Under the pieces are notes generated by a model. It was not told where the DNA came from, searched no databases, and was given only the letters and a program-made list of their open reading frames with translations. A stretch of DNA of 42,487 nt from a virus. Position 1 is the first letter of the stretch. Each line of letters begins with the position of its first letter. The DNA is taken from the IMG/VR virus record IMGVR_UViG_3300034105_000706, positions 1 to 42,487 of that record. One strand, written 5' to 3'. The position numbers and the translations under genes were made by a program. This document shows, piece by piece, positions 1 to 42,487 of the stretch.

Positions 1-1092
1 TAGTATCCTTGGATGGTTACACATCCACCACCAGTCATCCAAGAACTCTTTACACCACTGACCAGCTACAAAATAGCCTGTCTGTCTGTATCTATCCCTG
101 ACACTCTGGTCTACGCTAAACAACTCACAAGCTGAATGTTCTAGGGTGGTAGTTAAATTATCCCTGCTCTCAGCCCCACCTTTACCATCTATAATCATCC
201 AGTCATATATCCCCTCAACAAAATACGGATAGATATTATTCTTTGGGAAGTAGTTAAATATACTATCTATGTACTTGGTGGCCACACTATCACTATCCAC
301 ATATGCCACAACATTAGCATACCTCAGCGCATCTTTTACAATAGCTGGGCGTTGTATTAAGATTTTATATATCTCACTGCTGTTTCTGTTAATGTACTTC
401 TCTTGCTCAGGATTTCCTACGTCACACTTCCAATTGATTGTAACAGTTCCCTTGATGTCTACATCTGAGTTCATCATGTATACAATGATGGGAACACTGC
501 TCACGGTCTTAATGCTGTCTACACAGGCCTGTATGGTTTCTTTGTAGCTCTCTGTTCCATAGAGCACGTATGCCTTTTTCCATTTATCATCCTTCATGAT
601 GTAATACCCATACCACTGGTTGTCATATATCTTCTTCAGACTGGGATATCTATCTGCCATCACCTCTGGTGTAAGGTCTTCCTGGTGATGGGTTTCATAT
701 TCATTCCCATACTCATCCCCATCTTGAGGCATCATGTAAGGAATAGCAACAAGACATTGCTTCTCTGAGAAGAATATGTTGTCTATAAGACGCTGAGCAT
801 CTTCTGTAGACAGATGTTCAAGCACATCTCCTAGGATGATGAAGTCGTAATCCTGCAGGTTGAACTCACGCACATCTGCTATGTAGACATTATCATACTT
901 CTTCCTGAGCCCAAATTGGTCTACATAGGGAGCCCACACTTCCACAGCGTCCATTCTGTATCCTAAATTTCTTAGCAATTCAGAGTATGTACCCTGTCCA
1001 GGACCCACATCTAGCATGCGTGTTCCAGGAGGAACATTGTCTATAAACCACTGTTTTACGTCAGATTTGAAATAGGAATAGCTGTTTGGCAT
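1..1092 (-). CDS. SAM-dependent methyltransferase fused to glycosyltransferase-like domain (3' end outside window)
   Basis: The minus-strand frame is open from ATG at 1092 to the window edge (364 codons, no stop), so the C-terminus is missing. Residues 1-125 form a class I methyltransferase: motif I is DVGPGQG near residue 28, with an acidic strand-2 end (VEVW) and a motif IV-like ILGDVLEHL that is typical of SAM methyltransferases acting on small molecules or sugars. From about residue 175 the chain resembles a glycosyltransferase, with AYVDSDS as a DxD-type metal and nucleotide-sugar site. This is seen in the sequence; the joint role, making or capping a methylated glycan, is inferred. A consensus promoter lies a few bases upstream of the ATG, so the mRNA is almost leaderless. 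Other glycan genes occur at 5741 and 11398-13909. Confidence 0.85.
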   Translation of the reverse strand, partial: MPNSYSYFKSDVKQWFIDNVPPGTRMLDVGPGQGTYSELLRNLGYRMDAVEVWAPYVDQFGLRKKYDNVYIADVREFNLQDYDFIILGDVLEHLSTEDAQRLIDNIFFSEKQCLVAIPYMMPQDGDEYGNEYETHHQEDLTPEVMADRYPSLKKIYDNQWYGYYIMKDDKWKKAYVLYGTESYKETIQACVDSIKTVSSVPIIVYMMNSDVDIKGTVTINWKCDVGNPEQEKYINRNSSEIYKILIQRPAIVKDALRYANVVAYVDSDSVATKYIDSIFNYFPKNNIYPYFVEGIYDWMIIDGKGGAESRDNLTTTLEHSACELFSVDQSVRDRYRQTGYFVAGQWCKEFLDDWWWMCNHPRIL

Positions 1093-1099
1093 AGTGTAA

Positions 1100-1130
1100 C
1101 AAAGGTAGAAAAAAAATTTGGTAGTTTCAA
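1100..1130 (-). promoter_or_regulatory. Bacteroidetes-type promoter for the leftward methyltransferase-glycosyltransferase gene
   Basis: On the minus strand TTTG (1131-1128) is followed by a 20-nt spacer and TACCTTTG (1107-1100), matching TTG-N19-21-TAnnTTTG. The predicted start point (about 1095) is only a few bases from the ATG at 1092. It interleaves with the rightward promoter at 1117-1148. Confidence 0.7.
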
Positions 1131-1148
1131 AATAATTACATAGATTTG
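1117..1148 (+). promoter_or_regulatory. Bacteroidetes-type promoter for the rightward lysis/structural block
   Basis: TTTG (1117-1120), a 20-nt spacer and TAGATTTG (1141-1148) match the consensus exactly. The expected start is near 1153, giving a leader of about 115 nt before the first gene at 1270. The leader contains the hairpin annotated at 1198-1240. Confidence 0.7.
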
Positions 1149-1197
1149 CCCCTAGACATCTACTCTGTCACAAAGGCTCGTTCTGAGCTAACTATAT

Positions 1198-1240
1198 ACA
1201 CGTTAGTCCCTATTTCGGAGGGGGTTGGCGTGTTTTTTTA
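1198..1240 (+). terminator. Leader terminator / possible attenuator
   Basis: ACACG (1198-1202) pairs with CGTGT (1229-1233). The stem continues inward through several G-T pairs to CCC/GGG around a short loop, and is followed by a T7 run (1233-1239). An alternative 5-bp pairing, CTAAC (upstream, near 1189) with GTTAG (1202-1206), would use the left arm and block the terminator. No plus-strand gene lies upstream, so the hairpin can only act on the transcript from 1153: either a leader attenuator or the end of an approximately 85-nt RNA. Confidence 0.55.
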
Positions 1241-1269
1241 TTTTAACACTAATTCCCATGTAAATCCCC

Positions 1270-1587
1270 ATGGAAAATCTATTTGAAGAACAAGTAAAAG
1301 AAGAACTAAAGAGCATGGACCAGCGTCTATATGACATGGAGGAAAAGATTAGCTCCATAGATACAAAACTTACGCAGGTGGTTGACGCTATCCTGGGCAA
1401 CCCTTTGACCAAGAAAGGTGGTTTCGTAGAGAAAATTGAGGTGTTAGAAGAGAAAATTGCCACTCTTGAGAAGAAAATAGAGAAGCACGACGAGTTTAAG
1501 AAGAGAATTACATGGACTCTGGGTATCATCATAGCTCTGGGAATGCTCATAGAGTATGTTAGCAAGGTGTACTCAAACGTCAAATAA
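1270..1587 (+). CDS. Coiled-coil protein with C-terminal membrane anchor (XhlA-like, lysis cassette)
   Basis: This is a 105-residue protein. Residues 1-80 are charged and heptad-rich (LKSMDQRLYDMEEKISSIDT, then EKIEVLEEKIATLEKKIEK), predicting a coiled coil. Residues 83-98 (WTLGIIIALGMLIEYV) form one membrane segment with a short C-terminal tail. The layout is that of XhlA/haemolysin-type phage membrane proteins that assist holins. It is the first gene after the structured leader, followed by a membrane-anchored protein and an endolysin, which supports a lysis role. No catalytic motif is seen. It could instead be a scaffold or spacer protein. Confidence 0.75.
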   Translation: MENLFEEQVKEELKSMDQRLYDMEEKISSIDTKLTQVVDAILGNPLTKKGGFVEKIEVLEEKIATLEKKIEKHDEFKKRITWTLGIIIALGMLIEYVSKVYSNVK

Positions 1588-1594
1588 TCAATAT

Positions 1595-2206
1595 ATGAAA
1601 TTTATCAAAGACAATCTCCTCACAGTAGTGATCTTGGTGCTCTTAAGCATCATAATTCTACAGAAATGTGGAGCTCCTGCCCCTGTAGAAGCTCCCACTG
1701 TAGTGAGAGATACCACTTGGATTGTCAAAGATTCCTTGATAGTTAGTAAACCACAGCTCATCAAGTCTATTTCTATAGAGTCACACGACACGATAATAAA
1801 CCAATACCTCCCAGATACCAACTACGCCAAACTTGTTATTCAATATCAAGAGGTAGTGAATACACTACTGGCCAAGAACATCCATTCAGACAGTATACGC
1901 ATAGACAGTAATGGCTATGTCAAAATAACAGACACAGTACAGAGAAACCTGATTACAGGTAGATCTTCACAGGTGAACATCCGTTACCCAATTGTCAAGG
2001 AGACCATTACACTTCCTGCAAAAAAAGTGACCCAGATGTATGTGGGGGGGGTTGTTCAAGCTGCTCCTGAAATTAACCAAATATCGGTGGGGGCTCTTTT
2101 AAAAACTAGGAATGATTTTCTGTTTGGAACATCCCTAGGGGTAAACACTGATGGCAACATTCAGTATGGTGTGGGAGCTTACTGGAAACTAAAACTCAAA
2201 AAATAA
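1595..2206 (+). CDS. N-terminally anchored envelope protein, spanin-like candidate
   Basis: The ATG at 1595 is chosen over an upstream in-frame start because it follows the previous stop and puts the hydrophobic segment (residues 8-25) at the N-terminus. A Cys follows at LQKCGAP, although the context is a poor lipobox. The rest is a periplasmic-type chain rich in beta and polar residues, with repeated DTTW/DTI-like segments (DTTWIVKDSL, SHDTIINQ). The C-terminus is Gly/Tyr-rich and alternating (VGGVVQ, GTSLGV, YGVGAYWKL), as in a beta-barrel or outer-membrane strand. Its place between a coiled-coil membrane protein and the endolysin suits a spanin or outer-membrane disruption protein. That role is inferred from position only. 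Confidence 0.7.
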   Translation: MKFIKDNLLTVVILVLLSIIILQKCGAPAPVEAPTVVRDTTWIVKDSLIVSKPQLIKSISIESHDTIINQYLPDTNYAKLVIQYQEVVNTLLAKNIHSDSIRIDSNGYVKITDTVQRNLITGRSSQVNIRYPIVKETITLPAKKVTQMYVGGVVQAAPEINQISVGALLKTRNDFLFGTSLGVNTDGNIQYGVGAYWKLKLKK

Positions 2207-2212
2207 TAGGTT

Positions 2213-2680
2213 ATGCAAATATCTAAACATCTATCTCTGGCTGAGGTGAGCAGAAGTGAAACCGCTAAACGTAGAGGTATTAACAACACTCCCTCTGGAG
2301 AACATCTAGAAAACTTTAAGAAGCTGGCTGAAAATGTATTTGAGCCTATTCGTGAGCATTTTGGAGTGCCTATTCACATTAGTTCTGGCTACAGAAGCAA
2401 GGAGCTCAATGCTGCCATTGGTGGAGCTTCTAGCTCTCAACACTGCCAAGGTGAGGCAATTGATATTGATATGGACGGTTCACCATCTGGCGTATCTAAC
2501 GCTGATGTGTTTAAATACATCAAAGATCATCTGAACTTTGACCAGCTCATCTGGGAATTTGGTTCAGATAGCAACCCTGACTGGGTGCATGTATCTTATG
2601 AATCCACTGGTAAGCAGCGCAAGCAAATCTTGAAGGCTGTTAAAGCTGGTGGCAAAACATCTTATGTACCCTTTAAATAA
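2213..2680 (+). CDS. Peptidase M15 family endolysin (D-Ala-D-Ala carboxypeptidase-like)
   Basis: This 155-residue protein fits the peptidase_M15_3 family, a zinc peptidase that cuts peptidoglycan stem peptides. The core signature S-x-H-x2-G-x-A-x-D is present as SQHCQGEAID (ligands His77 and Asp84), and the third zinc ligand is His126 in DWVHVSY. The family's SSGYRS segment sits at residues 57-62. There is no signal peptide, so export would need a holin. Membrane proteins lie on both sides (1270, 1595, 2687). The length is normal for a single-domain phage endolysin. Confidence 0.9.
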   Translation: MQISKHLSLAEVSRSETAKRRGINNTPSGEHLENFKKLAENVFEPIREHFGVPIHISSGYRSKELNAAIGGASSSQHCQGEAIDIDMDGSPSGVSNADVFKYIKDHLNFDQLIWEFGSDSNPDWVHVSYESTGKQRKQILKAVKAGGKTSYVPFK

Positions 2681-2686
2681 TTGAGA

Positions 2687-2950
2687 ATGAAGAAGTTCTT
2701 ATACGACCTGTTTAATGATAACAATAGCATTAATGAAAAAGCTGTTGTTGGGTTTGTTGCTTTTCTTATGTTAGTAATTTCTCTAATTGTTGACCTGGTT
2801 ACAGGTTGGTTAGGTAGAGAACTCCTCATCAATGAGTTCATATTTGATGGATTCATGGTGATTACCCTAGGTGCATTCGGTATTGCATCAGTGGATAAAT
2901 GGATTAACAAAACAAAAGGAACAACTAATAAAGATGAAGAACCTCAGTAA
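2687..2950 (+). CDS. Holin-like membrane protein
   Basis: The ATG at 2687 is preferred to a TTG six bases upstream. The product is 87 residues with two hydrophobic segments (about 20-41 and 52-70) and a charged, Lys/Glu-rich C-terminus, the usual class II holin layout. It lies directly after the endolysin, and its last 17 bases overlap the start of the PAS protein, suggesting coupled translation. The holin assignment is by architecture and position; no family was recognised with certainty. Confidence 0.75.
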   Translation: MKKFLYDLFNDNNSINEKAVVGFVAFLMLVISLIVDLVTGWLGRELLINEFIFDGFMVITLGAFGIASVDKWINKTKGTTNKDEEPQ

Positions 2951-4049
2951 AGAAGAGCTACTAAGTAGATTGGAGGCAATCAACAGAAGTAATGCTATTA
3001 TTTACTTCGACCTAAATGGCGTTATTCTTGGAGTTAATTCCCTCTTTTTACAAACGATGGGATATAAGGATGGTGAACACGAAAAGATTATTGGCCAACA
3101 CCATAGTATTTTTGTTTCTCCTGAATATGTAAAGTCAGATGAGTATAAAAGGTTTTGGGAAACGCTAAGAGCAGGAAAGTTCTTTGAGGGGGAGTTTGAG
3201 AGGGTAAAAGTAGATGGCAATCTTATTTATCTACAGGCAACCTACAATCCGATACTAAATGAGGAGGGTGAGGTAACTAAGATAATGAAGATTGCTAGTG
3301 ATGTAACTACAACGGTTATAGCAAAGAATGAGATTAATGCAGTAGGTAGAAGTAATGCCATTATCTATTTTGATTGTGATGGATACATACTAGGCGCAAA
3401 CTCAATCTTTCTAAAGGCAATGGGCTTTGGTGAGAATGACGAAAGTAAAATTATTGGAAAGCACCACAGCATTTTTGTTAGCTATGAGTATTCAAAGTCA
3501 GAAGAGTACAAGGAGTTTTGGACCAAGTTAAGCAGTGGTAAGTTCTTCGAGGGTGAGTATGAAAGAAAAAAGGTAGATGGTAGCTCCATTTATTTGAAGG
3601 CAACTTACAATCCTATACTCAGTAACGATGGAACCTGCAAAAAAGTAATGAAAATTGCTAATGACATCACTGACACTATAGATAAGAAAAACAAGATTGG
3701 CGAACTCTCTAAAAGTTTGCAAGCAGAGTTGGATAACTCAAACAAGCTTAGAGTAGCGATTGAAATTGAAAAGGACGCAGCATTAAATGATTTGGATGCA
3801 ACGATAAAGAAAAGTCAAAGCGAATTGATAAAGGTGATAGTTAAATGTGCCTTAGGGGTCATAATAGGCGTTGGACTTGTGACAACTTTCATGTATTCTT
3901 TCGCAATGTTTTCAAGCAAAGACACACAGATAATAGGATCAACATGGAGTAACATGTTTAGCGTATTGCTCACTAATGCATTTTCTATTGTTGGAACAAT
4001 TATGGGCATTAAATATGCCACACAGGACGAGAAAAAAGATAAAAAATAA
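2934..4049 (+). CDS. Double-PAS sensor protein with two C-terminal membrane helices
   Basis: The ATG at 2934 (371 residues) lies inside the end of the upstream holin-like gene. Two PAS domains (about residues 15-125 and 137-247) are close duplicates, sharing RSNAIIYFD, IIGxHHSIFVSxEY, GKFFEGExER and ATYNPIL. These motifs are typical of the PAS domains of chemoreceptors and BdlA-like proteins, which bind haem or flavin. A charged helical linker (250-295) leads to two membrane segments (about 299-320 and 340-360) and a Lys-rich tail. There is no kinase, methyl-accepting or cyclase output domain. The membrane hairpin with charged tail resembles a holin, so a sensor-controlled pore or lysis-timing protein is inferred. 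It could instead tamper with host chemotaxis or aerotaxis signalling. PAS proteins are rare in phages. Confidence 0.85.
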   Translation: MKNLSKEELLSRLEAINRSNAIIYFDLNGVILGVNSLFLQTMGYKDGEHEKIIGQHHSIFVSPEYVKSDEYKRFWETLRAGKFFEGEFERVKVDGNLIYLQATYNPILNEEGEVTKIMKIASDVTTTVIAKNEINAVGRSNAIIYFDCDGYILGANSIFLKAMGFGENDESKIIGKHHSIFVSYEYSKSEEYKEFWTKLSSGKFFEGEYERKKVDGSSIYLKATYNPILSNDGTCKKVMKIANDITDTIDKKNKIGELSKSLQAELDNSNKLRVAIEIEKDAALNDLDATIKKSQSELIKVIVKCALGVIIGVGLVTTFMYSFAMFSSKDTQIIGSTWSNMFSVLLTNAFSIVGTIMGIKYATQDEKKDKK

Positions 4050-4055
4050 ATCAAA

Positions 4056-4181
4056 ATGGCCAAATCAAAATCATCAGGCGACTCCCGTAAGGTGAACTTT
4101 GGGAAGCGTAAAGGTGGGAAAGCTAAGAAATCTAGCGGACCCAAGGACAAAAAGGTCTCTAAATACAGAGGTCAAGGATAA
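4056..4181 (+). CDS. Small basic protein, 41 aa
   Basis: ATG follows the preceding stop by six bases. The product is Lys/Gly/Ser-rich (begins MAKSKSSGDSRKV, ends VSKYRGQG) with almost no hydrophobic residues. It looks like a conserved small phage protein and resembles in composition the basic proteins at 8359-11343. Nucleic-acid binding is likely from charge alone; no domain was recognised. Confidence 0.65.
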   Translation: MAKSKSSGDSRKVNFGKRKGGKAKKSSGPKDKKVSKYRGQG

Positions 4182-4208
4182 CTAAAACCCCCCATATGGA
4201 CGGTGACC

Positions 4209-4424
4209 ATGCTAAGAAAACAAAGAAACAGGCTAACAGCCCTAAGAGACGCATCCCTAATGCTAGCGATGTTCTTCCTACCGTTTGGGTACGACTTCCT
4301 TTTCAAGTTGATAATGGAGGTAACTGGCTCATTCTGGAAGGCAGATCTTATCTTCTATGGAATCTCCGCATCATTCTTTGTCTCCTATATTTTGCTGTCC
4401 AGATATTTAAACAAAGTTAGTTAG
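4209..4424 (+). CDS. Small membrane protein, two predicted helices
   Basis: The ATG at 4209 is preferred over GTG at 4203. The 71-residue product begins with a basic stretch (MLRKQRNRL) followed by two hydrophobic segments (about 15-35 and 45-65), so the N-terminus is probably cytoplasmic. It is the last gene of the first plus-strand unit, just before the inverted repeat and promoter at 4416-4497. It may be another lysis-cassette protein or a second holin. An overlapping frame at 4196-4420 lacks such structure and is taken as a shadow. Confidence 0.65.
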   Translation: MLRKQRNRLTALRDASLMLAMFFLPFGYDFLFKLIMEVTGSFWKADLIFYGISASFFVSYILLSRYLNKVS

Positions 4425-4485
4425 AGTTGTTTTAACAAACTTGGTTATTGTAATTTGTTGAAGCTCATTGTTTTCTCTAACTAAC
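4416..4485 (+). repeat. 11-bp perfect inverted repeat spanning gene end and promoter
   Basis: GTTAGTTAGAG (4416-4426) is the exact reverse complement of CTCTAACTAAC (4475-4485). The left arm covers the stop of the membrane-protein gene; the right arm lies in the spacer of the promoter at 4468-4497. An inner TTGTT-TT-AACAA palindrome lies in the loop. It could fold in read-through RNA or act as an operator. Confidence 0.6.
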
Positions 4486-4497
4486 ACCATATATTTG
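4468..4497 (+). promoter_or_regulatory. Bacteroidetes-type promoter for the fibre gene
   Basis: TTG (4468-4470), 19 nt, TATATTTG (4490-4497). The ATG of the fibre gene begins six bases after the -7 element, so the message should be leaderless or nearly so. Confidence 0.7.
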
Positions 4498-4503
4498 TAA
4501 CTT

Positions 4504-5547
4504 ATGCCAATACCTTCAAGACAAATAGGCTGGAGCACACAGGATAACCTGTTGTGGCAGATTGCTAAGCAAATGGAGCAGGCTGAATGTCAGCTCTGTA
4601 CGCTTAACGATAACATCGAAACCTTTGGAGGAACATCTGGCACTAGTGGTACCTCTGGATCAACAGGTGCAGCTGGAGATAGATATCAAACTACATCTTC
4701 TACATCATTTACATTAGGAACTGGTGGAACCATAACTGTAGGTACAGGATTGGCATACACAGTTGCTCAAGATATATTGATAGCCCGTGATATTAATAAC
4801 CATCAGGTTTCAATGGTTATATCATACAACCCTACTACAGGGGTTTTGGTGTTCGATGCTCCTTCTGAAGTGACAGGATCAGGAACTTATAGTTCTTGGG
4901 GTGTAAACCTTAATGGAGCTGCTGGTGGTAATGGTTCTAATGGTACTTCTGGTACATCAGGACTAACTGGTTCTTCTGGCACCTCTGGTTCTTCAGGAAC
5001 ACGAGGCACCTCAGGTACAAGTGGCTTAACTGGATCTTCTGGAACTACAGGTACATCAGGAACTAGTGGAGTTAATGGAGCTGTTGGTGGTTATTTAGGA
5101 TCTTTTTATGATACTACTACTCAAACAGGAGTTGCAGGAAGTGTTCTTACAATGGGTCTTAATAATTCAGATTCTTGGAATAGTGGTGTTTCACTTGTTT
5201 CTGGTAATCAAATAACAATAGCTAATCCTGGTGTATATAACATAGCATTTAGTGCTCAGATGGTAAAAAACAGTGGCAACACTGCTACACATGCTCATAT
5301 ATGGTTATCACAAAATGGTACAAATGTACCTATTAGTGCTTCACAAATAGGATTTCCTTCTAACTCTGTGTATGTTGTAGCAGCTTGGAATTTCTTTTTC
5401 AAGACAACAGTTGCAAATGAATATGTTCAACTTAAGTGGGAAATAAATAGTAATGCAGATAATGCAATAGCAATTACATCAGCTGTAGCTTCAGGAAATG
5501 TTCCTGCTATTCCTGGTCTAATTATAACAGTAAATCAAGTAGGATAA
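4504..5547 (+). CDS. Collagen-like tail fibre/adhesin with C1q-like tip
   Basis: This is a 347-residue virion surface protein. Residues 1-44 form an anchor domain (IPSRQIGW, LLWQIAKQ, CQLC) shared with the short gene at 5565. A first GTSG/GST repeat (about 46-58) is followed by a small beta domain (60-135). A longer Gly-x-y tract of GTSG, GSSG and GLTG units (about 138-196) should form a collagen-like triple helix. The last 150 residues (GVYNIAFSAQ; WNFFFKTT, YVQLKW) have the alternating pattern of a trimeric C1q/TNF-like jelly roll, a common receptor-binding tip. Attachment to host surface glycans is inferred. Repeat length may vary by slippage. It is the first gene of its own transcript. 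Confidence 0.85.
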   Translation: MPIPSRQIGWSTQDNLLWQIAKQMEQAECQLCTLNDNIETFGGTSGTSGTSGSTGAAGDRYQTTSSTSFTLGTGGTITVGTGLAYTVAQDILIARDINNHQVSMVISYNPTTGVLVFDAPSEVTGSGTYSSWGVNLNGAAGGNGSNGTSGTSGLTGSSGTSGSSGTRGTSGTSGLTGSSGTTGTSGTSGVNGAVGGYLGSFYDTTTQTGVAGSVLTMGLNNSDSWNSGVSLVSGNQITIANPGVYNIAFSAQMVKNSGNTATHAHIWLSQNGTNVPISASQIGFPSNSVYVVAAWNFFFKTTVANEYVQLKWEINSNADNAIAITSAVASGNVPAIPGLIITVNQVG

Positions 5548-5564
5548 TATAAAATATTAATATA

Positions 5565-5711
5565 ATGGCAATACCATCAAGAGGAATAGGCTGGGGTACA
5601 ACAGAGAACTTGTTATGGCAAATAGCTAAACAGCTGGAGGGTATTTCCTGCCAGCTTTGTGATTTAAATAACAACTTCACCACCACCACCACGACTACTA
5701 CCACCGCGTAG
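5565..5711 (+). CDS. Short virion-anchor protein with poly-Thr tail, 48 aa
   Basis: The first 38 residues closely match the N-terminal anchor of the fibre at 4504: IPSR-IGW, NLLWQIAKQ-E and CQLC-LN are shared. Instead of a collagen-like shaft, the chain ends in nine Thr and one Ala. The frame ends at TAG 5709-5711, so this is a complete short gene rather than a frameshifted fibre: no downstream frame continues it. It probably caps or decorates the same virion site as the fibre. The Thr run resembles those of the two genes at 6774 and 7028 and could be O-glycosylated (inference). Confidence 0.75.
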   Translation: MAIPSRGIGWGTTENLLWQIAKQLEGISCQLCDLNNNFTTTTTTTTTA

Positions 5712-5740
5712 TGATTATACAAAACCAACAAACTACATAT

Positions 5741-6757
5741 ATGAAGGATCTTAAGTATGTCTGTGTTCAACCAGATGACACCTACTACACATGGCAGGTA
5801 CATCTTTGGTTAGAAAGCCTTAGGAACAGAAATGAGTCTGACAAGGCGATTGTTCTCATCTTCATCCCTAGCTATAGGGAACAAAATCCCAAATGGGAGC
5901 AAGTGATGAGGCTCTATCCAGAAGCTGAATTTCATTTCTACAAAGACAAGGATGATGTAAGCTCTCTGTTAGGTATATACATCCCAGTGCTTAGACCATA
6001 CACCCTGTGGAGACACTGGAAAGAACATCCTGAACTTAGCGACAAAGCTATTTTCTACTGTGACTCAGATGTTTTGTTTACACAAAAGTTTGACGTTCAA
6101 CAGTTTATAGACGATGATGTGTGTTATCTCTCTGAAACAACTAGTTACATAAGCGCTGCTTATTTTGATAGCAAGGTGAACGATGTTCTCCCTGAGAAGC
6201 TAGAGGAATACAAGACAAGAGATATTCTTGCAGAGATAGGCAGTGTGATTGGTATCAGCAGGGAGGAAGCAGAGGCTAAGAATAATGATTCTGGTGGAGC
6301 TCAATACCTCCTCAAGAATGTAGATGCTAAGTTTTGGAACAAGGTGATGAACGATTGCATCCTAATCAGAAGCTACCTCCAGAGAATAAACAAAGAGTAT
6401 TTTGAAAGTGAAGATAAAGGATTTCAAAGCTGGTGTGCTGACATGTGGGCTGTGCTGTGGAATCTGTGGGTGAGAGAAAAAGAGGTGAAGGTGATTCCTG
6501 AAATGGGATTCTCCTGGTCTCCTGACCCAATAGAGAAACTGGAAACACATCCAATCCTTCATAATGCAGGTATTGTAGCTACAGAAATGGATGGCTACAA
6601 ATGTTTTTATAAAGGTAAATACCACCTAGGATCTGATCCTACCAAGGACGAACACCTAGACGCTATATTGAACGATGAGAAATCAATGGTGAGATGTACG
6701 GGGTATTACGCAAATGAACTTAAGAAATTATCAAACAAATATAACCTAAACTATTAA
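5741..6757 (+). CDS. Glycosyltransferase (GT-A type)
   Basis: The ATG at 5741 is preferred over GTG at 5711, which overlaps the upstream stop. The 338-residue product has a GT-A-like fold pattern, with the metal-binding DxD in IFYCDSDVLF. An acidic helical middle follows, then a Trp-rich acceptor region (SWCADMWAVLWNLW). It lies between a poly-Thr protein and two more Thr-rich proteins, all on one transcript. Glycosylation of these Thr tails is an attractive but untested inference. The sugar donor cannot be told from the sequence. Confidence 0.8.
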   Translation: MKDLKYVCVQPDDTYYTWQVHLWLESLRNRNESDKAIVLIFIPSYREQNPKWEQVMRLYPEAEFHFYKDKDDVSSLLGIYIPVLRPYTLWRHWKEHPELSDKAIFYCDSDVLFTQKFDVQQFIDDDVCYLSETTSYISAAYFDSKVNDVLPEKLEEYKTRDILAEIGSVIGISREEAEAKNNDSGGAQYLLKNVDAKFWNKVMNDCILIRSYLQRINKEYFESEDKGFQSWCADMWAVLWNLWVREKEVKVIPEMGFSWSPDPIEKLETHPILHNAGIVATEMDGYKCFYKGKYHLGSDPTKDEHLDAILNDEKSMVRCTGYYANELKKLSNKYNLNY

Positions 6758-6773
6758 CCATTAAATTTTTACA

Positions 6774-7016
6774 ATGGGAAGCAATTCATCACAACGCTTA
6801 AAAGCTTATGTCCGCTTCGATGGAAGTGGCAGAATAGTTGCAGGTAGTCTTATACTAAGAAGAAATAAGCCCAAGGTAGGTAAGTGGGTGGAAATTCCAG
6901 CGTATGAGTGCTGCAATCCTACTACTACTACAACTACTACTGGTGTACCTGTCACTACAACAACCACCACTACTGTTCCTGCTACAACTACTACAACTAC
7001 CACATCACCTGGGTAA
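6774..7016 (+). CDS. Cys-Cys / poly-Thr decoration-type protein, copy 1
   Basis: This is an 80-residue protein. Residues 8-45 are a compact domain (KAYVRFDGSGR, AGSLIL, KPKVGKW, AYECCNP). The tail consists of three runs of seven Thr separated by GVPV and VPA, ending SPG. It is a paralogue of the next gene, with nearly every domain residue conserved. The domain probably sits on the virion (the Cys pair could form disulfides) and the Thr tail projects outward. The ACN codon runs are slippage-prone. Function is inferred from composition and neighbours. Confidence 0.75.
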   Translation: MGSNSSQRLKAYVRFDGSGRIVAGSLILRRNKPKVGKWVEIPAYECCNPTTTTTTTGVPVTTTTTTTVPATTTTTTTSPG

Positions 7017-7027
7017 AACATTAACTT

Positions 7028-7288
7028 ATGGCAACTAATAATAAATTAAAAGCATACGTTCGTTACGATGGTACAGGACGTGTTATCGCTGGTAGCTTGA
7101 TTCTTCAGAGATTCAAACCAAAGGTGGGTAACTGGCAGGAGATTGATGCGTACGAGTGTTGTAATCCAACAACTACAACTACTACAAGTAGTGCTCCTAC
7201 AACCACTACGACTACAACAGTGCCTGCTACAACCACCACTACTACCACTGTGCCTGCTACAACCACCACGACTACCACAGCTCGCTAA
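7028..7288 (+). CDS. Cys-Cys / poly-Thr decoration-type protein, copy 2
   Basis: This 86-residue paralogue of the gene at 6774 has the same core (KAYVRYDGTGR, AGSLIL, KPKVGNW, AYECCNP). It has one six-Thr and three seven-Thr blocks spaced by SSAP and VPA. It is one repeat unit longer than copy 1, consistent with expansion of the 30-bp unit at 7220-7279. Tandem duplication of the whole gene is evident. The frame on the other strand (poly-Val) is a shadow. Confidence 0.75.
   Translation: MATNNKLKAYVRYDGTGRVIAGSLILQRFKPKVGNWQEIDAYECCNPTTTTTTSSAPTTTTTTTVPATTTTTTTVPATTTTTTTAR
7220..7279 (+). repeat. 30-bp tandem repeat encoding VPA + seven Thr
   Basis: Units 7220-7249 and 7250-7279 differ at only two third-codon positions. 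Each encodes VPATTTTTTT. A diverged related unit lies just upstream, and another in the preceding gene (6975-7005). Recent duplication or slippage is likely. Confidence 0.8.
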
Positions 7289-7298
7289 AAACTGAACA

Positions 7299-7712
7299 AT
7301 GGCAAAATCATTATTTCCTGAGGACATGTTAAAGAGTGGAGCTGGTGAGATGACACTTGAAGGCATTGCTGGAAAGCTCACCTATTTTCAGGAGCAGTTA
7401 CACCTATTACATTGGACTACAACTAGTTATGCAGAACATCAAGCTCTTGGTGGACTATACGATTATGTACATGACTTTAAGGATGGGGTGATTGAGAAAC
7501 TTATGGGCTACATGGGCAAGCGTCCCAAAGCACCGAAGGTAGAACCTCTATCTGACTCAGCAAGTGCTAGTCTGGTGGTCAGCGAGCTTATGAGTTTCGC
7601 CTCAAGCCTTAAGAGTTTTGGTGAGAGCAATGGCTATCACGACATTTCTAATTTGGCTGATGCTCTATCTGGAGAAGCCGCAAAGACCAAGTACCTGCTA
7701 ACACTGTCCTAA
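7299..7712 (+). CDS. Dps/ferritin-like helical protein (DUF5856-like)
   Basis: This is a 137-residue all-helical protein. The segment QEQLHLLHW...EHQALGGLYDYVHDFKDGVIEKL has the spacing of the first two helices of Dps/ferritin-like proteins (a His/Trp helix, then LYD-x3-D). I recall such proteins in phages as DUF5856. Dps family members store iron and shield DNA. Here it might protect packaged DNA or serve in the virion; the metal site cannot be confirmed by eye. The N-terminus contains LFPEDMLKSG, and the next protein has a similar FFPEIMPDN. Its stop overlaps the next start (TAATG). Confidence 0.7.
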   Translation: MAKSLFPEDMLKSGAGEMTLEGIAGKLTYFQEQLHLLHWTTTSYAEHQALGGLYDYVHDFKDGVIEKLMGYMGKRPKAPKVEPLSDSASASLVVSELMSFASSLKSFGESNGYHDISNLADALSGEAAKTKYLLTLS

Positions 7713-8002
7713 TGACAATAAGCAAACGATTCTTTCCTGAGATAATGCCTGATAACGAACTAGCTTATTTTGCACATCTGGAGGGAGTGATTAACTCAGT
7801 GGATGAACTCAGTAGTCTTGAGATAACTAAGACACCCACCGCTTATCATTTTAGACTGGTACCTAGTCTTCCTAAATACAACCCAATGCTTTTGGAAGAG
7901 CTATTAAAACTACATAACGTCTTCCACATAAAGCTCAAACTGTCCAAGTCTATCAAAACATCTGCCACCATAGCATTTGAAATAAATTTGGATAATTCAT
8001 AA
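7712..8002 (+). CDS. Conserved-type phage protein, 96 aa, unknown
   Basis: The start overlaps the stop of the Dps-like gene, implying coupled translation. The product has mixed alpha/beta character (ITKTPTAYHFRLVPSLPKYN, then KLKLSKSIKTSATIAFEINL) without Cys or membrane segments. The opening SKRFFPEIMPDNE echoes the Dps-like protein's SLFPEDM, so the two may share a partner. No family was recognised. A promoter for the next gene lies within and after its 3' end. Confidence 0.65.
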   Translation: MTISKRFFPEIMPDNELAYFAHLEGVINSVDELSSLEITKTPTAYHFRLVPSLPKYNPMLLEELLKLHNVFHIKLKLSKSIKTSATIAFEINLDNS

Positions 8003-8018
8003 ACCATACATAAATTTG
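7987..8018 (+). promoter_or_regulatory. Bacteroidetes-type promoter for the small basic protein block
   Basis: TTTG (7987-7990), 20 nt, TAAATTTG (8011-8018). The ATG at 8041 follows an A/T-only leader of about 17 nt without a Shine-Dalgarno sequence. It would drive the whole block from 8041 to the terminator at 11370. Confidence 0.7.
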
Positions 8019-8040
8019 TTCAAACCAAAAAATAAATAAT

Positions 8041-8280
8041 ATGGCAACTTACGATCCCGCAAAACGTTACACATGGACTCCTGATGACAAATTTGAATTC
8101 ACAGGAGCAGAATTTGGTCTCATCCTGAACGCATTCCGTGCTGTTCTGAATACAGAAGAGGCTGCAAAGATTCTTTTGGCTAACGAAGCTAACCAAGCTG
8201 TAGAGCGTGCTCTTGCAACAGCTGTTGAAAAAGATGTTGTTAAAGAAGCTGAAGAAGCTCCTAAGCAAGCAGGTTTGTGA
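8041..8280 (+). CDS. Small helical protein, 79 aa, first gene of the basic-protein operon
   Basis: The N-terminal part contains Trp/Phe (RYTWTPDDKFEFTGAEFGLILNAF); the rest is Ala/Glu-rich helix (TEEAAKILLANEANQAVERALATAVEKD) ending in KQAGL. Unlike its neighbours it is acidic. Its stop (TGA) overlaps GTG of a 26-codon frame. No family was recognised with certainty. Being first after a strong promoter suggests it is made in quantity, perhaps as a virion or assembly protein (inference). Confidence 0.7.
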   Translation: MATYDPAKRYTWTPDDKFEFTGAEFGLILNAFRAVLNTEEAAKILLANEANQAVERALATAVEKDVVKEAEEAPKQAGL

Positions 8281-8357
8281 AAACCTGTGGCATCCATATA
8301 ATCCCTTTAGATGCTGACGGACTGTGTCCTAAGTGTCTAGAAGAAAAAAATAATTAA
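8277..8357 (+). CDS. Candidate 26-residue mini zinc-finger peptide
   Basis: GTG at 8277 overlaps the previous stop (GTGA), and the TAA lies one base before the next ATG, so the frame fills the gap exactly. The peptide reads C-G-I-H, nine residues, then C-P-K-C, ending EEKNN: a plausible single zinc-binding knuckle. The perfect fit between neighbours and the CxxH/CxxC pattern argue for a real gene. Short length and the GTG start leave doubt. Confidence 0.5.
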   Translation: MKTCGIHIIPLDADGLCPKCLEEKNN

Positions 8358-8358
8358 C

Positions 8359-8724
8359 ATGGCAATGATTAAAAAAGCTCAGAAAGGTCTTCCTGTTAAG
8401 AAGAAGGCTGTTGTAGATTCAGTGGAAAGTGAGATGTTCCCTGGAAAGAAGATTCCAAAATCTAAGTCTAACTATGCAACTGGTAACATTGCAAAGATGT
8501 TAGAAGGTGCTAAACCCAAAGCTAAATCAGCTCCTAAGAAGAAATTTGAAGGTGGTGGTAAACTCTCTAAAGCTAAAGGTGGTAAGGAGATGATTAAACG
8601 TGCTGATGGTAGCTACTCACAACGTGGTTTGTGGGATAACATCCGTGCTGCTAAAGGTTCTGGAAAGAAACCTACAGCTGCTATGCTCAAACAAGAAAAG
8701 AAAATAAAAGCTAAATCTAAATAA
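8359..8724 (+). CDS. Basic protein with IKKAQKG N-terminal tag
   Basis: This is a 121-residue Lys/Ala/Gly-rich protein. It opens MAMIKKAQKGLPVKKK and contains a C-terminal segment (YSQRGLWDNIRAAKGSGKKP) of a type I recall from other phage small virion-like proteins. The middle is low-complexity and very basic (AKPKAKSAPKKK). The tag IKKAQxG recurs in four neighbours that are otherwise unrelated. DNA binding inside the capsid or RNA binding is inferred from charge. There is no signal peptide or membrane segment. Confidence 0.75.
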   Translation: MAMIKKAQKGLPVKKKAVVDSVESEMFPGKKIPKSKSNYATGNIAKMLEGAKPKAKSAPKKKFEGGGKLSKAKGGKEMIKRADGSYSQRGLWDNIRAAKGSGKKPTAAMLKQEKKIKAKSK

Positions 8725-8725
8725 G

Positions 8726-9259
8726 ATGGCAAAAATTAAAAAGGCTCAGTTTGGAGCTCCCATAAGAAAAGGTGGCTACCGTGGTGGTTGTGCTGCAACT
8801 ACATCAGGTGCTGATCGTGCTGAACGCAGAGAAGGCAGACAAGCTGAACGTGATTATAAAAAAGCTGTTAGAGTGGCTGGTCGTGAAGAACGTAAAGCTG
8901 AAAGAGCTGAAAAGAAAGTGCCAAAAGCACAAGCTGGTCTTAAAGCTTCTAACAAACGTGTAGGACCTGTTGATCCTAAAGGTGCTTGGACTAAGGTGCA
9001 AGAAATGAATCTTCCTCCTCGCAACATAAAGACTAAGGCGAGTCTTACAGAAGACAAGCAACTTGGTGCTACTAAGATGGCTAAAGAAGGTAAGTGGATT
9101 CAAAAGGCTATTAAGAAGCCTGGAGCTCTTCGTTCTTCTCTTGGTGTTAAGAAAGGAGAAAAGATTCCTGCTGGTAAATTAGCAGCTGCTGCTAAGAAGC
9201 CTGGTAAAATGGGCCAAAGAGCTCGTCTTGCTCAGACTCTTAAAAAGATGAAGAAGTAA
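8726..9259 (+). CDS. Basic protein with IKKAQFG tag and internal PKAQAG motif
   Basis: This is a 177-residue protein. After the tag and a short Gly/Cys patch comes an Arg/Glu/Ala helix (AERREGRQAERDYKKAVRVA), then PKAQAG near residue 70. The C-terminal domain (KPGALRSSLGVKKGEKIPAG, KMGQRARLAQTLKKMKK) resembles a small conserved phage domain. The second KAQxG suggests the motif is a recognition or cleavage site that can also occur internally. It is probably a virion-internal, DNA-associated protein (inference). Confidence 0.75.
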   Translation: MAKIKKAQFGAPIRKGGYRGGCAATTSGADRAERREGRQAERDYKKAVRVAGREERKAERAEKKVPKAQAGLKASNKRVGPVDPKGAWTKVQEMNLPPRNIKTKASLTEDKQLGATKMAKEGKWIQKAIKKPGALRSSLGVKKGEKIPAGKLAAAAKKPGKMGQRARLAQTLKKMKK

Positions 9260-9262
9260 ACT

Positions 9263-9685
9263 ATGTCTAAGATCCCTAAGACTAAAGTGTACAACCCACA
9301 GAAAGCTTCTGCTTATGTGGGTAAAGGCGTTTTAAGAAATGGTGGAGATACAATTACTTCTATAAAGGGTGCAATAACTCCTGTTCCTAATGGTCCCTTG
9401 ATTAAAAAGAAAGGACCGTACGCTGGATCCACACTCAAAGGTGGTGGTAAGGTGAAGGTGATGGCTGGTGGTGAAAAGCACGTAGTTTATAAATCTTCCA
9501 AAAACAGTAGTAAAGCTACCAAAGGAGACATAATGGTAAACCATCCTACCAAAGACAAGGGTAAGTGGGACACCATCAACCTCACAAAAATAGGTAGGGC
9601 CAAGACTGTTAAACAGGGTGTTGCTTCTACAAAGAAGTGGCATAAGGATAATCCTGATTACAAATACAAAGGCAAAAAGAAATAA
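9263..9685 (+). CDS. Basic protein, 140 aa, without the KKAQxG tag
   Basis: The gene starts three bases after the previous stop and ends two before the next start. The chain is Lys/Gly-rich but more structured than its neighbours: KGPYAGSTLKGGGKVKVMAG, then KWDTINLTKIGRAKTVKQGV and WHKDNPDYKYKGKKK. It begins MSKIPKTKVYNPQKA rather than with the tag. It is in the same operon and of similar charge, so probably has a related virion or nucleic-acid role. No family was recognised. Confidence 0.7.
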   Translation: MSKIPKTKVYNPQKASAYVGKGVLRNGGDTITSIKGAITPVPNGPLIKKKGPYAGSTLKGGGKVKVMAGGEKHVVYKSSKNSSKATKGDIMVNHPTKDKGKWDTINLTKIGRAKTVKQGVASTKKWHKDNPDYKYKGKKK

Positions 9686-9687
9686 TC

Positions 9688-10020
9688 ATGGGTAAGATTA
9701 AAAAAGCTCAGTCAGGTTATGATCTCGTGAAGAAAAAACAAACTCTATCTAAAAGTGTTTCTAAGTATAAAAGTCCAGATGGAAACTATACTACGAAGTT
9801 TAAAAGAGATAATCCTAATGACTTAGTTCCATCTAAAATAGTTGAAAGAAGAACTTTAAAAGGATTATTGTCTGGAGCAAAGAAAGCAGAAGGTAAACTT
9901 GATGTATCTAAGTTAAAAAAAGGTGGAAAGATAAAGCCTAAAGCTTCTAACGTTTCTAAGAAATTAGGATCTGCTAAAAAGAGCATAGGTAATATGCGTT
10001 TTACAAAGAAAAAGAAATAA
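9688..10020 (+). CDS. Basic protein with IKKAQSG tag
   Basis: This is a 110-residue protein opening MGKIKKAQSGYDLVKKK. The middle (YKSPDGNYTTKFKRDNPNDL) is polar. The end, KASNVSKKLGSAKKSIGN, is nearly repeated in the small protein at 11036, which therefore looks like a free-standing copy of this tail. Codon use is more AT-rich than in neighbouring genes (TTAAAA-rich), perhaps marking a separate origin. Function unknown. Confidence 0.7.
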   Translation: MGKIKKAQSGYDLVKKKQTLSKSVSKYKSPDGNYTTKFKRDNPNDLVPSKIVERRTLKGLLSGAKKAEGKLDVSKLKKGGKIKPKASNVSKKLGSAKKSIGNMRFTKKKK

Positions 10021-10022
10021 CC

Positions 10023-10517
10023 ATGGCTAAGATGAAGAAGGCCCAGATGGGTTATAGAGTGAGAGGTGAGGGAAGGAGTTGTGGAATTGAACGCCAAGCT
10101 CGCAAGGATGAGCGTCAATATGATCGTGAGAATCGTAAAGCTAATCGTCAAGCAGATAAAGAAATTAAACGTGATGAACGTGTTGCTGCTCGTGATGCTA
10201 AGAAAGAAGCAAAGAGTGTTCCTAAACAACGCTCTGGCGGTAGTACACCAGCTTGGCAAAGAAAGGAAGGAAAGAATCCTGCAGGTGGGTTGAATGCAAA
10301 AGGTGTAGCAAGCTATAGAGCTGCTAATCCTGGAAGCAAGCTGAAGACAGCTGTAACCACCAAACCTTCTAAACTTAAGAAAGGAAGTAAAGCTGCTAGT
10401 AGACGTAAGTCGTTTTGTGCTAGGATGTCTGGAATGAAGAAAAGACTGACATCAGCCAAAACTGCTAACGATCCTAATAGCAGAATCAATAAGTCTCTTC
10501 GCAAATGGAATTGCTAA
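10023..10517 (+). CDS. DUF6321-like basic protein with MKKAQMG tag
   Basis: This is a 164-residue protein. After the tag MKKAQMG comes an Arg/Glu/Asp helix (RQARKDERQYDRENRKANRQ). Residues about 78-164 form a conserved-looking domain: AWQRKEGKNPAGGLNAKG, SYRAANPGSKLKTAVT, AASRRKSFCARMSGM and RINKSLRKWNC at the very end. I recognise this pattern as DUF6321, found in phages and bacteria without known function. The domain, highly basic with fixed Cys and Trp, may bind nucleic acid. The tag appears to be added to an otherwise independent domain. Confidence 0.75.
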   Translation: MAKMKKAQMGYRVRGEGRSCGIERQARKDERQYDRENRKANRQADKEIKRDERVAARDAKKEAKSVPKQRSGGSTPAWQRKEGKNPAGGLNAKGVASYRAANPGSKLKTAVTTKPSKLKKGSKAASRRKSFCARMSGMKKRLTSAKTANDPNSRINKSLRKWNC

Positions 10518-10538
10518 CATTCATAAACTTAAATAACA

Positions 10539-11012
10539 ATGGCAAAAATTAAGAAAATGGCTAAAGGTGGAGACCTTGGCATGAAATCTGTAAAGGCTGG
10601 ATTTGATAAAAATCCTGGCGTTACAAGAGCTGACATCATCGTAGCTGCTAAGAAAGAAGCTAAGGATGGTAAGAAGATTAAGAAAGCTCAAGACGGTGCT
10701 AAAGCTAAAGTGGCTCTTCGTACAGGTCAGCTGAAAAGAGTTGGTAGACTGGCTGCTAAGAATCCAGACAAAGCTGAGAAGGTTGCTGGTAAAATGGTAG
10801 AACGTGCCTCACGTAGACAACGTGGCAAGGAATATATTCAAAAGAATCTTTCTGATTTGATGCCTAAGTCTAAGAGTGGTAGCAAGATGAGTAAGAAAGC
10901 AATGTATGGAGTTGATATGACACCTGGTGCAAAGATGAAAATGGGTGGCAAAGCTCCTAAGAAAGCTATGAGTGGAATGAAAATGGCTAAATGTAAATAC
11001 GGTTGTAAATAA
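10539..11012 (+). CDS. Basic protein with KIKKMAKGG start and internal KIKKAQDG
   Basis: This is a 157-residue protein. The N-terminus MAKIKKMAKGG is a variant of the tag, and a perfect copy (KKIKKAQDGAK) occurs near residue 50. A helical basic segment follows (RTGQLKRVGRLAAKNPDKAE). The end is Met/Lys/Gly-rich (MKMGGKAPKKAMSGMKMAKC, then KYGCK). The Met-rich C-terminus and Cys pair are odd. If the motif is a cleavage site, the first 50 residues would be a propeptide (inference). Confidence 0.7.
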   Translation: MAKIKKMAKGGDLGMKSVKAGFDKNPGVTRADIIVAAKKEAKDGKKIKKAQDGAKAKVALRTGQLKRVGRLAAKNPDKAEKVAGKMVERASRRQRGKEYIQKNLSDLMPKSKSGSKMSKKAMYGVDMTPGAKMKMGGKAPKKAMSGMKMAKCKYGCK

Positions 11013-11035
11013 TTTTAACTTTTAAATCTTATAAA

Positions 11036-11188
11036 ATGAAAAAAGCATCTGGTCCAAAAGCATCAAATGTTTCTTCTAAGTTGGGTTCTTATACATCAGC
11101 TAAGAGAACAATTGGAAAGAATCAATCTGGTAAAGCTACAAAACCTGTAGGTCTTGTAAAGGCTACTAAGTCTAAAAAAGGAATCTAA
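11036..11188 (+). CDS. Small basic protein, 50 aa, paralogous to the tail of the 9688 gene product
   Basis: The frame starts MKKASGPKASNVSSKLGS and ends KKGI. The segment KASNVSSKLGS...KRTIGKN matches KASNVSKKLGS...KKSIGN in the protein at 9688. The stop overlaps the next start (TAATG). The shared segment, operon position and composition support a real gene. Confidence 0.7.
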   Translation: MKKASGPKASNVSSKLGSYTSAKRTIGKNQSGKATKPVGLVKATKSKKGI

Positions 11189-11343
11189 TGACTTCAGGTA
11201 AAGCTAAGAAATCAGGAGAACCTAGAAAGGCTCCTAAGGTACCCAATCCCCGACCAAAGGATAATTATATGAAGGAAGCTGATACAAAGCTGCGTCTTAA
11301 GAGTAAGATGTGGCCTTTGAAATCTAAGCGCCTCTCAAAATAG
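11188..11343 (+). CDS. Small basic protein, 51 aa, last gene of the plus-strand block
   Basis: ATG overlaps the previous stop. The product is Lys/Pro/Arg-rich (GEPRKAPKVPNPRPKDNY, then KMWPLKSKRLSK). It ends 26 bases before the terminator stem at 11370. The composition and tight coupling fit the operon. No family was recognised. Confidence 0.65.
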   Translation: MTSGKAKKSGEPRKAPKVPNPRPKDNYMKEADTKLRLKSKMWPLKSKRLSK

Positions 11344-11369
11344 TTGTTGTTCATAGTGTTGTTTAATAT

Positions 11370-11393
11370 AAAGGCCCCTTTCTAGGGGCCTTT
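11370..11393. terminator. Bidirectional intrinsic terminator between convergent blocks
   Basis: AAAGGCCCC (11370-11378) pairs with GGGGCCTTT (11385-11393) around a 6-nt loop, with T-rich flanks on both strands. It stops the rightward basic-protein operon and the leftward early/middle operon, whose last gene ends at 11398. Confidence 0.9.
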
Positions 11394-11397
11394 TCTA

Positions 11398-12051
11398 TTA
11401 AATATGTATGATGGTTTTATAGGAAGATGCATTTGTTGCATTGTTCATGTAGAACATAAATTCCTCGTTGTTCCTGGCTTCCTCAATAGAGAATTCCCAT
11501 GGGTAATGTCTGGCTACATAAGGGAATGTTGTGGATGAGCCTCCTATGAAATACACAGGATGTCTGTATAAAGCAAACGTGGTGTCTATTTGCACCTCAA
11601 GAGCTACACCATCCTTCTTAGGAGATTTGTCCCATCTATCTTTCTCATGAACGTGAAGACGTTCGTAATAGGGAGACTTGCTTTCTACTCTCTGCCAGTC
11701 CAGACCTAGCCCCACCTTATCTATTTCTAAGCTATTCAGCTTGTCTAATAGATAAGATAGGGTGTCTTTGGGTGTCTCATTTAGACCAAGATCTGGATCA
11801 GTTACAACATAGGGAATACCTTTGAGGCTTTCCACCACTCCTGATATCCAAGGAGCAGCTACACCAATATTGTTATTCAATCTTTCTATTCTACATGGAT
11901 TGGTAGCATACCATTCCAATAAGGGTGGATAGGTGGAATCATTGTCCACAATAATTATTTCTCCCACCCCATCATATTCTTTTATTCTCTCCACCATAGC
12001 CTTAGGCCATGTGAGAAAGTTGCGGTTGTTTATTATAACAGGAATGTTCAT
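11398..12051 (-). CDS. Glycosyltransferase family 2-like protein
   Basis: This is a 217-residue protein. The N-terminus IPVIINNRNFLTW and EIIIVDNDSTYPPL are the nucleotide-binding start of GT2 enzymes. VVTDPDLGL supplies the DxD. The chain is shorter than typical GT2 proteins (about 250-300 aa), with a modest acceptor domain (HYPWEFSIEEARNNEEFMFY). It is the promoter-distal gene of the 31-kb leftward block. Its ATG overlaps the stop of the methyltransferase upstream (ATGA), so the two are coupled. The target, virion protein, host cell wall or DNA base, is unknown. Confidence 0.8.
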   Translation of the reverse strand: MNIPVIINNRNFLTWPKAMVERIKEYDGVGEIIIVDNDSTYPPLLEWYATNPCRIERLNNNIGVAAPWISGVVESLKGIPYVVTDPDLGLNETPKDTLSYLLDKLNSLEIDKVGLGLDWQRVESKSPYYERLHVHEKDRWDKSPKKDGVALEVQIDTTFALYRHPVYFIGGSSTTFPYVARHYPWEFSIEEARNNEEFMFYMNNATNASSYKTIIHI

Positions 12052-12593
12052 CGTTTCTCAATAATAAGAAGCTTTGCATCGAGCATTAGAGTCATGAAAT
12101 AGGACTGACCAGCTATAAACTCTGTAACAATTTTAATGGTCTCTTGCCTATTAGCATGTCCTGCGTGCAGGTCTTCAATGAAATAATATCCTCCAGGCTT
12201 TAGATGCTGCCACAACATCTTGAACGATGCTGTAATGTGCTGGCCTACATGACTTCCATCATCTATGATGAAGTCAAATGGACCACCCTTCTTGGCAATC
12301 TCATCTATCATAGAGGGATTTGTTTGATCTCCAATGTATATGTGATAGGGATTGGGTTGTTGTATCCATCTGTTGATGTTCTCATCTATATCCAACGCAT
12401 GGATTTCTAGCTCTGGATTATATTCTTCCCACATCCTCAGAGAATCCCCATGATAGATTCCTATCTCAAGGAGCTTAAACTTCCCAGCTTCAGGAATGTA
12501 CTGGTCATACACTTCTGTATAGCCATGTTTCTCAAAATGTTCTGTGCCCTTATCAGTCTCCTGACGGTTGGCAATATCTGTAAGTCTTCCCAT
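12048..12593 (-). CDS. Class I SAM methyltransferase (macrocin O-methyltransferase-like)
   Basis: This is a 181-residue protein. DKGTEHFEKHGYTEVYDQYI near the start, motif I LLEIGIYHGDSL, the strand-2 acid in ALDIDE and FDFIIDDGSHVGQH are typical of sugar O-methyltransferases related to (demethyl)macrocin methyltransferase. LKPGGYYFIEDLH is the usual post-motif. The C-terminus is complete. Lying between two glycosyltransferases, it probably methylates a sugar made by the cluster (inference). Confidence 0.8.
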   Translation of the reverse strand: MGRLTDIANRQETDKGTEHFEKHGYTEVYDQYIPEAGKFKLLEIGIYHGDSLRMWEEYNPELEIHALDIDENINRWIQQPNPYHIYIGDQTNPSMIDEIAKKGGPFDFIIDDGSHVGQHITASFKMLWQHLKPGGYYFIEDLHAGHANRQETIKIVTEFIAGQSYFMTLMLDAKLLIIEKR

Positions 12594-12597
12594 AAAA

Positions 12598-13164
12598 TTA
12601 GTTGTGTACGAATAAGACCTTGTTAATCTTAGAAATGCTTTCTGTTGGAAACTTCTGTTTAAACTGTTCTACGAACCATCCATCAGCAGCAAAGTCTGTT
12701 CCTAATTCAATCTGTTGGGCAAGATCTCTACGTGTAGCAAATGCTCCCATATCAATTTGTCCTCCTGCAGGAACGCATTTAAAATATGCATAGTTGTAAT
12801 GTGAATGCACCATATCCCAGTACACCATACCCACCTCTACGTTACATAGAACAGATATTTCTTGTAGGAAGTTAGGTGTGTAATAGTTGTCATCACCTGT
12901 CATAATGATGTATTTAGCCTCACTCTTTTGCTTTCCATATTCTCTTGGAGTGTGACCCCAGTCATTATAACGCTTATCCATCTTGGTCCAGCGGATTCTA
13001 GGATCGTTAAAGCTTTCTACAAGCTTTACATTATCCTCATCCTCGGGATTGTCAATTACAACATGTGCTCCCCAGTCTGGATTAGTTTGTGCAACAAGAG
13101 AAGCCAGCATGCATTTTAAAGGAGCTGGTCTATTGTACGTCGGGATTATGAAGTCTACTAACAT
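12598..13164 (-). CDS. Glycosyltransferase family 2-like protein
   Basis: This is a 188-residue protein. VDFIIPTYNRPAPLKCMLAS is the canonical GT2 opening, HVVIDNPEDEDN follows, and YIIMTGDDNYYTPNF carries the DxD-equivalent. The C-terminal region (ADGWFVEQFKQKF) is short, so the protein is near the lower length limit for the family. It overlaps the end of the upstream glycosyltransferase gene by 35 bases in a different frame. A role in glycan assembly is inferred from family and neighbours. Confidence 0.8.
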   Translation of the reverse strand: MLVDFIIPTYNRPAPLKCMLASLVAQTNPDWGAHVVIDNPEDEDNVKLVESFNDPRIRWTKMDKRYNDWGHTPREYGKQKSEAKYIIMTGDDNYYTPNFLQEISVLCNVEVGMVYWDMVHSHYNYAYFKCVPAGGQIDMGAFATRRDLAQQIELGTDFAADGWFVEQFKQKFPTESISKINKVLFVHN

Positions 13165-13909
13165 AGTCTTTTAGCATTTGAGTGTAATCGTATTTCCAAT
13201 TTGGATTGAGTTGGATTTCTCCTGTAGGTATCTTACCTTGAATTCTCATGTTCTCAATGTGTGCGCTGTGTCTTTGTATTACATTTGGTTGACCAGGCTT
13301 ATCATGTCCTTGTCCAGACATGTGATAGCCTCTACCACCCCACATATAAAACCAACTAGCTTCTTCCTTAGGAGGCGTTGCAAACAGTCTTCCACCATAA
13401 GCATGTAGACGCTCTATGAATGTCATATCATACCCAGCGTTCTCTATAGGATGTTTACCAATAGCTTCCCATGCAGACTTCCTGAACACAATACCAGAAT
13501 TACCTATCCATGTAATATCAGTGATGCTATCACCGTTATAGAACACTCCTGGATTCCAATGCATAATGTTCACATCGTCTGTGAAGTATTTAGCTACATT
13601 ATTGAGGTGCCACGGAACAGCTACATCATCATCATCCCACTGGCAGATGATGTCTCCATTACAAAGATCTGTAGCATAGTTTTCCTTGTCACCAATGGTG
13701 CTAAAGGTATAATCCATATTATGGATTTTCACCTGTGGATGTTCAAATAGTAACTTTTGCATAGGATAGTCATTAACTATCACCAGCTCACACTTATCAG
13801 CAGGGTAGTCCTGCTTGAGGAAAGCATTTAAACTCTCCTCAAGCGTATCCACCCTACCATAAGTTATCATCTTACATGAGATGAATGGGAGTTCTTTATT
13901 CTCGCCCAT
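13130..13909 (-). CDS. Glycosyltransferase family 2 protein
   Basis: This is a 259-residue protein of full GT2 length. ISCKMITYGRVDTLEESLNA and LVIVNDYPMQKL form the nucleotide-binding half, and DIICQWDDDDVAVPWHL carries an extended DDDD metal site. WIGNSGIVFRKSAWEAIG and NAGYDMTFIERL match the acceptor side (the ED/D catalytic region). It is the first of the glycosyltransferases to be transcribed. Its start lies inside the small gene 13867-14019. The donor and acceptor cannot be told from the sequence. Confidence 0.85.
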   Translation of the reverse strand: MGENKELPFISCKMITYGRVDTLEESLNAFLKQDYPADKCELVIVNDYPMQKLLFEHPQVKIHNMDYTFSTIGDKENYATDLCNGDIICQWDDDDVAVPWHLNNVAKYFTDDVNIMHWNPGVFYNGDSITDITWIGNSGIVFRKSAWEAIGKHPIENAGYDMTFIERLHAYGGRLFATPPKEEASWFYMWGGRGYHMSGQGHDKPGQPNVIQRHSAHIENMRIQGKIPTGEIQLNPNWKYDYTQMLKDYVSRLHNPDVQ

Positions 13910-14019
13910 AACTTTTTGGCTTGTTTTTTCTTGTCTGTAACAATTTTAATTCTGTACCTACCATCGTAGGCACCTTGATCCACCTGATCTTGACGCTTAG
14001 ATAATGGACGTTGCTTCAT
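13867..14019 (-). CDS. Small basic protein, 50 aa
   Basis: The frame starts at ATG 14019 inside the end of the 100-residue gene and stops at 13867 inside the glycosyltransferase. It covers the otherwise empty 13910-13996. The product is polar and basic (MKQRPLSKRQDQVDQGAYDG, RYRIKIVTDKKKQAKKLWAR). Overlaps of 23 and 43 bases are in line with other overlaps here. No family was recognised. Confidence 0.6.
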   Translation of the reverse strand: MKQRPLSKRQDQVDQGAYDGRYRIKIVTDKKKQAKKLWARIKNSHSSHVR

Positions 14020-14299
14020 AGAAACGTTCTACATCTTCTGGTTCTAGATAGATTTCACTTTGGAATGTGTTGCGCTGACGCTTCACACCCTTCACCTTAT
14101 TGGTGCGTACATCAACCTCAGGCACCTCTTGTGCTCTTTCGTGTAGGTCATCTAACAGGATGAGCAAACGTCCATCCTCAATGCCTACAGAACGAATCAC
14201 CTTGTTCATGTTAATGCTGTCTCTGAATGTGTTGTACACTGGGTTCTCAGGTGTACCTGATTTCAACTCTTTACGAGTGTAGAAAAATTGATTCTTCAT
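13997..14299 (-). CDS. Phage protein, 100 aa, unknown
   Basis: The chain is beta-rich (FFYTRKELKSGTPENPVYNT, IRSVGIEDGRLLILLDDLHE). A basic linker VRTNKVKGVKRQRN leads to a final SEIYLEPEDVERFYEAT. No Cys or membrane segment is present. The start overlaps the stop of the preceding protease-like gene (ATGA). The look is that of a conserved small cytoplasmic phage protein; no function can be assigned. Confidence 0.7.
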   Translation of the reverse strand: MKNQFFYTRKELKSGTPENPVYNTFRDSINMNKVIRSVGIEDGRLLILLDDLHERAQEVPEVDVRTNKVKGVKRQRNTFQSEIYLEPEDVERFYEATSII

Positions 14300-14739
14300 T
14301 TGATTTTGTTATAAAATTGGTTTGTTAAATATTGAAGCTCGTACGTGTAGGACTCCTCTGTATTCTCATCAAGAGGAATTCCAGCCCACGACATTATAGA
14401 AATTGTAGCATGTAAAAGCTCATGACTGATAACACCTCTATCTTCTACACCATCTAACCATATGGCTATTCTACCTTCTTCATCTGTGTAAGTGATACCA
14501 GCACCATCAAAATCTTCAGAATTTACAGGATAATCTACGTGTTCTGTTATAAATTCCAGTGCTTTTTTGATATCTTTTGTGATGATGATGTTCACCTCTG
14601 TGTCATATGTACCACCATCAAGTGTTATCACCTGGTCCACGTAGAGGTCAACCTTCTTATCAATCTCTATCATTGTAAGTGGTATAGATATGAGTGTTAG
14701 AACTAGTAGAGTTAGTAGGATCTTCTCTCTAAATGTCAT
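14296..14739 (-). CDS. Membrane-anchored HExxH metallopeptidase-like protein
   Basis: This is a 147-residue protein. Residues 5-23 are a single hydrophobic helix (signal anchor). The outer domain carries a zincin motif H106-E-L-L-H110 followed by an acidic helix (ENTEESYTYELQYL), where Glu129 or Glu134 could be the third zinc ligand. The topology puts the site outside the cytoplasm. This might act on envelope or exported host proteins. The HELLH match is direct; the peptidase activity is inferred, and no larger family was identified. Confidence 0.65.
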   Translation of the reverse strand: MTFREKILLTLLVLTLISIPLTMIEIDKKVDLYVDQVITLDGGTYDTEVNIIITKDIKKALEFITEHVDYPVNSEDFDGAGITYTDEEGRIAIWLDGVEDRGVISHELLHATISIMSWAGIPLDENTEESYTYELQYLTNQFYNKIK

Positions 14740-15130
14740 ATTTCTTTTTTAGTAATTCACGTCTTCTGTTAATCTCTAGATACTTGTATATATCCCTTTC
14801 AACATTATCGTGTTCTTCGAGTGTCAAAAGTATGATATTTTCTTCATCATACATAGCTTGGGGATATTTTTCTTTCGGGAGGATGTGATGAAAGAACACT
14901 GACAAAGGTTCTTTACCTAGATAGTCCATGCTCACCTGTGAGTAGTGTAAACGCTTTCTCCATATTTGTAAGAAAAACTCTTGCATTTCGGAGATTTGTC
15001 GAATTACCTCTTCAGATTTGTCAAGTTTTTTGTGCAAAAAACTGGACTTTTTAGCCATTGATTTTCTAGGTTTGTGCCTGAAACAGTGAGACCCTTCACA
15101 CTTTGCTCCACATGTGGGGCATATGCTCAT
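14729..15130 (-). CDS. NinG/Rap-like HNH-type recombination nuclease
   Basis: This is a 133-residue protein. It begins with a zinc-knuckle pair (CPTCGAKC, then C-x-RH). A basic helical region (RQISEMQEFFLQIWRKR) precedes FHHILPKEKYPQAMYDEENI and LLTLEEHDNVE. The H-H-I-L-P-K...N-I...L-T...H pattern is the HNH-like core of lambda NinG (Rap), a Holliday-junction nuclease. Genes for RecA and a RecE-like nuclease are on the same strand. The start overlaps the stop of the 76-residue gene. Confidence 0.75.
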   Translation of the reverse strand: MSICPTCGAKCEGSHCFRHKPRKSMAKKSSFLHKKLDKSEEVIRQISEMQEFFLQIWRKRLHYSQVSMDYLGKEPLSVFFHHILPKEKYPQAMYDEENIILLTLEEHDNVERDIYKYLEINRRRELLKKKYDI

Positions 15131-15357
15131 TTCACTTTGTTATAGGTTTTAAATTTAGCCTTGGCGTTATACATGTCTATAAAGAAATTGACATCCTCTT
15201 TAGCCTGCATTAGCTGTTTCTTCTTACGCTTGTCCATCTTCTTTAGATTCTCTAGGCGCTTCTCTATCTCTTCATGTAGATCTGGAAGACTGAGGTATTG
15301 CTTAGAAAACAGGCTAGTGTTCTCGTCCTCTAGGGATAGTATTAGTGACTTCTTCAT
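15127..15357 (-). CDS. Small charged helical protein, 76 aa
   Basis: The protein is almost entirely helical and charged (DLHEEIEKRLENLKKMDKRK, KKQLMQAKEDVNFFIDMYNA). It is encoded between dUTPase and the NinG-like gene, with an ATGA-type overlap downstream. It could be a coiled-coil partner of either neighbour. No family was recognised. Confidence 0.65.
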   Translation of the reverse strand: MKKSLILSLEDENTSLFSKQYLSLPDLHEEIEKRLENLKKMDKRKKKQLMQAKEDVNFFIDMYNAKAKFKTYNKVK

Positions 15358-15360
15358 ACA

Positions 15361-15813
15361 TTAACTTTTACCCGTACTACCAAAACCCCCTTCTCCACGT
15401 TCTGTGTCAGACAAGTCTTCCACTTCTTCTATTTCAAAGGGTGTTATTTGTTCAAAATAGATTTGACCACATCTGTCACCTACACCAAACGGTAGGGGGT
15501 GGTAAATCATTTCTCCTAGGCATTTAAACACCATCATCCATTCTCCACGGTAGTCAGCATCTATTACACCCATAGAGTTGGCTAATATCCAATCTGTTTT
15601 AGATATACTACTACGGGGAACAACTATTCCTTTGTAGCCTACAGGGATTTCTGTGCTAAAGCCAAGACCTATTATCATAGTATTAGGACGCTGTACCTTG
15701 ATGTTATGTGCATACACATCAAAACATGCAGCGTGCAAACTCCCCTTTACAGGGAGCTTGCTCTGCTCATCTTTTTTCTTAAATTTGATCTTCAACAACT
15801 TCTTGCTGGACAT
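15361..15813 (-). CDS. dut: dUTP diphosphatase
   Basis: This is a trimeric-type dUTPase of 150 residues, hydrolysing dUTP to dUMP and pyrophosphate. All five motifs are present: AACFDVYA (1), PRSSISKT (2), GVIDADYRGEW (3), GDRCGQI (4) and the C-terminal RGEGGFGSTGKS (5, P-loop-like arm). Length is normal. It overlaps recA by 35 bases upstream. Keeping dUTP low matches the presence of a reductase and the unusual uracil-DNA glycosylase homologue at 27035. Confidence 0.95.
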   Translation of the reverse strand: MSSKKLLKIKFKKKDEQSKLPVKGSLHAACFDVYAHNIKVQRPNTMIIGLGFSTEIPVGYKGIVVPRSSISKTDWILANSMGVIDADYRGEWMMVFKCLGEMIYHPLPFGVGDRCGQIYFEQITPFEIEEVEDLSDTERGEGGFGSTGKS

Positions 15814-16813
15814 CTGCTTGTTTTATTTTGTTAAGAATGGCTGCTTTAATCTCTGCATGAAACTCAGGATTATCTAGCAACATTTGCTTAAATTGCTCTA
15901 AATCATACTTAGTTTCGTTGAAAGTCATTGTCTTACCATACTTTCTACCCACTTCGTATTCATTCATCAGGTTGAGTATTTCACCCACCTTGTCAATACC
16001 CTCACCATACACAATCTCAAACTCAGCTTTTCTGTATGGGGGATTCATTTTATTCTTGATGGCTTTCACCTTAGTAAGATTACCGTAAGTTACATCACCT
16101 TCTTTTGCTAAGCTTCTGCTCACTTCTATACGAACATCTGAGTAAAACTTCAGCGCATGTCCTCCCTGTGTTGTGGTGGGATTTCCAAACATTACGCCTA
16201 TTTTCTCACGATACTGACTGATAACTACGACACAAACGTTGTTTGCAGATAGGGCAGTTTTAAGTTTTGGATAGGCATTACTGTTTAGTACAGCCTTCTT
16301 ACCAATAGAACTATCACCCACCTCACCGTCTAATACCTTCTTAGGAATCAGTGATGAGTCTGAGTCTATAATGATTAGATCTACCTCTCCAGTGTTAATC
16401 ATTTCCATAGCAATGTTAAAGCCCTCTTCGCCACATGCTGGCTGAGCAATTAACATCTTGGTGGTATCAACACCTAGAGCCTGGAAATAGTTCTTGTCAA
16501 CAGCATGCTCGCCATCTATATACAACACAGTGCCTCCTTTCTTTTGGCATTCTGCTGCAGCGTGACCACAGATTGTTGATTTACCTGTACCTTCCCATCC
16601 CATAAGTTCGTACAAACGTCCTTTTACAAAACCACCAACACCAAGTGTAATGTAGTCAAAGCCTACACTTCCTGTGCTGATGACATCATAATCACCGCTT
16701 GTTTTGCTGTCTAGTGCAAGCACTGTGCCTACACCATAAGTCTTGTTTAATTTGTCTAATGCTTCTTGAAATTTGCTCTTTGATTCAGAGCTTTCTTGTT
16801 TTGCTTTTGCCAT
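15779..16813 (-). CDS. recA: RecA-family recombinase
   Basis: This is a 344-residue strand-exchange ATPase. Walker A is GWEGTGKST (residues 72-80; E. coli has GPESSGKTT). YIDGEHAVD carries the catalytic Glu. IIIDSDSSLIPKKVLDGEVGD is Walker B plus loop L1. VVISQYREKIGVMFGNP and TTTQGGHALKFYSDVRIEV correspond to L2 and the following strand. The C-terminal region is shorter and acidic. Closer to bacterial RecA than to UvsX. A -7 promoter element lies upstream and a terminator separates it from the reductase unit. Confidence 0.9.
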   Translation of the reverse strand: MAKAKQESSESKSKFQEALDKLNKTYGVGTVLALDSKTSGDYDVISTGSVGFDYITLGVGGFVKGRLYELMGWEGTGKSTICGHAAAECQKKGGTVLYIDGEHAVDKNYFQALGVDTTKMLIAQPACGEEGFNIAMEMINTGEVDLIIIDSDSSLIPKKVLDGEVGDSSIGKKAVLNSNAYPKLKTALSANNVCVVVISQYREKIGVMFGNPTTTQGGHALKFYSDVRIEVSRSLAKEGDVTYGNLTKVKAIKNKMNPPYRKAEFEIVYGEGIDKVGEILNLMNEYEVGRKYGKTMTFNETKYDLEQFKQMLLDNPEFHAEIKAAILNKIKQADVQQEVVEDQI

Positions 16814-16837
16814 GTGTGTTGTTTAAAATTGTACCTA

Positions 16838-16845
16838 CAAATATA
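16838..16845 (-). promoter_or_regulatory. Probable promoter -7 element for recA
   Basis: TATATTTG on the minus strand, about 25 bases before the recA ATG and just past the terminator at 16879. No TTG lies at the usual distance (only TTA at 21 nt), so the -33 part is weak. Confidence 0.45.
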
Positions 16846-16878
16846 ACGATTTTCTATAGGAAAACCTAATGTTTTTTA

Positions 16879-16912
16879 CAAAAAAATAGCCCCAGTGTAG
16901 AAACACCAGGGC
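16879..16912 (-). terminator. Intrinsic terminator after the DUF5522-like gene
   Basis: In minus-strand RNA GCCCUGGUGU pairs fully (with two G-U pairs) with ACACUGGGGC around UUCU, followed by UAUUUUUUU. It ends the reductase transcript before recA. Confidence 0.85.
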
Positions 16913-16933
16913 GTATTATTAACTAAACCATAT

Positions 16934-17155
16934 TCACTTTTGTTTGAGCTTTCGCTCTCCTTTCTTATTTTTGGGGTCATAAGGACAATGTCTACAATTG
17001 TTGCCACAACAACTCCCACGTTCTTTGTGATAGAGTTCTGTGAACACCACCTTACCGTTTTCTAGGTAATAGTGTACGCCTTGTATAAAGTCCTTACGAG
17101 ATTTCACAAGCACCCCCTGCACATGCTGCCACTTGACCAAACTCCACTGTATCAT
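16934..17155 (-). CDS. DUF5522-like Cys-rich protein
   Basis: The core is DFIQGVHYYLENGKVVFTEL, YHKERGSCCGNNCRHCPYDP: the (Y/H)YxENG...VFT..YH..RG.CCG..CRHCPY pattern of DUF5522, common in Bacteroidetes. The four clustered Cys suggest a metal site. ATG at 17155 gives 73 residues with 62 bases of overlap with the reductase; GTG at 17107 (57 residues, 14-base overlap) is an alternative start. Function unknown; the position after a B12-dependent reductase may be coincidental. Confidence 0.75.
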   Translation of the reverse strand: MIQWSLVKWQHVQGVLVKSRKDFIQGVHYYLENGKVVFTELYHKERGSCCGNNCRHCPYDPKNKKGERKLKQK

Positions 17156-19019
17156 CTAGTTCTGTCACCTTGGTGAGGTCTAGTGTATGTAGAGCAGATA
17201 GTCTTGTGTTATATTCTTCTTCTGTGATGTCTTCAAAAGGAGCTTGTTTATACGTACCACCAAAGAATGGTAATACAGATAGACCATTATACACATCTCT
17301 ATTGTTCCACATCCAATTACCTACAGCTTGCCATTCATTTAAGAAACCATCATCAGTTTGTGTGTATCTACTACCTTGACCATCACTCATGTTAACTGAT
17401 ATGTATTTTCTATCATTATCAATAGAGATTGTAGCACTTACATTATGTGTGTTAGCTCCATTGTTATGACCTGCTTTAACCCATTCTGTAGAGAACTTCT
17501 TAACACGATTTAATGTTTGAATAGCTGTCTCTGTACGCAGAATAGATCCTTCAGGGGCTTTAACAGGAATGCGTACACACACTGTATCGTGTGGTCTAAG
17601 TACATCATCCTCAACCAGTTCTGGGTGGTTCACCATCAAATAAGCTGCTACATCTTCGTTCTTACCAAAGCGCATAGTGCGTAGGTAATGTGAAGCATGC
17701 CATGCATGAATACCTGATGCTGTTCCAAGAACAAGACTAGTTGTACCAGAAGGCTTAATACATGTTACGCGCGCTGCCTCATTGATATTAATCTTCTCGC
17801 TAATAACAGCGTTAGTCAGTTTAGCTACATGTGCTGATGCTTCTAAGCTGTATTTCAGGATTTCCCCTGACCCAATACCTGTCATTCCTATCCCAAGGAG
17901 GGCATCTTTCTGAGTGGTTTTCTGCCATATAGGCCTTAGGTAGTGGAAATCTGTAAATCCAGCCTGTAGAGTTCCAAAGAACGAAGCTGCTGTAACACGG
18001 TCATTCAGGTCTTCCTGATTAACCACATCACTTACATTCACCTCACATAGGTTACAGAACTGATAGGGTCTGAGAGCAATCTCACAACATGGGTTAGTGC
18101 CCCAGTCTAGGTCATTGGTCCAATAAATACCAGGTTCTCCAGATCCAGAAGCTTCTATACGCTTCCACAATCCGTCAAACTCTTCTTTACCAACCTCACC
18201 TCTGAGAAGCACAGCTGAGTTGTTAGCTCTACCACGCTGTTCGTTAGTCTCCCACCAACTACCATACTTACATGTAATCATTTCCTCATCATCATGGCTA
18301 AATAGGCTAATCATGGCAGATCTACGGATACCACCAGCTAGCACTGAGTTAGCAATATGACACATGATATCATGACACTGAAGAGGTGTTAGTTGACTAC
18401 CAGGTTCTAATGGGCTCAGAATAGCATCAATATGCGCTAAGCATATCTTCAATGGCTCAGGACCAGGAGCTTTACCACCAGCTGTTACTAGTCGAGCACC
18501 TTTCTTACGAACAGCTCTAAAGTCAAACTTAGGAGTAAAACCACCCTCTAGATAGGATTTCATGAGCACCTTTACAGCGTCTGCCCATCCCATAATAGAA
18601 TCCTCAATCAGATAGTTACGTACCTTTCCAGGCTTTGTAATAACTGGGAGCTGTGCAACATGCTGTTTCTGAACACTATAGCCTACACCCGTACCACCTA
18701 ACAGCAAGAACATAGTCTCACTGAAGCTGTGAATGCTATCAATTGGTAGATAGCAACAGTTGTAAATCCTTGAATTGTTCACTTCAGCTGCTGGCCCAGC
18801 AAATTGAAGAGCTCTCATAGAAGGCAACACCTTCTTCTTTCTGATAAACTGTGATGTCTCTACAATTTGGTCTTCTAGTTTTGGATACTTCTTAACCATC
18901 ATTTGTACATACCTGTCAACAATCTCGTCCCAGGTTTCTCTTCTTTTTAACTCTGGAACATACTTCGCATACTTACTAAATACCGTCAATTTACTCAACG
19001 CATCCAATCCTAAATCCAT
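17094..19019 (-). CDS. nrdJ: Adenosylcobalamin-dependent (class II) ribonucleoside-triphosphate reductase
   Basis: This 641-residue enzyme reduces ribonucleotides to deoxyribonucleotides with a B12-derived thiyl radical and needs no oxygen. The radical-site triad N309-P-C311-C-E313 and disulfide partners Cys88/89 and Cys322 match Lactobacillus leichmannii RTPR (Asn406/Cys408/Glu410, Cys119/Cys419, with the same 11-residue spacing). The C-terminal CAGGAC (633-638) is the shuttle C-x4-C. ATG at 19019 is chosen because the promoter -7 element lies at 19059-19066, inside the longer frame from 19061. It appears complete and depends on host or environmental cobalamin. Confidence 0.9.
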   Translation of the reverse strand: MDLGLDALSKLTVFSKYAKYVPELKRRETWDEIVDRYVQMMVKKYPKLEDQIVETSQFIRKKKVLPSMRALQFAGPAAEVNNSRIYNCCYLPIDSIHSFSETMFLLLGGTGVGYSVQKQHVAQLPVITKPGKVRNYLIEDSIMGWADAVKVLMKSYLEGGFTPKFDFRAVRKKGARLVTAGGKAPGPEPLKICLAHIDAILSPLEPGSQLTPLQCHDIMCHIANSVLAGGIRRSAMISLFSHDDEEMITCKYGSWWETNEQRGRANNSAVLLRGEVGKEEFDGLWKRIEASGSGEPGIYWTNDLDWGTNPCCEIALRPYQFCNLCEVNVSDVVNQEDLNDRVTAASFFGTLQAGFTDFHYLRPIWQKTTQKDALLGIGMTGIGSGEILKYSLEASAHVAKLTNAVISEKININEAARVTCIKPSGTTSLVLGTASGIHAWHASHYLRTMRFGKNEDVAAYLMVNHPELVEDDVLRPHDTVCVRIPVKAPEGSILRTETAIQTLNRVKKFSTEWVKAGHNNGANTHNVSATISIDNDRKYISVNMSDGQGSRYTQTDDGFLNEWQAVGNWMWNNRDVYNGLSVLPFFGGTYKQAPFEDITEEEYNTRLSALHTLDLTKVTELDDTVEFGQVAACAGGACEIS

Positions 19020-19058
19020 AAAATTTTGTCTTTTTAAAGGGTGAAAAATAAAGGGTCG

Positions 19059-19089
19059 CAAATTTACTTCAAGGCCCCCTAAATTCCAA
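19059..19089 (-). promoter_or_regulatory. Bacteroidetes-type promoter for the reductase
   Basis: TTG (19089-19087), 20 nt, TAAATTTG (19066-19059) on the minus strand. The start near 19054 gives a leader of about 35 nt to ATG 19019 and fixes the start choice. The leader contains AAAGGGT twice. Confidence 0.7.
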
Positions 19090-19104
19090 GAGAAACGGAA
19101 AATT

Positions 19105-19359
19105 CTAACTAACTAATTTCCTTATTAATGCACCTAGTTCTTGGTTGTTTGGATTGTCCTTAACCAATCTGGTTATTTCCCTATTCATATACATGATTTT
19201 CTCAATGTACAGGGTGGCATCCATCAACTCTTGCTGAAGATGATTCATGTAATTGTCTACATTGTTGTTCTCCAGAGTGGTTCCGTATTTAGCAATACCC
19301 ACCTCGCTTCTACTGGTGTACTTGTCAACTACTTGTTTTACTATCTTGTCTTTCATCAT
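19105..19359 (-). CDS. Small helical protein, possible nucleotide pyrophosphohydrolase-like
   Basis: ATG at 19359 or 19356 fits better than 19389, which lies deeper in the upstream gene. The segment DKYTSRSEVGIAKYGTTLEN, then MNHLQQELMDATLYIEK, follows the helical pattern (E...KYG..L....W/M..HL.EEL.DA..Y.E) seen in small phage MazG/DUF550-like proteins that hydrolyse (d)NTPs. The metal-binding residues cannot be verified by eye. It lies just upstream of the reductase promoter. Confidence 0.6.
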   Translation of the reverse strand: MMKDKIVKQVVDKYTSRSEVGIAKYGTTLENNNVDNYMNHLQQELMDATLYIEKIMYMNREITRLVKDNPNNQELGALIRKLVS

Positions 19360-19561
19360 CTTTAACTTTTTTAATATCAAAGGTTGCATTTACATACACT
19401 TGTATCTGATCTGATGTGTAATGCCTAATGTGTCCTCCTTTGCACAGTGCTACGCACCACACATCGTTCTCAAACATTCCACTGTTTGTGACATACAAGG
19501 CATATCCATCCTTGTTTCCTTCTACCACCACTGGGATGGGTTTAGAAAACTCAAGCATCAT
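19325..19561 (-). CDS. Conserved-type small phage protein, 78 aa
   Basis: Beta-rich chain: IPVVVEGNKDGYALYVTNSG, then ENDVWCVALCKGGHIRHYTS. Two Cys and a basic tail (VKDDERQDSKTSS) follow. Two successive ATG codons at the start lie inside the previous gene's end. The compact, aromatic pattern looks conserved, but no function is known to me. Confidence 0.65.
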   Translation of the reverse strand: MMLEFSKPIPVVVEGNKDGYALYVTNSGMFENDVWCVALCKGGHIRHYTSDQIQVYVNATFDIKKVKDDERQDSKTSS

Positions 19562-19934
19562 TTTCTACAAGTGTTACGTTTAACTTATCATCCAATATTT
19601 GAAAGGCACGTTGAACAGCAGCTGATTCAGCTTCTCTTCTAGAGGAATAGGAGTCAAGAGACTTAACAGTGTTTACATCCCATGAAAATACACCATTTGA
19701 GTGTACTACATTGATAATCACACCGTTATCATCAAACACATCAAGTAGCACTCTAGGATTAACATCAATAAGCTTAACCAGCTTATCGTTAGGAATTCCT
19801 TGCTCACGCATAAATTCCTTGAAATCCTTAGGAAGCTCCTGATTCTTGAATGATTCAGCCATCTTGTCCATAAACCAATCCCTCACCACTTCTGTGGCAA
19901 TTGGATACAAATCTAATAGTTCGTTTGTTGTCAT
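19551..19934 (-). CDS. Phage protein, 127 aa, unknown
   Basis: An acidic helical first half (DLYPIATEVVRDWFMDKMAE, NDKLVKLIDVNPRVLLDVFD) is followed by a beta segment (GVIINVVHSNGVFSWDVNT). A helix with Arg/Glu (SRREAESAAVQRAFQIL) suggests a protein-interaction surface. It overlaps both neighbours by a few bases. No family was recognised. Confidence 0.65.
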   Translation of the reverse strand: MTTNELLDLYPIATEVVRDWFMDKMAESFKNQELPKDFKEFMREQGIPNDKLVKLIDVNPRVLLDVFDDNGVIINVVHSNGVFSWDVNTVKSLDSYSSRREAESAAVQRAFQILDDKLNVTLVENDA

Positions 19935-20134
19935 GCTGTTACAGATTTAAGTTCTTCATGTTTTAATTTCCACCAATCACGCTCGAAGTTATGCTCTGTT
20001 GGTTCATCTCTACCGTTAGCTATAGCTTCCTGATATAGAACATCATGCATAAAGCTTACCATTTCAGCAAAGTCTGTCACCTTGTCCATATCAAAACGAT
20101 CTATCATCTTGTTTATTAACTCATGATTGTACAT
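19931..20134 (-). CDS. Small acidic protein, 67 aa
   Basis: Helical, with Met/Asp/Glu-rich segments (INKMIDRFDMDKVTDFAEMV) and ERDWWKLKHEELK at the end. It overlaps its neighbours by ATGA-type junctions, so it is translated as part of the operon. Function unknown. Confidence 0.6.
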   Translation of the reverse strand: MYNHELINKMIDRFDMDKVTDFAEMVSFMHDVLYQEAIANGRDEPTEHNFERDWWKLKHEELKSVTA

Positions 20135-20678
20135 ACTCTTTTAGTTTTTCAATGTTTAAAATCTCGTTCTTCTCTTCAAACGCATGCCAGACTTCCTGGT
20201 CATCCTCAAACTCTACGCCTAGCTTCTCCTCCCAGAACTTGATAAGATCTTCTGTCCTATTAAAGATGCGATACTGCAGGCTTATTTCATCCTTGTGCAG
20301 TCCATTCTTCTTAATCTTTATCACCTTTGGAAAGAGTGCTTGAAAGCTGTTAGAGGTCTTGGAATATTTACCTCTTTTAACAAGATCGAAATCCTTGGCA
20401 AATTTACTGTCTAATTGATAAACCACTACAACATATCCTTTGTCATAATCATAGTCATCAATCAAACTCTTGGTTCTCTCATACTCACTGTCTAGAAACT
20501 CTCTGAATTTATCTAGGTCTTTAGGCTGGAAGAGCAGATAGATGCAGTTTTCATACTGCACCTCTCTACTTCCATCCTTGATATAACCGTTGATAAATCC
20601 ATTATCTTTTAACGGATCTTTGGGAATCTTCAGTGTTGGCACCATAAAGATGCTGGTTATTGTCTTTTTTATTTCCAT
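20121..20678 (-). CDS. Phage protein, 185 aa, unknown
   Basis: Alpha/beta protein: TSIFMVPTLKIPKDPLKDNG at the start, QYENCIYLLFQPKDLDKFRE, and GYVVVVYQLDSKFAKDFDLV in the middle, acidic end (EDDQEVWHAFEEKNEI). It lies next to the RecE-like nuclease, with its start inside that gene's end. No catalytic motif was found. It could be a nuclease partner or an inhibitor; this is inferred from position only. Confidence 0.65.
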   Translation of the reverse strand: MEIKKTITSIFMVPTLKIPKDPLKDNGFINGYIKDGSREVQYENCIYLLFQPKDLDKFREFLDSEYERTKSLIDDYDYDKGYVVVVYQLDSKFAKDFDLVKRGKYSKTSNSFQALFPKVIKIKKNGLHKDEISLQYRIFNRTEDLIKFWEEKLGVEFEDDQEVWHAFEEKNEILNIEKLKEYVQS

Positions 20679-21724
20679 CCCATAATGTTTACTAACCCGT
20701 TACTCAAACTGTTTTCTCTGCTAATGTTCCATACATTGTTATCAAGAGCCCATTGAAGGTCTGCAATGATTGTACGCACACCCTTATATTCTCTATTCTT
20801 ATGGGTGAATCCACTGTATGCTGAGTCTAAGTCATCATACTCCAGTGTATATATCAACGGATTGTAATAGTTGGTAGAGTCACAAACAATAAACTTTGGA
20901 GGCAATATCTGGTATCCAGTCAGTTCCTCATTAGTTTCCCTAAAGTGTGTAGATGCCCAAAAGTAGAGATAGGCCTGAATGTACGCTCTACGATATAGAT
21001 AGTATTCCTCAAGGAAGTTCTCTACGCTCCACGTACATTTAAGGTCATACACTTGGATGGTTTTAGCTTCATGGTCCACTACTAACTTGTCCATCATGCT
21101 CTTAAACTTCATGTCATCTATTTCATAACCTTCCACTTGGAGCTGATTGTACACAGAATAACGTGCACTACTCACCAGATTCACTACATCCTTTGTAACA
21201 GGATTGTTACGTAGCTCTTCTACGATCTTCTCAGCATTGGTTACATCTTCTGCTGTCACCACGGTGAGACCTCTAGATTTTACTGTACGCATCTCATTGT
21301 AGAAGATTTCTGCGTCAGATCCTACGAATTTACCAATCACAGCTTCGTATTTAATCTTGAATCCAGACTCTACATATGCATCCTTTGATATGTCTTCAAA
21401 GTTTCTGGTAACATTACCATGATCATCTGTAGCTTCCTTGGTAAACTTGTACAAAGCGTTTACAAAAGCTAACATAAGCGCTGATGGAGCTTCTACACAA
21501 GATGACATATAGAATCTTTCATCAAAAAGTTCTGGCTCCAATAACAATGTTTCTACCACTCTACCTGTTGTGGCTGCTTGGGTGTCCTTATCCTCTACAT
21601 CCTCACCCAAAATATACTTACGATAGTATTTCTTTCTATCCATGCTGAAGTCCTTCAAGCTGGATGAACTGTCAAGCATGTTAGCTCTATAGACAGCTTC
21701 TGTTTTTGCTGTTCCTGTTATCAT
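20669..21724 (-). CDS. RecE-like PD-(D/E)XK exonuclease
   Basis: This is a 351-residue protein. The catalytic region reads KSMMDKLVVDHEAKTIQVYD, then LKCTW: an acidic residue in the first strand and D-x-K (YDLKCT) in the next, followed by the YIQAYLYFWA helix typical of the YqaJ/RecE/DUF3799 group (R/Q...Y..Q...Y). The early LDSSSSLKDFSMDRKKYYRK matches the family's Ser/Lys entry segment. Such nucleases resect ends for recombination, here presumably with the phage RecA. It overlaps both neighbours. Confidence 0.75.
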   Translation of the reverse strand: MITGTAKTEAVYRANMLDSSSSLKDFSMDRKKYYRKYILGEDVEDKDTQAATTGRVVETLLLEPELFDERFYMSSCVEAPSALMLAFVNALYKFTKEATDDHGNVTRNFEDISKDAYVESGFKIKYEAVIGKFVGSDAEIFYNEMRTVKSRGLTVVTAEDVTNAEKIVEELRNNPVTKDVVNLVSSARYSVYNQLQVEGYEIDDMKFKSMMDKLVVDHEAKTIQVYDLKCTWSVENFLEEYYLYRRAYIQAYLYFWASTHFRETNEELTGYQILPPKFIVCDSTNYYNPLIYTLEYDDLDSAYSGFTHKNREYKGVRTIIADLQWALDNNVWNISRENSLSNGLVNIMGWK

Positions 21725-21981
21725 TTCTGTGTCTGTTTAAATGCTTCAATAATTGAATTGTACATAGCCCTCACTTCTTTGGGCACCCTTGCGAAGAACC
21801 ATCTCACCTCTGGGGCATATTCATTACCTCTGGGATCTACACCCTGAGGATCAATAAGCCAGAAGTAATGACGCTCTCCCTTGGATTCTATGTATCCTTC
21901 ATGCCACACTTCTACAAAAGAGTGCTCTTTGTTAATCACTATCTGATTAACCTCTTCATTTTGCTTTTCCATTCTTTTCAT
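21721..21981 (-). CDS. Small phage protein, 86 aa, unknown
   Basis: The start at 21981 (or 21972) is chosen because the longer frame runs through the HNH gene. The chain, HSFVEVWHEGYIESKGERHY, then FWLIDPQG, APEVRWFFARVPKEVRAMYN, is aromatic-rich with a conserved feel. Its stop overlaps the RecE-like start (ATGA), suggesting the two work together. No family was identified. Confidence 0.65.
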   Translation of the reverse strand: MKRMEKQNEEVNQIVINKEHSFVEVWHEGYIESKGERHYFWLIDPQGVDPRGNEYAPEVRWFFARVPKEVRAMYNSIIEAFKQTQK

Positions 21982-22360
21982 TTTGTGTTTTAACATTATG
22001 ACATGACTCACATAATACCTGCAGATGTTCCTTCTCACAGAACAAGCGCTCCACGAATCCTGGGAGGTCTTGTGCACAATTAAGGCTTCCTGCTGGGCAA
22101 ATATGATCCACGTTAATTTTCTTTTCCTGAAACCATTTATTACAGCTGTTGCACAAATATTCATATTTCTGCCTCTTATTAGGACCTTTATAAGGCCTAC
22201 GGGCTTCCATTTTGCATTCTGTTATAGGTTTCCAAAACCTGCTTTTCTGCCTGAGACCACTACGAATAAAGGACCAAAAGGCGCTTTCTGTCATAGTGCC
22301 AGCATTTCTAGGCCTAGCAACCCTTGGTTTGCTGGACCCACGTTTCTTCTTGATTGTCAT
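21956..22360 (-). CDS. HNH endonuclease
   Basis: ATG at 22360 (134 residues) is chosen, not 22414, because the promoter -7 element lies at 22384-22391 and the longer version would overlap it. Zinc ligands CNSC and CESC flank the active segment INVDHICPAG, and HLQVLCESCHNVKT supplies the final His/Asn. The N-terminus is basic (TIKKKRGSSKPRVARPR). It may be a free-standing homing-type nuclease or a genuine recombination enzyme. It opens the unit that contains the RecE-like gene. Confidence 0.85.
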   Translation of the reverse strand: MTIKKKRGSSKPRVARPRNAGTMTESAFWSFIRSGLRQKSRFWKPITECKMEARRPYKGPNKRQKYEYLCNSCNKWFQEKKINVDHICPAGSLNCAQDLPGFVERLFCEKEHLQVLCESCHNVKTQNEKNGKAK

Positions 22361-22373
22361 ATAGTTATAATAA

Positions 22374-22411
22374 GAGAGTGTCACAAATCTATGAAAAAAT
22401 GTGACACTCTC
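22374..22411 (-). terminator. 11-bp perfect hairpin after rIIB, overlapping the next promoter
   Basis: GAGAGTGTCAC (22374-22384) and GTGACACTCTC (22401-22411) are exact inverted repeats with a 16-nt loop. It begins nine bases past the rIIB stop. There is no strong U tract, only UUAUUAUAA. The promoter -7 element lies mostly in the loop. Confidence 0.65.
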
Positions 22412-22415
22412 CAAA
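22384..22415 (-). promoter_or_regulatory. Bacteroidetes-type promoter for the HNH/RecE-like unit
   Basis: TTTG (22415-22412), 20 nt, TAGATTTG (22391-22384). Start near 22379, leader about 19 nt to ATG 22360. The -33 and -7 elements straddle the inverted repeat, so a protein bound there, or the hairpin itself, could control it. Confidence 0.7.
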
Positions 22416-22419
22416 TATA

Positions 22420-23940
22420 TTAATCAAGAGGGACGATGCGCTTGCTTATCTCGTTTTTCATCTCATCCAAAGAAGCTACAATGTTCTCTATTTCTTTTGT
22501 AGAGATGTGAGGCATATTGAATTCATGCTTCTTACTCTCTGCTACGAAACCATCTTTTGCTTTCTCTGTTAGATCTTCAAGCTCACGAATAGCATAGCTG
22601 TCATCCAGCTGTAATGTATCAAAGTCCAAATCATGGAGGATAGATGTGGCTTCCTCACGAGGAACAGTCATGATTGGGAGATATTCCCAGCATCTGCCTT
22701 TTGATTCGCCAATACCCACCACCTTCATTGGATTAATGAGGACTAACACAGACTGGTCACCACATCCTACATAATGAATCTCATCAGAGGTAAAATGCAA
22801 ACCTTCTGCACCACAATCGTCTGTATTCCAACGACATGCTTTAGGGTCCATGTTTACAGCTCTACCTACACGAATGTCAAAAGTTTGTGTATGTGCATCT
22901 GTGAAACGATTTTCTGCTCTGTTAGGAAGATCAAGATAGAGCTCTGTTAGATTACCAAGGTGTTCACCTAGGTCAGACCTCTTCACTGTAACTTCCTCAT
23001 CTTCAGATGTAACATAGTCTTCAATGTCCTCATCATACCATTCCTCACCTTCTACTAGTTCTGTAGTGTAGGTGTCATCAATGTGTAAGAAAGAATATAC
23101 GCCATCTTTTAGATACACCTCATACTTATCAGGAGCTTTCTTCCACACAGCTTTCACTTTATTGTAAGCATTACTTACAAATTGCACGAATTCTGTACCT
23201 CCGTGGAGCGTAACTACGTTCCTGAGTGCAGCAAAGAATCCTTGCTTGGTGATTTTAAAGCTATTCTTCTTGAGGAAGTTGTATAGCTTATCTGCCACTT
23301 CTGCTCTTGGATTCAAGCAACACCACATAAAGAAGCGCTTGAGGGATTGAAACTCGTCATCATTAGCCAGAGCATAGTTGTTAAAACCATTTCTGTTTGC
23401 TATCACGAGGAACTCCTCAACCAACAGCTGTGGCAATGAACGGTTGATACCTACAATATACACAGAATCTCCTTCCATACGGAAGTCTTCAAGCTGTGCA
23501 AGTCTTTCAACTCCTTGTCTAATAGCTCTAGCTCTAGCCACCTCTGCTTCATTTTTCTTTCTTTCAGCCACTACCTCCTGACAAGCAACAAGATTGAGGA
23601 GTTGTTCCTCTGTAGTTGCTTTACGAGCGTATTGAAAGTCATCGTTAGTAGCACCAGGTTTGCTAATGATAGAACCATCATTCAGAACAATAGTGAGCAT
23701 GTCATTCACAAGCTTTATGCTTTTGTAGGGCTTTAGGTCAAGTGTACTACTTGATGTGAATGTAGGCTGAGAAGGTGATTCCCAAAATGGGGGCATGGTA
23801 AAGTTTGTAACCACGGGAGCTGGGGGATTCTCCATCCTTTCTAGCTGTCTTTGTAATTCTTTCATCTTAATCTCATGCTTAAGATCTTCGATCTCTTGTT
23901 CTTTTCTGGACTTAAACCAGTTCAGGCTAAAAATACTCAT
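22420..23940 (-). CDS. rIIB: rIIB-like protein
   Basis: This is a 506-residue protein. The C-terminal half has the rIIB-type segment: RVGRAVNMDPKACRWNTDDC, GAEGLHFTSDEIHYVG, VLVLINPMKVVGIGESKGRC, with conserved Cys and His. The first 35 residues are a charged coiled coil, and a middle helical domain (AALRNVVTLHGG) and acidic insert precede the core. In T4, rIIB works with rIIA in superinfection exclusion and escape from RexAB. The adjacent upstream gene is an rIIA-like ATPase, which strengthens the call. T4 rIIB is shorter (about 312 aa). Confidence 0.75.
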   Translation of the reverse strand: MSIFSLNWFKSRKEQEIEDLKHEIKMKELQRQLERMENPPAPVVTNFTMPPFWESPSQPTFTSSSTLDLKPYKSIKLVNDMLTIVLNDGSIISKPGATNDDFQYARKATTEEQLLNLVACQEVVAERKKNEAEVARARAIRQGVERLAQLEDFRMEGDSVYIVGINRSLPQLLVEEFLVIANRNGFNNYALANDDEFQSLKRFFMWCCLNPRAEVADKLYNFLKKNSFKITKQGFFAALRNVVTLHGGTEFVQFVSNAYNKVKAVWKKAPDKYEVYLKDGVYSFLHIDDTYTTELVEGEEWYDEDIEDYVTSEDEEVTVKRSDLGEHLGNLTELYLDLPNRAENRFTDAHTQTFDIRVGRAVNMDPKACRWNTDDCGAEGLHFTSDEIHYVGCGDQSVLVLINPMKVVGIGESKGRCWEYLPIMTVPREEATSILHDLDFDTLQLDDSYAIRELEDLTEKAKDGFVAESKKHEFNMPHISTKEIENIVASLDEMKNEISKRIVPLD

Positions 23941-23968
23941 TTGTGCTTTGTTTTAATTTGTTATAAAT

Positions 23969-23989
23969 GGGGGACAATAAATGTCCCCC
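23969..23989 (-). terminator. Hairpin between rIIA and rIIB
   Basis: GGGGGACA (23969-23976) pairs with TGTCCCCC (23982-23989), loop ATAAA. On the minus strand the following AUUUAUAA is only weakly U-rich, so partial read-through to rIIB is likely. On the plus strand a T5 run follows, giving a stop for antisense transcripts. Confidence 0.65.
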
Positions 23990-23996
23990 TTTTTGT

Positions 23997-26321
23997 TTAA
24001 TCTTGTTGTATTAACTCTTCAACAGTTTCCGCTGTTAGCGTTTCCTCCAAAGGGAGGTCTTCATTGAAACGTATTCTGTAGTTCTTCCAATCTATCCTAT
24101 GCTTGTGATATTTTAGTAAATCTACAAGAGCTTGAATCATAACTCTCCTTGCTGCACAATCATAAGAAGGCATCTTGTCCAATAAAGTGTTTATAAATTG
24201 GAACTTCTCACAGATGTTTATTACAGCTTTACAGTCAGAATAGATTGTCTGATCAAATGCACCAATTTCTTTAGCTTGATCAATGATGGCGTTTCTCACA
24301 TCATCATCCATGTTCTTAAAATACTTCCGTCTGTATTCACCCATTGCATCAATCTTATTCTGAAGATCCGTAGAGATAGATTGCAGAGCTGATGAATTGT
24401 TGAATATGCTTCTTTGTTCATCATAGAACTTGTCAATCAGAGATGCTGTTGCTATACGCTCAAATGGTTTATTCTTTCCTTCCATAAATTTACTAAATGG
24501 CATTAAGTTATGTAATTCTACTTTTTCTACAAGCTTGAGTTCACGTTCGCTGAGGATAGCTAGCTCCACACGCATTCCACGTGTTGCCTTGAACCACTTG
24601 TCCATCTTCTCCATGTCTTCCTGCTTACCGTACACAAGGATGAAGTTGTTCTGATGGAACTTAGCCATATCATAGGTTTTACTCACCCACTTACAGTCTT
24701 TTCCATCTACCCAGCGCTCTAGTTCTGTAGCTTGCTTACATATCATTTCACCTTTTAGCTTAATCCTACGAGGACCTGTAGCAATACCTGTACCCTTGAT
24801 TTGACCAGTGCTAATACGCTGCTTCTTCCTGCTATCAATAAACTCCTGAGGAACCTCCATTGTGTCAATGTTTACAAAGTTATTTGCATAACTCTTGACA
24901 ATAGTTTTGAACTCCTCGATTCTCTGTTTCCACTCGCTCTTAGGATGTTTACTAAGCTGTAAGATGGTGTAATAATTATCATAATCACTACGACCAAGCT
25001 TTGGACGGAAAGGAAAATCCTTAACCTTCCTAACAATTAAAGCATCTGTGTATGCATCAGGCTGTAAGCTCTTGATATAGTCTTTCTTCAAACCAGGAAT
25101 CCTATCTCCATAATATACATACACGGTGTGTTTTAGGTTCTTGATGGATGTAGTCTGATAGTAGCGCTTGGTATCTCTCATGGTCTTGCTGTTCACATAG
25201 AACTTACCCTCATATTCTCCAAGGATGTAGTCCTGTAACTTAACCAAGTGTTGCATGTCAAGGAGATTGATTCCTTTGAGTTTAGGCGCAGCTATTGCTA
25301 TTGTAGAAAATTTAGATAAAGGATGTACATCCCAGTTGGATTTACCCACCTTCAGATAACGATTGTCTGTATTGAAATAGTCAATCACTCTCTTCAAGTC
25401 TGTAGTTTCCTTCACTGTCTCATTGTATTTCTCAATGAAATAATTAGCTGCTTCTTTCAACTTGTTCAATATTGCTGTCTTAGCTTCCTGTGTATATCTG
25501 ATGGATTCCCTGTTAGGAGTGGGGAATATACCATCTGTCAAACTAAACCTAAGAGCTACAGGAAGACGAAGTGTATCGATTCCTAGCTTCTCAAAGTCAA
25601 GAGGATAATAAACATTATCCAAACATAAGTGCATGTAGTTGTTGCTAGCTAGTTCAGAGAACTGAAAATAGTCATGACGTGTGATTACAAAATCATTACT
25701 GATACCATCTACATCAAAATACACGCTCTCAAAATAAGCCAGCTGCTCTTTAATCTTGTTCTCAAAGCTATACCTATCATAATACTTGATAGGAACAATC
25801 ACCTTGACACCATTAGGCTGATTTGTGGGTGTTTCATATAGGAGGTCAATAGTGTTGACATCCTCACCCTCGTACATCATATATTTGCGTTCTATTCCAT
25901 CCTTACGACACATGAAATAGAAGCTTGATGAATACGCTAGCGGGGCTTTGAATCCTAGCCCCATCATGCCTAGTTCTGTAGCGCTGTTACGCTTTGTGCT
26001 CTTACCATACTTACTGATGATATTCTTTACGTCATCAGCATCCAAACCAATACCAAAGTCCTCCACAGAGAACTCATAGTTGCTTTCTTTATTCCTGCCC
26101 AGGGCAACAATAATAGGTTTATCAATCCCAGCTCTGCGATGTGAGTCTAATGCATTTGATGCACACTCACGGATAGTAGAACCAATAGCGTCTGAATACA
26201 AATTCTTACTCAACATCTGCATCAACACCTGTGCTGATTCTAAGTCAAGGGACATACCTATAGACTCTTGCGACTCACCCTCTTGGTGAATCATGGCTTC
26301 TTTCTGTTTCTCTAAGATCAT
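23997..26321 (-). CDS. rIIA: rIIA-like GHKL ATPase
   Basis: This is a 774-residue protein. The N-terminal Bergerat fold is clear: N box STIRECASNALDSHR, G1 box VEDFGIGLDADDV, and G2 box GMMGLGFKAPLAY. This Hsp90/MutL-like ATPase head followed by a long C-terminal region (residues about 330-774) matches T4 rIIA (725 aa). The nearby rIIB-like gene forms the known pair, acting at the membrane against prophage exclusion and superinfection. ATP binding is direct from the motifs. The partner role is inferred. Confidence 0.8.
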   Translation of the reverse strand: MILEKQKEAMIHQEGESQESIGMSLDLESAQVLMQMLSKNLYSDAIGSTIRECASNALDSHRRAGIDKPIIVALGRNKESNYEFSVEDFGIGLDADDVKNIISKYGKSTKRNSATELGMMGLGFKAPLAYSSSFYFMCRKDGIERKYMMYEGEDVNTIDLLYETPTNQPNGVKVIVPIKYYDRYSFENKIKEQLAYFESVYFDVDGISNDFVITRHDYFQFSELASNNYMHLCLDNVYYPLDFEKLGIDTLRLPVALRFSLTDGIFPTPNRESIRYTQEAKTAILNKLKEAANYFIEKYNETVKETTDLKRVIDYFNTDNRYLKVGKSNWDVHPLSKFSTIAIAAPKLKGINLLDMQHLVKLQDYILGEYEGKFYVNSKTMRDTKRYYQTTSIKNLKHTVYVYYGDRIPGLKKDYIKSLQPDAYTDALIVRKVKDFPFRPKLGRSDYDNYYTILQLSKHPKSEWKQRIEEFKTIVKSYANNFVNIDTMEVPQEFIDSRKKQRISTGQIKGTGIATGPRRIKLKGEMICKQATELERWVDGKDCKWVSKTYDMAKFHQNNFILVYGKQEDMEKMDKWFKATRGMRVELAILSERELKLVEKVELHNLMPFSKFMEGKNKPFERIATASLIDKFYDEQRSIFNNSSALQSISTDLQNKIDAMGEYRRKYFKNMDDDVRNAIIDQAKEIGAFDQTIYSDCKAVINICEKFQFINTLLDKMPSYDCAARRVMIQALVDLLKYHKHRIDWKNYRIRFNEDLPLEETLTAETVEELIQQD

Positions 26322-26713
26322 TTTACTGGGAATTTAATGCTGATTAATGCTTCTTTTGATTTTCTGTAGTTTTCTATATCTTCTTGTTCTGTAAATATGC
26401 TTTCTGGATCTGTTATCTTAACAACACGAGATCCATTTACACCTATACCATTTCCATAGATGTAATCCTTATAGAACAGTTTGGAAGTGAATCCAAACTT
26501 CTCAAATCTTTGTCCATACCATGACTGAGTGTCTCTGGGTTGTTGATTCTGCCATTCTTCAAAGGCTGCAAGTTTATATCCTGGGATGGCAAATTGATAG
26601 TATTGGACAGTTCCTCTACCTTGTCCACAATACCATCCAAAAGATGTGTAGCCATTACCAGCTACCATGATAAAGTCTCCTATTTGAAGGTCTCCTCCAT
26701 ATCTTAATTTCAT
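26318..26713 (-). CDS. Phage protein, 131 aa, unknown
   Basis: Beta-rich N-terminal part with Gly and aromatics (YGGDLQIGDFIMVAGNGYTS, FGWYCGQGRGTVQYYQF), then RFEKFGFTSKLFYKDYIYGN and RVVKITDPESIF. The opening LQIGDFIMVAG resembles the neighbouring product's LQIGDEFLYSVQG, suggesting a shared SH3-like small domain. It overlaps the rIIA start by four bases. Function unknown. Confidence 0.65.
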   Translation of the reverse strand: MKLRYGGDLQIGDFIMVAGNGYTSFGWYCGQGRGTVQYYQFAIPGYKLAAFEEWQNQQPRDTQSWYGQRFEKFGFTSKLFYKDYIYGNGIGVNGSRVVKITDPESIFTEQEDIENYRKSKEALISIKFPVK

Positions 26714-27024
26714 TAGTCTTCTCTTTTAATTAACCAAATGTTTCTGTAATTGAGATCTATAAACTTCTCAACAGTGTAATTGTCTGACGCATTGTATTCT
26801 TTTCTAGTATATGTGTTTGTTCTACCATTCCACGTATGAGTGTAAGTTGTCTCTTTAATAGCCACTTTACATTTCACTGATTTGTAAAAGGTTTTACCTG
26901 GTGAATGTGTAGGTTGCACCTTTTTGACTTCTACGGGTCTAATCACCTTAGCTCTGGCAATAGTTCCCTGTACAGAGTAGAGGAACTCATCCCCTATCTG
27001 TAACTGTGTTACATCAATTTCCAT
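26713..27024 (-). CDS. Phage protein with small beta domain, 103 aa
   Basis: VTQLQIGDEFLYSVQGTIAR at the start and KFYTHTWNGRTNTYTRKEYN-like polar strands follow (KETTYTHTWNGRTNTYTRKE). The pattern suggests an SH3-like or KOW-like beta barrel. It is adjacent to, and shares its opening with, the 131-residue protein, so the two may be distant paralogues. No enzyme motif is present. Confidence 0.6.
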   Translation of the reverse strand: MEIDVTQLQIGDEFLYSVQGTIARAKVIRPVEVKKVQPTHSPGKTFYKSVKCKVAIKETTYTHTWNGRTNTYTRKEYNASDNYTVEKFIDLNYRNIWLIKRED

Positions 27025-27034
27025 AAATGTTGGT

Positions 27035-27754
27035 TTAAAACGGTGGCTCTTCGTATAGCCACGTGATTTGATAATTGTTGTTCTCTTTAAGAATCTGGCT
27101 CACTTTACCAAACACACCCTCTGTATCCCAATCTGTATTCTTGTAGCTTGCGGAAGCTGGATGTGATAGGGTGAAGGACCATGTGAATGGTGGAACATAA
27201 CGTTCATACTTAGCAGCATCTTTGCCTAGGAATATAAAGGGAACACCAGCTGTATCAAGTACATGCTCAAATAGATACTTGGTGAACGGTTCCCAAAGGG
27301 CAATGTGTGAGCCTGCTTTGTTGATTTCTGTGGTGAGTGCAGCGTTAAGCATTAGCACTCCCTGCTTAGCTAAATAGCTAACATCAGGCGTTTTCACGTA
27401 TTTAAGATTAAGACCATTGTGTAGTTCTCTCTCTAACGCACCATAAAACTGCTCTAATGAAGGTTGCAGGGCATTTGTGATAGAGCATCCCATAAGTAGA
27501 CCATCTGCTACAGCCACACCATTTTTCATAGTGTGGTAGGGACACATACCTATCATAACCACTTTTAAATCATCTAGTGATGTTTCTTTAAATGCTCTAA
27601 AGACATTAGAAGAAAGAGGGGCAATCTTCTTACCCCTCTTTGTTTCCTTTTTGAGAAACTCATAGATAGCATCACATTCATTACTCTCAATAAACGGTTT
27701 CATCTTAATGTGCCAGCTCTCGTGGAACTGGTCAGCGAATTTCTCCCATTTCAT
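27035..27754 (-). CDS. ung: Uracil-DNA glycosylase homologue with altered catalytic motif
   Basis: This 239-residue protein aligns along its length with family 1 enzymes. VVMIGMCPYHT (residues 65-75) replaces the usual GQDPYHG, so the water-activating Asp is Cys71. The uracil-stacking Phe region reads DGLLMGC. The uracil-recognition Asn137 (QGVLMLN) is kept. LSHPASAS has His198 but Ala for Ser of HPSP. The fold and base-binding residues are preserved while key catalytic ones are changed, so the protein might bind uracil-DNA without cutting, or use altered chemistry. Its neighbours encode DUF932 and primase proteins. Confidence 0.85.
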   Translation of the reverse strand: MKWEKFADQFHESWHIKMKPFIESNECDAIYEFLKKETKRGKKIAPLSSNVFRAFKETSLDDLKVVMIGMCPYHTMKNGVAVADGLLMGCSITNALQPSLEQFYGALERELHNGLNLKYVKTPDVSYLAKQGVLMLNAALTTEINKAGSHIALWEPFTKYLFEHVLDTAGVPFIFLGKDAAKYERYVPPFTWSFTLSHPASASYKNTDWDTEGVFGKVSQILKENNNYQITWLYEEPPF

Positions 27755-27755
27755 A

Positions 27756-28538
27756 TTAAAATAGTTCTAGTTGTTCGAGTTGCATAATTGTAGGCACAGC
27801 ATCAATCTCTGTAGGAGCTACCATAATCCCTGCTGCATTCACAAAGAATGTATGCGCGTTAATATGATTTCTCATCCAAAGGGAGGGATGTACTTCCTTC
27901 ATAGCATAAGTGGTGTGCTGATAAAGCTCCCACAAGCTATTTGGTGCACCATAATTAAATGATGGATTTTCTATCTGGCCTCTGATGATGTTAAGTTGTG
28001 TACTCTCAATGATGTTCTCCTCGATAATCATTCTACCAATGAGTTCAGCTGTTGTACGCTTTGTGAGTTCAATATGCTTCATGTTCTCACGGTCTGATTG
28101 CATTTTCTGGAATGCATCACCAGCCTGCTTGATATATTCTGTAATAGCGTTAGGAGTGAATGTTTGAATCTCTCCTACATGCTTCTTTCTAAATGCACCA
28201 TAATCACCTGATACACAACCATTTTCACAAATGAATATGCGTGTACCAATAGCAAACTTCAAGCTCATGCTCTTGTCATAGCTATTCTGCCAGCCAATCT
28301 GTAGCTGCATCTCGCTATCTGCTACATTAGTGATGGTATATCTACCATTAGCTACATTACCTTCTCTAGCAGCGCTGTATGTTTCTTTATCCAACTCAAA
28401 CCCTGCTTGATGTATGCTTTCTAGGGTGAGATCGATAAGTTGCTGATGGGTAATAGGCTTGTATGTCTTTGTTTCCTGTGGAATTTCTGCTGTCAACAAA
28501 ATGTCTTTTGCTGTAACGTAGGACTTTTTAGTTTCCAT
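27756..28538 (-). CDS. DUF932-like protein with C-terminal clamp-binding motif
   Basis: This is a 260-residue protein. The core SLKFAIGTRIFICENGCVSG, FRKKHVGEIQ, and the late WELYQHTTYAMKE and HTFFVNAAGI segments match the DUF932 / phage-plasmid-like family (TIGR03299). Its role is not settled but it is often linked to replication modules. The last five residues are QLELF, fitting the bacterial sliding-clamp binding consensus QL(S/D)LF. A link to the clamp is inferred. It overlaps the next short gene by 11 bases. Confidence 0.75.
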   Translation of the reverse strand: METKKSYVTAKDILLTAEIPQETKTYKPITHQQLIDLTLESIHQAGFELDKETYSAAREGNVANGRYTITNVADSEMQLQIGWQNSYDKSMSLKFAIGTRIFICENGCVSGDYGAFRKKHVGEIQTFTPNAITEYIKQAGDAFQKMQSDRENMKHIELTKRTTAELIGRMIIEENIIESTQLNIIRGQIENPSFNYGAPNSLWELYQHTTYAMKEVHPSLWMRNHINAHTFFVNAAGIMVAPTEIDAVPTIMQLEQLELF

Positions 28539-28701
28539 TTGTTGTTAGTTTAATTGTCTTGTTAAAATAATGTTTTAAAATACCTTCAAGATTCTCGATG
28601 GATATACATTCCACCTCATCTTCTTCTGTAGTTTGTAACCATTCTGTATTCTCTTGAATAGCTTTTATAAGATCTTCAAAATTGTTTGGACGTTGTGTCA
28701 T
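28528..28701 (-). CDS. Small acidic protein, 57 aa
   Basis: ATG at 28701 overlaps the primase stop (ATGA), and the stop lies 11 bases inside the DUF932 gene, so the frame fills the gap exactly. The product is acidic and helical: MTQRPNNFEDLIKAIQENTE, then QTTEEDEVECISIENLEGIL. No family was recognised. Position within the replication genes suggests an accessory or regulatory role. Confidence 0.65.
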   Translation of the reverse strand: MTQRPNNFEDLIKAIQENTEWLQTTEEDEVECISIENLEGILKHYFNKTIKLTTNGN

Positions 28702-29702
28702 AACAGTTGCTTCTGTTTTAAATAGTCTTCAATTGCTTGTATGCCATGCTCTTTTGCTAAATCAGCCCAATCCTTAATACCTTCTGACAAATACTTACGT
28801 GGGACGTTAGCATACTCAAAATCAAACAGCTTAGTTATCATTTGACTGTTCTTAACACCCACCTCATCTGCATCAAAAGAAAGGATTTGCCTATCAGAGT
28901 TGGCTTTTAGATATTCTACATTCCCATCAGAGAAACATGCTACACCCTCATTCTGGACAGCACAGCAGCATGGGAAAACCTTCTTCATCACCATATAATC
29001 CTTCTTGCTCTTGTTTATGAAAGCTACAGAACAATTAGCGATGTCATCCCTACCATCCATAGCGGTGATAGGAACATTATTGGGCACCCATTTGCTTTTC
29101 TTGTCTCCAAAAGGACGATATATCTTCCAGTGGCCATCATATAGATATCCAAACCTGAGGTCAGTCTCTTTAAGAGGAAACAGCTTCCTGTTGAGATAGA
29201 GCTTTTTGATGGAATAAACATTGTTAGCTCTGAGGTCGTCTAAGCTTTGATAGTATTGGTTCCAATAGGCTAGTTCCTCTTGTGTGAACTTACGTGTCAC
29301 CACCTGAATCAAAGAATAGCGCTTACCTAGGTCTTCTGGTTGCTTGTATTCCTTCTGAATAGATTTATATCTTTCTGTGGAAGTTCCTGGGAGGAATCCC
29401 AGTCCAAAATCCTTGTCTATCATCCTCAAGACATCATCAATAGTGCTCAGGTTGAACAACGTCTTTACAAACGTAAAGCAGTCTCCACGTTTAGAGGTGT
29501 CCCCAAAGTCTATGAATGATAGAAAGCCCCTCTTATTGCCTATTACAAAGGATGGGTTGCTCTCTTGTCTGAATGGTGAAAGCGTAGCTTGGTTAATCTT
29601 CCAAGACTTATCTGGCATGTAGAATCTAAATATGTCATACTCTGATATCTTCTGAAGAATAGCTTGAGGTGTGAGCCTCACCTTGATATCTCCTTGAATC
29701 AT
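28698..29702 (-). CDS. DnaG-like primase with TOPRIM domain
   Basis: This is a 334-residue protein. SPFRQESNPSFVIGNKRGFL and FGDTSKRGDCFTFVKTLFN form the zinc-finger-type entry domain, but its Cys/His ligands are mostly lost (a single Cys), as seen in many phage primases. The TOPRIM part has FINKSKKDYMVMKK, where the usual Glu position has changed, and ILSFDADEVGVKNSQ with the Asp-x-Asp. The following helix (SEGIKDWADLAK) matches the conserved DPAD-like end. It makes primers for the DNA polymerase at 36635. Confidence 0.8.
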   Translation of the reverse strand: MIQGDIKVRLTPQAILQKISEYDIFRFYMPDKSWKINQATLSPFRQESNPSFVIGNKRGFLSFIDFGDTSKRGDCFTFVKTLFNLSTIDDVLRMIDKDFGLGFLPGTSTERYKSIQKEYKQPEDLGKRYSLIQVVTRKFTQEELAYWNQYYQSLDDLRANNVYSIKKLYLNRKLFPLKETDLRFGYLYDGHWKIYRPFGDKKSKWVPNNVPITAMDGRDDIANCSVAFINKSKKDYMVMKKVFPCCCAVQNEGVACFSDGNVEYLKANSDRQILSFDADEVGVKNSQMITKLFDFEYANVPRKYLSEGIKDWADLAKEHGIQAIEDYLKQKQLL

Positions 29703-30079
29703 TTGTAGTCAATATACTGTTTTACTTCTTGAATATCTGAATTGGTGAGAATGTTTATCTTGTTCTTAGCCTCAAAGCGCTTGTCATTTAGAAAATAGAC
29801 AGCTCTAGCTAGCTCAATAAACCTATCACCAAATGATTTATCTTTCTCCAGCTTCCTAAGTTCATCTTCCACATCCCATAATTGAGTGTTTACGCCTATC
29901 AAATCCTCATATAGGTTACTTATACTATCTATCATGATGAATGGACCCACTAAGGAAGTGAGGGATTCTATCTCATGTTGAACCTTTGAAAGTTTATCAG
30001 GGCTCACTTTGTGTCTTTTTATTTGTAGGATGGTGTATTTGTCTATCAACTCACCTACACTTACTGGGATTGTTATCAT
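29699..30079 (-). CDS. DUF6165-like helical protein
   Basis: This is a 126-residue protein. The opening ITIPVSVGELIDKYTILQIK resembles the DUF6165 signature (VSVGELxDKxxIL.IK), followed by charged helices (KVQHEIESLTSLVGPF, LWDVEDELRKLEKD, FIELARAVYFLNDKR). DUF6165 proteins are of unknown function and occur near glycan genes in bacteria. It overlaps the primase start by four bases. A terminator lies just upstream, so it may start a transcript, though no good promoter was seen. Confidence 0.65.
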   Translation of the reverse strand: MITIPVSVGELIDKYTILQIKRHKVSPDKLSKVQHEIESLTSLVGPFIMIDSISNLYEDLIGVNTQLWDVEDELRKLEKDKSFGDRFIELARAVYFLNDKRFEAKNKINILTNSDIQEVKQYIDYK

Positions 30080-30082
30080 AGA

Positions 30083-30123
30083 ATAAAAAATTAAGCCCCC
30101 ATTAGATTTCTCTAACGAGGGCT
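30083..30123 (-). terminator. Intrinsic terminator after the SSB-like gene
   Basis: In minus RNA AGCCCUCGUUAGA pairs over 13 bp with UCUAAUGGGGGCU around a GAAA tetraloop, followed by UAAUUUUUU. It lies 20 bases past the stop at 30143 and should reduce transcription into the downstream DUF6165/primase genes. Confidence 0.85.
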
Positions 30124-30142
30124 ATGGTTGGAGGAGGGAAAT

Positions 30143-31006
30143 TTAAAAATCATCACCGTCATCAGAGAGCACTGCATCAGATGCCACAAGGTTATCATCT
30201 GCGTTATACTCCTTTAGATCACGGAGAACATAGAAATCACGACAGCCATACTCGCCTGTCACGTTAATTACAAAGCGCTCGTGTGGTTTTAGGTCTTTTA
30301 ACTTCTTACCACGAAGTGCACTCTGTACTGTACCATCATTATAGTTGATGAGGCGGAAGTTCTTCAGAGCATAAGCTGGCAAGAATGCCTTGTTATACAC
30401 ACCCTGATACTCTTTGCTTTCACCATCTTTCTCTTTCATAATAATAGTGGCAAGAGCACCGATGTTTGTGCAATAAGCACCATCCACCTGACCCTTCAAC
30501 TCACTAACATTACCTTTCATCAACTTCTTCCAATCAGCCTGTAGAACAGAGTCTTCTTTCATGTAGTCAAGCTTACCTAACCAGGTACGCAAGAATTCAT
30601 AAAGTTCTTCTTCTCCTACATATGCTACACGATAGTCACGTTTAGCAAACCAATCAGCCAAGTTGTTCGGATCATCAGCCCAAGCACATCTACCAATGTT
30701 ATTGATATATTGCTTCTTGCTACCGTCCTTATTCTCACGCTCTTTATCCTCTAGGAAGAACGTAGTTTTAAACTTATCACCACTCTTTACATCTTTAAGC
30801 CAAACGTCAACACGTAAATACGTATTACCATCTCTGCTTTTGCCAAGATATTCTGTGGCCTTACTTTCTGCAGGAAGCTCTATGTCTAATGCTTCCTTGT
30901 ACTCTTCTGCTGTGGGATTAATGGCTACTACTTCAGCCTCAAATAATCCTACTTTTTTTGCAAACTCTTGTACCTGTTTCTGTTCTCTTTGATCGCCTTG
31001 AATCAT
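30143..31006 (-). CDS. Single-stranded DNA-binding protein-like
   Basis: This is a 287-residue protein. The middle strands (YLRVDVWLKDVKSGDKFKTT, FFLEDKERENKDGSK) look like an OB-type core, with aromatic and basic residues suited to DNA. The final residues, SDDGDDF, form the acidic tail with terminal Phe typical of phage and bacterial SSBs that recruit partners. It sits among primase, ATPase and helicase genes. Length is close to T4 gp32 (301 aa). No direct similarity is claimed; the call is from tail, composition and position. It is followed by a strong terminator, as for a highly expressed gene. Confidence 0.65.
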   Translation of the reverse strand: MIQGDQREQKQVQEFAKKVGLFEAEVVAINPTAEEYKEALDIELPAESKATEYLGKSRDGNTYLRVDVWLKDVKSGDKFKTTFFLEDKERENKDGSKKQYINNIGRCAWADDPNNLADWFAKRDYRVAYVGEEELYEFLRTWLGKLDYMKEDSVLQADWKKLMKGNVSELKGQVDGAYCTNIGALATIIMKEKDGESKEYQGVYNKAFLPAYALKNFRLINYNDGTVQSALRGKKLKDLKPHERFVINVTGEYGCRDFYVLRDLKEYNADDNLVASDAVLSDDGDDF

Positions 31007-31040
31007 TGCTTTGAATTTTGATTGTTAATTAATATGTGCT

Positions 31041-31712
31041 TTATTTATAATACTCGTCTATTGTATCTGACACAACCTTGAGGTTGTTTGCTATCTTAAT
31101 CTCGCTAAACATACCATCTGGGCTCTTGGCAGGATACTTTCTAAATTTGTTGGTTACGAAATAATAGTTTGATGCACCATCTTTAGTTTCCTCTACATGT
31201 GTATACAAACAAATAGTGAGCAAACCTTCTAGTCCAATCTGACTATCAATCATCTTACCAGCGGTCTTAATCTTATATCCTATAATCTCCCCACCATCTT
31301 CTACTGTTTCAGGATGGGTGAAATAGAACACTTTTAAATCATCACGCAATTTGCGTGCAGTTCTGAATAGATCCACCATATCTCTAGCCATGAGTGTGAA
31401 CTTTGTAAATCCTGTCTCTGTGGCTTTCTCCATAAGGTTGAATCCCATGATGTAATTGCTGTCCTCAATCACTATGTTCTTAATGTGAGGAGCTTTTTCT
31501 GAGATGGTCTTTAGCCAACGTGTAATTTCGTTCGCATCATCAATCTCTTTGTAATTCTTGTTGTCTGCATTGTACAGTTTGTCTGCACCTTTGAACGGTA
31601 GTTCTTTTTTTGCTACGTTAATAATGTACGTTTCTTTTGGGTCCAAATGCTTGATAGAGGTAGACTTACCTGTACCTGTAGGACCCACAATTCCAATGAG
31701 TTTACTTGACAT
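31041..31712 (-). CDS. P-loop ATPase (AAA_24 / Sak4-like)
   Basis: This is a 223-residue protein. Walker A is GIVGPTGTGKSTS (residues 7-19), Walker B is IKNIVIEDSNYIMG. SRKLRD-like FRTARKLRDDLKVFYFTHPE carries sensor residues. The layout fits AAA_24 phage nucleotide-binding proteins, some of which (Sak4) anneal single strands with SSB. The SSB-like gene lies directly downstream, in keeping with a recombination pair. A near-consensus promoter (31746-31776) lies upstream. Confidence 0.8.
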   Translation of the reverse strand: MSSKLIGIVGPTGTGKSTSIKHLDPKETYIINVAKKELPFKGADKLYNADNKNYKEIDDANEITRWLKTISEKAPHIKNIVIEDSNYIMGFNLMEKATETGFTKFTLMARDMVDLFRTARKLRDDLKVFYFTHPETVEDGGEIIGYKIKTAGKMIDSQIGLEGLLTICLYTHVEETKDGASNYYFVTNKFRKYPAKSPDGMFSEIKIANNLKVVSDTIDEYYK

Positions 31713-31745
31713 TGTGCTTTAATTTAGTTTGTGATTTAATGTCTG

Positions 31746-31776
31746 TAAAGATAAGAAATCTATGTTAATTAAGCAA
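31746..31776 (-). promoter_or_regulatory. Near-consensus promoter before the ATPase/SSB unit
   Basis: TTG (31776-31774), 20 nt, TATCTTTA (31753-31746): one mismatch in the -7 element. It overlaps the end of the helicase gene and gives a leader of about 30 nt. Confidence 0.4.
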
Positions 31777-32845
31777 ATTTTATCTTGCTTTTATCAAAGA
31801 ATTCTAGAGCTTTTTTTAGCCAACTTGCTTCTACATCTTCTGTAGAACACACGATGTATATTTGGGCTTTCTTGTCTGGATTGTTATATTCCATAGCCAT
31901 ACATCTGTTAATCTTCTGTGCTAGGTTTTCACCATTGCTATCAAAATAGTTGATAATCACACGGTTGAGTGGTTTGTATGTAACACCTGTATTACCTATC
32001 TTCACCACAGCCAAATGATTACCCTCTCCTGATGCAAAGTTGTCAAATATATCCTTCTCTGTCTTTTTACTGTGATAGGAAGGAATGCCTAGCTGGTCAG
32101 CTATCTTGGTAACACCACAGAATACTAGTACGCGTTCCTCTTTATGTCTCTTAAGTAGCTCTCTAGTCTTGTCTAGCTTTGCAATGCTATTCTGAATAAT
32201 GCGCATCCTTGCGAGTCTCAAGAACATAGTGGATTTACCTTCTCTCTCCAAACTGTTAATCACCCAACCATAAGCTTCAAACTGAGCTTTCTCTGTTCTC
32301 TTCTTACCTTTGTAATCATTCACACGCTTGTTATCTAGAGGAACCTTTACCACAGTGATTTCATAGTCTACAATAACACCCTCCTTAATAGCCTGTTCAA
32401 TTGTGTATGTAGCTACAACACACAAGTCTAGATGCTCACAGAGTGTTTTCTCTGTCCAGTTAGACAAGGTGCCTGTTAGCCCTAACACAACATCATTGTA
32501 TTTGAGGAGGTCTTTGGTTGCAAACAACTGATTATCAGATAGTAGGTGTATCTCATCGATAACTATCAAATCAAACGTATTGTTCTCTTGTTTGTGTAAA
32601 GACAGATGTGTGGTGTATGTGACATTGCTGTCATCATATCCACGTGTTTCAAAGTCTGTTTGCCATGATTCCTTGATTTTATTGTCTGGATAGGCAATAA
32701 GTATGCTTTTAGGCTTCAGCTTTTCTAAAATGTTGATGGTGGTGTATATCTTACCAAACCTGGGACACAGGTTGAGAACACCAAACTTACCAGCATTTAT
32801 CCAAGCATCAGCAAATTCCTGCTGTCGTTTATCTCTTAATGTCAT
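31769..32845 (-). CDS. SF2 helicase (UvsW-like) with altered Walker A
   Basis: This is a 358-residue protein. Motif I is CPRFGKI (residues 27-33), with Ile in place of the Thr/Ser that holds magnesium. Motif II DEIH (97-100), motif III GLTGTLS, motif V ATG-like VVKIGNTGVTY and motif VI QKINRCMAMEY are all normal. Such helicases unwind branched DNA and R-loops. The Thr-to-Ile change needs one base (ACA to ATA). The enzyme may be inactive, or the base may be variable among genomes. It overlaps the next gene by four bases. Confidence 0.85.
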   Translation of the reverse strand: MTLRDKRQQEFADAWINAGKFGVLNLCPRFGKIYTTINILEKLKPKSILIAYPDNKIKESWQTDFETRGYDDSNVTYTTHLSLHKQENNTFDLIVIDEIHLLSDNQLFATKDLLKYNDVVLGLTGTLSNWTEKTLCEHLDLCVVATYTIEQAIKEGVIVDYEITVVKVPLDNKRVNDYKGKKRTEKAQFEAYGWVINSLEREGKSTMFLRLARMRIIQNSIAKLDKTRELLKRHKEERVLVFCGVTKIADQLGIPSYHSKKTEKDIFDNFASGEGNHLAVVKIGNTGVTYKPLNRVIINYFDSNGENLAQKINRCMAMEYNNPDKKAQIYIVCSTEDVEASWLKKALEFFDKSKIKFA

Positions 32846-33087
32846 AGTAGTTTTATAATGTGTCCATTTCTATCTAATAGCTCAACCACTTCATGCTTTG
32901 CGTCCAATTCCTCTATTATACCATCTAGTATATCACGAGGGTTGCGCCACATAGGTAGAAATGTAAGAAGCTCATGAGCAGACATGAGCCTGCCATGTTT
33001 AGCAGGATCATGCCTCTCCTTATACCTCTCATATATTAGTATAGTAGGATTGCTCTTCCTTATCGTTAGATACTCGTTTCTTGTCAT
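32842..33087 (-). CDS. Phage protein, 81 aa, unknown
   Basis: The basic N-terminal part (TRNEYLTIRKSNPTILIYER) contains a Tyr/Arg-rich stretch, then HDPAKHGRLMSAHELLTFLP and an acidic C-terminus (IIEELDAKHEVVELLDRNGH). It overlaps the helicase start (ATGA), so probably supports it. It also overlaps the preceding gene by 59 bases. No family was recognised. Confidence 0.6.
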   Translation of the reverse strand: MTRNEYLTIRKSNPTILIYERYKERHDPAKHGRLMSAHELLTFLPMWRNPRDILDGIIEELDAKHEVVELLDRNGHIIKLL

Positions 33088-33250
33088 TGAAAAAGATTGA
33101 CATACTCCAGAACAGCCACTCTAGATTGACAACAGTGTATCTGTTCTCAACCTCAGGGCTCCTGAGGATTGTTATGGTTGGTAATAGAATAATCTGCCAA
33201 AATGTTTCTTCCTTACAGGGAACTGTAGAGAAGGTTTTAATACTCATCAT
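33029..33250 (-). CDS. Small phage protein, 73 aa, probable
   Basis: The start immediately follows the stop of the 54-residue gene (33253), and the frame fills the gap to 33087. The core ETFWQIILLPTITILRSPEV, VNLEWLFWSMSIFF is rich in Trp/Phe/Leu and looks like a conserved domain or membrane-associated segment. The tail is polar (NDKKRVSNDKEEQSYY). The long overlap with the downstream gene (59 bases) lowers confidence. A plus-strand frame across the same bases is taken as the shadow. Confidence 0.55.
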   Translation of the reverse strand: MMSIKTFSTVPCKEETFWQIILLPTITILRSPEVENRYTVVNLEWLFWSMSIFFNDKKRVSNDKEEQSYYTNI

Positions 33251-33252
33251 AG

Positions 33253-33417
33253 TTATTTGTTTATACTTTTATTTACTAAATCTGTCACTTTTTGTATGAC
33301 TCCCATAATAAAAAGTCCTATATAGGCTATTATCCCAATGGTGAAGAAAGCTATTTTCATCTTCCATTCATGTACTTTAGGATTAACCTTCCTACCACTC
33401 TTCTTACTATTTCCCAT
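33253..33417 (-). CDS. Small single-pass membrane protein, 54 aa
   Basis: The basic start (MGNSKKSGRKVNPKVHEWKM) is followed by a hydrophobic helix (IAFFTIGIIAYIGLFIMGVI) and a polar end, so an inside-N-terminus anchor is expected. It stops two bases before the next ATG. A 29-codon hydrophobic frame overlaps its 5' end (see rejected items). Function unknown. Confidence 0.65.
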   Translation of the reverse strand: MGNSKKSGRKVNPKVHEWKMKIAFFTIGIIAYIGLFIMGVIQKVTDLVNKSINK

Positions 33418-33448
33418 ACAATGATTGTTATTATTATCGTTTTCATAT

Positions 33449-34510
33449 CTATTTTCCTAAGAAGAACGTCTTGTTTATTACAGACTCATAATCTGAATCA
33501 GTCATGTCTTTACGCTTCTTCAGTTCTTTGAACATACCAATCTGGCCCATAAAGCCTAAACCAATACGCACATCATCTTCTCCATAGCTATTCTTAATTA
33601 GCCTAAGGTTTCTAAAATACTTGGCTCCAAATTCATCCTTTAGCTTATCAAGAGCATAACCACTGGGGTCAGCCACCTTGTAACGCATAGGATCAAATAG
33701 AGCTAATACAACATCAGCATCATTCTGTGTCTGTGAACTCTCAGCAAAGTCTTCTAGCTGAGGCTCAACATCACCGTTCTTTATCCTGATAGGATTGCTA
33801 ATGTCACGGTTGAACTGACTCACAACAACAGGCGTATACCCATAAAAGTCACGAGCATATCTTAGCTCATCTGACATTTTATCAATAGCCTGCTTCTTGG
33901 TAGTCTGGTCCTTTGTGGTCTTCAATAGACCAATGTGGTCAATGATAACAATAGTTATCTCATTCTCATTGTTAGGGAAATAACGCTTGTTAAATTCATC
34001 CACTTGTTCAATGCGCCCATTTTGCAAAGCGTGCGCCTTTAATTCTTTGGCTACACCCACAGCATTCTCTGGACCATCGATAATAGTGATGACATCATTC
34101 ATCTGATTCATGTAATCCTCATACATCAAGAACAGATCGTGCTCATCCTTGGTCATCTTCTCATTCCAACCAAGCAACTTGCTAACAGGAACAATCATAG
34201 CATGATCTATAAAGATCTTCCTAGAGACCCATTTAGCTAGTTTGTATGTACGAGAGCGCTCCATTGAACGATATATGATGCGTAGCTTGATATTTGGGGC
34301 TTTCTGCATGATATACCAGTCAAATGGATTCAAAACAAATGCATCATCTATGAAGGATGTCTTACCAGAACCTGTTAAGCCACCCACAAGAAAGTACATG
34401 CTCTTACGGATGCCAATGTACCTATTAAGTCTATCAAAACCCATAGGTATTCCATTATTCCTCCCTGTCAAGCCAAGCTCAACCTCGTGTTTTAATAGCT
34501 CAAAACTCAT
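33449..34510 (-). CDS. Replicative DNA helicase (DnaB-like RecA core)
   Basis: This is a 353-residue protein. It has the DnaB/gp4 C-terminal ATPase: GIPMGFDRLNRYIG, Walker A FLVGGLTGSGKTS, Walker B IVIIDHIGLL, and motif H3/arginine-loop region VVVSQFNRDISNP. DLED-like QLEDFAESSQTQNDAD is the usual DnaB block near motif 4. The N-terminal interaction domain is missing or short, as in many phage helicases. It is encoded next to a possible loader or initiation protein (34689). Confidence 0.85.
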   Translation of the reverse strand: MSFELLKHEVELGLTGRNNGIPMGFDRLNRYIGIRKSMYFLVGGLTGSGKTSFIDDAFVLNPFDWYIMQKAPNIKLRIIYRSMERSRTYKLAKWVSRKIFIDHAMIVPVSKLLGWNEKMTKDEHDLFLMYEDYMNQMNDVITIIDGPENAVGVAKELKAHALQNGRIEQVDEFNKRYFPNNENEITIVIIDHIGLLKTTKDQTTKKQAIDKMSDELRYARDFYGYTPVVVSQFNRDISNPIRIKNGDVEPQLEDFAESSQTQNDADVVLALFDPMRYKVADPSGYALDKLKDEFGAKYFRNLRLIKNSYGEDDVRIGLGFMGQIGMFKELKKRKDMTDSDYESVINKTFFLGK

Positions 34511-34692
34511 ATTGCTTCTATTTCTTGTTTTACTTCATACCAATAGTTAACCAATGGATTGATGTCACTGTTTAGTATGTTTATAATCTTATTTACCGCT
34601 ACTAATGCACATTCCTTTGCATACTTCATGTTGTTACCCACTATACCTAAGAAAGATAAGACCATTGCTGCTGCTTCTTGTTTAGCTGTCAT
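34507..34692 (-). CDS. Small helical protein, 61 aa
   Basis: Ala/Leu/Ile-rich helix (KQEAAAMVLSFLGIVGNNMK, YAKECALVAVNKIINIL) and NYWYEVKQEIEAI at the end. It overlaps the helicase start (ATGA) and the initiation-like gene stop, so is probably translated with them. It could be a helicase accessory protein; no family is known to me. Confidence 0.65.
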   Translation of the reverse strand: MTAKQEAAAMVLSFLGIVGNNMKYAKECALVAVNKIINILNSDINPLVNYWYEVKQEIEAI

Positions 34693-35315
34693 ATATCTGT
34701 GCCTCCAACGGGTTTATCAGTTTCTTCAACCTTACCACCCTCTTTAATTAGTTCAATAAATGGCTCAAAGCTTCGTTGATTCAAATAGGTGAAACTATTC
34801 TGCATGAAGCTGAGTCTGTTTGTGCCAGTTTTGACAGAGTTTTCTTTCTTCTGAAGGACGTCAAAATTCAGCGCTTCTATTAGTTGAGCTGCTGTATATT
34901 CTCCCTCTAGAAGAATCTTATCAAATCTGAGTCTGCACTCATCTTTGTTCTGTCTAAGACCTCTATTTCCTGTAAACTTCTTACCCTTGTGGGCGAATGT
35001 ATCAGTGCCTGGATATGCTTTCCACCACTCTTCAAACTCTGTGGTGGCAGGCTTACGCTTAACAATCTTTGTTTCTTCTTTGCTTTCTATAAACTTGAGG
35101 AGCTCTTTTCCTTCCGTCGTTATCTTCTCATCACTAGTGGATATGAGTCCTTTTCTAATTAAAGTTTGATAGAGCGCAGCAATCTTCATGCTTCCTTCGC
35201 AGAGAGGCTGAACATCCATCTGCAGCTCTATCAACTTTAGAAGATAAATAACGTCCAAGGAATAGCTCTTCTTAATGAGCTCTTCAAAATGGTAGGGCGT
35301 TATCTTTAAGTTCAT
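34689..35315 (-). CDS. Replication initiation / helicase-loader-like protein
   Basis: This is a 208-residue protein. The first 90 residues are helical, with a winged-helix look (SYSLDVIYLLKLIELQMDVQ, ALYQTLIRKGLISTSDEK, ITTEGKELLKFIE). TEFEEWWKAYPGTD followed by NKDECRLRFDKILLEGEY resembles the (F-x-x-F/W-W-x-x-Y-P ... A...W/F) segment seen in phage O/DnaD-like replication proteins. It is encoded directly upstream of the DnaB-like helicase. The role as loader is inferred. Confidence 0.65.
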   Translation of the reverse strand: MNLKITPYHFEELIKKSYSLDVIYLLKLIELQMDVQPLCEGSMKIAALYQTLIRKGLISTSDEKITTEGKELLKFIESKEETKIVKRKPATTEFEEWWKAYPGTDTFAHKGKKFTGNRGLRQNKDECRLRFDKILLEGEYTAAQLIEALNFDVLQKKENSVKTGTNRLSFMQNSFTYLNQRSFEPFIELIKEGGKVEETDKPVGGTDI

Positions 35316-35523
35316 TAGGGTGGGGTTGTTTTGTCTGATAAATCACTGTAATCCGTGCAGGAAGTCTATTCTCTTCTTCTATAATTTCCTGCATAATATC
35401 CTCTTGCGTTCTAATCAAGTCAGCCTGCAAATATACGGATTCTTTCAGGTATTCCCGCTCAAAATCTTCAGAAAAATTAGCAACTTGCCCATCCATAAAA
35501 TTCCCATTCGCCTTCTTGTTCAT
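35284..35523 (-). CDS. Small acidic protein, 79 aa
   Basis: Helical middle with many Glu (NFSEDFEREYLKESVYLQAD, MQEIIEEENRLPARITVIYQ). It ends HPNELKDNALPF. ATG at 35523 (or at 35496) gives 79 (or 70) residues. It overlaps both neighbours by 32-47 bases in different frames. Function unknown. Confidence 0.6.
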   Translation of the reverse strand: MNKKANGNFMDGQVANFSEDFEREYLKESVYLQADLIRTQEDIMQEIIEEENRLPARITVIYQTKQPHPNELKDNALPF

Positions 35524-36031
35524 TTGATGATTTTTTGTATGTGATTTTTGCCACTAACTTGTTACCTTTCTCAAGGCACTTTTCCATCACAATGTTTGTG
35601 GTGCGTTGGTGTTTTTCAGTGTAGTCTCTAGCTTTCTTAACAGCCTCACCTTTTGTAGTGCATGAGGCAATTATTTCACCTTCATAACTGTACGCTACAT
35701 ATTTAAGGATCCATTTCTTGGTGCCAGGTGTTACAACGTGATCCACCTGTGTCTTAATCTTGTTAGTATTAAGCTTTGGTTCTCTAATACATATGCATTC
35801 AGCACCTTGATGTTTAGTGAGCTCTTCTAAGCGCTTCTCTATGAAGTTATACTTAGGAAGTCCACTTGACATATACTTTTTAGTAGCATCTGTAAATCCT
35901 GGTGTAGCGTTAATAGCACCACTATATCCTTGTTGGTGCCCATACTCATCATTAGCGTCTTCTACCGCTCTTCTATATGCTTCTTCTGCAGATCTTCCTC
36001 TGCTTCTTACTGTGAACGATTGTGCTCCCAT
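35477..36031 (-). CDS. Phage protein, 184 aa, unknown
   Basis: The start MGAQSFTVRSRGRSAEEAYR then VEDANDEYGHQQGYSGAINA is a pattern I recall from other phage proteins of unknown function. The middle (TKKWILKYVAYSYEGEIIAS) and end (MEKCLEKGNKLVAKITYKKS) are beta-rich and basic. Two short Cys-containing parts (CICIREP, CLEKG) are present. No enzyme motif is seen. Confidence 0.65.
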   Translation of the reverse strand: MGAQSFTVRSRGRSAEEAYRRAVEDANDEYGHQQGYSGAINATPGFTDATKKYMSSGLPKYNFIEKRLEELTKHQGAECICIREPKLNTNKIKTQVDHVVTPGTKKWILKYVAYSYEGEIIASCTTKGEAVKKARDYTEKHQRTTNIVMEKCLEKGNKLVAKITYKKSSNEQEGEWEFYGWASC

Positions 36032-36036
36032 AAACT

Positions 36037-36198
36037 TTAAATTTTTGTGTCTGGATAATGTTCATCATCATCATGCCAACATGTAGTTGTTGGATCATTG
36101 ATATCCTCTTCTTTCTCTTTAACGAGAGGTGCTCTATGCATCTCATAGCATAGCCAGGCGCTAGATATTAGCGCAATAGGGATGATAATAAATAACAT
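36037..36198 (-). CDS. Small membrane protein, 53 aa
   Basis: A strongly hydrophobic N-terminus (MLFIIIPIALISSAWLCYEM) is followed by a charged, acidic tail (KEKEEDINDP, WHDDDEHYPD). It fits between the flanking genes at 36031 and 36202 without overlap. Single-pass, with the tail probably cytoplasmic; the Cys/His/Asp-rich tail could bind metal. Function unknown. Confidence 0.65.
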   Translation of the reverse strand: MLFIIIPIALISSAWLCYEMHRAPLVKEKEEDINDPTTTCWHDDDEHYPDTKI

Positions 36199-36201
36199 GG
36201 A

Positions 36202-36633
36202 TTAGTCTTTTATGCGAAGGCCATATCCCAGGTCAAACCACTGGAATGTTTGCTCAGCCTTGCCTTTGTTGAATTTAAATATCTTCCTCAGGAGAGGAAT
36301 AGCGTAAGACTTGAACATTTCGTGCTGATGGGAGGTCATTGTGAAATTGTGAAACCACATTTCATCCTTTTTAGCATCATCTATGGTTTTACCCACCATG
36401 TTTAGTTGATACTCAATGAGATGATCATTTATATTGGTTCTATTGATGATCACCTTAGGTTGTGGAAAGAATTTATTGAGCTTTATCTGCCCTAAAAATT
36501 CTTGTTTATCCCACACTTCCACATGTGGACGCTCTTCAATGAAAGACAGCTTAACAATGTCCCCTTTGATATAACTAATAAAGCAAGGAGTACCAATGTA
36601 GTCCTTGAACTTGTCTCCTTTCTTGATGTTCAT
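36202..36633 (-). CDS. Phage protein, 143 aa, unknown
   Basis: It begins with a small beta domain (IKKGDKFKDYIGTPCFISYI, KGDIVKLSFIEERPHVEV) like an SH3/Tudor fold, then polar helices (HLIEYQLNMVGKTIDDAKKD, MTSHQHEMFKSYAIPLLRKI). It lies one base beyond the polymerase stop. It could act with the polymerase; no family was recognised. Confidence 0.65.
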   Translation of the reverse strand: MNIKKGDKFKDYIGTPCFISYIKGDIVKLSFIEERPHVEVWDKQEFLGQIKLNKFFPQPKVIINRTNINDHLIEYQLNMVGKTIDDAKKDEMWFHNFTMTSHQHEMFKSYAIPLLRKIFKFNKGKAEQTFQWFDLGYGLRIKD

Positions 36634-36634
36634 A

Positions 36635-38593
36635 CTAGAATAAACTTAGTTGGTTAGGATTTACCACCACCTTGCGTTTCCTGCCTTCAGAACTAATCTT
36701 ATAGATTATTTTCTCAGCACGCTCGATGTAATAATCATAATTGATGTTATCCAGAGGATGGTCTTTACTCAGGTTATTGCACACTGTGGCCAGCCACTCA
36801 CCAGCTTCCACTTGGGAAACAGCTGCAGCACCACTCTGTGAATCTTCATTCTTAACCTTTAAAAGCTTTTCTCCTGTATTTGAGATGTAATAACGAATCA
36901 GCTTATTGTATATAGTCTTCTCACCTGTGGACCTATCTATGCCTTCATAATGGAAATCCTTGCTAGCCTTTTGTCTCAGGCAGAAGTCAAAGATATTACT
37001 ATGAGCCCTAATAGTAGTGTCAACAGGTATATTATGAAGAAAATATTGTTCAAGAGCCAAAGGTATAACTCTTCCTGACTTGTTCTTATGAAGCTCAAAA
37101 TCCGTGAGAAAATCGCCTTTCTTCTTAACTTCTCCATCTGTTTTTATCGCAAGATAATCATTTACTGTGGAAAATACAATCTTTTGATAGTCAGTGCGTT
37201 CTAGCTCATATTTAGTGAGCTCTGCCCACCATGTGTTCAATTCATGCATCTTGGGTATGAGGTGTTTCTTTATTCTGATAGTAACACCATCTGTGTTAGC
37301 AGATATAACGTGTATACCAGCTGTTTCATACGCCTCAATGAGCATCATGAGACTCAATTCACCTGTAATAGTGGTGAACATAGTGAGCTGTCTATCATAG
37401 ATCCAGTTTTGCATGTCACTTGACTTACCATAAACAGAGTTTACAGCAAGCTTCAGCGCACCTACAATACCCTTAATCTTCTTATCCTTCTTAGCTAAAG
37501 GCTTGAGTTCCAATCTCTTTTCAAACATGGCTTGATAACCTCGTAAGAATGCTGGTCCCAAGTGTTGTGGATAGCGTCCATTATTGATGATGATGGCTGG
37601 ATAATAGGAACTAACGTCCCAATCAATGATCTCATGCTCATCATCAGCCTCAAATATCTTTGGGCTATTCTCTGTGTGCAACCCACCCTTCATAAAGGAA
37701 TAGACATTGTTGTAGAAGTGTAGCTCCTCTTTAAAGTCATCCTGCAAGCCTAGACTCAACCTCTTTATCTTCTTGAGGAAGTCTTGTAGCTCTTTGGTTT
37801 GAAACTCTACATATGGTGCTATACAGTTCTTTACAGCAATAGTCTTTCTGAAATACCCTTTCTTGGGAAGTTCTTTGTATTCTATTCCCTTCTCTTGACA
37901 GTAGTATTTCTTAATCATCTCATCCCCTATCTTACTGTCTGAATAGTTCAGACATGGTATACCAAACTCAGCTTCAATATCCTGTCTCAGCTCAATCTGG
38001 TTGTTTCCCTTGTACAATGGATGATTAGTGTCACCAATAGTGACTAGATAAAACTGATACGTGGCCCAAACATCATTCAGACAATATTCTGTTGTCTTAT
38101 TGATATCATCATCTGTGAACCCTATCTTATCATGAGGAATAGGCATCTCTTCAATATTCTCAAGATCCATTTCAAACTCCAACCTCTTTAAACTAACACG
38201 TCTATTCTTGTTGTCAAAGTGGTGGATTCTAAACAAATCAATCTGTTTGAGAGATAGGTCATATTCTCTGTATTCAGGGAACACATCATGATTAGCATCA
38301 TCAATAACATCTGTGGCCTTCTGATGGATTCTAGCTGTAATTTCTAGACTAGAAAGCTCATGCCAGTCATGGTGACTACGTATCACCCATTCTATCACCT
38401 GAGAGTCAAAGCGCAAGTTGTTGTAGCCCACCCAATGATGGTCTCTGTGTTTCTCTGTGAAGTTAATGAATGCATCTAGCATGTTCTGGTCTTTATTCAC
38501 CTTGAACGCTCTATATGGTTCACCAGGAATAAGACACACCACCAAGAAATATTCTTTAAGCGTTTCTATGTCATAGATAATTACCTTCTCCAT
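36635..38593 (-). CDS. Family B DNA polymerase with C-terminal clamp-binding motif
   Basis: ATG at 38593 (652 residues) is chosen over the adjoining TTG. The 3'-5' exonuclease has YDIETL (Exo I, Asp8/Glu10), VGYNNLRFDSQV (Exo II) and YCLNDVWATY (Exo III). Polymerase motif A is DWDVSSYYPA (324-333), motif B KLAVNSVYG (381-389), and motif C is SANTDGVTI, with Asn in place of the first Asp of DTD, a form known in phage enzymes. The final five residues, QLSLF, are the canonical bacterial beta-clamp-binding motif, so the enzyme probably uses the host clamp. No phage clamp or loader gene was found in the window. Confidence 0.9.
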   Translation of the reverse strand: MEKVIIYDIETLKEYFLVVCLIPGEPYRAFKVNKDQNMLDAFINFTEKHRDHHWVGYNNLRFDSQVIEWVIRSHHDWHELSSLEITARIHQKATDVIDDANHDVFPEYREYDLSLKQIDLFRIHHFDNKNRRVSLKRLEFEMDLENIEEMPIPHDKIGFTDDDINKTTEYCLNDVWATYQFYLVTIGDTNHPLYKGNNQIELRQDIEAEFGIPCLNYSDSKIGDEMIKKYYCQEKGIEYKELPKKGYFRKTIAVKNCIAPYVEFQTKELQDFLKKIKRLSLGLQDDFKEELHFYNNVYSFMKGGLHTENSPKIFEADDEHEIIDWDVSSYYPAIIINNGRYPQHLGPAFLRGYQAMFEKRLELKPLAKKDKKIKGIVGALKLAVNSVYGKSSDMQNWIYDRQLTMFTTITGELSLMMLIEAYETAGIHVISANTDGVTIRIKKHLIPKMHELNTWWAELTKYELERTDYQKIVFSTVNDYLAIKTDGEVKKKGDFLTDFELHKNKSGRVIPLALEQYFLHNIPVDTTIRAHSNIFDFCLRQKASKDFHYEGIDRSTGEKTIYNKLIRYYISNTGEKLLKVKNEDSQSGAAAVSQVEAGEWLATVCNNLSKDHPLDNINYDYYIERAEKIIYKISSEGRKRKVVVNPNQLSLF

Positions 38594-38596
38594 CAA

Positions 38597-38845
38597 TTAT
38601 TTCTTTTTAGCAGCTTTCTTCTTTGCAGCCTTTTTCTCTTTCATCTCGTTTTCAGTGATAACCACCTGAATAGCTATTGCCATCATTTGTCTAAATGTGT
38701 TATTCTCATCATCATTGTCCATGAGACAAGCAAGAGCTGCTATTAATGTTTGAGGGTCACCTTTTGTTTTCACTGTACACTCTTCATCAGCATTACATAT
38801 AATGGTGAGACGTGCTACTTCTTTTGGATCTTTTTTTTCTGGCAT
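38597..38845 (-). CDS. Small protein with Lys-rich tail, 82 aa
   Basis: A compact part (ARLTIICNADEECTVKTKGD, PQTLIAALACLMDNDDENN) with three Cys is followed by KKAAKKKAAKKK at the C-terminus. The tail suggests nucleic-acid contact. It is the first gene after the promoter/hairpin composite at 38861-38917 and directly precedes the polymerase gene. Confidence 0.65.
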   Translation of the reverse strand: MPEKKDPKEVARLTIICNADEECTVKTKGDPQTLIAALACLMDNDDENNTFRQMMAIAIQVVITENEMKEKKAAKKKAAKKK

Positions 38846-38860
38846 TTGATTAATTTTAAA

Positions 38861-38886
38861 AGCCCACCCCTAATATGAGGTGGGCT
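38861..38886 (-). terminator. Hairpin terminator overlapping the next start site
   Basis: In minus RNA AGCCCACCUC pairs with GGGGUGGGCU (10 bp, one G-U), loop AUAUUA, followed by UUUUAAAAUUA. It is six bases past the stop at 38892. The promoter at 38887-38917 starts transcription inside its first arm. Confidence 0.75.
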
Positions 38887-38917
38887 CAAATTTACTTTAT
38901 TTTACGCAAGCGAACAA
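38887..38917 (-). promoter_or_regulatory. Bacteroidetes-type promoter for the polymerase unit
   Basis: TTG (38917-38915), 20 nt, TAAATTTG (38894-38887). The -7 element overlaps the stop codon of the 69-residue gene. Start near 38882, within the hairpin's first arm, so transcripts made here cannot form the full terminator. Confidence 0.65.
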
Positions 38918-39101
38918 CTTTTTTATAGTCATCCGAAGGACAATAATACATCTTGTTATTCTCCAAGATCAACCTATTAGTTTTCTTACGTGTGAATATA
39001 GCTTCTATGAGCTTATTAACATTTGGATTGTCACAATCATCAGAATAAACTAATGGTCTTATTGGGCTCCATGAGGAGCGGTAAACGAGGGTTGCTGCCA
39101 T
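38892..39101 (-). CDS. Small basic phage protein, 69 aa
   Basis: MAATLVYRSSWSPIRPLVYS then VNKLIEAIFTRKKTNRLILE and SDDYKKVVRLRKIK: a small alpha/beta, basic protein. Its end carries the promoter of the next unit. A regulatory or RNA-binding role is possible from charge only; no family was recognised. Confidence 0.65.
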   Translation of the reverse strand: MAATLVYRSSWSPIRPLVYSDDCDNPNVNKLIEAIFTRKKTNRLILENNKMYYCPSDDYKKVVRLRKIK

Positions 39102-39123
39102 AATTGTATGCTTTTATGTGTGA

Positions 39124-39486
39124 TTAGAAATATATGCGAATATGGTCATCGTACATTTCCACTTTCCTACCTACAATTGCAGGAGTAGCGTTGACAACGT
39201 TTGCTGTTTCAACAACTGTAGGAACAGTTTCAACATCTGTTGCTTCAATAATAGCAATATCAGGGCTAACAGTAGCAACGGTATTCTTTTCTACTGTTGG
39301 TTTGACTTTTCTTTTAATCATATATGTATGCGCTGATACATAATACAACCTGTTTAACATTTGCTTTTCAGTTAGATTGTACTTTGGAGCCAAACGTTTT
39401 GCAAGTTCTTTGATCTTGGTCCCATTGCGCATCTCCCTTTTAATTTCTGTAATTTCTGCTGTCTTAAAAATGCTTCTTCTTGACAT
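39124..39486 (-). CDS. Possible helix-turn-helix protein with Val/Thr-rich tail, 120 aa
   Basis: Residues 8-50 (TAEITEIKREMRNGTKIKEL, AKRLAPKYNLTEKQMLNRLY) have the spacing of a resolvase/sigma-type helix-turn-helix. The linker is Val/Thr/Ala-rich (VATVSPDIAIIEATDVETVP, TVVETANVVNATPAIVG). The last part is DDHIRIYF. A transcription regulator is plausible, given a neighbouring promoter and hairpins; this is inference. Confidence 0.65.
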   Translation of the reverse strand: MSRRSIFKTAEITEIKREMRNGTKIKELAKRLAPKYNLTEKQMLNRLYYVSAHTYMIKRKVKPTVEKNTVATVSPDIAIIEATDVETVPTVVETANVVNATPAIVGRKVEMYDDHIRIYF

Positions 39487-39516
39487 GTGCTTTGCTTTTA
39501 TTTGTGATTTAATTGG

Positions 39517-40089
39517 TTACCAGATTTCAAATCCTCCACATTTACGGAGGAATGTTACGAAGTTTGTTACATGATATAGAGGAGCGCTGTGTGCTGAAAA
39601 TGCTAATGTACCATCATCAGCCACCACCCCACTATAAAGAACTGTGCCTATTGGATAGTCTTGGTCTAGCTTTTCTGTTCTATTAGGACCAATAAAGCCA
39701 CCAGTGGCTGTACTCCATGCACCTAAGCATAGATAGAATCTATCATCCTCATCATGCATGTTAGCATTGTTAAGGATCATAAATGCCTCAATAGCATCAG
39801 CTAGCATGTCACAATCCTCCTGTGTCTTCAAGCCACTACCACTATTCTCACCCCAACTTCTTGTGTCAAAAGGAAGCTCTGTAGCATGTATAGCCATATC
39901 AGCTATTGCATGTATTGGTCTCCAGCCCCACCAATTACTCCTGAAATACACACCAGGATTTACACTATGGAATAGGTCCATAGAGTTAAAATACTGGCTT
40001 TTTTCATAATCTGTGGCTGTGCTCCAATTTGGTTCTTTTGGGCGATCCCCAACTATTTGAGGATTTATCCCAGCAATGTCTACTCCCAT
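39517..40089 (-). CDS. Phage protein, 190 aa, unknown
   Basis: It begins MGVDIAGINPQIVGDRPKEP, is Trp/Gly/His-rich (FRSNWWGWRPIHAIADMAIH) and ends NFVTFLRKCGGFEIW. I recall similar VGVDI(Y/A)GxNP proteins as conserved phage hypothetical proteins. Several Cys/His residues could bind metal, but no known signature is met. The leader AAATCAATTAT before the ATG is like those at 41102 and 41599. Confidence 0.65.
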   Translation of the reverse strand: MGVDIAGINPQIVGDRPKEPNWSTATDYEKSQYFNSMDLFHSVNPGVYFRSNWWGWRPIHAIADMAIHATELPFDTRSWGENSGSGLKTQEDCDMLADAIEAFMILNNANMHDEDDRFYLCLGAWSTATGGFIGPNRTEKLDQDYPIGTVLYSGVVADDGTLAFSAHSAPLYHVTNFVTFLRKCGGFEIW

Positions 40090-40277
40090 AATTGATTTTT
40101 TAACTTTAAATAATCTTCCATCATTTGATTTGCTCTCATTATCCCACTCCTATCAATAGATAGTCTACCAACATGGAGGTCTCTCATCCATGTATGGAAT
40201 TTGGGATCTAATTGTGTCTGTGCTCTTTCAGCCTCAATTTCTTGAAGCCTCTCTAATGTAATGTGCTCTAAGGTCAT
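40080..40277 (-). CDS. Small phage protein, 65 aa
   Basis: ATG at 40277 is chosen because the upstream extension is a Met-rich shadow of the Asp-rich gene. LEHITLERLQEIEAERAQTQ, then FHTWMRDLHVGRLSIDRSGI and ANQMMEDYLKLKNQLWE: helical and charged. It overlaps the next gene by 10 bases. Function unknown. Confidence 0.65.
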   Translation of the reverse strand: MTLEHITLERLQEIEAERAQTQLDPKFHTWMRDLHVGRLSIDRSGIMRANQMMEDYLKLKNQLWE

Positions 40278-40293
40278 ATGCTTGTTTTTAATA

Positions 40294-40887
40294 TTAAGAA
40301 TCATCGTCCATATCTGTATCATCATCATCTTCATTATTGTATATTTCTCCTTCTCCTTTACATACAGGACATGCCACATCTGGTGTAGCACCATATCCTG
40401 ATCCATTACAATGGTGACATAACCAAGGACCCTCATCATCATCATCATCATCATCCTCATAATAATCATACATTCCCACTAGAGTCATGGTCACCTTATT
40501 TGCATACATAACAGGATTGATTTCTTCCTCATGAGCAAAGTCCCATTCGTCTATCTCCACATCTACAAACCCATCCCATTCACTAAGAATGAAGTTGATG
40601 TCAGTAAGTTCTATGTCTCTGAGCTCATCAACATGGTCTCCCTCATCCCACCAACCTATTTCATGTGGTTCTGCTAACACCTGCTCATCATAGATTAAAT
40701 AGGGCTCAACAGGTGCACCATATATGGTGATAAATTCTTCGAGGGGTTGTGAGGGAGTTTTGTCAAGCGCCCATATTTCTGTGTATTCTTTTCTAGTGCC
40801 AGGATTGAGTTTAGTGATAAACCACATACCAATTTCAAGTTGCTTAGGCATATAGCTCTTAAGCACAAGTTCAGCTATATGATGCAT
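40294..40887 (-). CDS. Acidic protein with DnaJ-type zinc motifs, 197 aa
   Basis: The first 140 residues are acidic with many Trp/Tyr/Asp. A run of seven Asp (YYEDDDDDDDEGPW, about 142-155) is followed by CHHCNGSGYG and CPVCKGEGEI: two CxxCxGxG units, as in the DnaJ cysteine-rich domain, which binds one zinc. The C-terminus is again Asp-rich (EDDDDTDMDDDS). The Asp run is encoded by a GAT/GAC repeat prone to slippage. An interaction with host chaperones or a DNA-mimic role is possible (inference). Confidence 0.7.
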   Translation of the reverse strand: MHHIAELVLKSYMPKQLEIGMWFITKLNPGTRKEYTEIWALDKTPSQPLEEFITIYGAPVEPYLIYDEQVLAEPHEIGWWDEGDHVDELRDIELTDINFILSEWDGFVDVEIDEWDFAHEEEINPVMYANKVTMTLVGMYDYYEDDDDDDDEGPWLCHHCNGSGYGATPDVACPVCKGEGEIYNNEDDDDTDMDDDS

Positions 40888-41105
40888 TATTTCTTGTTTT
40901 GAAGGTGTTTCTTAATGTCTGCCTCCTTGAATGTGCGCTTCAAAGGACTAGCTGCACCCATTGGGTCTTGTGTATTATCTACACGAACACAACTGTATAT
41001 GCCTTGTCCTAAATCAGCCACCACCTTCCAAGTCTGATATAAACTACCACCAGATGTGCCAGCTTCATACCTTTCAATGTGTTTTCTAAAGATTGTTCCC
41101 ACCAT
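40887..41105 (-). CDS. Small phage protein, 72 aa
   Basis: VGTIFRKHIERYEAGTSGGS, YQTWKVVADLGQGIYSCVRV: a small beta-type chain ending with Lys-rich KEADIKKHLQNKK. Its leader, including the ATG and following G (41102-41119), is identical over 18 bases to that of the gene at 41384. Function unknown. Confidence 0.6.
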   Translation of the reverse strand: MVGTIFRKHIERYEAGTSGGSLYQTWKVVADLGQGIYSCVRVDNTQDPMGAASPLKRTFKEADIKKHLQNKK

Positions 41106-41116
41106 AAATAATTGAT

Positions 41117-41380
41117 TTACAATTTGTTATTTAAATATTCTTGTTCATTAACGTAGTTCTCTGCATCATTTACATGATTGCATTGAGCATCTGTATAGCC
41201 AGCATTATAATCTCTTATACGTTGCTCTTTCTCCATTGCTTTTGCTTGTTCTTTCCATTTGCTATTTATTGCATAACCTGCAAAAAGAAATCTATCATAT
41301 AACCATTCTACTGCTGTTTGTTGTGCCATGTCTTTAAATTTTATGTCACGCATAGCGTAACGTTTAATATTAGCAAACAT
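41117..41380 (-). CDS. Small phage protein, 87 aa
   Basis: MAQQTAVEWLYDRFLFAGYA then KEQAKAMEKEQRIRDYNAGY is a helical segment I recall from other phage hypothetical proteins (often starting at this internal Met). The first 17 residues may therefore be dispensable: an alternative start is ATG at 41326. Function unknown. Confidence 0.65.
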   Translation of the reverse strand: MFANIKRYAMRDIKFKDMAQQTAVEWLYDRFLFAGYAINSKWKEQAKAMEKEQRIRDYNAGYTDAQCNHVNDAENYVNEQEYLNNKL

Positions 41381-41383
41381 GCT

Positions 41384-41602
41384 TTAGTTTGTTAAGGTGA
41401 TTGAACCATTAAAATCTTCAAAGTTATCCATATTCCAGTCTGTCACATCCTCAATATCCATTGTTCTAACATAATCTGGACAGTTTAAAGGAATAGCAAG
41501 AGTGTCTGCTATGAATAAATAAACATATCCATCATCCTTACTTATCATAAGTCTGGGATACTTGCTTGTTGACTTTTTAGTCACGAACGTGTTAATTGCC
41601 AT
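41384..41602 (-). CDS. Small phage protein, 72 aa
   Basis: AINTFVTKKSTSKYPRLMIS, KDDGYVYLFIADTLAIPLNC then an acidic end (DIEDVTDWNMDNFEDFNGSI). Beta-rich; the pattern looks conserved. The leader is shared with the gene at 40887. Function unknown. Confidence 0.65.
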   Translation of the reverse strand: MAINTFVTKKSTSKYPRLMISKDDGYVYLFIADTLAIPLNCPDYVRTMDIEDVTDWNMDNFEDFNGSITLTN

Positions 41603-41628
41603 AAATAATTGATTTAAAATGTGTTGTG

Positions 41629-41721
41629 TTAATAATCTGCATGAATTTTACCAAAAACTTCATGCACTACTTCCGTGTTTGGACGTGTTTTACTTCCTAA
41701 TATGTCAACCATAAGTGTCAT
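41629..41721 (-). CDS. Candidate 30-residue peptide
   Basis: MTLMVDILGSKTRPNTEVVH, then EVFGKIHADY. It lies alone between two genes in the same direction and ends 26 bases before the next ATG. An in-frame second Met at position 4 is possible. The amphipathic helix at the end supports a real peptide, but there is no overlap or motif to confirm it. Confidence 0.45.
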   Translation of the reverse strand: MTLMVDILGSKTRPNTEVVHEVFGKIHADY

Positions 41722-41768
41722 AATATGTAAAATAATCACAAATAAGTGAGTTAAAGTGTGATGTGAAT

Positions 41769-41792
41769 ACACTTTTACGTACATAAAAGTGT
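41769..41792. repeat. 9-bp inverted repeat after the phosphoesterase gene
   Basis: ACACTTTTA (41769-41777) and TAAAAGTGT (41784-41792), loop CGTACA. It lies just past the stop at 41800 on the minus strand. With no T tract, it is a weak terminator, an RNA-stability hairpin or an operator; nothing else is seen in 41722-41799. Confidence 0.5.
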
Positions 41793-41799
41793 GTACATG

Positions 41800-42487
41800 T
41801 TACGATTTTATGGACTTAACATGAATGACACCATCCTCAATAGTGATGTATTCACCACTAGTGTTCAGTGCATCTATCATGAAATACCTATTACCAAAGG
41901 CCTTCTCATAGCCTATTAGGTCAATCTTGGTCACTTGTGTGTGCCCTACCACTTGTTTAAAGGTGTTTTTAAGCTCTGTATCCTTGTTAGCTCTCATTAA
42001 CGACCTTATCCTTATCCAAATAGGTGATTGCTCCTCATTGTCCCCTGTAGGGTCTATATAGCTCATTTTCTTCATGCTGACAGCCATACCAAAGCTAAAT
42101 GTATTAGGCTTATGCTTAAACAGCTCATTTAGCTGGTCCACTATTGTGTCCACAGTCCATCCTCCTAAGCCAAACACACCATCCATAAACTTAGCACTCA
42201 CACCAGCATGCGTAAACAGGAAGTCATCCATCCTATATGCTATTTGTAGATGTTCTCTATTAGCATCTAGAACAGGACCTATTTGAAAGCTGCCCATGTG
42301 TTGGTAGCCTGATGTACCTGTATCACCTATTTCAGGGAAATAATGATGATCGTGGTTGCCTATTAGACATATCACCTCTATATCTGCATCCTTTTTATAC
42401 TGAATGATGTCCAGGAAGTTGTTTAGCTGCTCTTCCAGCTTAATATCAAACGAATCAAAATAATCTCCTATAAATATCACTCTATCA
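41800..42487 (-). CDS. Calcineurin-like metallophosphoesterase (5' end outside window)
   Basis: The frame is open to the right edge (DRVIFIGDYFDS reads in from outside), so the N-terminus with the first metal motif (DxH) is missing. Visible motifs: GDYFDSF, GNHDHHY, FTHAGVS and VVGHTQVT, i.e. the second to fifth metal-binding motifs of Ser/Thr phosphatase-like enzymes. The substrate may be a phosphoprotein or a nucleotide (T4-like or lambda-like phage phosphatases are both in this group). It is the first visible gene of the long leftward block. Confidence 0.85.
   Translation of the reverse strand, partial: DRVIFIGDYFDSFDIKLEEQLNNFLDIIQYKKDADIEVICLIGNHDHHYFPEIGDTGTSGYQHMGSFQIGPVLDANREHLQIAYRMDDFLFTHAGVSAKFMDGVFGLGGWTVDTIVDQLNELFKHKPNTFSFGMAVSMKKMSYIDPTGDNEEQSPIWIRIRSLMRANKDTELKNTFKQVVGHTQVTKIDLIGYEKAFGNRYFMIDALNTSGEYITIEDGVIHVKSIKS

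Follow-up and report, generated by a model that had tools for sequence, protein, structure and literature searches.

The window, which is the whole stretch of DNA analysed here (42,487 nucleotides, positions 1 to 42,487 of IMG/VR virus record IMGVR_UViG_3300034105_000706), carries a gene for a membrane protein with two PAS sensor domains within a group of phage lysis genes. The question raised by this locus is what such a sensor does there. An earlier note, made from the sequence alone, saw in it a pore or lysis regulator that reads redox, oxygen or energy state.

Architecture of the PAS-hairpin gene and its lysis cassette

The following features were distinguished in the PAS-hairpin gene and around it:

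1270-1587, + strand: 105-aa protein with a coiled coil and a C-terminal transmembrane (TM) segment, XhlA/'hemolysin'-like (phrog_937, E=5.9e-7)
1595-2206, + strand: 203-aa protein with an N-terminal membrane anchor (neighbour cluster 38, near related cassettes), possibly with a spanin/Rz-like role
2213-2680, + strand: endolysin, Peptidase_M15_3 (PF08291, 1.1e-21; phrog_894, 5.6e-40)
2687-2950, + strand: 87-aa two-TM holin-like protein ('hol3' family), with relatives in Flavobacterium immuto phages
2934-4049, + strand: PAS-PAS-helix-2TM gene, 371 aa (ORF call, profile matches, AlphaFold2 model)
2988-3308, + strand: PAS domain 1, aa 19-125 (profile match, FAD-type residues, model)
3102-3104 and 3156-3158, + strand: FAD-type residues H57 and W75 of PAS 1 (99/99 two-PAS proteins)
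3351-3671, + strand: PAS domain 2, aa 140-246 (profile match, FAD-type residues, model)
3465-3467 and 3519-3521, + strand: FAD-type residues H178 and W196 of PAS 2 (139/139 proteins)
3669-3836, + strand: long signalling-type helix, aa 246-301, running on into TM1 (modelled as a single helix, 246-327)
3837-3908, + strand: TM1, about aa 302-325, variable among relatives (hydropathy, conservation)
3924-4022, + strand: invariant 33-mer TQIIGSTWSNMFSVLLTNAFSIVGTIMGIKYAT, aa 331-363, turn and TM2 (58/58 representatives, 143/143 complete unique proteins)
4023-4046, + strand: Lys-rich C-terminal tail, aa 364-371, predicted to be cytoplasmic (ORF translation, model)
4203-4424, + strand: 73-aa two-TM protein downstream of the PAS gene

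The ORF at 2934-4049 starts with ATG, and hundreds of IMG/VR contigs share its architecture, which shows that it is not due to chance. Profile searches and structure prediction, two of the checks suggested in the earlier note, both recovered its PAS domains. The 371-aa protein is matched by TIGR00229 (E=2.8e-24) and PF08447 (E=1.1e-19), in two stretches each, and PF00989 and PF13426 also score above their cut-offs, which places both copies in the PAS superfamily; the copies share 64% identity over 112 aa. An AlphaFold2 model built from 51 relatives (mean pLDDT 82; pTM 0.44, which is low and makes the relative placement of the domains unreliable) contains two PAS folds and an unbroken helix (246-327), which a turn of 3 residues joins to another helix (331-363); the Lys-rich tail is disordered. 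The TM segments were called by a simple hydropathy method. No output domain was found in Pfam, PHROG and TIGR/NCBIfam profile searches, and neither the profiles nor the model revealed the C-terminal MCP signalling domain of methyl-accepting chemoreceptors, the TM hairpin being the end of the protein. The near-duplicate PAS domains, helical linker, membrane hairpin, Lys tail and missing output domain described in the earlier note are thus all confirmed, as is its reading of the surrounding genes: the ATG lies within the 3' end of the hol3 gene (17-nt overlap), and the M15_3 endolysin is directly upstream of hol3, i.e., one gene beyond it from the PAS gene.

Downstream, the PAS gene is followed by a 41-aa Lys/Ser-rich basic peptide (4056-4181) and by the 73-aa two-TM gene, which also occurs in two further loci (L001 and L004) and is retained in L163, a locus without a PAS gene. 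The region 4504-7290 encodes a series of small proteins with collagen-like TSG/GTSGTSG repeats and Thr-rich tails (TTTTTT), two of which have a common N-terminal motif (MPIPSRQIGW / MAIPSRGIGW); these are possibly virion decoration proteins.

Distribution of the family and its lysis neighbourhood

Profile scans of IMG/VR with different patterns yielded 271, 212 and 497 confirmed relatives (the sets overlap), and thus up to 497 related loci, whose products join the same hairpin to a single PAS domain (about 250 aa in all) or to a pair (about 370 aa) and whose overall identity drops to about 58-65%. All relatives come from this single collection and are not fully independent, the carriers being exclusively metagenomic contigs, many of them fragmentary and partly related. 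PAS and hairpin always occurred together (215/215 PAS ORFs of the viral loci retrieved), with no case of a stand-alone hairpin or a hairpin-less PAS among these ORFs. The hairpin was not found in a scan of 84,980 bacterial species genomes, nor was a hairpin ending seen among the 79 bacterial PAS relatives examined. A search of the cultured-phage collection revealed no record of the family: it gave three matches, of which the two opened ('phage' records MT836939.1 and OR848229.1) resemble bacterial chromosome contigs with chemoreceptor genes and were rejected as carriers. The hosts of the carriers are presumably Bacteroidota, a suggestion drawn only from the hol3 relatives in Flavobacterium phages.

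Neighbouring ORFs were clustered for 119 non-redundant loci, and the neighbourhood count was restricted to the 84 loci in which three genes were available on either side of the PAS gene; positions at least 7 genes away within the same loci served as control centres (n=278). An endolysin or holin-like gene was located at most three genes from the PAS gene in 81/84 loci, and an endolysin in 77/84, as compared with 1/278 (endolysin) and 0/278 (holin-like) for the control centres. In a separately fetched set, each of the 31 loci had an endolysin within 3.5 kb of the PAS gene. Phage_lysozyme, GH19, M15_3 and Phage_holin_4_1 are among the families of its neighbours, and the PAS gene stays constant while the endolysin switches among the M15_3, GH19 and phage lysozyme types and the small membrane proteins vary among several families, Phage_holin_4_1 included. 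The association of the PAS-hairpin gene with lysis genes is therefore strong; the PAS-PAS-2TM arrangement beside endolysins, which the earlier note proposed to look for in related phages, is present across many loci, and homologues are by no means confined to places away from lysis genes. Three loci lie apart from lysis genes (L111, L113 and L126). In L111 and L113 the PAS-hairpin gene, with the 33-mer still present, stands alone amid replication genes, and a search of these two contigs for M15_3, PF05105 and hol3 found none.

Comparison with loci lacking the gene points to the slot that it occupies. L163 has the gene order of the window on both sides, except that its endolysin is of the GH19 and not the M15_3 type; the slot behind hol3 lacks a PAS gene and is occupied by genes for a 1TM coiled-coil protein, a lipoprotein and a coiled-coil/TM protein. 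In other hol3 loci the same slot is filled by a holin gene of the PF05105 type or by one encoding a 3TM holin-like protein. Since PAS-less relatives hold holin- or spanin-like genes there, the PAS gene occupies a position at which membrane proteins for lysis are encoded. For hol3 cassettes it is also optional, as 42 of the 44 best-matching hol3 loci are devoid of it.

FAD-type PAS domains and an invariant membrane hairpin

The nearest bacterial PAS domains (about 43-53% identical) belong mostly to methyl-accepting chemoreceptors, in agreement with the chemoreceptor/BdlA type named in the earlier note, and also to hybrid kinases in Bacteroidota. A PDB profile search retrieved solved structures of MmoS, Aer and NifL only, all of them FAD redox sensors; MmoS was also the top fold match of the model (Foldseek E=2.5e-16), and the phototropin LOV domain was the weakest match in a single-sequence PDB search. 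MmoS and NifL, which among solved structures are closest in sequence and fold, differ from the phage protein in being histidine-kinase-type sensors of bacterial gene regulation.

In PAS domains the F-alpha Trp is the primary determinant of FAD binding, secondary determinants are His (clusters 9 and 14) or Asn (clusters 4 and 14), and the NifL/AerC/Aer clusters are FAD-binding groups (PMC10468136). The FAD-site Trp of Aer is W70 (PMC9668731), and both PAS domains of BdlA have been assigned to FAD (PMC8694187). The counterparts of Aer W70 (W75 and W196) and of the FAD-site His, Aer H53 (H57 and H178), are invariant in the phage family. The equivalents of Aer N85 are R90/R211 and those of Aer R115 are A121/A242, and because of these replacements the pocket is not identical to that of Aer. 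The presence of Trp and His and the lack of Asn correspond to the pattern of cluster 9, that of AerC-like chemoreceptors. This constitutes a good FAD signature at the sequence level, and the domains probably bind FAD. Haem is not favoured, as every PDB profile match is a FAD protein, and a LOV/FMN type was rejected: the photo-active Cys is absent, the LOV Cys region aligning with HHSIF. Of the cofactors named in the earlier note, haem or flavin, it is thus flavin that is retained, and a PAS domain bare of any cofactor pocket is not what the conserved residues describe.

Like the phage protein, the E. coli aerotaxis receptor Aer (PDB 8DIK) and AerC couple a cytoplasmic PAS domain of the FAD type through a helix to a membrane anchor (PMC9668731, PMC10468136), with the FAD-site His and Trp conserved. 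The phage protein differs from them in the replaced N85 and R115, in the lack of a HAMP or methyl-accepting signalling domain, in its unrelated, invariant hairpin and in being phage-encoded beside lysis genes. Chemoreceptors of the BdlA/McpS type share the PAS subtype and the tandem arrangement, but these bacterial proteins have an MCP or kinase output at the C-terminal end, where the phage versions have the membrane hairpin.

Residues 331-363 of this hairpin are identical in all 58 representatives (each below 93% identity) and in all 143 complete unique proteins, the 144th being cut by a contig end. Part of this set was found by a 7-residue pattern inside the invariant stretch; the 271-relative set, which was found by PAS patterns only, has the same hairpin identity. 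Identity is 67-70% in TM1 and the linker, which are free to vary. Four-fold sites differ by 55.7% in the 33-residue stretch and by 54.7-57.9% in the PAS, coiled-coil and TM1 regions; as synonymous sites are as diverged here as elsewhere, the constraint acts on the protein and not on DNA, and this saturation rules out a recombination site or a recent sweep. Thirty-three membrane residues fixed against saturated synonymous change are rare in themselves and point to a device of precise construction in the membrane. Small or polar residues (N340, S343, T347, S351, G354 and G358) line one face of TM2, a weak pattern by shuffling (P=0.086).

Canonical holins, including Phage_holin_4_1 (PF05105), resemble the phage protein in their membrane hairpin, lysis-cassette position and Lys-rich tail, and PF05105-type holins hold its slot in relatives. 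A small TM protein beside the endolysin is what is expected of a holin, and the PAS protein has two TM segments and lies beside lysis genes (81/84 and 31/31 loci), though it is unusually large (250-371 aa vs. about 70-150 aa) and, in contrast to holins, carries sensor domains. The hairpin has no match in Pfam, PHROG, NCBIfam or PDB and no sequence or profile link to any holin family; hhalign tied it to none of hol3, hol4 and hol14, the hol14 score (6%) being dismissed.

A possible role in lysis timing

The best explanation of this locus, for which we see about an even chance, is a FAD/redox-sensing membrane effector of the lysis cassette that sets the time of lysis. The lysis association claimed in the earlier note has been borne out, and its redox-sensing pore or regulator is kept here as a proposal. 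According to this proposal, one or two cytoplasmic FAD-type PAS domains (Aer/AerC/BdlA) would sense the redox state of flavin and hence host respiration, and the continuous helix would relay the change in PAS into the two-helix hairpin in the inner membrane. The conserved second helix may then work as a holin-type effector in the membrane, through self-assembly, and its action would advance or delay the release of endolysin. The carrier phages may in this way read the redox or energy state of the host to decide the moment of lysis. In the strictest form of the proposal the protein would be a flavin-PAS-gated holin, in which the redox or respiratory state, read by the cofactor, directly switches the invariant hairpin and sets the lysis time; this new class of lysis effector we regard as tentative.

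Known holins are triggered by the collapse of membrane energy, and to our knowledge none has its own sensor domain. Nor do we know of a cofactor-bearing PAS domain in the lysis-inhibition systems T4 T/RI or ICP1 TeaA/ArrA. Since energy poisons trigger holins and collapse lysis inhibition, lysis is already coupled to membrane energy (PMC7182436), and the PAS protein would be a dedicated sensor added to this coupling. That lysis systems sense the environment is known mainly from the lysis inhibition brought on by superinfection (PMC7182436). T4 T/RI and ICP1 TeaA/ArrA resemble the proposed system in that environmental sensing is tied to lysis timing and is sensitive to energy poisons (PMC7182436), but they are holin-antiholin pairs that respond to superinfection. 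A search of the open literature for PAS together with holin, endolysin, lysis cassette or lysis timing retrieved nothing relevant. Gating, if proven, would make the PAS-hairpin protein categorically new, and a flavin-PAS-gated holin would mean that hundreds of uncultured phages control lysis through an energy sensor built into the effector. With a FAD-type PAS and an invariant membrane helix in a single widespread protein, phage reading of host metabolism for the lysis choice would become directly testable with one gene.

The adjoining 2TM proteins suggest another mode of action. Families hol3 and hol4 comprise proteins of about 80 aa that are common in these lysis cassettes; they are homologous (hhalign 95%) and widely divergent, neither Pfam nor PHROG has a family that describes them well, and in Flavobacterium immuto phages hol3 is annotated merely as hypothetical. 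A member of either family is encoded nearby in 54/84 loci (sum of neighbour combinations), and 12 of 16 contigs picked mainly for lacking one nearby also proved to have one (11 strong matches, one weak, E=1.7e-4). As most carriers thus encode a hol3/hol4 protein, the PAS protein is not the sole holin candidate; the idea that it is the sole holin, which came from loci without a nearby 2TM gene (L089-L091), is weakened by the hol3 found elsewhere in those contigs. The PAS protein could instead be a redox-sensing antiholin or regulator, whose hairpin binds the adjacent hol3/hol4 protein and frees it when FAD changes state. The gene order speaks for such pairing, with hol4 directly upstream of the PAS gene (-1) in 26 loci, hol3 in 15, and the PAS start inside the upstream gene in 37, as do the homology of the two families and the hol3 copies elsewhere in most carrier contigs that lack one nearby. 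However, a partner-specific interface would be expected to co-vary, and the hairpin is identical whichever holin family adjoins it, or none, while hol3 and hol4 diverge widely. This independence favours self-assembly (or a universal host target), so that direct action of the PAS protein on the membrane is more likely than partner-specific antiholin action, a reading that we consider rather unlikely.

The sensing step of the favoured explanation would fall away if the PAS domains only oligomerised or stabilised a holin or other lysis membrane protein, free of cofactor. PAS domains often dimerise, and their number, one or two on the same hairpin, would suit this role, but the FAD-site His and Trp are invariant in both copies across 139 proteins whose overall identity is about 58-65%, and we judge the cofactor-free alternative improbable. 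More improbable still, by a little, is a function outside lysis, i.e., a redox sensor, anchored in the membrane, that excludes superinfecting phages or takes over host respiration and only happens to be encoded in the late operon: the three loci outside lysis cassettes (two of them by replication genes), the hitch-hiking of other phage accessory genes in late operons and an invariant TM helix that could bind a conserved host target would agree with it, but the nearly strict lysis context with changing partners, and the holin- and spanin-like genes that closely syntenic relatives put in the same slot, argue against it.

An apparently PAS-like region was also noticed among the lysis genes of a cultured phage. 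In Cellulophaga phage phi19:1, gp108 (NC_021799, 54202-54924; L297:6203-6925), matched by length to the Foldseek match R9ZZL0 (E=1.8e-4), is a TM and coiled-coil protein whose C-terminal part is seemingly PAS-like; its gene is located between holin-like genes and a GH19-like lysozyme gene, and its architecture differs from that of the PAS-hairpin protein.
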